Below, in pieces: positions 1-25,910 of a stretch of DNA of 25,910 bases. Within the stretch, counting starts at the first letter, position 1, and the number at the start of each line of letters is the position of its first letter. The DNA is from a virus. Location: the IMG/VR virus record IMGVR_UViG_3300025806_000196, positions 1 through 25,910 of that record; one strand, written 5' to 3'. A program made the position numbers and the translations under genes. Under the pieces are notes generated by a model, which saw only the letters and a program-made list of their open reading frames with translations, had not been told where the DNA came from and ran no database searches.

Positions 1-17
1 AGGTAGGGCAAAGTAAC

Positions 18-344
18 ATGAGTATAGATCAAGTAAGCGCAGCTATCGGTGAACTTAAAGCAGAAGCTACGGCATCCAAGAACCAACGTGCAGCCCTATT
101 TGATCAGGTAGGGGACATTAAAAAAATGGTGGCTGATCTAACTGTTGTTATACAGACAAACATTACTAAGGATGATATAAAGATAGCTGAAATGGAAAAA
201 GACATTAAGTCTCATGGCTCTTCTATTGGAGAGCTAAAGAAGTTTAAACAACGTATGTTGATTGGTATCGCTGCAATAGGTGGTACTGGCGGTATAGTCG
301 GTGCATTAACAACTGGATTAGCTAATAAGTTAGGGTTAGGATAA
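18..344 (+). CDS. Small coiled-coil protein with C-terminal membrane segment
   Basis: The 108-residue product has a charged, heptad-like N-terminal two thirds (about residues 1-75). A glycine/alanine/isoleucine-rich hydrophobic segment follows (about residues 80-102), after a basic stretch (KKFKQR). This coil-then-membrane layout resembles XhlA-type phage membrane proteins, but I see no diagnostic motif, so a lysis or holin-accessory role is only a guess. A purine-rich ribosome site (AGGTAGG) lies 10-15 bases before the ATG. The gene ends 5 bases before the next ATG, so it belongs to the rightward virion unit. A virion-associated membrane-contacting protein is an equally reasonable reading. 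Confidence 0.7.
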   Translation: MSIDQVSAAIGELKAEATASKNQRAALFDQVGDIKKMVADLTVVIQTNITKDDIKIAEMEKDIKSHGSSIGELKKFKQRMLIGIAAIGGTGGIVGALTTGLANKLGLG

Positions 345-349
345 AAAAC

Positions 350-901
350 ATGTGGGCAATAGTAACTAATGGATCAGTCAATGCTATCAAGCAACAGGCT
401 CAGACTATTAACGGGGTACAATACCCTAAGAATATCTTTAATCTATGGTCTAAAGAAGAGTTGAAAGCTATAGGAGTCTATAGGGTTGAAGAAGTAGGTA
501 GTCATAGTAATAGTCAAACACATAATAATATAACATCGGGACTAGTCTATAATTCTGATACAGATGTTGTAGTCCAAACTAAATCATCAACGATTAAGGA
601 TGATGCGGTTCAGATAACCAAAGATAATATGATGTCCCGTGTTAAAGTACAAGTAGCTGGGACACTTTCAGGGTCTGATTGGTATATTATCCGTGAAGCT
701 GAAGGAGGTACAGCCGCTGGTACACCCATCAAAAACTTTCGTGCAGCTGTAAGAGCTAAAGGAAATGCCCTAGAATTATTAATATTAGCCGCCACTACTT
801 TTGAGGAATTAACAGCTATGACAGACAATACTGAAGTTGATGGTGAGCTAGTTTTAGGTGTAGCCAATGATTGGCCTGAGTTAGAGGACTTTGAAAGTTG
901 A
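350..901 (+). CDS. Tail-fibre-associated / fibre-assembly-type structural protein
   Basis: The 183-residue product begins MWAIVTNGSVNAI and continues with an INGVQYPKNIFNLWS segment. This opening resembles a class of marine podovirus tail proteins in which the N-terminus names a predicted host-facing or fibre-assembly domain. The C-terminal part (about residues 105-165) has the SDWYIIREAEGGT and FRAAVRAKGN motifs, typical of the helical C-terminal part of fibre-assembly/tail-tip proteins. No enzymatic motif is visible. Its neighbours are a membrane protein upstream and a fibre-like protein downstream, which agrees with a tail role. Its stop codon overlaps the TTG start of the next gene (TTGA), indicating translational coupling. 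Confidence 0.65.
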   Translation: MWAIVTNGSVNAIKQQAQTINGVQYPKNIFNLWSKEELKAIGVYRVEEVGSHSNSQTHNNITSGLVYNSDTDVVVQTKSSTIKDDAVQITKDNMMSRVKVQVAGTLSGSDWYIIREAEGGTAAGTPIKNFRAAVRAKGNALELLILAATTFEELTAMTDNTEVDGELVLGVANDWPELEDFES

Positions 902-1263
902 GACTCCTTAAATATATATGTATAGCGTTAATACTTGCCAGCCCTGTAGGGGCTTTTGAAGCTGGAGATAAGATTAATGTCAGTATTGTGTGCCTTAAAG
1001 AAGATGCTATAATGAAATGGGTGATGGCTGACCTTAAATCTTTAGATACAGTTAAGAAAGAAATCTATAAGTCACGGGAAACTGGAGAGTGTATTTTTCT
1101 TAATCAAGTATTTAAGGCTTATATCACTCAGGTAATCATGGATTATAAAGATTATAAAGGTAACGATTCACAAGTTTTAAAGATAAAACTAAATCACCCA
1201 ATCACAGGTCAATTAAGTAATCAGAACTTCTATATTATAGGTCTGGCCCAACAAGGAATTTAA
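898..1263 (+). CDS. Secreted or periplasmic small protein with signal peptide
   Basis: The 121-residue product starts with TTG, which overlaps the upstream stop codon (TTGA). I chose this start because it gives a textbook signal peptide: MRLLKY, then a hydrophobic core, then a likely cleavage after SPVGA (about residue 19). GAGG lies about 10 bases upstream as a ribosome site. The next in-frame ATG would remove the signal. The mature part has two cysteines (about residues 32 and 64) that could form a disulfide, and otherwise mixed charged and beta-prone sequence. I do not recognise the family. Export of a small protein from inside a virion operon suggests a role at the host envelope, for example superinfection interference or lysis support, but this is inference. 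Confidence 0.65.
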   Translation: MRLLKYICIALILASPVGAFEAGDKINVSIVCLKEDAIMKWVMADLKSLDTVKKEIYKSRETGECIFLNQVFKAYITQVIMDYKDYKGNDSQVLKIKLNHPITGQLSNQNFYIIGLAQQGI

Positions 1264-1266
1264 AAG

Positions 1267-2157
1267 ATGGCATCTACATATACTACAAACTTAAGGTTTG
1301 AAAAACAAGGAGATGGAGAGAACCCAAACTCATGGGGGACTAAGATTAATGCTGTCACAGACCTTGTTGACGAGGCCCTGACAGCCTACACCACCATTAC
1401 AGTTTCCAGCGTTGATGTTACCCTGACCAGTAACAATGGATCAGCTGATCAGTCTAGATCAGCCTTCATTGAAGTTGTTGGAACCTTAACAGAATCGGTT
1501 GATCTAATTATTCCTGCAGCTAAAAAGGGATATGTAGTCTTTAATAACGCCACAGTCTCAGCCGGTACATCTATTACTATAAAAACTGCAGCTGGAACAG
1601 GTGCCAATATAGCTTCAAGTGCTATTCAGATGGTTATCTGTGACTCAGTGTCTGTCCACTCATTGAATGCTACAGGTTTTGGACTTGGTACAGCTTCTGC
1701 CCTTAACATTGGTACGTCCATTAACGAGTTAGTCCCTGTAAGTTTGGCTGATGTTAGGTATGTGACTACTTCAGCGGCTCAAACAGTGACAGGTGCTAAG
1801 GTATTCACCTCAGTTATGGCTATTACGGGGGCACCAGTGTTCTCACCAAAGGTTTCACTGACAGATGCAGCCTCTATAGCCTTAGACTTGGGGACAGGTA
1901 CACAGTTTCATGTCAGACTTGGCGGTAATAGAACTTTAGCGGCCCCAACTAATGCTAGAGAAGGACAGACAGGTCATATATATTTATATCAAGATGGTAC
2001 AGGATCACGTACTCTAGCCTACAACACTAATTGGAAGTTTGCTTCAGGGACTGCCCCAACCTTAACAACCTCAATCAATAGTACAGATATTCTGGTCTAC
2101 AGTGTCAGAACATCCACAGCTATTGATGGTTTTATAGTAAATGACCTTAAAAGATAG
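1267..2157 (+). CDS. Tail fibre / receptor-contact-like protein
   Basis: The 296-residue product opens with MASTYTTNLRFEKQGDGENP followed by SWGTKINAVTDLVDEAL. This matches the N-terminal attachment region of many marine-phage tail fibre proteins (a W-G-x-K/x-x-N-x core followed by a helix). The rest is rich in T, S, G, A and V with alternating hydrophobic residues, as expected for a beta-structured fibre shaft. A C-terminal beta domain (about residues 200-296, GTQFHVRLGGNRTLAAP) resembles the terminal domain of fibre proteins. No enzymatic or lyase motif was seen. It starts 4 bases after the previous stop and is followed by the nozzle-type protein, so it probably sits on the tail. Receptor specificity cannot be read from the sequence. 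Confidence 0.7.
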   Translation: MASTYTTNLRFEKQGDGENPNSWGTKINAVTDLVDEALTAYTTITVSSVDVTLTSNNGSADQSRSAFIEVVGTLTESVDLIIPAAKKGYVVFNNATVSAGTSITIKTAAGTGANIASSAIQMVICDSVSVHSLNATGFGLGTASALNIGTSINELVPVSLADVRYVTTSAAQTVTGAKVFTSVMAITGAPVFSPKVSLTDAASIALDLGTGTQFHVRLGGNRTLAAPTNAREGQTGHIYLYQDGTGSRTLAYNTNWKFASGTAPTLTTSINSTDILVYSVRTSTAIDGFIVNDLKR

Positions 2158-2165
2158 GGGCTTAA

Positions 2166-3995
2166 ATGTCATCAACAGACTCAACATTCTTCAAACTTAA
2201 CTTTAAGCCGGGGTTCCATAGGGAGTCTACCCGTTATGCTGAAGAAGGTAAATGGTTTGACGGTGATCACGTTAGATTCAGGGAAGGTAAGCCTGAGAAT
2301 ATTCGTGGTTACGCTAAGAAACATAATACCCAGTATATAGGTACTGCCAGAGATTTATTAACTTGGTCCGGTAATGATACACAGAAGTATATAAGCTGGG
2401 CTACGGAACATCTATGGTACTTCCTACATAAGGATATCCAGTATGATATAACTCCTGTTGTATCCACAGCTGTCCTAACCTCTGCATTATCCACAGCCTC
2501 AGGCTCTACAAAGATAACTGTATCTGCGGCTGGACATAACAGGTCCGTTGGTGACTATGTATACTTCACATCCACTGCTGCTATAGGTGGGGGTTTAATT
2601 AATCTTTCAAGTGATGTTACAATATATGGTGTATTATCAGTAGTCAATGCTAACATATTTACAGTATCAAGCCCTGTAACTGCAGGGGCTACAGAGACTT
2701 CTGTTGGCGGTACAGGTACAGCCCATTTCCTATTGGAGACTGGTATTTCAGTGGCTACACCGGGGCTTGGTTTTGGAGCTGGAGTATTTCAAGCTGGTAC
2801 ATCAGCTACAGGTACAAGAGCATGGAATCAAGAAGCATCATCATCCGATATTACCTTTGCATTGACCCAATGGAGTATGGATAACTGGGGTGAAGACGTT
2901 GTAGCCTGCCGTAGAGGGTCAAAGATATTCTACTTAGATATTAATGCTTCAGTAACACCTGAAAGGGCCATTATAATTCCTAATTCTCCAGCCGAGAACA
3001 ACCATATCTTGGTAAGTCCCAATGATAGACACCTAATATCCTTTGGATGTACAGGTTTTGCCAGTGCCTACTCACCCTTAAGGGTTAGATGGTCAGATAC
3101 TGAGGACTATAATAACTGGACACCATCAGTTTCCAGTACGTCAGGTGAAGTAGACCTTATCAATGGTACAGAGATTGTCACAGCTGTTCGATCAAGGAAC
3201 CAGATTAACATCCTGACTGATCAATCCCTCTATGGAATGACCTTTGTGGGTGGTAATGATGTCTTTTCCTTTAGACAATTAGGTACAAACTGTGGTGCTA
3301 TTGGGGCACATGCAGCCGTAGACTATGATGGAACCCCTATGTGGATGTCCCAAAATAACTTCTACATGTTTGATGGTCAAGTTAAAAACCTAAGGGCTAC
3401 TATTAGGAGACACTTATTTGATAGCTTTAACACAGCTCAAGGAGACAAAGTATATGCCGGTGTAAACTCTGAGTTTAAGGAAGTCATCTGGCTATTCCCA
3501 TCGTCTGCAGGTACTGAGTGTGACTCCTACGCTATATATAATCCTGAAGAGAACACATGGGTTTATGGTACATCTAAATGGACTACCTTTAAAGATCGTA
3601 CAGTCTATGATAACACTATAACTACAGGCTCTGATGGTTACCTCTATGACAATGAGCCTGATAATACCTATACTGGGGACAACCTAGCTATACCGTCCTT
3701 TGTAGAATCGGCTGACCTAGACTTGGAAGATGGTTTAGATATTATGTTTATGGATAAAATCATACCTGACTTTACGATCAATGATGGAACACTACAGTTT
3801 ACCTTATCTACTAAGAAATACCCTAATGGTCCACTGACTACTAAAGGCCCCTATAGTATTACTGCCAATACTCAGAAGATTGATATGAGGGCCAGAGGCA
3901 GACAAGCCAGAGTTAGGGTCTCGTCAGCCGCCACAGGTATTGGTTGGAAGTGGGGAGCAGTAAGGGCTGGGGCACAGAAGGATGGTAAGAACTAA
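2166..3995 (+). CDS. Tail nozzle / packaged-DNA stabilisation protein (P22 gp10 / T7 gp12-like)
   Basis: The 609-residue product starts with the pattern FKLNFKPGFHRESTRYAEEG followed by WFDGDHVRFREGKPENIRGY, which is the N-terminal signature of the large nozzle or stabilisation proteins of marine podoviruses. Further family-like blocks are visible: FSFRQLGTNCGAIGAHA with DGTPMWMSQNNFYMFDG (about residues 360-405), then a repeated aromatic-rich beta pattern that fits a beta-propeller platform. In P22 and T7 this class closes the portal channel and links it to the tail. Which of the two it matches best cannot be settled by eye. The stop overlaps the next ATG (TAATG), so the next gene is translationally coupled. 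Confidence 0.75.
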   Translation: MSSTDSTFFKLNFKPGFHRESTRYAEEGKWFDGDHVRFREGKPENIRGYAKKHNTQYIGTARDLLTWSGNDTQKYISWATEHLWYFLHKDIQYDITPVVSTAVLTSALSTASGSTKITVSAAGHNRSVGDYVYFTSTAAIGGGLINLSSDVTIYGVLSVVNANIFTVSSPVTAGATETSVGGTGTAHFLLETGISVATPGLGFGAGVFQAGTSATGTRAWNQEASSSDITFALTQWSMDNWGEDVVACRRGSKIFYLDINASVTPERAIIIPNSPAENNHILVSPNDRHLISFGCTGFASAYSPLRVRWSDTEDYNNWTPSVSSTSGEVDLINGTEIVTAVRSRNQINILTDQSLYGMTFVGGNDVFSFRQLGTNCGAIGAHAAVDYDGTPMWMSQNNFYMFDGQVKNLRATIRRHLFDSFNTAQGDKVYAGVNSEFKEVIWLFPSSAGTECDSYAIYNPEENTWVYGTSKWTTFKDRTVYDNTITTGSDGYLYDNEPDNTYTGDNLAIPSFVESADLDLEDGLDIMFMDKIIPDFTINDGTLQFTLSTKKYPNGPLTTKGPYSITANTQKIDMRARGRQARVRVSSAATGIGWKWGAVRAGAQKDGKN

Positions 3996-4264
3996 TGGCT
4001 ATATATCCAGAGCTACCACAGTATAAAGACTATACAGATGAAGACCTGAGGGATATGTATAGGCTATTACAAACCTATGCTTCACAATTATCATTGGAAC
4101 TGGACACAAGAGATGCTATATATAATCAGAAGGTGGCAGAGAGGGTCTATACAGCCGTGACAGTTACAGACATTGGCAGTCCTAAGGCTGGAGCTATAGC
4201 ATACTTTACAGTATCTGCAAAATTTAAAGGGTTTAACGGTACAGCATGGGTGGATTTAAGTTAA
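3995..4264 (+). CDS. Small phage structural protein, unknown role
   Basis: The 89-residue product has a helical, acidic N-terminal half (residues 1-45, YKDYTDEDLRDMYRLLQTYA) and a beta-rich C-terminal half ending GFNGTAWVDLS. The ending resembles the short sugar-binding-like or fibre-cap endings of phage virion proteins (F-x-G-T-x-W). It overlaps the nozzle gene by one base at its start and the following gene by one base at its end (TAATG on both sides). This argues for co-translation with tail proteins. I do not recognise a named family. A head-tail or nozzle accessory protein is the likeliest role. Confidence 0.65.
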   Translation: MAIYPELPQYKDYTDEDLRDMYRLLQTYASQLSLELDTRDAIYNQKVAERVYTAVTVTDIGSPKAGAIAYFTVSAKFKGFNGTAWVDLS

Positions 4265-4491
4265 TGGATATAGATACTAAGCAAGCCTACTTTGATATGA
4301 TAGTCAACAGTACCTACATAGAGAACTTAAACTCTGGAATGGTACTTGAGCCTACAGGAAAACCTCAACAGGCCCTAAACTTTAATTTAGGTCAGGTCAA
4401 CTCTAATACATATGCTGACAATACATTAGCTCAGAGTAACCCTATGAATTATAATCAGGGTATGAAGCAACAGATGAAGGGTAATAAATAA
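4264..4491 (+). CDS. Small hypothetical virion-operon protein
   Basis: Starting from the ATG that overlaps the previous stop (TAATG at 4262-4266), the product is about 75 residues. An in-frame ATG at 4246 would add six residues but lies inside the previous gene, so I prefer the coupled start. The sequence is polar, rich in N, Q, M and Y, with no membrane segment, cysteine pair or catalytic motif. The C-terminal part is low-complexity (NPMNYNQGMKQQMKGNK). It lies between the nozzle accessory and the glycine-rich protein in the rightward unit. I do not recognise it; a small virion component is possible. Confidence 0.55.
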   Translation: MDIDTKQAYFDMIVNSTYIENLNSGMVLEPTGKPQQALNFNLGQVNSNTYADNTLAQSNPMNYNQGMKQQMKGNK

Positions 4492-4492
4492 G

Positions 4493-5992
4493 ATGGCTAA
4501 TATGATCAACTCTAAGGCACCACTCAGCGGCCTAGCTAAGCTGATGGCTATGAAGGGCCGTAAAGGGGATACTAAACTTGCCCATATTAACCCTATGGAA
4601 GCTAAGATGTTGGAAGCTATGGGCGGGGCAGGTACTACTAATCCTTCTACTGGTTTACCTGAGTATTGGGGGGCTGGTGAAGGTTCTGGTACATCTTCAG
4701 ATAACTCAGGTCCTTCTTCAGATAGCTTTGGTGGGGGATTTGGTGATGATGGAAACTATGGTCAAGCAGCTGCAGCACAACAAGCTTTATCTTCCCAAGC
4801 AGCTAATACTGCAGCTACACAGGCTCCTGCTATTGGGGCTTCAGTTGATGATGGTAATACTTTTGGAGGTATCACATCTAACTTCGGTGGGCATGGTGGA
4901 ATATTTGATTTCAGTCCTACCAATGGTTCAAACAGAGGTTCAACAACCAACTTCGGTAAGAGTATAGAACAGGGTGGCGGTACAGCGGATGACTCAGGAG
5001 TCTGGTCTGGACTTACTTCATTTGCTGGAGGCTTGTTAGGCTTAATGGTAGGTGGCCCTTTAGGGGCTATGTTAGGTGCTGGTGTAGGTAATAAACTAGG
5101 TGGTGGGTCAACAGGAAGCTCAGTAGTCGCAGGTCTAGGTAGTATAAACCCATTGGCTGGCTTAGCAGTTGGAGGGATTAACAAAGCAGGTAGGCCTAAA
5201 GATGATCCCGATACACCAGAGGATGAGTCGTTACGTGATTGGTCCTCTGCAGAGCTAAGTAAGACAGTCACAGAAGCTCCTAAGTCTGCTTTTGATGCTA
5301 TAACTACATCTAAACCTAGTCGAGAGAGTATCATCAATGATGCATATGATAAAGCAGTTGCTGGTGGAGCTAACCCCGGTACACCTAGTCGTGAGTCAGG
5401 AGGCCCTGCCCTTTTTGGTGGTACGGCTTTTACACCTGAACAGAATGAGTCAGCCTTTGGAGACTCAGGAGGTTCCACAGAACCTAAAAGACAGAGAAGA
5501 TATATACAGCAACGTGACCAAGCAGATAATACTGCAGCTACACCTGAAGAAGTACTCCGTTTGAAGCAAGTATCAAATCCAGACTATATCTATACACCGG
5601 GAGCTATGAGAACCTATGCAGAGCGTGGTGGTCCTTCACACTTTAAGATGGTACAGGCTAACACAGGTGGAGGTTTATCAGACCTTTATAATATGAATGA
5701 AGGCGGTACATTCTCTGGCATGGTTAAAGGACCTGATGGTGGTGATGGTATGTCCGATGACGTAGCCTTTGATATTAAGGATGATGGTCAGGGTGGTCCA
5801 GACAAGGCTCTCCTAAGTAAAGATGAATATGTAATTGATGCACATAGCATGTCCCTATTGGGTAATGGTAGCTCTGATGCTGGGGCTGATCAGATGGATA
5901 AGTTTATTAAAGACTTGAGAAAGTCTGGATTTGGTACAACTAAACAACCTAAACAGTTGGATGGCGCTGAAGAACTTAGTAAACTACTCTAA
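4493..5992 (+). CDS. Glycine-rich virion protein with glycine zipper and conserved C-terminal domain
   Basis: The 499-residue product is low-complexity (G, S, A, D, N) over most of its length. About residues 175-207 form a hydrophobic glycine-zipper stretch (FAGGLLGLMVGGPLGAMLGA), typical of proteins that insert into or line a membrane channel. The C-terminal 70 residues are different: GDGMSDDVAFDI, then LSKDEYVIDAHSMSLLGNGS and SDAGADQMDKFI. This block recurs in marine podovirus virion proteins, where its function is unknown. It sits directly before the gp13-like and ejection-protein genes (TAATG overlap downstream). An ejected or internal membrane-interacting protein is therefore a reasonable inference. 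An antisense frame through the gene is only a shadow of its composition. Confidence 0.65.
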   Translation: MANMINSKAPLSGLAKLMAMKGRKGDTKLAHINPMEAKMLEAMGGAGTTNPSTGLPEYWGAGEGSGTSSDNSGPSSDSFGGGFGDDGNYGQAAAAQQALSSQAANTAATQAPAIGASVDDGNTFGGITSNFGGHGGIFDFSPTNGSNRGSTTNFGKSIEQGGGTADDSGVWSGLTSFAGGLLGLMVGGPLGAMLGAGVGNKLGGGSTGSSVVAGLGSINPLAGLAVGGINKAGRPKDDPDTPEDESLRDWSSAELSKTVTEAPKSAFDAITTSKPSRESIINDAYDKAVAGGANPGTPSRESGGPALFGGTAFTPEQNESAFGDSGGSTEPKRQRRYIQQRDQADNTAATPEEVLRLKQVSNPDYIYTPGAMRTYAERGGPSHFKMVQANTGGGLSDLYNMNEGGTFSGMVKGPDGGDGMSDDVAFDIKDDGQGGPDKALLSKDEYVIDAHSMSLLGNGSSDAGADQMDKFIKDLRKSGFGTTKQPKQLDGAEELSKLL

Positions 5993-6414
5993 TGGAATTA
6001 GATTATAATAAGGTAGCTTTAAAAGACTTATCTCTTGTATGGCCTGAAGCGTCTAAGTTGATTGACAAGTCATTGAAACATTCGCAGGGACAGATGAACC
6101 TTGATGATATACTTGACATGTTATCCAAAGACTACTTAAGTCTGTTCATTGGATACTCTAAAGAAGGTATCGACATTGCATTCACTACTCAGGTAATTAT
6201 CTACCCAACGTATAAAGCATTGAGGATCATCCACTTAGGCACAACGGATGGGCTAGACTATGAAGCTATGGAAGTTATAGTAGATATGATAGCCGATTCG
6301 TATGATTGTAAAAGGATTGAGTTGTATGGTAGAAAGGGCTGGGAAAAAGCCCTAGTGGATTTCAACTACTATTATGCAGGAACTATTTTAATGAAAGACC
6401 TAAAGGAGATATAG
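5992..6414 (+). CDS. GNAT-fold-like internal core protein (T7 gp13-type position)
   Basis: The 140-residue product has the mixed alpha/beta profile of a GNAT acetyltransferase fold: an N-terminal helix pair, a strand-rich middle (LSLFIGYSKEGIDIAF and ALRIIHLGTTDG), and a C-terminal GRKGWEKALVDFNYYYAG segment that corresponds to the last GNAT helix and strand. The acetyl-CoA pyrophosphate loop (Q/R-x-x-G-x-G/A) is not visible, so it may be a structural derivative rather than an active enzyme. In T7-like phages a protein of this size, gp13, is encoded just before the ejection proteins and is needed for virion assembly. It overlaps the previous stop by one base (TAATG). Confidence 0.65.
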   Translation: MELDYNKVALKDLSLVWPEASKLIDKSLKHSQGQMNLDDILDMLSKDYLSLFIGYSKEGIDIAFTTQVIIYPTYKALRIIHLGTTDGLDYEAMEVIVDMIADSYDCKRIELYGRKGWEKALVDFNYYYAGTILMKDLKEI

Positions 6415-6415
6415 A

Positions 6416-8242
6416 ATGTCATTTGGCGGAAGCAGTGAACCAAAAAGAACAGTACAGACAACTCAACAGGCCCAGACCTTCCCAGAAGAGTTGAAGCCAT
6501 ACATCAGTGACATCCTCTCCAGAGGCCAGACACGTATGCAGGATCGTGAAGCTGAAGGGTTTCAACCATATGTAGGACCTAGACTGGCAGAGTTTACACC
6601 GGAAATGCTACAGGCCAGACAAGGTCTGACAGGTCTTGTAAATCAAGGACTATCCAGTGATGCTGGCCTATCAAGTGCCCTCCCTTATTTTAGTAAGGCT
6701 CAAACATTGGCTGATCGTGCTTCACAGGAATTTGATGCTGATACAGCTAACCAGTATATGTCCCCCTATATGCAGTCTGTTGTTGACATTGAAAAAAGGG
6801 AAGCTGAGAGAGTCGGGGATGTACAGGCTCAACAGATCGCTGATGCAGCTGTCAAGTCCGGTGGGTTTGGTGGATCAAGGCAAGCCATTCGTGAAGCTGA
6901 ACAGGCCCGTAATGAGAATCAGCTACAGGCAGATATCCAGACTAGGGGAACACAGGCTGCATATGAGAGTGGCTTAGCTGCATTTCAAGGGCAGAAGGCC
7001 AGAGATGCTGGTCTAGCCTCGCAGCTTCAGAGTATGGGATCACAGGCTTACAATCAGGCAGTGACAGAACAGGGACAACTAGCTAAGATAGGTGAGCAAG
7101 GACAGGCGCAGGGACAGCGTAGTCTTGACTTAGAGTATCAGAAGTTCCTAGATGAAAGGACTGCCCCTGACAGGGCCTTACAGGACTACTCAGGACTGGT
7201 TCGTGGCTACTACATGGCTCCAGATACAGGGTCTACATCAGTTACACAGAAACCGGCTGCATCTTTAGGGACACAGTTGATGGGAGCCGCCGCTACAGGT
7301 GCTGGACTATTTAATGCTTTTAAGAAAGAAGGAGGCTTAGTAGGTCTGGCAAATGGTGGGACTGTAGGTCTTCAAACTGGTGGACAGACAAGTGACATTG
7401 GCCCTATAGCAAGGGGAGATTCACAGTATGGCACCGGTGCTGAAAATATAAAAGCTGCTAAAGTAAAAATAGTAAAGGAAGCTGAAGCTACAGGCACTGA
7501 TCCAAGACCAGCCTTAGCTGCATTAAATAAAGCATTGGCTGACAATACAGCTAAGCGACAACAACTTGCAATGCAGAATGAGAAAGACATTAAACGTGAT
7601 AAGTGGTTAGAGTTAGCCAAGTTCGGTACAAATGTTATGAAGGCTGGAGATTCAGGTGAAGGCATCCTAAGTGCAGTTGGTTCGGCAGGAGCTGACAGCA
7701 TTGAAGGACTACAGGATATTAATAAAGGCGAGAGAGACTTTGCTGCTAGGCAAGCTTCAGCTGAAATGAGTGATCTAGGTATGCAGGCTAAACTTGAGTC
7801 TGCCCAGTTTGAAGCTGACAGGGATTATAAGTTAAAACTTGCAGAACTTCAAGCAGATATAGCTGCAGCTGGTGGGTTTGATGAAGCAAATGTACCTAAG
7901 GAAGGTGAATTAGATTCTATGGTTGTCAATATTGGTGGAGCTTACTTACAGAAAAATCCTAAGTTGCGTGATAAAGCTTCTGCTATTGTTTTATCAGTGA
8001 TGGAGGATTTAAATAGTGGTAACCTTGCGTATGCCAGAGCTACCGGTATTAGAACAGCCATTAAAAAGGAAATACGTAGAAGGATGGTTGAAGCTGGTAT
8101 AGATGCTAATTCGTCTGGTGCTGGTAGTAGAGACCCGAATAATAAAGGAAAGAAAACCTCACAAGCTAATCCAGCATTTGTCGGTAATAAGTTAAAGAGT
8201 CTTCAGGCAGCTAAATCAAAACAAAAAACACCGTCAAACTAA
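6416..8242 (+). CDS. Internal virion / ejection protein
   Basis: The 608-residue product contains strongly patterned helical repeats. About residues 110-200 read YMSPYMQSVVDIEKREAERV, then GGFGGSRQAIREAEQARNEN, a signature of internal virion proteins in marine podoviruses. A glycine/alanine hydrophobic stretch (about residues 282-315, LMGAAATGAGLF then GGLVGLANGG) could insert in a membrane during DNA ejection. The C-terminal half is charged and coiled-coil-like and ends in a basic tail. The ribosome site AAGGAG lies 8 bases before the ATG, and the gene begins one base after the previous stop. It probably works with the 1178-aa protein downstream to build the channel across the host envelope. 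The exact T7 counterpart (gp14 or gp15) is uncertain. Confidence 0.7.
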   Translation: MSFGGSSEPKRTVQTTQQAQTFPEELKPYISDILSRGQTRMQDREAEGFQPYVGPRLAEFTPEMLQARQGLTGLVNQGLSSDAGLSSALPYFSKAQTLADRASQEFDADTANQYMSPYMQSVVDIEKREAERVGDVQAQQIADAAVKSGGFGGSRQAIREAEQARNENQLQADIQTRGTQAAYESGLAAFQGQKARDAGLASQLQSMGSQAYNQAVTEQGQLAKIGEQGQAQGQRSLDLEYQKFLDERTAPDRALQDYSGLVRGYYMAPDTGSTSVTQKPAASLGTQLMGAAATGAGLFNAFKKEGGLVGLANGGTVGLQTGGQTSDIGPIARGDSQYGTGAENIKAAKVKIVKEAEATGTDPRPALAALNKALADNTAKRQQLAMQNEKDIKRDKWLELAKFGTNVMKAGDSGEGILSAVGSAGADSIEGLQDINKGERDFAARQASAEMSDLGMQAKLESAQFEADRDYKLKLAELQADIAAAGGFDEANVPKEGELDSMVVNIGGAYLQKNPKLRDKASAIVLSVMEDLNSGNLAYARATGIRTAIKKEIRRRMVEAGIDANSSGAGSRDPNNKGKKTSQANPAFVGNKLKSLQAAKSKQKTPSN

Positions 8243-8276
8243 CTTGATAAATAACTAGAAGTAAATAGGAAACTAA

Positions 8277-11200
8277 ATGGCTCTATCACTCAGGTCACAA
8301 TCCTTCCATGACACTCGGAAAGTGTTAGAAGATAAATTAGAATCAGGGGATATAAGTACCGCTGATGAAGTTGACGCTATCATCCGTGATAGGGGAGAAG
8401 ACGTTGATGAATTTAACAGTACCTATGAAGAATATAATACAGCTTTAGATTCAGGAGAAACAGACTTCAGAGGAGCCGAAGGTGACGGTGGTTTTGGTAT
8501 GGCTGATAGACTTGCCGGTAGAGCCGTTGGGGATCTAGGTAGGGCAGCATTAAATCTTGGGGACGCTATATTACCGGAGGCGGTATCTGACGCTGTAGAG
8601 TCGGCGGCTGATGCTGTCGGTGAGTATATACCAGATACATTTAAAGAAGAGTTTGATCAAATCTTTGATCCTTATCATGGAGAAGTAGATAGTATTGAAC
8701 AAGGTGCTGGAGAACTAATGTCCTATTTAATACCTATAGGTGCAGGTATAAAGGTAGCCAATGGTGTTATGCGTGGTGCCCAGTACATTTCTCCTATGAT
8801 GAGAAACTTTGTAGCTAAAAGTGGATGGAAAACTAAAGCGGCTGGTTGGGGTGCAGCTGCCGGTATAGGTGAAGGACTAATAGAAAAAGGAGCGTCTACA
8901 ACGTCTGACCCTACCTTGGGAGACTATGCTGGTGGGCTACCTATGGATGTTGCATGGGGTATTCCTATAGGATTAGGTGCTGGAGCGGCAGGGGTAGTGG
9001 CTAAGAAAGTATTTAAAAAAGGACCTAAGAAGTACAAAAAGAAAAGTAAAGTTGCAGACTTACTGACTCGTAACTTTAGCTCACGTAGAGGCACAGACGA
9101 TGAAGTCTTACAGGCTGTAATCCAGAGGGACAATGCAGCCGACAAAGCTTTGTCTATATCACAGGGACTTAATAACGATCTACAGAAAGCTCTTAAGGTC
9201 AGTGGTGTTAAACTTACCCCTGATTTCCTAGACAACGTAGTCAATAGTGCATTGAATGGGGAAGCACAGGCTATTAGAGCTTTACGTGATCAAGCCCCTG
9301 ATGCTGCCCGTATAGTTAATAAGATGAGGAAGTCTATTGATAAGCTATCCAAGTTCACATCTAAGAAGATTGCTAGGGGCGAGTTAAAAGCAACCATTGA
9401 TTCCAACATGGGTCTATATCTTAATAGATCATTTGAAGCTTTTGATAATCCTACATTCAGAAACAACCTAAAGAAACGTATTAAGAATAAAGCTGGGTCA
9501 GATCAGGTAATGACAAATGCTAGAACATGGGCTAGGCGTGAGTTGACTGGGTCAAAAGGTGTTCCGACAGACGAACAAGTAGATAGGTTCTTGATGGACT
9601 TGGTAGAAGAAAAAGGTATTGATTCTGGTGGAGCCTTTGAAGCTCTATCAAGTAAACTTGGTGGGTCTTCAAATGTACTTAAGAAGAAACAGAAGAACAT
9701 GCCTAAAGAACTTAGAGAGTTTTACGGTGAAGTTAAAAACCCATACAGTAACTATAGTAAAACGTTTGAGAAACTATCAAAGGTTAAAGCAGAGTACGAC
9801 TTCCTAGCTGATATGAAAGATCACCTACTAAGTACTGGTGCTTTAAAGAGGGCTGCAGATAGGGGAGTTGATGATGATAACTTTAGACCAGCTGCAGAGG
9901 CTATGAATGATAGACTTGGTGCTATCTTTGGTAAAGGAAACATGGACAAGGGTAACGTAAGAAACCCATTGGATGGCCTCTATGTTGATAAGTCATATGG
10001 TAAGTTCATGCGTGATGGACTTGATGGTGTCTTTGATTCTCCAAAAGGAACTAAAAATGTTGGTGCCTTAGCTGTACTGGGAAGAGCATGGTTACGGGCA
10101 AAGTCCCTATCCCAATCTATGAAAACCGTATACAACCCTGCAACCCACGTAGCCAACACATTAGGTCAGTCAGCAATACTATTGGCTAACGGTATGGTAC
10201 CGCTTGGTAAAGGTGCCGGTAAAGCTTTATCAGTTACTATGCATAAGTTGGCTGGTAAAACTGATGAAGACATGGGTAAGTATTTAGGCAGAGCTTCTGA
10301 GTTGGGGATTACCGACTCTGGCGTAACAGTCAGCATGATTAAGAAGAACATGGAACAGGGTGGTGGTGATCCTTTAAAGTTTATGGAAAAGTCTATCATG
10401 GGCAGAGCTATAGACGCTAGTATTAAAAAACCTAATACTAAAGTTATGGGAATATATCAGGCTGAGGATGATGTCTTCAAACTAATTCATTGGGAAAAGA
10501 CTAAAGACTATTTAAAGAAGGCCTACCCTAAAAAGCCAATAAAAGAAATTGAGGAGATGGCTGCACAGAGAACTAGGGATATGATGCCAAACTATCCTAT
10601 GGCTGGTCGGTTAGTACAGGGTGCTAGAGCTTTACCTGTTGGAGACTTCATATCTTTTCCAGCTGAGATGATCAGAACAACAGGTAAGATGTTATCCTAT
10701 ACAGCTTCAGATGCTGCATCAGGTATTCCAACACTTCAAAAAGCAGCTGCTAAGCGTTTAGCAGGTATGACCGCTGTTGGAACTATACCTGCCATGGCCC
10801 ATAACTACTCACGTAATTCACATGACATAACCCCAGAGGAGGAGGAGGCCCTTAATCAGACACTACCCCCTTACCAAGCCTACGGTAATCGTATATACAC
10901 CAGTGGGATTAACAAGGATGGTAATGGGCATATGGGTGTCGATATGATAACGTTGAACAGCTTAGACCCGTATGACTATTTAAAGACTATGTCTAAAGAG
11001 TTGCATCAGGCCGCATTAGGGGATACACCACCAGATGTTGAGAGGGCTACTAATGCCCTTATATCTAATCAGATAGAAACATTTACTGGACCATCAATGT
11101 TGACAAAGGCAATGGGTAAATTAATAGAAGGTGAGTCATTGGCTGATGCTGTAGGAACTGCCGATACTGTTGGTGCAGCCTTAAAGCTAATCGTTGATCC

Positions 11201-11813
11201 GTTCAAGCCGGGGTTTGTTAATTGGTTTGATCGTAGAAAAGAACGTGAAAAATCTATGGCTAAGTTTGGTGGTGATGAAGGATACCGTAGTAAGTCTCTA
11301 GCCACTATAACTGAAGATATGACAGGAGCTAGAGCTTTATTTGGTGTCGGTAATAAAAGACATGATATAACAGCTGGTTTTAACTATAACATGGCACCTC
11401 ATATATCTAAAGCTATGAACGCTGGGAAAGACTTTACTCAAAAACTTAAAGACCCTAATCTATCACTTGAGGATAATGATCTTAAACGTAGATTCTTTAG
11501 GGCGCAGGAAGATAAGATGTCGGCACAACAGAACATTCATGTATTGATGAATGCATATCGGGAGTTAGGTATGGATGATGTTGAGTTAAATTCAGCATTG
11601 ACAATTAACAAAGGTATGGATGTGAGTGGTAATAAAATGAACCTACTTTATAGCTCAGAGAATGATGTATTTAGCCCGTTCTATTTAGGAGATGAAGACA
11701 TTGAATATATGAAAAGATTTTCAGGTAACGTAGTTGATGTAGACGAGCTTTATAGTATATCAAAAGAACTTGATGGGTCTACTGTTATGCCACCAACTGA
11801 TGAAGAGGATTAA
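8277..11813 (+). CDS. Large internal virion protein (T7 gp16-like ejection protein)
   Basis: At 1178 residues this is the largest product in the window. The N-terminus is acidic and helical (residues 1-110). Hydrophobic glycine-rich segments follow at about residues 147-165, 185-200 and 220-240, the last running into a lysine-rich patch, a typical membrane-insertion arrangement. Around residue 619 there is a VYNPATHVANTLGQSA block, known from large phage internal or polyvalent proteins. The C-terminal third is helical and charged. I find no lysozyme, transglycosylase or protease active-site motif, so unlike T7 gp16 it shows no visible peptidoglycan-cutting domain. Its place after the other internal protein and before the M15 peptidase supports an ejection role. 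A 34-base gap precedes it, with GGA as a weak ribosome site. Confidence 0.7.
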   Translation: MALSLRSQSFHDTRKVLEDKLESGDISTADEVDAIIRDRGEDVDEFNSTYEEYNTALDSGETDFRGAEGDGGFGMADRLAGRAVGDLGRAALNLGDAILPEAVSDAVESAADAVGEYIPDTFKEEFDQIFDPYHGEVDSIEQGAGELMSYLIPIGAGIKVANGVMRGAQYISPMMRNFVAKSGWKTKAAGWGAAAGIGEGLIEKGASTTSDPTLGDYAGGLPMDVAWGIPIGLGAGAAGVVAKKVFKKGPKKYKKKSKVADLLTRNFSSRRGTDDEVLQAVIQRDNAADKALSISQGLNNDLQKALKVSGVKLTPDFLDNVVNSALNGEAQAIRALRDQAPDAARIVNKMRKSIDKLSKFTSKKIARGELKATIDSNMGLYLNRSFEAFDNPTFRNNLKKRIKNKAGSDQVMTNARTWARRELTGSKGVPTDEQVDRFLMDLVEEKGIDSGGAFEALSSKLGGSSNVLKKKQKNMPKELREFYGEVKNPYSNYSKTFEKLSKVKAEYDFLADMKDHLLSTGALKRAADRGVDDDNFRPAAEAMNDRLGAIFGKGNMDKGNVRNPLDGLYVDKSYGKFMRDGLDGVFDSPKGTKNVGALAVLGRAWLRAKSLSQSMKTVYNPATHVANTLGQSAILLANGMVPLGKGAGKALSVTMHKLAGKTDEDMGKYLGRASELGITDSGVTVSMIKKNMEQGGGDPLKFMEKSIMGRAIDASIKKPNTKVMGIYQAEDDVFKLIHWEKTKDYLKKAYPKKPIKEIEEMAAQRTRDMMPNYPMAGRLVQGARALPVGDFISFPAEMIRTTGKMLSYTASDAASGIPTLQKAAAKRLAGMTAVGTIPAMAHNYSRNSHDITPEEEEALNQTLPPYQAYGNRIYTSGINKDGNGHMGVDMITLNSLDPYDYLKTMSKELHQAALGDTPPDVERATNALISNQIETFTGPSMLTKAMGKLIEGESLADAVGTADTVGAALKLIVDPFKPGFVNWFDRRKEREKSMAKFGGDEGYRSKSLATITEDMTGARALFGVGNKRHDITAGFNYNMAPHISKAMNAGKDFTQKLKDPNLSLEDNDLKRRFFRAQEDKMSAQQNIHVLMNAYRELGMDDVELNSALTINKGMDVSGNKMNLLYSSENDVFSPFYLGDEDIEYMKRFSGNVVDVDELYSISKELDGSTVMPPTDEED

Positions 11814-11816
11814 GCT

Positions 11817-12095
11817 ATGGTTAAAGATTCAAGACTAACAAGAGTGGGTGTCAGTGGTTATAATAAACCAAAGAAGACCCCTAATCATAAAACTAAAAGT
11901 CATGTTGTCGTAGCTAAAGTTGGTGACAAGATAAAGACTATTAGATTTGGTCAACAAGGAGTTAGTGGAGCAGGTGCAAACCCTAAGACAGCCAAAGAAA
12001 AAGCTAGACGAAAATCTTTTAAAGCTAGGCATAAGTTAAACATTGATAAAGGTAGACTATCTGCTGCTTATTGGGCTAATAAATCTAAGTGGTAA
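11817..12095 (+). CDS. Small basic conserved phage protein (DUF6321-like)
   Basis: The 92-residue product is strongly basic. It contains the ordered blocks GYNKPKKTPNHKTKSHVVVA, IRFGQQGVSGAG and EKARRKSFKARH, then LSAAYWANKSKW at the C-terminus. I recall this combination from short conserved proteins of marine phages grouped as a domain of unknown function; the DUF number is from memory. There is no cysteine, signal or membrane segment. A nucleic-acid-contacting or packaged protein is plausible from the charge alone. It begins 3 bases after the ejection-protein stop (AGGA ribosome site in that gene's end) and opens a run of small basic genes interrupted by the M15 peptidase. Confidence 0.7.
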   Translation: MVKDSRLTRVGVSGYNKPKKTPNHKTKSHVVVAKVGDKIKTIRFGQQGVSGAGANPKTAKEKARRKSFKARHKLNIDKGRLSAAYWANKSKW

Positions 12096-12128
12096 ACTTA
12101 AACATAACAATATGAAAGAGTAAATAAT

Positions 12129-12503
12129 ATGTGTGACCATGAGTATCCATTCTTCTCACATGATGAACTTAAATGTAAAGGTTCTGGTGAGTGTAAGATG
12201 AACAATAGATTCATGACTAAGCTTGTCAGCCTACGAAGGATATATGACAAACCAATGATAATAACATCAGCCTATAGGTCTGAAGAGTATAATGAAAAAA
12301 TTAAAGGGTCTAAAGGCTCTGCTCATGTTAAAGGTCAGGCTGTAGATATTAGTATAAACCGAAAAGAAGCTTTTAAACTACTTAAGTTGGCCCTTGAGTT
12401 GGGCTTTACAGGGATTGGTGTGTCTCAAAAAGGTCAGGATAGATTTCTACATTTGGATACCCTTGATGATCCTTCTTTAAGACCAACCATTTGGTCCTAT
12501 TAG
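12129..12503 (+). CDS. M15-family peptidoglycan peptidase (endolysin or virion-associated)
   Basis: The 124-residue product is a single zinc-peptidase domain of the M15A type, the usual length for a stand-alone phage endopeptidase. The fold markers appear in order: FFSHDELKCKGSGEC (residues 8-22), SAYR (47-50), then SAHVKGQAVD (64-73) giving zinc ligands His66 and Asp73, and FLHLD (106-110) giving His108. The family cleaves peptide cross-links of peptidoglycan. There is no signal peptide, so release would need a holin, or the protein could be carried in the virion. It lies in the rightward virion unit, unlike the holin, which is on the other strand. Four bases overlap nothing downstream: the next ATG follows the stop directly. 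Confidence 0.88.
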   Translation: MCDHEYPFFSHDELKCKGSGECKMNNRFMTKLVSLRRIYDKPMIITSAYRSEEYNEKIKGSKGSAHVKGQAVDISINRKEAFKLLKLALELGFTGIGVSQKGQDRFLHLDTLDDPSLRPTIWSY

Positions 12504-12911
12504 ATGGCTGGCGTAGCAACTAAGAAAGACCCAGCTAAATGGGAGAGAGCTAAGGCGAGAGCTAAGGCTAAGATGGGTGGTAAGCATTCCGCTAGGGCTA
12601 TGCAACTAGCCACTAAGTATTACAAAGATAGTGGTGGTGGTTACACAGGTAAAAAGCAACCTAATAATAAGTTATCAACATGGAGTAAAGAAAAATGGCA
12701 AACAAAATCAGGGAAACCCTCAAGCAAAACTGGGGAGAGATACCTACCAAAGAAGGCAATAAAGTCTTTGACAGCAAAGGAGTATGCAGCGACCACAAAA
12801 GCAAAGCGCCTAGGGACTGCTGCAGGCAAACAGTTCGTGAAGCAGCCAAAGAGTATAGCTAAGAAAACAGCTAAGTTTAGAAGTCAACCAGCAAAAAGAA
12901 AGAAGGTATAG
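12504..12911 (+). CDS. Highly basic small protein (DUF5872-like)
   Basis: The 135-residue product is extremely rich in lysine and arginine. Recognisable blocks are KWERAKARAKAKMGGKHSAR (residues 12-31), QLATKYYKDSGGGYTGKK (34-51), WSKEKWQTKSGKP and TGERYLPKKAIKSLT. They match my memory of a conserved phage and algal-virus domain of unknown function (DUF5872). The C-terminal tail repeats AKK and AKR motifs like a histone tail. No catalytic residues are evident. The start codon directly abuts the M15 peptidase stop. A DNA-condensing or capsid-internal role would fit the charge and the late position but is not shown by sequence. Confidence 0.7.
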   Translation: MAGVATKKDPAKWERAKARAKAKMGGKHSARAMQLATKYYKDSGGGYTGKKQPNNKLSTWSKEKWQTKSGKPSSKTGERYLPKKAIKSLTAKEYAATTKAKRLGTAAGKQFVKQPKSIAKKTAKFRSQPAKRKKV

Positions 12912-12912
12912 T

Positions 12913-13062
12913 ATGGTAAATAAAACTGTGTCTGCCCCTAAAGGGTTTCATTGGATGAAGTCTGGAAAAGGATTCAAACTAATGAAGGGTGAGTACAAAC
13001 CTCATGCAGGTGCTATTAAGAAAGCATCTTTTGAAATACAAAAAGTTCATAAGAAAAAGTAA
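12913..13062 (+). CDS. 49-aa basic microprotein
   Basis: This short gene starts one base after the preceding stop (TAG-T-ATG). It encodes 49 residues beginning MVNKTVSAPKGFHWMKSGKG and ending in a lysine cluster (HKKK). The blocks PKGFHWMK and FKLMKGEYKPHAGA look like a conserved short motif rather than random sequence, and the codon use matches the neighbours. The product is strongly basic, with no cysteines and no membrane segment. It is the last gene of the rightward unit; after it comes the AT-rich inverted repeat. The upstream GAAGGTA in the end of the previous gene can act as ribosome site. Function unknown. Confidence 0.65.
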   Translation: MVNKTVSAPKGFHWMKSGKGFKLMKGEYKPHAGAIKKASFEIQKVHKKK

Positions 13063-13072
13063 GTATGGATAT

Positions 13073-13133
13073 ACTAATATATCATATATAAAACATATAG
13101 CCTTAGTATGTAATATATATGATACATATTAGT
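13073..13133. terminator. Large AT-rich inverted repeat between convergent operons
   Basis: The left arm at 13073-13090 (ACTAATATATCATATATA) pairs with the right arm at 13114-13133 apart from a 2-base bulge. An inner stem continues at 13093-13097 (ACATA) and 13107-13111 (TATGT). On the + strand a run of seven T follows at 13156-13162. The element lies exactly between the stop of the last rightward gene and the stop of the last leftward gene, so it probably acts as a transcription barrier. Low GC and the 22-base distance to the T run make a classical intrinsic terminator less certain; a protein-binding site or RNA-processing hairpin is the alternative. Confidence 0.5.
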
Positions 13134-13167
13134 TATTGGTTAGTCACTATAGGTATTTTTTTCTAGC

Positions 13168-13659
13168 TCATCCAAATTCATAATCTTCAATCTCTTCTTC
13201 AATATCTTCATCATTATCTTCTACAACATCTTCTTCAATGTCCTCTTCATTTGATACTTCTGGGAAGGCTATCACTATCAACTCCATAATCTTATCAAGC
13301 CCCAGTACCTGAATACACCTAACTATCTCTAACTCTAATACTACAGGGTCTTTAGTCTCTGCTTCTGCCTTGTTCCCCCTAGCTTTACCTAACAATTCTA
13401 AGGCCTTCAGAGACACATTACCATGTCCTGCCAGCCTTGATGTTTCGTATTGTCTTTCAAGCTCAGCTACAACATCAATGTCTGTAGTAATAATACCTTG
13501 GAAGTCTTTAATCCTTTCCTGAACATCATCACGTTTAAGTAACCTATGTCCCTGATTAGCGGCATGGGCATCCTTATACCCTGCAGCCTTAGCAGCTGAT
13601 GTAGCGTTGTTTGATGTAGCATAATTCTGGCAGAACAATTCCATCTGTTGAGTCAACAT
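13168..13659 (-). CDS. Terminase small subunit
   Basis: The 163-residue product begins LTQQMELFCQNYATSNNATS followed by AAKAAGYKDAHAANQGHRLL. This is the Terminase_2 (Nu1/G1P-like) helix-turn-helix N-terminus that recognises packaging sites. Residues about 50-110 are helical and would form the oligomerisation region. The last 30 residues are almost all D and E (EEDIEEDVVEDNDEDIEEEI), an acidic tail longer than usual. The protein should bind viral DNA and pass it to the large subunit, which is not encoded in this window. The gene is the final one of the leftward unit and starts 3 bases after the holin stop. Confidence 0.82.
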   Translation of the reverse strand: MLTQQMELFCQNYATSNNATSAAKAAGYKDAHAANQGHRLLKRDDVQERIKDFQGIITTDIDVVAELERQYETSRLAGHGNVSLKALELLGKARGNKAEAETKDPVVLELEIVRCIQVLGLDKIMELIVIAFPEVSNEEDIEEDVVEDNDEDIEEEIEDYEFG

Positions 13660-13662
13660 AGA

Positions 13663-14076
13663 TTACTTATCTCCTTTATATACTTGAACGCCCTTCTCTA
13701 CAGACCTGCCAACCACATACCCACCAAGGCCAATCTTTAATAGGCCCCACATGTCAGGGGGGATGTCCAGCATAGCTCCTGAGTTGAAGAATAGCTGTAG
13801 GTATGGGTAGATAATGTAGTTGTTGGCAATGATTACCACAAATGTCAGCATAGTTATAGGTCGCCAGTTCTTGGCTAGGTAACTATCAGACTTAATCTCA
13901 GCTCTAATGATTGAAGAAGATGCTTTAACTTCAGTGCTTAAGATATCCATAGTCTGTTGTTGTAAATCATTCTTTAACTTGATAGCCATATCCTTATCTA
14001 CCACTGCCTTATCAATGGTTCCAAATATGCCCTTAAGTAGGGGTGTGGCTAAAGCCGTGACTAATCCTAACATCAC
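13663..14076 (-). CDS. Holin, GTA-type 3TM family
   Basis: The 137-residue product has an amphipathic N-terminus (LGLVTALATPLLKGIFGTI), a charged coil (residues 22-68), the block NWRPITMLTFVVIIANNYII (about 70-89) with a following hydrophobic stretch, and LKIGLGGYVVGRSVEKGV (113-130). The W-R-P-I and GGYVVGRSVEK signatures identify the holin family first described for alphaproteobacterial gene-transfer agents. Its job is to open the inner membrane at lysis. Two adjacent start codons are available, GTG at 14076 and ATG at 14073. GGAGG lies 7 bases from the GTG and 10 from the ATG. The ATG overlaps the stop of a 17-codon leader (TGATG), so translation is probably coupled to that peptide. Confidence 0.85.
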   Translation of the reverse strand: MMLGLVTALATPLLKGIFGTIDKAVVDKDMAIKLKNDLQQQTMDILSTEVKASSSIIRAEIKSDSYLAKNWRPITMLTFVVIIANNYIIYPYLQLFFNSGAMLDIPPDMWGLLKIGLGGYVVGRSVEKGVQVYKGDK

Positions 14077-14126
14077 TTAAAGTCCTCCGCTGTTACATTC
14101 CAATAAAAGATATGTTGTTTAGTCAT
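14073..14126 (-). CDS. 17-aa leader peptide upstream of holin
   Basis: This short frame starts at ATG 14126, one base after the stop of the 773-aa gene. It encodes MTKQHIFYWNVTAEDFK and stops with TGA overlapping the holin ATG (TGATG). A perfect AGGAGG lies 9 bases before its ATG, within the last codons of the upstream gene; this is the strongest ribosome site near the holin. The holin's own GGAGG lies inside this leader's last codons. The arrangement suggests the leader sets holin translation by coupling. The peptide has no recognisable domain, and its sequence may matter less than its translation. Confidence 0.5.
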   Translation of the reverse strand: MTKQHIFYWNVTAEDFK

Positions 14127-14127
14127 A

Positions 14128-16449
14128 TTAAAGTACCTCCTGATACCGAAGCTCATTAGCTTTCTTTGAGTTGTTAAATACTGAGGCTCCCAAGGTATTC
14201 TTACCATGGAAGGTAACTGATGCATCTATATCATCACGTTCCCATAGACGCTCCATGTCTTGAGCCATAGCCAGTAGCTCACCTGTAGTGTAGAACTCTT
14301 CATCATGTGCGTCAACTTTTAAATACTTAGAACGTCCTGTATCCTCTTCTATCTTGGATAACTCCTCTTCAGTTGGAGACTCTTCCATTGAACAATCAAA
14401 TCCAAACATATGGAAGTGTCTAAAGCCCAGTACATGGAACATTCCAAAAGATCGCATTGCTGCACAGGTTCCACCAGTCACTAGGACTACACCTTCTGGG
14501 ATATCTATTGACTCCTTAAGCGTAACATTGTCGGTGTTCTGCATATCCCTTACTGCATCTGAGTAGGCGTGCCATCCTTTGATGGTTGCACCCTGATCTA
14601 ATAGGTATTGAGTGACACTTGGGTCAGTCATTGAAGCTACTAAGAATACTGTATCATCCTTGACTTCCTTAAATAGTTCTGATCTAACTATACCATGGGT
14701 AGATGTACCAGTGATTGGTCTTGGATCAAGAATTACACAATAGTCTGGATAGATACCATTAGCTAAACATGTTGGATAGCTATGTTTAACTGAAACAACT
14801 AAACTATTAGGGTTCATCTTAATAGTAGCTTTGACAATGTCCCAATCTACTGAGGGGCCACCAGATATTAGGATGGCTGTATCATTATGGATACCACACT
14901 TCTTAACCCAATTAGAGTCCTTAATTAATTTAGAGTTAGCATTAATATTATCAATAATAAAGTCTTGAGGTACACAGTCTTTTGGAGTTACAACAATAGG
15001 AACCCTACGTAGGTCTTTAGGAAGATCAGCCATGTCCTTATGGATTGTAATAGCTAAGTGTGTAAGGCCTCCCCCTAATACTTTGTCGTTACTGGGTAAT
15101 ACTATAGTACGCCAGTCATCAGCTATGTGATTGTTGATCACTTGATTAGTCCCTTGATGTTCCTCTGGGGCTATCAATCCTTCCTTGTCCTCAGTAAAAT
15201 AATCATCGAAGACAATAATAGATACATCCTTTAGATTATTATAGTCCGATAGACATGTATCAAATGAATGACCACCATCAATGTACACCATGTCTATGTC
15301 CTTAGTATCAAAACCTTTAAGGGTTTCGTTAGTATCTCCTTTAGTTAAGAAGAACTGGAAGTCCTTATCACGTTCCTTCATTTTAGATTGGAACTCTAGT
15401 AGTCGATTGTTGACAGCCTTCAATGAATTGTGTGCCTTACTATTCATCTCAACATCATCAGACTCATTTGTTGCTTCTTCAAATAGATCGTATCCGTGGT
15501 AGACAAATAGGTCTGAGTGTTCAAAGCCTGCCAAGGCCATCTCAATAGCTCTACCACCATTCCATGTGCCTACTTCAACTACTTGTGAAGCTTTGTAGTG
15601 TTGGATTATATCAGCCAACTGACGGTACCTTTTAGGGCCTGTAACATCCGGTGATGTCTTATCATCATAGAGCTTAGGTGTACCTTTTTTAGCTTTTACT
15701 TCCTTACCTTTTAGGTTGCCTTTAAAGTGTGTCATATACTGTGATAGGGGGGACTGTAGAAAGGCTGTAAGACCCTTACACTTAGGAGTTAAGTTTTGAA
15801 CCTTCATACCGTGGGCAGTATAAATATTTAGTAGGCGCTCAATGATGAACCCGTCATGCCACTCACGATATGTAATGACCTCACCAATATCATAGCAACC
15901 ACGTAGGTCACCCAACATTTCTAATGGAGGGGTAGTAGATAAGTTGAAGGCCATGAACGATGTCTCTGAGTAATCCGTATCTGTTCTTCCCAGATGTACA
16001 AACTCAGCATTCTTATTAATAATCTTTTTGATATCTTTCATAGTGAAACGTTTGTCGGTAATGGTGTCAGCATCTAACCAACAAAGCCAACCAGCATCTA
16101 CAGAATGATCAGCCATTTCAAAGGCTAGGTCAGTCATAGCGTAGACCTTATGGCACCACTTGATCGCATCCATACGCCAGTTATATTCTGTCTGGCCTCC
16201 CATAGTCCCATCAAACCTAGCCATGGTATCTCGGTAGGCTAACATGTCCCCACATTCGTTTAGGTTTCGTAGGACTATGTTACTTGGCATGGGTGTTCCC
16301 CAAACTTTAGGTAGATCAAAGTCATGGTAGTAAACGGTAAGTAAAATAGTTGGTTGCCAGTTACTGATCACACTGTCAAGCATTTTACGCCCATACTTAT
16401 TAAAGCCTGACTCGTTCATGCTAGTCACAAATTGTACATTATTATTCAT
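14128..16449 (-). CDS. Three-domain glycan-modification protein: GT-A, SAM methyltransferase, DUF115
   Basis: The 773-residue product reads as three enzymes in one chain. Residues 1-250 look like a GT-A glycosyltransferase, with a DxD-type motif at WLCWLDADT (D126, D128) and a closing THFKG (H241) like the metal-binding histidine of GT8 enzymes. Residues about 270-415 form a class I methyltransferase, with VVEVGTWNGG (290-299) as the SAM loop and MVYIDGGHSFD (387-397). Residues about 515-690 match the DUF115/MptE-like domain seen in Maf flagellin glycosylation factors: AILISGGPSVDWD, GIYPDYCVILDPRP, and VTGGTCAAM with MFGFDC. No transmembrane segment is seen. It overlaps the upstream glycosyltransferase by 8 bases, so both probably act on one glycan. 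Substrate and target (virion protein, host flagellum or LPS) are unknown. Confidence 0.78.
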   Translation of the reverse strand: MNNNVQFVTSMNESGFNKYGRKMLDSVISNWQPTILLTVYYHDFDLPKVWGTPMPSNIVLRNLNECGDMLAYRDTMARFDGTMGGQTEYNWRMDAIKWCHKVYAMTDLAFEMADHSVDAGWLCWLDADTITDKRFTMKDIKKIINKNAEFVHLGRTDTDYSETSFMAFNLSTTPPLEMLGDLRGCYDIGEVITYREWHDGFIIERLLNIYTAHGMKVQNLTPKCKGLTAFLQSPLSQYMTHFKGNLKGKEVKAKKGTPKLYDDKTSPDVTGPKRYRQLADIIQHYKASQVVEVGTWNGGRAIEMALAGFEHSDLFVYHGYDLFEEATNESDDVEMNSKAHNSLKAVNNRLLEFQSKMKERDKDFQFFLTKGDTNETLKGFDTKDIDMVYIDGGHSFDTCLSDYNNLKDVSIIVFDDYFTEDKEGLIAPEEHQGTNQVINNHIADDWRTIVLPSNDKVLGGGLTHLAITIHKDMADLPKDLRRVPIVVTPKDCVPQDFIIDNINANSKLIKDSNWVKKCGIHNDTAILISGGPSVDWDIVKATIKMNPNSLVVSVKHSYPTCLANGIYPDYCVILDPRPITGTSTHGIVRSELFKEVKDDTVFLVASMTDPSVTQYLLDQGATIKGWHAYSDAVRDMQNTDNVTLKESIDIPEGVVLVTGGTCAAMRSFGMFHVLGFRHFHMFGFDCSMEESPTEEELSKIEEDTGRSKYLKVDAHDEEFYTTGELLAMAQDMERLWERDDIDASVTFHGKNTLGASVFNNSKKANELRYQEVL

Positions 16450-17197
16450 TGTTAAACTTCTCCAGTTCTATTAGCCATTCAGCGGCATATCGTTTATCTG
16501 CATCTCTTGAGCCTATCCATGTATCAAAGTATGGCCCTCCTGTAGTGAAGTGTACATTCTTAGCCTCTATAGATTCAGAGCTATGATTGTCCAACCAGTT
16601 CCATGATTCATCCATATCTCCTAAGGTATCCATGTTATCCAACATCCATTGGAATTGATGTAGCCATCTACCGGACTTAGTATTCACATCAGAAACTGTC
16701 AGGTTTCTATGTATAGGATGACTACAATTCCACAACATAACTGAAGACCAGTTCTTCATATTGTACTGACCCTGTTGTTGGTTGTCCATCTTAATAGATT
16801 GTGTAGGCTTATAGTTATGCTCGACAGTATATAGAGCTACTTCAGGATCGTTATAGGTATCAAACAGTTCCATCACATCTGACCGGAAGAACATATCACA
16901 GTCGATAAATAATGCCCATCCAGAGAATAAGTTTAAGTGTGGTACTAAAAATCTAGTGAATGAGAAGTCTGTCGAGAATGGCTTCTTATCATTCGTATCA
17001 ATCTTCTGTATAGAATTACCAATAATAGAAGTAGTGTAGTCTCTACTATATAAACCAATAGTTCTTAAGGCTTCCTGTTTAATAGGTATAATATTTACAG
17101 CCTTAGAAGAGTGCCTACGTATAGACTCTTCTAATATTCTATAGGGTGTATCCTCACGTTGGTCATACCCTACATAAATCGTTACTGGGTTACTCAT
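16442..17197 (-). CDS. GT8-like glycosyltransferase
   Basis: The 251-residue product opens TIYVGYDQREDTPYRILEES, the usual first strand and helix of GT8/GT-A glycosyltransferases in phages. It has the metal and nucleotide-sugar motif FIDCDMFF (D99-C-D101) and a C-terminal VHFTTGGPYFD block with His216 as the likely third metal ligand. It should transfer a hexose from a UDP- or similar sugar donor; the acceptor is unknown. A strong ribosome site, GGGAGG, lies 7 bases before the ATG. Its end overlaps the 773-aa glycan protein by 8 bases, so the two are coupled. It is the first gene after the terminator at 17221-17257 and therefore opens a separate transcription segment. Confidence 0.8.
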   Translation of the reverse strand: MSNPVTIYVGYDQREDTPYRILEESIRRHSSKAVNIIPIKQEALRTIGLYSRDYTTSIIGNSIQKIDTNDKKPFSTDFSFTRFLVPHLNLFSGWALFIDCDMFFRSDVMELFDTYNDPEVALYTVEHNYKPTQSIKMDNQQQGQYNMKNWSSVMLWNCSHPIHRNLTVSDVNTKSGRWLHQFQWMLDNMDTLGDMDESWNWLDNHSSESIEAKNVHFTTGGPYFDTWIGSRDADKRYAAEWLIELEKFNNE

Positions 17198-17220
17198 GTA
17201 TATGCCTCCCTCATGCGCGT

Positions 17221-17257
17221 ATAAAAATAGGGGACTAAGTAGGATACCTAGTCCCCC
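17221..17257 (-). terminator. Rho-independent terminator before the glycan-holin-terminase segment
   Basis: On the leftward strand the arms GGGGACTA (17256-17249) and TAGTCCCC (17237-17230) form an 8-bp stem with an 11-base loop. The T-rich tract TATTTTTAT follows directly (17229-17221). Stem, GC content and U tract fit an intrinsic terminator. It sits after the stop of the 99-aa gene (17294) and before the glycosyltransferase ATG (17197), in the longest gap of this part of the leftward unit. Confidence 0.75.
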
Positions 17258-17261
17258 AAGT

Positions 17262-17297
17262 TACTTAAGTTATACTATATACCTAATAGGTATTCAA
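17262..17297 (-). promoter_or_regulatory. Possible sigma70-type promoter upstream of the terminator
   Basis: On the leftward strand TTGAAT (17297-17292) and TATAAC (17274-17269) are separated by 17 bases, giving 4/6 and 5/6 matches to the sigma70 boxes. A perfect palindrome ATACCT-AAT-AGGTAT (17279-17293) lies in the spacer. The inferred start at about 17262 would place the terminator hairpin at the very 5' end of the transcript, so read-through control is possible. AT-rich DNA gives such matches by chance, so this is a weak call. Confidence 0.3.
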
Positions 17298-17593
17298 GGC
17301 TTTTTATTAAAGTCAATCCCCGACATCCCATAATATTCTATTAAGGTATGGCAGGCATCTATTAACTCACTATCCTCTTCTTCCCAGAACAAAGACCCTT
17401 CACCCATAGAATGATAGGCTGTAAAGAGGGTCTTCTGAAGTTGGTCAATAACCAGATAATCTTTTGAGTTTTCTGACAGGGCTTGGAATACGCTGTTAGG
17501 ATCACTATAGACTGCCGTGGTCATCTCATGTTGAGGGCATACAACATCAGGGTCTTCACAAATTACGCAGTCTCCTGATACTCTATTAGTCAT
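17294..17593 (-). CDS. Hypothetical acidic protein with N-terminal cysteines
   Basis: The 99-residue product has three cysteines and a histidine near the N-terminus (GDCVICEDPDVVCPQH, residues 7-22), spaced like a small zinc knuckle. A helical acidic body follows (residues 33-95). I do not recognise the family. The N-terminus could bind one metal ion as C-x2-C-x6-C-x2-H, but this is only seen as spacing. It overlaps the upstream DUF3310 gene by 8 bases and is followed by a palindrome and a terminator, so it is the last gene of the replication and nucleotide segment. No membrane segment or catalytic motif. Confidence 0.6.
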   Translation of the reverse strand: MTNRVSGDCVICEDPDVVCPQHEMTTAVYSDPNSVFQALSENSKDYLVIDQLQKTLFTAYHSMGEGSLFWEEEDSELIDACHTLIEYYGMSGIDFNKKP

Positions 17594-17843
17594 TTGATTG
17601 ATCCTCCAATGATTTAATAAGCTTAGCTGTATACCACTGAGCTTTCTTTAAGTCTTCGATAGGGTTAGACTTGTACCTATAGCGCCATTGATACTTAAGT
17701 GCATTACCTTTTAAGTATCCTTGAAACTCTACAGTAGGCATAGATGCTTCGATAGCGTCGATACATTCTATACCTGAGTGGTTATAGTGTTTAGGGTTGT
17801 TTACCATGTCAGACTTTATAGGTTCGATATTTTTAACAGTCAT
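17586..17843 (-). CDS. DUF3310 family protein
   Basis: The 85-residue product contains the defining DUF3310 pattern: VNNPKHYNHSGIECIDAIEA (residues 14-33), then GNALKYQWRYRYKSNPIEDL (46-65) and KKAQWYTAKLI. The family is widespread in phages and shares a domain with T7 gp1.7, a nucleotide kinase. Whether this short form has kinase activity cannot be told, because no Walker A loop is visible. It lies among nucleotide-metabolism genes (RNR and a MazG-like enzyme upstream), which agrees with a role around nucleotides. It starts 5 bases downstream of the SleB-like gene's stop. Confidence 0.8.
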   Translation of the reverse strand: MTVKNIEPIKSDMVNNPKHYNHSGIECIDAIEASMPTVEFQGYLKGNALKYQWRYRYKSNPIEDLKKAQWYTAKLIKSLEDQSND

Positions 17844-17848
17844 AATTC

Positions 17849-18286
17849 TTATTCCTCTATATAAAATAAATGTCTACCTATCCTGCCAAGATAGAATAAC
17901 TTATTAGACCATTGCGGTTTCACATAGTCTGCATGATAATGTGTTGCCCCTTCTGTCTCACCTACTAAGGCACCATCCATAGCTAGTCTAGCGACTTGAT
18001 ATGAAGTCTTCTTAGCTTCTAGGTCCAGCATAACCTCATTCTTCCCATCACACCAGTAGCTGAACTGGCATCTATCATGTACCGTTGCACATACAGACTT
18101 AGTAGTCCTAGTTAAGGCTACGTTGGCTATGGCTAGTTGTCCAATGAAAGGCTCTGATCTCCCTTCATAGTATACAGCTTCTGCTAGACAGTCAAGATCA
18201 GTCTGTACTGTTCCAGCCCAAGCCCCTAGTGTTGCTAAGGATATGAAAGCCCATACAAGTATTATTAAAGCAAAGACTCTCTTCAT
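17849..18286 (-). CDS. SleB-type cell-wall hydrolase with signal peptide
   Basis: The 145-residue product starts with a signal peptide or signal-anchor (residues 1-25, MKRVFALIILVWAFISLATL then GAWAG). The Hydrolase_2/SleB domain follows: LAEAVYYEGRSEP (34-46) with the likely catalytic glutamate, GQLAIANVALTR (49-60), CQFSYWCDG (73-81, two of several cysteines) and GATHYHADYVKPQW (113-126). The family cuts the glycan strand of peptidoglycan, usually as a lytic transglycosylase-like enzyme. The export signal means it could reach the periplasm without the holin. It overlaps the upstream lipoprotein gene by 4 bases (ATGA). Its position next to RNR, not next to the holin, is unusual. Confidence 0.85.
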   Translation of the reverse strand: MKRVFALIILVWAFISLATLGAWAGTVQTDLDCLAEAVYYEGRSEPFIGQLAIANVALTRTTKSVCATVHDRCQFSYWCDGKNEVMLDLEAKKTSYQVARLAMDGALVGETEGATHYHADYVKPQWSNKLFYLGRIGRHLFYIEE

Positions 18287-18525
18287 TTACATGGCTCCCC
18301 TACAGTTACATTAGCATTTCCATTGTGATCTATCTGTTGTAAATACATCTTATCTCCTTTGTCTAAATTGTACAGTAGTAGAGTAGCTCTACTCCCCTCA
18401 GGTGAAGGGTTTTGCTCTACCCTGTGACACCCCACCCATACTAAAGTACCCTTATCATAAGTAGGTGTGATGCCACACCCTGATAATACTACACCCATAA
18501 CCATAACCAATATTAATTTACTCAT
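18283..18525 (-). CDS. Small lipoprotein
   Basis: I place the start at ATG 18525, two bases after the RNR stop. AGGAG lies about 10 bases upstream, and this start gives a clean type II signal: MSKLILVMVMGVVLSGCG with lipobox LSGC. An upstream in-frame ATG at 18561 would bury the signal inside the RNR gene. The mature part is about 65 residues with two more cysteines (VGCHRVEQ and GEPCK), which might form a disulfide. I do not recognise the domain. Being coupled (ATGA) to the SleB-type hydrolase suggests a joint envelope function. An outer-membrane spanin subunit is one option, but there is no paired inner-membrane spanin visible. Confidence 0.68.
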   Translation of the reverse strand: MSKLILVMVMGVVLSGCGITPTYDKGTLVWVGCHRVEQNPSPEGSRATLLLYNLDKGDKMYLQQIDHNGNANVTVGEPCK

Positions 18526-18526
18526 A

Positions 18527-20254
18527 TTAACCACACTCCTTGTTACCTGTTGTTGGATCAATGAAGCAAGCGGCTCCCTCTATTGGTTCTTCTAATGGCT
18601 CAACCTTATTCAGTATCCCATATCTTTTACCAGCGGCTCTGAATGTTGTACAGCCTTTAAGCTTACCCTTCCATGCCTTCATGTATACATCTTTAAACTC
18701 ATCAAAGGATACATCCTCAGCTACGTTGATCGTCTTAGATACAGCTGAGTCAACAAAAGGTTGTACTGCAATCTGCATGTCTAAGTGGTCATGTGTAGTT
18801 AGATCGTCTGCCTCTACATTCCTAAGGCCATACGTATTGTATACATAATCCTTGAGCGGAACGATAATAGGTCCTTGTTCTGTTTGCACAGTTCGATCCA
18901 GTTGGTTGCTGAATACAGGCTCCACCCCGCTACTAATGTTATCAGCAGTGAAACTAATAGTACCAGTAGGGGCGATAGAGGTGAGGTGACTATTTCGGAT
19001 ACCATGCTTTTGTATTAACTCCTGTATGTCTAATGGTAGACGTTGAATGAATTTACTTAAGTTGTACTCAGGTTTATACTCAGGGAACACCCCCTTTTCT
19101 TTAGCTAACAAGGCAGAGGCTTCATAGGTGGAACACATGAGGGTCTTAGATATCTTACGTGTAAATCTAACAGCCTCAGGAGACCCATACTTAACCCCTA
19201 ACAAGGTAAGAACATTGGCAAGGCCTGTGATACCCAATCCCATACGCCGCTTAGCCTTAGCTTCACGTAGCTGAGATGCTAACGGGTACTGAGTCCTATC
19301 AATAACATTATCCATAGCTCTTACAACATGGGGTATGTCTTCTTTAAATTGTTGGTAGTTGAATGAGTAGTAATCCTTATGTTGGTTACCACGATCCACA
19401 TACTTAACAAGATTAAAACTCCCAAGTAAACATGCACCATAGGGTGGTAATGGTTGTTCACCACATGGGTTAGTAGCTTCTATAGTTTCTACATAGTGTA
19501 GGTTATTTTCTTCATTGATCCTGTCTAAGAACAGAACTCCCGGCTCTGCCCAGTCCCAGTTGTTACGCATGATCTCATCCCATAATGCTCTAGCATCAAT
19601 CGTATCGTATACAGTACCGTTGAAGATTAGATCAAAGGGAAGATTGTGTTGTACTGCCTTCATGAACTGATCAGTCACACCTACTGAGACATTGAAGTTG
19701 GTGAGGGTGCTACTGTCTTTCTTAGCTCTGATGAACTCTTCAATGTCAGGATGGTCAACACGAAGGACAGACATCATCGCTCCCCGTCTATGACCTGCCG
19801 ATACAATAGTATTACATACGCTGTCAAAGATAGCCATGAAAGATACAGGGCCAGAGGCGCTACTATCAAGAGAAACAATCCTGTCATTACGAGGACGTAT
19901 CCGACTAAAGTCAAAGCCAATCCCACCTCCTCGACGCATTGTCTCAGCGGCTTCTTTAGCTTTATCCATGATGCTATCCATGCTATCTTCAATGACTCCG
20001 CTAACGAAGCAGTTATACGCTGTAACATTCTTTGGGGACCCCATTGCTGCTTGTACTCTACCGGCTGGCATGTACCTTTGGTTAAGTAGTATATCTTTAA
20101 ATACTAGGCGGTGTTCTTCATTGTCCGACATAGCTCCTGCTTGTCTGGCGCAGGCTTCTGTGAAGGACTCGTTTGGTAGTCGATACTTTTGTGCATGTAG
20201 TGCATCGCAGGCCTCTACTTGTGGGCCATGGCTGTTGTGTCCGATGTTATTCAT
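18527..20254 (-). CDS. nrdJ: Adenosylcobalamin-dependent (class II) ribonucleoside reductase
   Basis: The 575-residue product is a complete, compact class II RNR. Visible are YNCFVSG (C82, first redox cysteine), the RRGGGIGFDFS stretch (108-118), AGHRRGAMMSVLRVDHPDIE (153-172) typical of NrdJ, NPCGEQPLPPYG (262-273) with catalytic N262, C264 and E266, and SIAPTGTISF (426-435) for the phosphate-binding end. A C-terminal cysteine pair (C563 and C574, ECG end) would shuttle electrons from thioredoxin. It reduces ribonucleotides for phage DNA synthesis and depends on host vitamin B12. No second subunit (NrdB) is present, as expected for class II. It lies between the DUF551 gene and the lipoprotein. 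Confidence 0.93.
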   Translation of the reverse strand: MNNIGHNSHGPQVEACDALHAQKYRLPNESFTEACARQAGAMSDNEEHRLVFKDILLNQRYMPAGRVQAAMGSPKNVTAYNCFVSGVIEDSMDSIMDKAKEAAETMRRGGGIGFDFSRIRPRNDRIVSLDSSASGPVSFMAIFDSVCNTIVSAGHRRGAMMSVLRVDHPDIEEFIRAKKDSSTLTNFNVSVGVTDQFMKAVQHNLPFDLIFNGTVYDTIDARALWDEIMRNNWDWAEPGVLFLDRINEENNLHYVETIEATNPCGEQPLPPYGACLLGSFNLVKYVDRGNQHKDYYSFNYQQFKEDIPHVVRAMDNVIDRTQYPLASQLREAKAKRRMGLGITGLANVLTLLGVKYGSPEAVRFTRKISKTLMCSTYEASALLAKEKGVFPEYKPEYNLSKFIQRLPLDIQELIQKHGIRNSHLTSIAPTGTISFTADNISSGVEPVFSNQLDRTVQTEQGPIIVPLKDYVYNTYGLRNVEADDLTTHDHLDMQIAVQPFVDSAVSKTINVAEDVSFDEFKDVYMKAWKGKLKGCTTFRAAGKRYGILNKVEPLEEPIEGAACFIDPTTGNKECG

Positions 20255-20280
20255 AGATATTAATCCTTTAAAGTTAAGCG

Positions 20281-20487
20281 TTATAGGTCAGCATTTTTTG
20301 TAGGTAAAGATTGTAACAGGTCTACTACATCTCTCCAATAGAGGGGAGGAATATTCATATCATGTCCTCCTGCCCACACCCATTTATTATATTCATAGTA
20401 CACTGTGGCTACATTACCTGCACCTACATAGGCCAGTACAGTACGTGCAGTTTTAGGTGGTGTTTCTACCGGCATCCACAAGGTCAT
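20281..20487 (-). CDS. DUF551-like small protein
   Basis: The 68-residue product has the short DUF551 pattern: a WMPVETPPKTARTVLAY start (residues 4-20), a middle beta region ending YYEYNKWVWAGG, and PPLYWRDVVDLLQSLP (47-62). The family occurs in phages and prophages and has no established function. The start ATG overlaps the stop of the MazG-like gene (ATGA), so the two are co-translated. No signal, membrane or catalytic motif is seen. Confidence 0.7.
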   Translation of the reverse strand: MTLWMPVETPPKTARTVLAYVGAGNVATVYYEYNKWVWAGGHDMNIPPLYWRDVVDLLQSLPTKNADL

Positions 20488-20912
20488 GTGATCAAGTCTT
20501 CCAGTGTAGGTGGTTTATAGTTTGGTCCTTTAGTTACTTTACCATAGTTATTAAGCACTGGGTTGCCTTCATTGTCAAGCTTAGACATATTACTATCATG
20601 TACCCTGTTAAAAGCAGGGGTGAAACTACCGGAAATAGCACTGAAACTAATGATAGTTCCTGATAAAACATATTGTAGATCAGCAAGCTCCTTAAGTAAA
20701 GCAGCCCATTGCTTTTTACTGATTGGCCTACCTTGTGTAATAGCCATCTCCATCTTATTTAACTCTTGGCAGACTTCATTACACTCTTCTATTAATAGCT
20801 TCTCACGTAGCTTTATAAGACTTGCGCGGGGCTTAACAGATACGTCAGAACCCATAGCCTTGTGAAACTCTTCTACTTTACTTTCCCTGTTACGTGTCTT
20901 CATGGGATACAT
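20484..20912 (-). CDS. MazG / HisE-like nucleotide pyrophosphohydrolase
   Basis: The 142-residue product has the all-alpha NTP-pyrophosphatase layout. LREKLLIEECNEVCQEL (35-51) supplies the E-E-x-x-E metal site (E42, E43, E46), and LLKELADLQYVLSG (72-85) supplies E75 and D78. The tail AFNRVHDSNMSKLDNEGNPV followed by KGPNYKPP is typical of phosphoribosyl-ATP-pyrophosphatase-like proteins of phages. It should hydrolyse nucleoside triphosphates to monophosphates. In marine phages such enzymes are thought to adjust nucleotide or ppGpp pools; which substrate applies here is unknown. AAGGAG lies 5-6 bases before the start. Confidence 0.85.
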   Translation of the reverse strand: MYPMKTRNRESKVEEFHKAMGSDVSVKPRASLIKLREKLLIEECNEVCQELNKMEMAITQGRPISKKQWAALLKELADLQYVLSGTIISFSAISGSFTPAFNRVHDSNMSKLDNEGNPVLNNYGKVTKGPNYKPPTLEDLIT

Positions 20913-20929
20913 ATTAACTCCTTTAAGGT

Positions 20930-21268
20930 TTACATTGATAGTATTGTGTTGATCCTCTTGCGGATGAATGGAACTTCTCCCGACTCCAATACCTTATAAG
21001 CAAAGGTCTTAGTGTATGAGGGGTCAACTCCAGCACATTCACAGACGGTATTAAAGTCTTCACAGGTTACCCCCACTGATGCTGAAAACCATGCCCTAGC
21101 TCTGTCCCTGTCTAGGATAATCTCTTCATTGTCACTCTCCAAGGGTGGCTTGGTAGCATCTAATAGGGCCTGTAGTATTACTGCTAAGAACAATAGTTGT
21201 GAATTATCTTTAGCATTTCTTATATGAAAGGTATTATCTAAGACTACTGCTATGTTTGTGATGCTCAT
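20930..21268 (-). CDS. Hypothetical helical phage protein
   Basis: The 112-residue product is mostly helical. Its conserved-looking core is LDRDRARAWFSASVGVT followed by EDFNTVCECAGVDPSY (about residues 52-85). This D-R-D-x-A-R-A-W plus V-C-x-x-A-G-x-D-P pattern resembles small phage proteins I have seen without a named function. The cysteines do not form a clear metal site. It overlaps the GIY-YIG gene by 4 bases (ATGA), within the recombination and nucleotide segment. A helix-turn-helix DNA-binding role would fit the pattern, but I cannot show it. Confidence 0.6.
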   Translation of the reverse strand: MSITNIAVVLDNTFHIRNAKDNSQLLFLAVILQALLDATKPPLESDNEEIILDRDRARAWFSASVGVTCEDFNTVCECAGVDPSYTKTFAYKVLESGEVPFIRKRINTILSM

Positions 21269-21693
21269 TTCTTTTTCCTAGATACTGGTATGTTATCATC
21301 AACCTTTTTAGGTACATATCTTGTAGCCCCTATTTGTTTGTTGTAGAACAACCTAGTGTCTTCATTAAGCCATGTAGTCAAAGCATCTTCTTTATGTAGA
21401 TAGTTACTCTCCAAGTATGAGAGCCAACCCCTAGTGACACATTCAGCTATGATGCAGAACCTGAACTTGTCTTTACCCAGCTTCTTGATGTCACTATTTA
21501 AGTCTTTACTGGAACCTGTATAGGATTGCCAGTCACTGGGTTTCAGCTTCTTAGACTTCTTATAGAACCAATACTGTTTCTTACCTATGTATTGTCTTCC
21601 ATCAGCGGTATTAATTACCCTATAGATAAACCCGAATGACTCTTCAGAGTTTAACTTAATGTCTGATTCCCAGTGACCAAATTTATACTTCAT
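21265..21693 (-). CDS. GIY-YIG nuclease (SegE-like)
   Basis: The 142-residue product has the GIY-YIG core GFIYRVINTADGRQYIGKKQ (residues 21-40). DWQSYTGSSKDLNSDIKKLG follows (54-73) with KFRFCIIAEC (76-85), and YLESNYL (93-99), where E95 is the likely metal-binding glutamate. This combination is close to the SegE-type putative homing endonucleases of T4-like phages. The C-terminal tail is basic. It would nick or cut double-stranded DNA. Free-standing homing endonucleases usually sit between conserved genes, as here between an unknown gene and a PD-(D/E)XK nuclease. A host-DNA-degrading role like T4 DenA is the alternative. Confidence 0.75.
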   Translation of the reverse strand: MKYKFGHWESDIKLNSEESFGFIYRVINTADGRQYIGKKQYWFYKKSKKLKPSDWQSYTGSSKDLNSDIKKLGKDKFRFCIIAECVTRGWLSYLESNYLHKEDALTTWLNEDTRLFYNKQIGATRYVPKKVDDNIPVSRKKK

Positions 21694-21694
21694 A

Positions 21695-22171
21695 TTAGAT
21701 ACTCGTTAAATCCTCTATCGCTACTGAGTAGCATTCAGACTTGACCGTGTATCTGTTGGACGGATCATAATCTCCCTTGTTGTAATGCGTCCCGTCATTA
21801 ATAAATGTTTCCTTATCCATAGTACCTAAGACCCAGCCATGTGTCATATCTTTATGCACCCTTGCAAAACCATATACATCACAGGATTGCTTAAGGTTCC
21901 ATGTACTTACTGAGCATTCGTAATTAGGCTTAGGCTCTACAGTTGTCTTTTTAGTCTTAACGTCTAAGGTCTTGCCATCTTTAAGTTTGATATCGTAGTT
22001 GTATGTGTTTACATGTTCAGCATCCTTTAACAGGTTCATAAACATTAGCTCCCCTAGGAAGCCATACATATTACCTTTACCATTCATAAAGGAACCCTTT
22101 AACGTACCCATTTCATCTGACATCTGGGTAGCTTTGTCCCTCATGTCTTGTGTTATCTCTACTTTAATCAT
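21695..22171 (-). CDS. PD-(D/E)XK endonuclease, possible Holliday-junction resolvase
   Basis: The 158-residue product shows a restriction-endonuclease-like active site: E41 in the first helix (GFLGELMFMNLL), D60 (NYDIKL) and D70-V-K72 (GKTLDVKTKK). The D-to-D spacing of 10 with x-K equals that of T7 endonuclease I (D55, E65, K67), and the length is similar (149 aa in T7). After the core come a beta strand and CDVYGFARV with HGWVLGTM, seen in several phage endonucleases. It lies in the replication and recombination segment, as T7 gene 3 does. I infer DNA branch resolution, but host DNA degradation is also possible. There is one base between its stop and the downstream gene. Confidence 0.65.
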   Translation of the reverse strand: MIKVEITQDMRDKATQMSDEMGTLKGSFMNGKGNMYGFLGELMFMNLLKDAEHVNTYNYDIKLKDGKTLDVKTKKTTVEPKPNYECSVSTWNLKQSCDVYGFARVHKDMTHGWVLGTMDKETFINDGTHYNKGDYDPSNRYTVKSECYSVAIEDLTSI

Positions 22172-22173
22172 CT

Positions 22174-22398
22174 CTATTTGTCCTTAGGTTGATGTCCTTG
22201 TTGTCCTTGCATAGTCCTTGAGAATTCCCCACACCAATCATCCATAAATACATTGGGGTATGAGGCACCCTGTGAGTGACTAATAATAGTTGGTGGATAC
22301 CTACGACAATAGTAGGTTACTGGTTTGCCTGTTGTTTTAATTACAAACTTACAGTGTTTACATGTTGCCGTAGGTAGTACTCTCTTAATGTTAGGCAT
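22174..22398 (-). CDS. Small four-cysteine (zinc-knuckle-like) protein
   Basis: The 74-residue product carries C13-x2-C16 (TCKHCKF), C31 in YYCRRYPPT and C56 in DDWCGEF. This C-x2-C ... C-R-R-Y-P-P-T ... D-D-W-C-G-E pattern occurs in small bacterial and phage proteins, probably binding one metal ion. The C-terminal tail is polar and disordered-looking (QGQQGHQPKDK). Its ATG overlaps the stop of the 28-aa membrane peptide by 8 bases, and 2 bases separate its stop from the nuclease gene's ATG. Its role may be DNA or protein binding near the nuclease genes. Confidence 0.65.
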   Translation of the reverse strand: MPNIKRVLPTATCKHCKFVIKTTGKPVTYYCRRYPPTIISHSQGASYPNVFMDDWCGEFSRTMQGQQGHQPKDK

Positions 22399-22477
22399 TA
22401 AATAAGCTCGGTAACATCATGATAACTAACCAGCCAGCTATGACTACTAACGCTATCTTGATCATCTGTGTATTCAT
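22391..22477 (-). CDS. 28-aa single-pass membrane microprotein
   Basis: The ATG at 22477 overlaps the stop of the exonuclease gene in an ATGA arrangement. The frame encodes 28 residues, MNTQMIKIALVVIAGWLVIM then MLPSLFNA, an almost complete single transmembrane helix. It ends 8 bases inside the next gene. Both junctions are of the coupled type used throughout the operon. The gap has no other reason to keep an open frame. Function unknown. Confidence 0.5.
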   Translation of the reverse strand: MNTQMIKIALVVIAGWLVIMMLPSLFNA

Positions 22478-23334
22478 TGTCCTGTAATCTCCTGCACCTT
22501 AGGAAGTTTAACTACTTTAGTATACTTCCTTACATTGTCGGCATACTGGAAGCTTCTGAGGCCAACGCCATTATTAGCATCCGACCAACAATGATTATGG
22601 AACTCACACCAGCCACAAGACTTACTAAGTACACGATTGCCTGCCACCCCTGAAGGTTCATCTTCATAGCATTTCTCCGGTACTGTGTCTGACTTGACTA
22701 TACCCTTTAGATGTTTAACTCTATCATGTGAATTAATCATGTCCATATGATCTAATGGAGTCAAGGCTAAGTCACATGATGACTTGTCGATAGCTAAGAA
22801 GGCCGCTTCAGTTGCACCCTCTGACTGAGCATAGGAGCTTAGCTGAGCTATGTAACCAAATGGATCGTCTTGGTCTAATGTATTGTTCTTAAACTTCTTA
22901 AATCCATAGGCTGATGCTGACTTAATATCAACGTTGATACCGTCAATCTTTAAATCTTTATGGCCTTTAACACCTTCTATCTCAACTTCTTTCTGCTCAT
23001 CAGTAACCTCATGACCTGCAGTCTTAATTAATAGGATCAATAGAGCTTCATAGATATCCCCCATTAGGAACTTCATTCTGACTGGTCCTTGAGGAACATC
23101 TTTTGGGGCACCTTTGATGTCATACCATGTCTTACGATCAGGCTTACCAATCTGTGACAGTCTTAGATACCCCTTCTCTTCACGTACCTCAGTAATCTGT
23201 CGCTCTACTGAATTTTTAATGTCTCTAGCTAAGTCATCAAGATGTTCTTTGGATGGCGGTGTATTGTTCATGAAGACATTGAAGATGTCCTCGACTACTG
23301 TGTCTAGTTTAGGTTTCTTATTCTTGTTTACCAT
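22474..23334 (-). CDS. RecB/Cas4-like PD-(D/E)XK exonuclease with possible Fe-S cysteines
   Basis: The 286-residue product has a RecB-family nuclease core: GDIYEALLI with E96, GHKDLKIDG with H125 and D127, VDIKSAS with D136 and K138, and FGYIAQLSSYAQ with Q164 and Y168. The C-terminal region has C222 and the run SCGWCEFHNHCW (C240, C243, C249). C-x2-C-x5-C is the C-terminal cysteine spacing of iron-sulfur nucleases such as Cas4 and AddB. It should degrade or resect duplex DNA for recombination, replacing T7 gp6 in function. It lies just after the ssDNA-binding protein gene, with which it probably cooperates. There is a 17-base overlap with an upstream membrane microprotein gene. Confidence 0.82.
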   Translation of the reverse strand: MVNKNKKPKLDTVVEDIFNVFMNNTPPSKEHLDDLARDIKNSVERQITEVREEKGYLRLSQIGKPDRKTWYDIKGAPKDVPQGPVRMKFLMGDIYEALLILLIKTAGHEVTDEQKEVEIEGVKGHKDLKIDGINVDIKSASAYGFKKFKNNTLDQDDPFGYIAQLSSYAQSEGATEAAFLAIDKSSCDLALTPLDHMDMINSHDRVKHLKGIVKSDTVPEKCYEDEPSGVAGNRVLSKSCGWCEFHNHCWSDANNGVGLRSFQYADNVRKYTKVVKLPKVQEITGQ

Positions 23335-23494
23335 CCAAGTATGTCTCCTTTAGGGCGCTGATGAAACACATTGGAACCCACACAGGCCATAGGAATACTC
23401 CAGACTTGATAGGCTTCTCAGCTATGAAGACCACCATAAATGCAATGGCACATGTAATTACTATGTATATTAAAAATAGCCATTCATACCACAT
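23318..23494 (-). CDS. 58-aa two-span membrane microprotein
   Basis: ATG 23494 to TAA 23318 encodes 58 residues starting MWYEWLFLIYIVITCAIAFM. Two hydrophobic spans are visible (about residues 4-25 and 31-47, GVFLWPVWVPMCFI), separated by AEKPIKS, followed by a short polar tail LKETYLDGKQE. GAAAGG lies about 10 bases upstream as ribosome site. The frame fills most of the otherwise empty 250-base gap before the exonuclease gene and overlaps its start by 17 bases. No family recognised. A membrane anchor or a superinfection-type protein is possible. Confidence 0.55.
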   Translation of the reverse strand: MWYEWLFLIYIVITCAIAFMVVFIAEKPIKSGVFLWPVWVPMCFISALKETYLDGKQE

Positions 23495-23520
23495 AATATT
23501 TATACCTTTCTATGTATGTT

Positions 23521-23563
23521 AAAACTAATAGGGGTTAAGATAACCTTCATTACCTCAACCCCT
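23521..23563 (-). terminator. Possible terminator after the ssDNA-binding protein gene
   Basis: On the leftward strand AGGGGTT (23563-23557) pairs with AACCCCT (23536-23530) over a 20-base loop, followed by ATTAGTTTT (23529-23521). It lies 22 bases after the ssb stop and before the 58-aa microprotein. The loop is long and the T tract short, so it could be a partial terminator that adjusts the ratio of ssDNA-binding protein to nuclease. Confidence 0.45.
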
Positions 23564-23584
23564 ACCCTAGTTACCCTTAACGTC

Positions 23585-24043
23585 TTATCCAGCATTCGCT
23601 AAGGGAATATCATCGAAGCCATCCTCATCACCGCCAATGACTTGGAAGTCTTCATCATCTGTGGCTCCAGCATAGGATACATGTTCAACAACCTGTACCT
23701 TAACTAGGTCTGCACCAACTCCTGTCTTACCTTTAAAGTCCCAGTCGAATGTATTGATCTTTACATTGACTACTGATCCGTTACCGATTAGATCGTTGAA
23801 GGGGCGAAGCTTGTCATCAATGACTACAGGTGCTTGATTTTCTTTACCGTCTTTACGGGCTACCTTACGTTTTACAGATACGAAGTCTCCACGATCATCA
23901 CCTTTGTTCTTGATAGTCAAGCCAGCGGCTTCTACAATCTTTTTGTTAGCCTTGTCTAAGGCGATATCAATCTGCCAGCAAGGATCGAATGTTGTGTTAG
24001 GTGTTTGAAGAGATGCCCAGAATGCTTTTCCGTTGATCATCAT
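23585..24043 (-). CDS. ssDNA-binding protein, T7 gp2.5-like (DUF2815)
   Basis: The 152-residue product starts INGKAFWASLQTPNTTF and continues CWQIDIALDK, KNKGDDRGDFVSVKRKV and NGSVVNVKINTFDWDF, a beta-barrel (OB-fold) pattern matching the DUF2815/T7 gp2.5 group. The C-terminal 25 residues are acidic (DDEDF, GDEDGFDDI), as in ssDNA-binding proteins where the tail contacts polymerase and other partners. Unlike T7 the last residues are neutral (PLANAG). It lies directly downstream of DNA polymerase and has its own candidate promoter. AGGAG is about 11 bases before the first of two adjacent ATGs. Confidence 0.85.
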   Translation of the reverse strand: MMINGKAFWASLQTPNTTFDPCWQIDIALDKANKKIVEAAGLTIKNKGDDRGDFVSVKRKVARKDGKENQAPVVIDDKLRPFNDLIGNGSVVNVKINTFDWDFKGKTGVGADLVKVQVVEHVSYAGATDDEDFQVIGGDEDGFDDIPLANAG

Positions 24044-24103
24044 AGTATTTATATCTCCTAGATATATTAGTTTGGTTATGCCGTACTCATTAACGGCCTA
24101 TGT

Positions 24104-24135
24104 ACTGAAGATACCATATCCTCAGTGGTTGTCAA
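24104..24135 (-). promoter_or_regulatory. Candidate sigma70-type promoter with overlapping inverted repeat, upstream of ssb
   Basis: On the leftward strand TTGACA (24135-24130), a 16-base spacer and TGG-TATCTT (-10 at 24113-24108, with an extended TGn) form a good sigma70-type promoter. An (AAT)n tract at 24163-24147 upstream resembles an UP element. A 10-bp inverted repeat (24126-24117 and 24113-24104, loop TGG, one G-U pair in RNA) covers the spacer and -10 box, as an operator would. The promoter would drive the ssDNA-binding protein gene. Confidence 0.5.
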
Positions 24136-24146
24136 TAGTTATTTAG

Positions 24147-24163
24147 ATTATTATTATTATTAT
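24147..24163. repeat. (ATT)n trinucleotide tract
   Basis: A run of ATT triplets, nearly six units, lies between the DNA polymerase stop and the candidate ssb promoter. It is outside coding sequence. It may act as an A+T-rich upstream element on the leftward strand, or may be simple slippage sequence. Confidence 0.8.
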
Positions 24164-24164
24164 A

Positions 24165-25910
24165 TTAATGACACTCAGCCCAGTTAGTTCCAACTTTATA
24201 GTCGGCATCTAATGGACACCTAACATTCAGGGATACTTGAGCAAGCTTAATAGCCTCACTGCATAGCTCTCCAAATTCATCTGCATGATCTTTTAAAACT
24301 TCCCATTGGTATTCATCATGCACTGATGCTAATAGGGTGGCATCAATTCTTCTTTTCCTGTATAGCTTGGTAATTTCTACCAACCACTGTTTACAGATTA
24401 TAGCTCCACATCCTTGCAATAAAAGATTTAAAGATGCATGTGGTGTTCTAACTCTCAGTATCCTACCATCCAATGCTGGTATAAATCCTGTCTTTGTTGC
24501 CTTAGTCTCAACAGCTTTCTTTAAAGCTTTAAGCTTAGGGTTATTATTCATGTAGGTCTCAATTAATTTCTTACCATCTTTGACACTACCATTAATTATC
24601 TCACCTATCTTACCTCCACCGGCACCATAAATCATGGCATATATAAAGGTCTTAGCCTGATCTCTGTTATGTAGACCAGCATCGTTCATGTTCTTAGTGT
24701 GTATATCTCCATTCATTAACTCATCAGTAAAATCAGGGTCATTTATGTAGTGGGCAAGACACCTCATCTCAAGGCCTGAAGCATCAGTACCTAATTGGAC
24801 ATATCTTTCAGGGTCAGATACTGTGAACAGCTCACGGCATTCAACACCCCATCCACCTTTAGTACCCCTTAAGGGTTTGTTATCTATACCTTTTCTGACG
24901 CTGGGTACTTGAGCTAGGTTAGGTTCCATATGTCCCATTCTATTACTGACAGCCCGACATGTATCTACCTGACCATGTACCTTACCATCAAACTCAGAGA
25001 ACTTAATCCATTTATAAACCTCTGCTAATCTCTTCTGTAGCATTAGATACTCACAGATCAACTGAGCTTCTGGAATGTCCACACCTTCTAGGTGAGCTTC
25101 ATCTACAATGGGTTGTCCAGTAGGTGTAAACTCTTTAGGCTTCCATCCATAATGCATCAAGTGTCTGGATATCTGTGGCCTACTACCTAGGTTAAACTCA
25201 GGCCAGTCAATGAAGCTATAGTTACCAGCCACATACTTACCATGACTGCCTAACCTTTTATAACTATTAAGGTACATACTACCATCATCCTTATACTTAA
25301 CTTCTTTAAGTCCTAGATTGATAGGCAGTGGTCTAAACACTTTACGTACCTCAACTTCAACAGTTGCCATACGATCTTCTAAGGTTGCCTGTAATATGTA
25401 GGCTTCCTTACGTTTGACTGGGTAGCCGTTAAACTCCTGTTGTGTAACGATAGACCTGACCTGATACTCTAACATGATAGACCTGTCTGACCAGTTGGAC
25501 ATGGAAGGTCTAAGTTTATTATAGAGCTTCTTAGTTACCCTTGTATCTTGTTTACAATACTCAAGCATCTCTTCTGAGTAGTTATCGTAGTCGGTGAAGT
25601 CAGACTTGGGAAACCTTAATCGTTCCCCCCATGATGCTAACGAATGACCACCTTCCCTGTATGGGTTGTGCATCTTCGATAGTATCATCGTGTCCTCAAC
25701 ATCCTTTAAGGATATACTGACACCTAGGAACTTCTGAACCCATACTAGGTCAAAGGCTATACCATTATGCATTACCCATTTAGTTACCCCAGTAGAAAAC
25801 TCTTTAAACTTATTAGTATCTTCTGGGAATACAAAGCTATATTCATCATCACTGTTAAGGTCAGTACAGACTAAACAGTGTATCTTAGTGACAATATTAT
25901 TCTTAATACT
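24165..25910 (-). CDS. T7-type family A DNA polymerase (N-terminus outside the window)
   Basis: The frame is open to the window edge, so 581 residues are visible and the true start lies beyond 25910. Numbering from the Met at 25772: the 3'-5' exonuclease shows HNGIAFD (Exo II, N3, D8) and EYCKQDTRVT (Exo III, Y72, D76). The first acidic exonuclease motif is expected just outside the window. Polymerase motif A is GTDASGLEMR (D330), motif B RDQAKTFIYAMIYGAG (R370, K374, Y378) and motif C SVHDEYQW (D486). Tyr378 is at the position equivalent to T7 Y526 and E. coli F762. The spacing and HYINDPDFTDELMNGDIHT follow T7 gp5 closely. It replicates phage DNA; whether it binds thioredoxin is not clear. 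Confidence 0.93.
   Translation of the reverse strand, partial: SIKNNIVTKIHCLVCTDLNSDDEYSFVFPEDTNKFKEFSTGVTKWVMHNGIAFDLVWVQKFLGVSISLKDVEDTMILSKMHNPYREGGHSLASWGERLRFPKSDFTDYDNYSEEMLEYCKQDTRVTKKLYNKLRPSMSNWSDRSIMLEYQVRSIVTQQEFNGYPVKRKEAYILQATLEDRMATVEVEVRKVFRPLPINLGLKEVKYKDDGSMYLNSYKRLGSHGKYVAGNYSFIDWPEFNLGSRPQISRHLMHYGWKPKEFTPTGQPIVDEAHLEGVDIPEAQLICEYLMLQKRLAEVYKWIKFSEFDGKVHGQVDTCRAVSNRMGHMEPNLAQVPSVRKGIDNKPLRGTKGGWGVECRELFTVSDPERYVQLGTDASGLEMRCLAHYINDPDFTDELMNGDIHTKNMNDAGLHNRDQAKTFIYAMIYGAGGGKIGEIINGSVKDGKKLIETYMNNNPKLKALKKAVETKATKTGFIPALDGRILRVRTPHASLNLLLQGCGAIICKQWLVEITKLYRKRRIDATLLASVHDEYQWEVLKDHADEFGELCSEAIKLAQVSLNVRCPLDADYKVGTNWAECH

Follow-up and report, generated by a model that had tools for sequence, protein, structure and literature searches.

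A phage glycosyltransferase–methyltransferase–DUF115 fusion protein and its possible role in glycan assembly on virion proteins

Our analysis of a viral DNA window (the whole stretch analysed, 25,910 nt; IMG/VR record IMGVR_UViG_3300025806_000196) reveals a two-gene minus-strand cassette. One gene encodes a 773-aa fusion protein, P0001 (14128..16449), identified by profile matches, homologues, and an AF2 model as comprising a GT-A glycosyltransferase domain, an O-methyltransferase domain, and a DUF115/Maf-like domain; the other encodes a 251-aa GT8/GT24-like GT-A glycosyltransferase, P0002 (16442..17197), with DxD motif D99-C-D101. The three-domain fusion is nearly always found beside a further glycosyltransferase gene, so the phages that carry it probably build a decorated sugar chain, which most likely sits on their own particles. 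On the basis of sequences and models, we lean slightly towards a soluble glycan-assembly unit that would use host sugar nucleotides and whose acceptor would most likely be a virion protein.

The coordinates, strand, lengths, and 8-base overlap of the two frames are exactly those given in an earlier sequence-only reading of the window. The overlap (ATGAATAA; 16442..16449, minus strand) suggests translational coupling. Consistent with the coupling of the fusion to a GT8-like gene proposed in that reading, the gene directly before the fusion, on its upstream side, encodes a small glycosyltransferase at 150 of the 153 nr loci; by automated start calls, the GT8 frame runs into that of the fusion at 106 of 150 nr loci. 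The next genes downstream, also on the minus strand, encode a holin (GTA_holin_3TM; 13663..14076; PF11351, 2e-14; phrog_3427, 9e-30) and the terminase small subunit TerS (13168..13659; PF03592, 1.5e-12; phrog_51, 7e-16); the placement beside holin and small terminase was therefore called correctly for this lineage. At 126 of 153 loci, TerS is among the five genes that follow the fusion; at least two neighbour clusters include holins. A strong intrinsic terminator (17228..17258, minus strand; 14-bp stem followed by T5; −23.1 kcal/mol, z −4.1) is located directly upstream of the cassette. Separate late transcription of the cassette can be proposed at the level of this lineage only, because an upstream terminator is present in just 8 of 144 relatives, versus 2 in shuffled sequence. 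A search of the phage collection did not reveal DNA near-identical to the window.

The fused architecture is widespread. We identified 146 distinct full-length GT-MT-DUF fusions on IMG/VR contigs from many metagenomes, and one scan alone returned about 50 full-length relatives of P0001 with 45–100% identity. BFVD contains a further full-length relative from an uncultured Caudovirales phage (A0A6J7X5Q0; 714 aa, 31% identity, Foldseek E 2.7e-60), which is named just "methyltransferase domain containing protein" and carries neither function nor description. That the ORF is an artefact of assembly or sequencing in which separate genes were joined, an idea supported by nothing but its unusual length, is for all practical purposes ruled out by the 146 distinct homologues from many metagenomes and by the BFVD relative. 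Each domain of P0001 has a dN/dS of 0.08–0.15, indicating that all are under purifying selection. Counted over 153 distinct P0001-type sequences, the candidate active-site residues of the glycosyltransferase and DUF115 domains are nearly invariant (DxD, H241, G244, and the DUF115 polar residues in 152–153 of 153).

The whole-protein AF2 model (pLDDT 88.5) comprises a GT-A fold (residues 1–255), a COMT-type methyltransferase fold (262–474), and a Maf-like PF01973 fold (476–773), in agreement with the three-domain reading made from sequence alone; D126-A-D128, H241, E292VGTWNGG299, ISGGPSVD, and MFGFDC are positioned as that reading stated. A structure search with the whole model ranked Maf first in the PDB (Foldseek E 4e-9); the next matches were GT-A glycosyltransferases and COMT-type O-methyltransferases, the sugar O-methyltransferases MycF and SpnH among them. 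Separate profile searches, suggested at the same time, gave above-cut-off matches for the methyltransferase and DUF115 regions and no Pfam match for the N-terminal glycosyltransferase region. P0001 contains no transmembrane stretch (maximum 19-residue Kyte-Doolittle value 1.24). From the folds and conserved residues, we infer that the protein joins three activities. Searches for a role in defence were negative: PADLOC gave no match, and the one BREX paper retrieved for DUF115 actually deals with DUF1156.

Domain 1 (15685..16449, minus strand) is a predicted GT-A glycosyltransferase of the retaining type. In particular, it contains the DxD at 126–128 and a C-terminal H241xxG244xxK247, a combination that we take to be a signature of retaining GT8 (GT-A) enzymes. 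D126 and D128 are conserved in 152 of 153 sequences, H241 and G244 in 153 of 153, and K247 in 145 of 153. The Foldseek matches listed include LARGE1, COLGALT1, GT6, GT8, and glycogenin; such searches return best matches only, and the families compared are those among the matches listed. No Pfam model, GT8 included, matches residues 1–255, the similarity being at the level of the fold. P0002 matches PF01501 Glyco_transf_8 below the gathering cut-off (E 0.002, 18.2 bits versus 24.3) and phrog_28018 strongly (2e-41), and its D99 and D101 are invariant across 14 homologues. We counted the sub-threshold GT8 match of P0002 against the virion model.

Domain 2 (residues 262–474; 15028..15666, minus strand) has the profile, SAM motif, and fold of a class I cation-dependent O-methyltransferase of the COMT/TylF/MycF type. 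Specifically, it matches Methyltransf_24 (PF13578) at 291–417 with an E of 4e-9, above cut-off, and TylF (PF05711) at 267–421 with an E of 9e-7, and its fold is closest to COMT (Z 16), MycF (Z 15.6), and SpnH (Z 15.3). D391, D415, and D416, which by motif are presumably equivalent to the COMT/TylF metal ligands, are present in P0001, whereas other residues take their place in 8, 18, and 26 of 146 relatives, respectively; about 12% of relatives have a putative metal ligand replaced. The entire domain is missing from 7 distinct homologues, outright loss having probably happened twice. The methyltransferase is thus the dispensable part of the fusion.

Domain 3 (residues 476–773; 14131..15024, minus strand) belongs to the DUF115/Maf/MptE-like family and has a sialyltransferase-type fold. 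PF01973 matches residues 501–689 with an E of 1e-14 (55.1 bits versus a cut-off of 34.6), and the domain modelled alone has a pLDDT of 91.7 and a pTM of 0.90. Among its PDB matches, the Maf flagellin glycosyltransferase ranks first (5mu5; Z 18.8, rmsd 3.2 over 229 residues), and 5mu5 is also the sole PDB sequence match of the DUF115 profile, in register; hhalign to bacterial Maf gives 93–95%. NCBIfam reports a match of 107 residues to PseD (Maf) at 1.2e-6, which falls far short of the full-length cut-off for this model. The C-terminal helical domain of Maf is absent: P0001 ends with the PF01973 fold, and the alignment stops at 5mu5 residue 502. An intact methyltransferase occupies the place of the degenerate Rossmann domain of Maf, and joint alignment of both domains to 5mu5 residues 28–500 has an rmsd of 14.4.

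The same domain might instead be an MptE-like pyrophosphokinase or a nucleotide-binding scaffold, in which case the glycan would come from the two GT-A domains and the methyltransferase only. The present Pfam family name is MptE-like; archaeal HPPK (8sd5) comes second to Maf by fold (Z 14.3 over 193 residues), so PF01973 and the HPPK fold, the features of MptE, are likewise present in domain 3; and GT29 and GT42 sialyltransferases match less well (Z 7–9). A shared fold is accordingly no proof of a shared donor. Nevertheless, Maf is clearly the better match by both fold and sequence profile, a Maf-type protein is the only model that NCBIfam reports, and the domain is fused to a glycosyltransferase and is retained even where the methyltransferase is gone. 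No pterin gene was recognised among the scanned ORFs of the window. We consider the pyrophosphokinase or scaffold alternative improbable.

Other phages encode the same activities as separate neighbouring genes. In one of these loci (L278), GT8, GT, and MT-DUF genes lie in this order between TerL and portal genes, the MT-DUF115 tandem there being a protein without a GT domain. Pelagibacter phage Mosig (EXVC030M, genes 00188–00190) has an FkbM-type methyltransferase, a glycosyltransferase homologous to domain 1, and a GT8-like protein encoded by adjacent genes; this cassette differs from P0001 in consisting of separate genes, in the methyltransferase family, and in having no recognised DUF115 domain. 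In DLP6, the GT8-like gene adjoins a gene for a GT29 sialyltransferase-like protein, and in S-SCSM2R, the third and fourth genes further along are annotated as KdsB and KdsA, respectively, which serve CMP-Kdo supply. Searches of 22 fusion-bearing contigs, which are fragments, detected the controls but neither a CMP-sugar synthetase nor NeuB nor an NDP-sugar epimerase, and sugar donors would therefore come from the host. The missing CMP-sugar supply genes were counted against the virion model, yet they fit the use of host CMP-Kdo.

In the model that we propose, the cassette is probably expressed at a late stage of infection. Two sugars would be transferred from host NDP-sugars, one by P0002 and one by the GT-A domain of P0001. 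The methyltransferase domain would O-methylate a sugar hydroxyl with SAM and a divalent metal. The DUF115 domain would take an ulosonic acid, whether Kdo or a nonulosonate of the host, from a CMP-activated donor that the host supplies; this residue would either come first, linked to Ser/Thr in the manner of Maf, or form the outer cap. CbMaf accepts CMP-Kdo (PMC11339370). The acceptor would most likely be a virion protein, which would receive the glycan in the cytoplasm while particles assemble, and the fusion would hold sequential steps on a single polypeptide. Domain identities and folds, conservation, gene coupling, purifying selection, the dispensable methyltransferase, and the lack of sugar-nucleotide genes in the contigs searched are computed results; activities, CMP-ulosonate donor, step order, and target are inferred. 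The fullest version, in which a three-site polypeptide builds, methylates, and caps or anchors a virion protein-linked glycan through Maf-type CMP-ulosonate chemistry with host CMP-Kdo, we put forward tentatively, as a possibility short of an expectation. As a corollary, the data allow the MT-DUF115 tandem to be the working ancestor of the degenerate N-terminal and catalytic domains of flagellin Maf.

Alternatively, the same enzymes could act on the host, altering its LPS or a different surface glycan at a late stage and so masking the receptor so that progeny escape debris or infected cells; phage glycosyltransferases are often interpreted as host modifiers, as for lipopolysaccharide in pelagiphages (PMC9599517). 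LPS core synthesis uses Kdo-type donors, and the adjoining holin suits lysis-time expression; late timing, also suited to host-surface modification at lysis, might be all that the nearby TerS and holin genes indicate. However, the cassette encodes neither a membrane protein nor a flippase and is devoid of transmembrane segments, in contrast to phage gtr seroconversion systems, and the L278 cassette lies between TerL and portal genes. Furthermore, Maf-type domains work on proteins in the cytoplasm (PMC11339370). We regard host-surface modification as somewhat unlikely. Glycosylation and methylation of phage DNA bases is a far weaker candidate, very improbable in our estimate: although the methyltransferase domain matches PHROG 2675, which carries the label DNA methyltransferase, the fold is that of small-molecule COMT/TylF O-methyltransferases rather than DNA methylases, P0001 lacks an amino-methylase motif (D/N-P-P-Y/F), and no base-hypermodification genes were recognised among the scanned window ORFs. 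We know of no DNA connection for DUF115 or GT8-like domains.

Descriptions of phage virion glycosylation are rare, and few of the donors and enzymes involved have been identified. The cassette, widespread among marine phages, is compact and strongly conserved, and its active sites are testable; variants without the methyltransferase form a natural series, and a Pelagibacter phage that carries split-gene relatives is in culture. Should the DUF115 domain prove to be an ulosonate transferase, Maf chemistry would reach beyond flagella to viruses, the puzzling N-terminal domain of Maf would gain a clue, and phage proteins now labelled "MptE-like" or "methyltransferase" would gain a better name.

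Among known enzymes, TylF, MycF, and SpnH share with domain 2 the fold, the SAM motif ExGTWxG, and the acidic metal site, and methylate sugar hydroxyls; unlike domain 2, they act on antibiotic sugars as separate enzymes. Archaeal MptE/6-hydroxymethylpterin diphosphokinase shares the Pfam family and core fold of domain 3, but is a small stand-alone enzyme of pterin synthesis, unfused to a glycosyltransferase or methyltransferase, and matches less well than Maf. Maf shares the PF01973 core, the motif order GxGPS, LLxNGIxP, GFxxFxLFGxD, and the fold, and in Maf, too, a Rossmann domain comes before the core, there degenerate and with methyltransferase motifs that are weak (PMC11339370); P0001 differs in its intact methyltransferase, its added front GT-A domain, its lack of the C-terminal helical domain, and its phage genome. 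A literature search agrees with the earlier statement that no named phage system has this architecture, but a giant-virus GT-GT-methyltransferase enzyme is known: chlorovirus PBCV-1 A064R, shown biochemically to finish the glycan on the virus's own capsid protein (PMC9614988). A064R is the closest functional parallel, by analogy and not by homology. The likeness is one of architecture only: both viral proteins combine, in a single chain of three domains, a GT-A domain with a DxD motif, another transferase, and a SAM-dependent O-methyltransferase. The second transferase is a new rhamnosyltransferase family in A064R and DUF115 in P0001, and the order is GT-GT-MT in the eukaryotic algal virus and GT-MT-DUF115 in the phage. 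If the three-site reading is true, P0001 would be the bacteriophage counterpart of A064R.

The 251-aa ORF of the small GT (16442-17197, minus strand) and the 773-aa ORF of the fusion (14128-16449, minus strand) have eight bases in common, ATGAATAA, confirming the overlap described in the sequence-only reading. A strong intrinsic terminator just upstream of the small GT (17258-17228; 14-bp stem, −23 kcal/mol, z −4.1) suggests that, in the window's lineage, the cassette is transcribed separately, as the start of a unit that also includes holin and TerS. This terminator is present in only 8 of 144 relatives (shuffled sequence gives 2) and thus is not a general feature of the cassette. Five non-redundant loci have gaps of 488-529 bases between the GT8-like and fusion genes; in one of these, L012, a 171-aa HNH-like ORF (L012:2302-2817) sits exactly between the two genes and, judged by eye from its HNH-type sequence, is probably a homing endonuclease.

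Pfam searches bear out two of the three domains proposed for the fusion. In particular, residues 291-417 match Methyltransf_24 (E 4e-9) and residues 501-689 match PF01973, the DUF115 family (E 1e-14), both above the curated cut-offs, and residues 267-421 match TylF. The proposed N-terminal glycosyltransferase is matched to GT-A enzymes in structure searches, but residues 1-255 have no match in Pfam. The segment encoding the COMT/TylF-type O-methyltransferase domain (15028-15666, minus strand) also matches phrog_2675, named "DNA methyltransferase", a label that is probably wrong for this domain.

An AlphaFold2 model of the whole fusion, made with a 47-sequence alignment, has a pLDDT of 88.5 and a pTM of 0.50, the latter leaving the relative placement of the domains uncertain. 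The best structure match of the fusion is Maf (5mu5; Foldseek E 4e-9); GT-A matches among those listed include LARGE1, COLGALT1, alpha-1,3-galactosyltransferase, GT8, and glycogenin, and COMT-type matches include the sugar O-methyltransferases MycF and SpnH. The DUF115 domain modelled alone (pLDDT 91.7, pTM 0.90) aligns with Maf (Z 18.8, rmsd 3.2, 229 residues), M. jannaschii HPPK (Z 14.3), SteA (Z 11.8), and GT29/GT42 sialyltransferases (Z 7-9). Its profile has a sole match among PDB sequences, 5mu5 (E 0.016, in register), and HHalign pairs it with two bacterial Maf-type proteins at 93-95% probability.

A single scan of IMG/VR returned 56 loci; with further scans run domain by domain (at least 600 candidates each for methyltransferase and DUF115), full-length GT-MT-DUF ORFs number at least 230 in at least 266 loci, comprising at least 146 distinct proteins in at least 46 clusters at 80% identity. 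Among 153 non-redundant loci, the small GT adjoins the fusion on its upstream side in 150, TerS lies downstream in 126, and ribonucleotide reductase lies ahead in 107. Essentially invariant (152-153 of 153 distinct proteins) are D126, D128, D199, H241, and G244 of the GT domain, where H241-x-x-G-x-x-K247 is the C-terminal signature of GT8, and K555-H556, D575-P-R577, T584-H585, T608, G659-G660-T661, R666, E724, and Q730-D731 of the DUF115 domain. Between the window and L002, its nearest fetched non-identical relative, dN/dS is 0.08 for GT, 0.15 for MT, 0.12 for DUF115, and 0.09 for the small GT.

The SAM motif of the methyltransferase, E292-x-G-T-W-N, is invariant among homologues, but its putative metal ligands vary (D391 in 138, D415 in 128, and D416 in 120 of 146). 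Asp415 is replaced by Asn in 18 distinct homologues that keep the SAM motif (e.g., L014, L035, L037, L248, and L256), with FDDYF becoming FNNYF in several; methyl transfer may have been lost by point mutation in these proteins. Seven distinct proteins of 549-564 aa keep the GT and DUF115 domains and lack the methyltransferase. Because these occupy two positions within the methyltransferase-bearing family in a GT+DUF tree (parent nodes 0.70-0.74, modest), the domain has probably been lost at least twice. Methylation looks like an optional decoration. In some lineages a second, separate methyltransferase gene (phrog_24759) lies directly 3′ of the fusion (L277:10294-10959; L120:5893-6552).

The components also occur apart. 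L278, a phage contig assigned to a Myxococcales genome bin, has GT8, GT, and MT-DUF as three separate genes in that order, flanked by terminase large subunit and portal genes; in alphaproteobacterial genomes, L279 has GT-MT without DUF115, and L281 has the reversed order, MT-GT, next to chromosomal housekeeping genes. Among cultured phages, Mosig has adjoining FkbM-type MT, GT, and GT8-like genes; Stenotrophomonas phage DLP6 has consecutive MT, GT8-like, and GT29-type sialyltransferase-like genes; and Synechococcus phage S-SCSM2R has a GT8-like gene with KdsB and KdsA, by annotation, three and four genes further. From these sets, the recurrent neighbours of the small GT are methyltransferases plus sialyltransferase or CMP-Kdo genes, a pattern consistent with our reading of the fusion.

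By sequence, the source of the 25,910-base virus record is a marine podovirus-like phage, because its polymerase is nearest to those of pelagiphages HTVC103P/104P (42%) and a virion protein to those of DSL-LC04 and HTVC023P (30-34%); no close DNA relative was found in the phage collection. The right half carries a minus-strand block that opens with DNA polymerase A, SSB, a Cas4-type exonuclease, and ribonucleotide reductase, continues with cell-wall hydrolase and DUF3310, and then reaches the cassette, followed by holin and small terminase; a plus-strand structural block in the left half faces it head-on, with the junction at ~13 kb. Two distinct lysis enzymes are encoded, one per strand: the plus strand has a peptidase M15-type endolysin (12129-12503), and the minus strand has a Hydrolase_2 (SleB-like) cell-wall hydrolase (17849-18286) that seems to carry a signal sequence. 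A small ORF (21265-21693, minus) is GIY-YIG endonuclease SegE by Pfam (4.9e-29), and its PHROGs label, NAD synthetase, looks wrong.

Neither a signal peptide nor a transmembrane segment is apparent (maximum hydropathy 1.24), and 22 fusion-carrying contigs yielded no CMP-sugar synthetase, NeuB, or NDP-sugar epimerase; the cassette enzymes would thus be cytoplasmic and fed by donors that the host makes. Almost all Gram-negative hosts contain CMP-Kdo. It can be used by a Maf enzyme (PMC11339370). The DUF115 domain would either anchor or cap the sugar chain. The sequence-only reading suggested that a methylated, capped glycan is built late on virion proteins or the host surface. Its observation of a three-domain fusion coupled to a GT8-like gene is confirmed, and its interpretation is partly supported. 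Virion proteins are the likeliest acceptors, given soluble enzymes, Maf-type protein O-glycosylation, the packaging-gene neighbourhood, and the TerL-portal placement in L278. In 56 of 153 loci (e.g., L010:4095-4667), a 2OG-Fe(II) oxygenase gene precedes the fusion by 2-6 genes, with none recognised in the window; by analogy with collagen, it is possibly an amino-acid hydroxylase that could prepare a glycosylation site.

We found no paper on this architecture in the open-access literature; BFVD holds a full-length relative under a generic name. The C-terminal domain of the fusion is a PF01973 member that resembles Maf more closely than MptE. The fusion itself is not a Maf, because the C-terminal helical domain of Maf is missing and an intact methyltransferase and a GT-A domain are present instead. 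The Maf N-terminal domain, the counterpart of the fusion methyltransferase, bears weak methyltransferase motifs on a degenerate Rossmann fold (PMC11339370), which invites the idea that MT-DUF115 could be the older form. The best functional parallel, by analogy and not homology, is PBCV-1 A064R, a 638-aa GT-GT-MT protein that completes the capsid glycan (PMC9614988).
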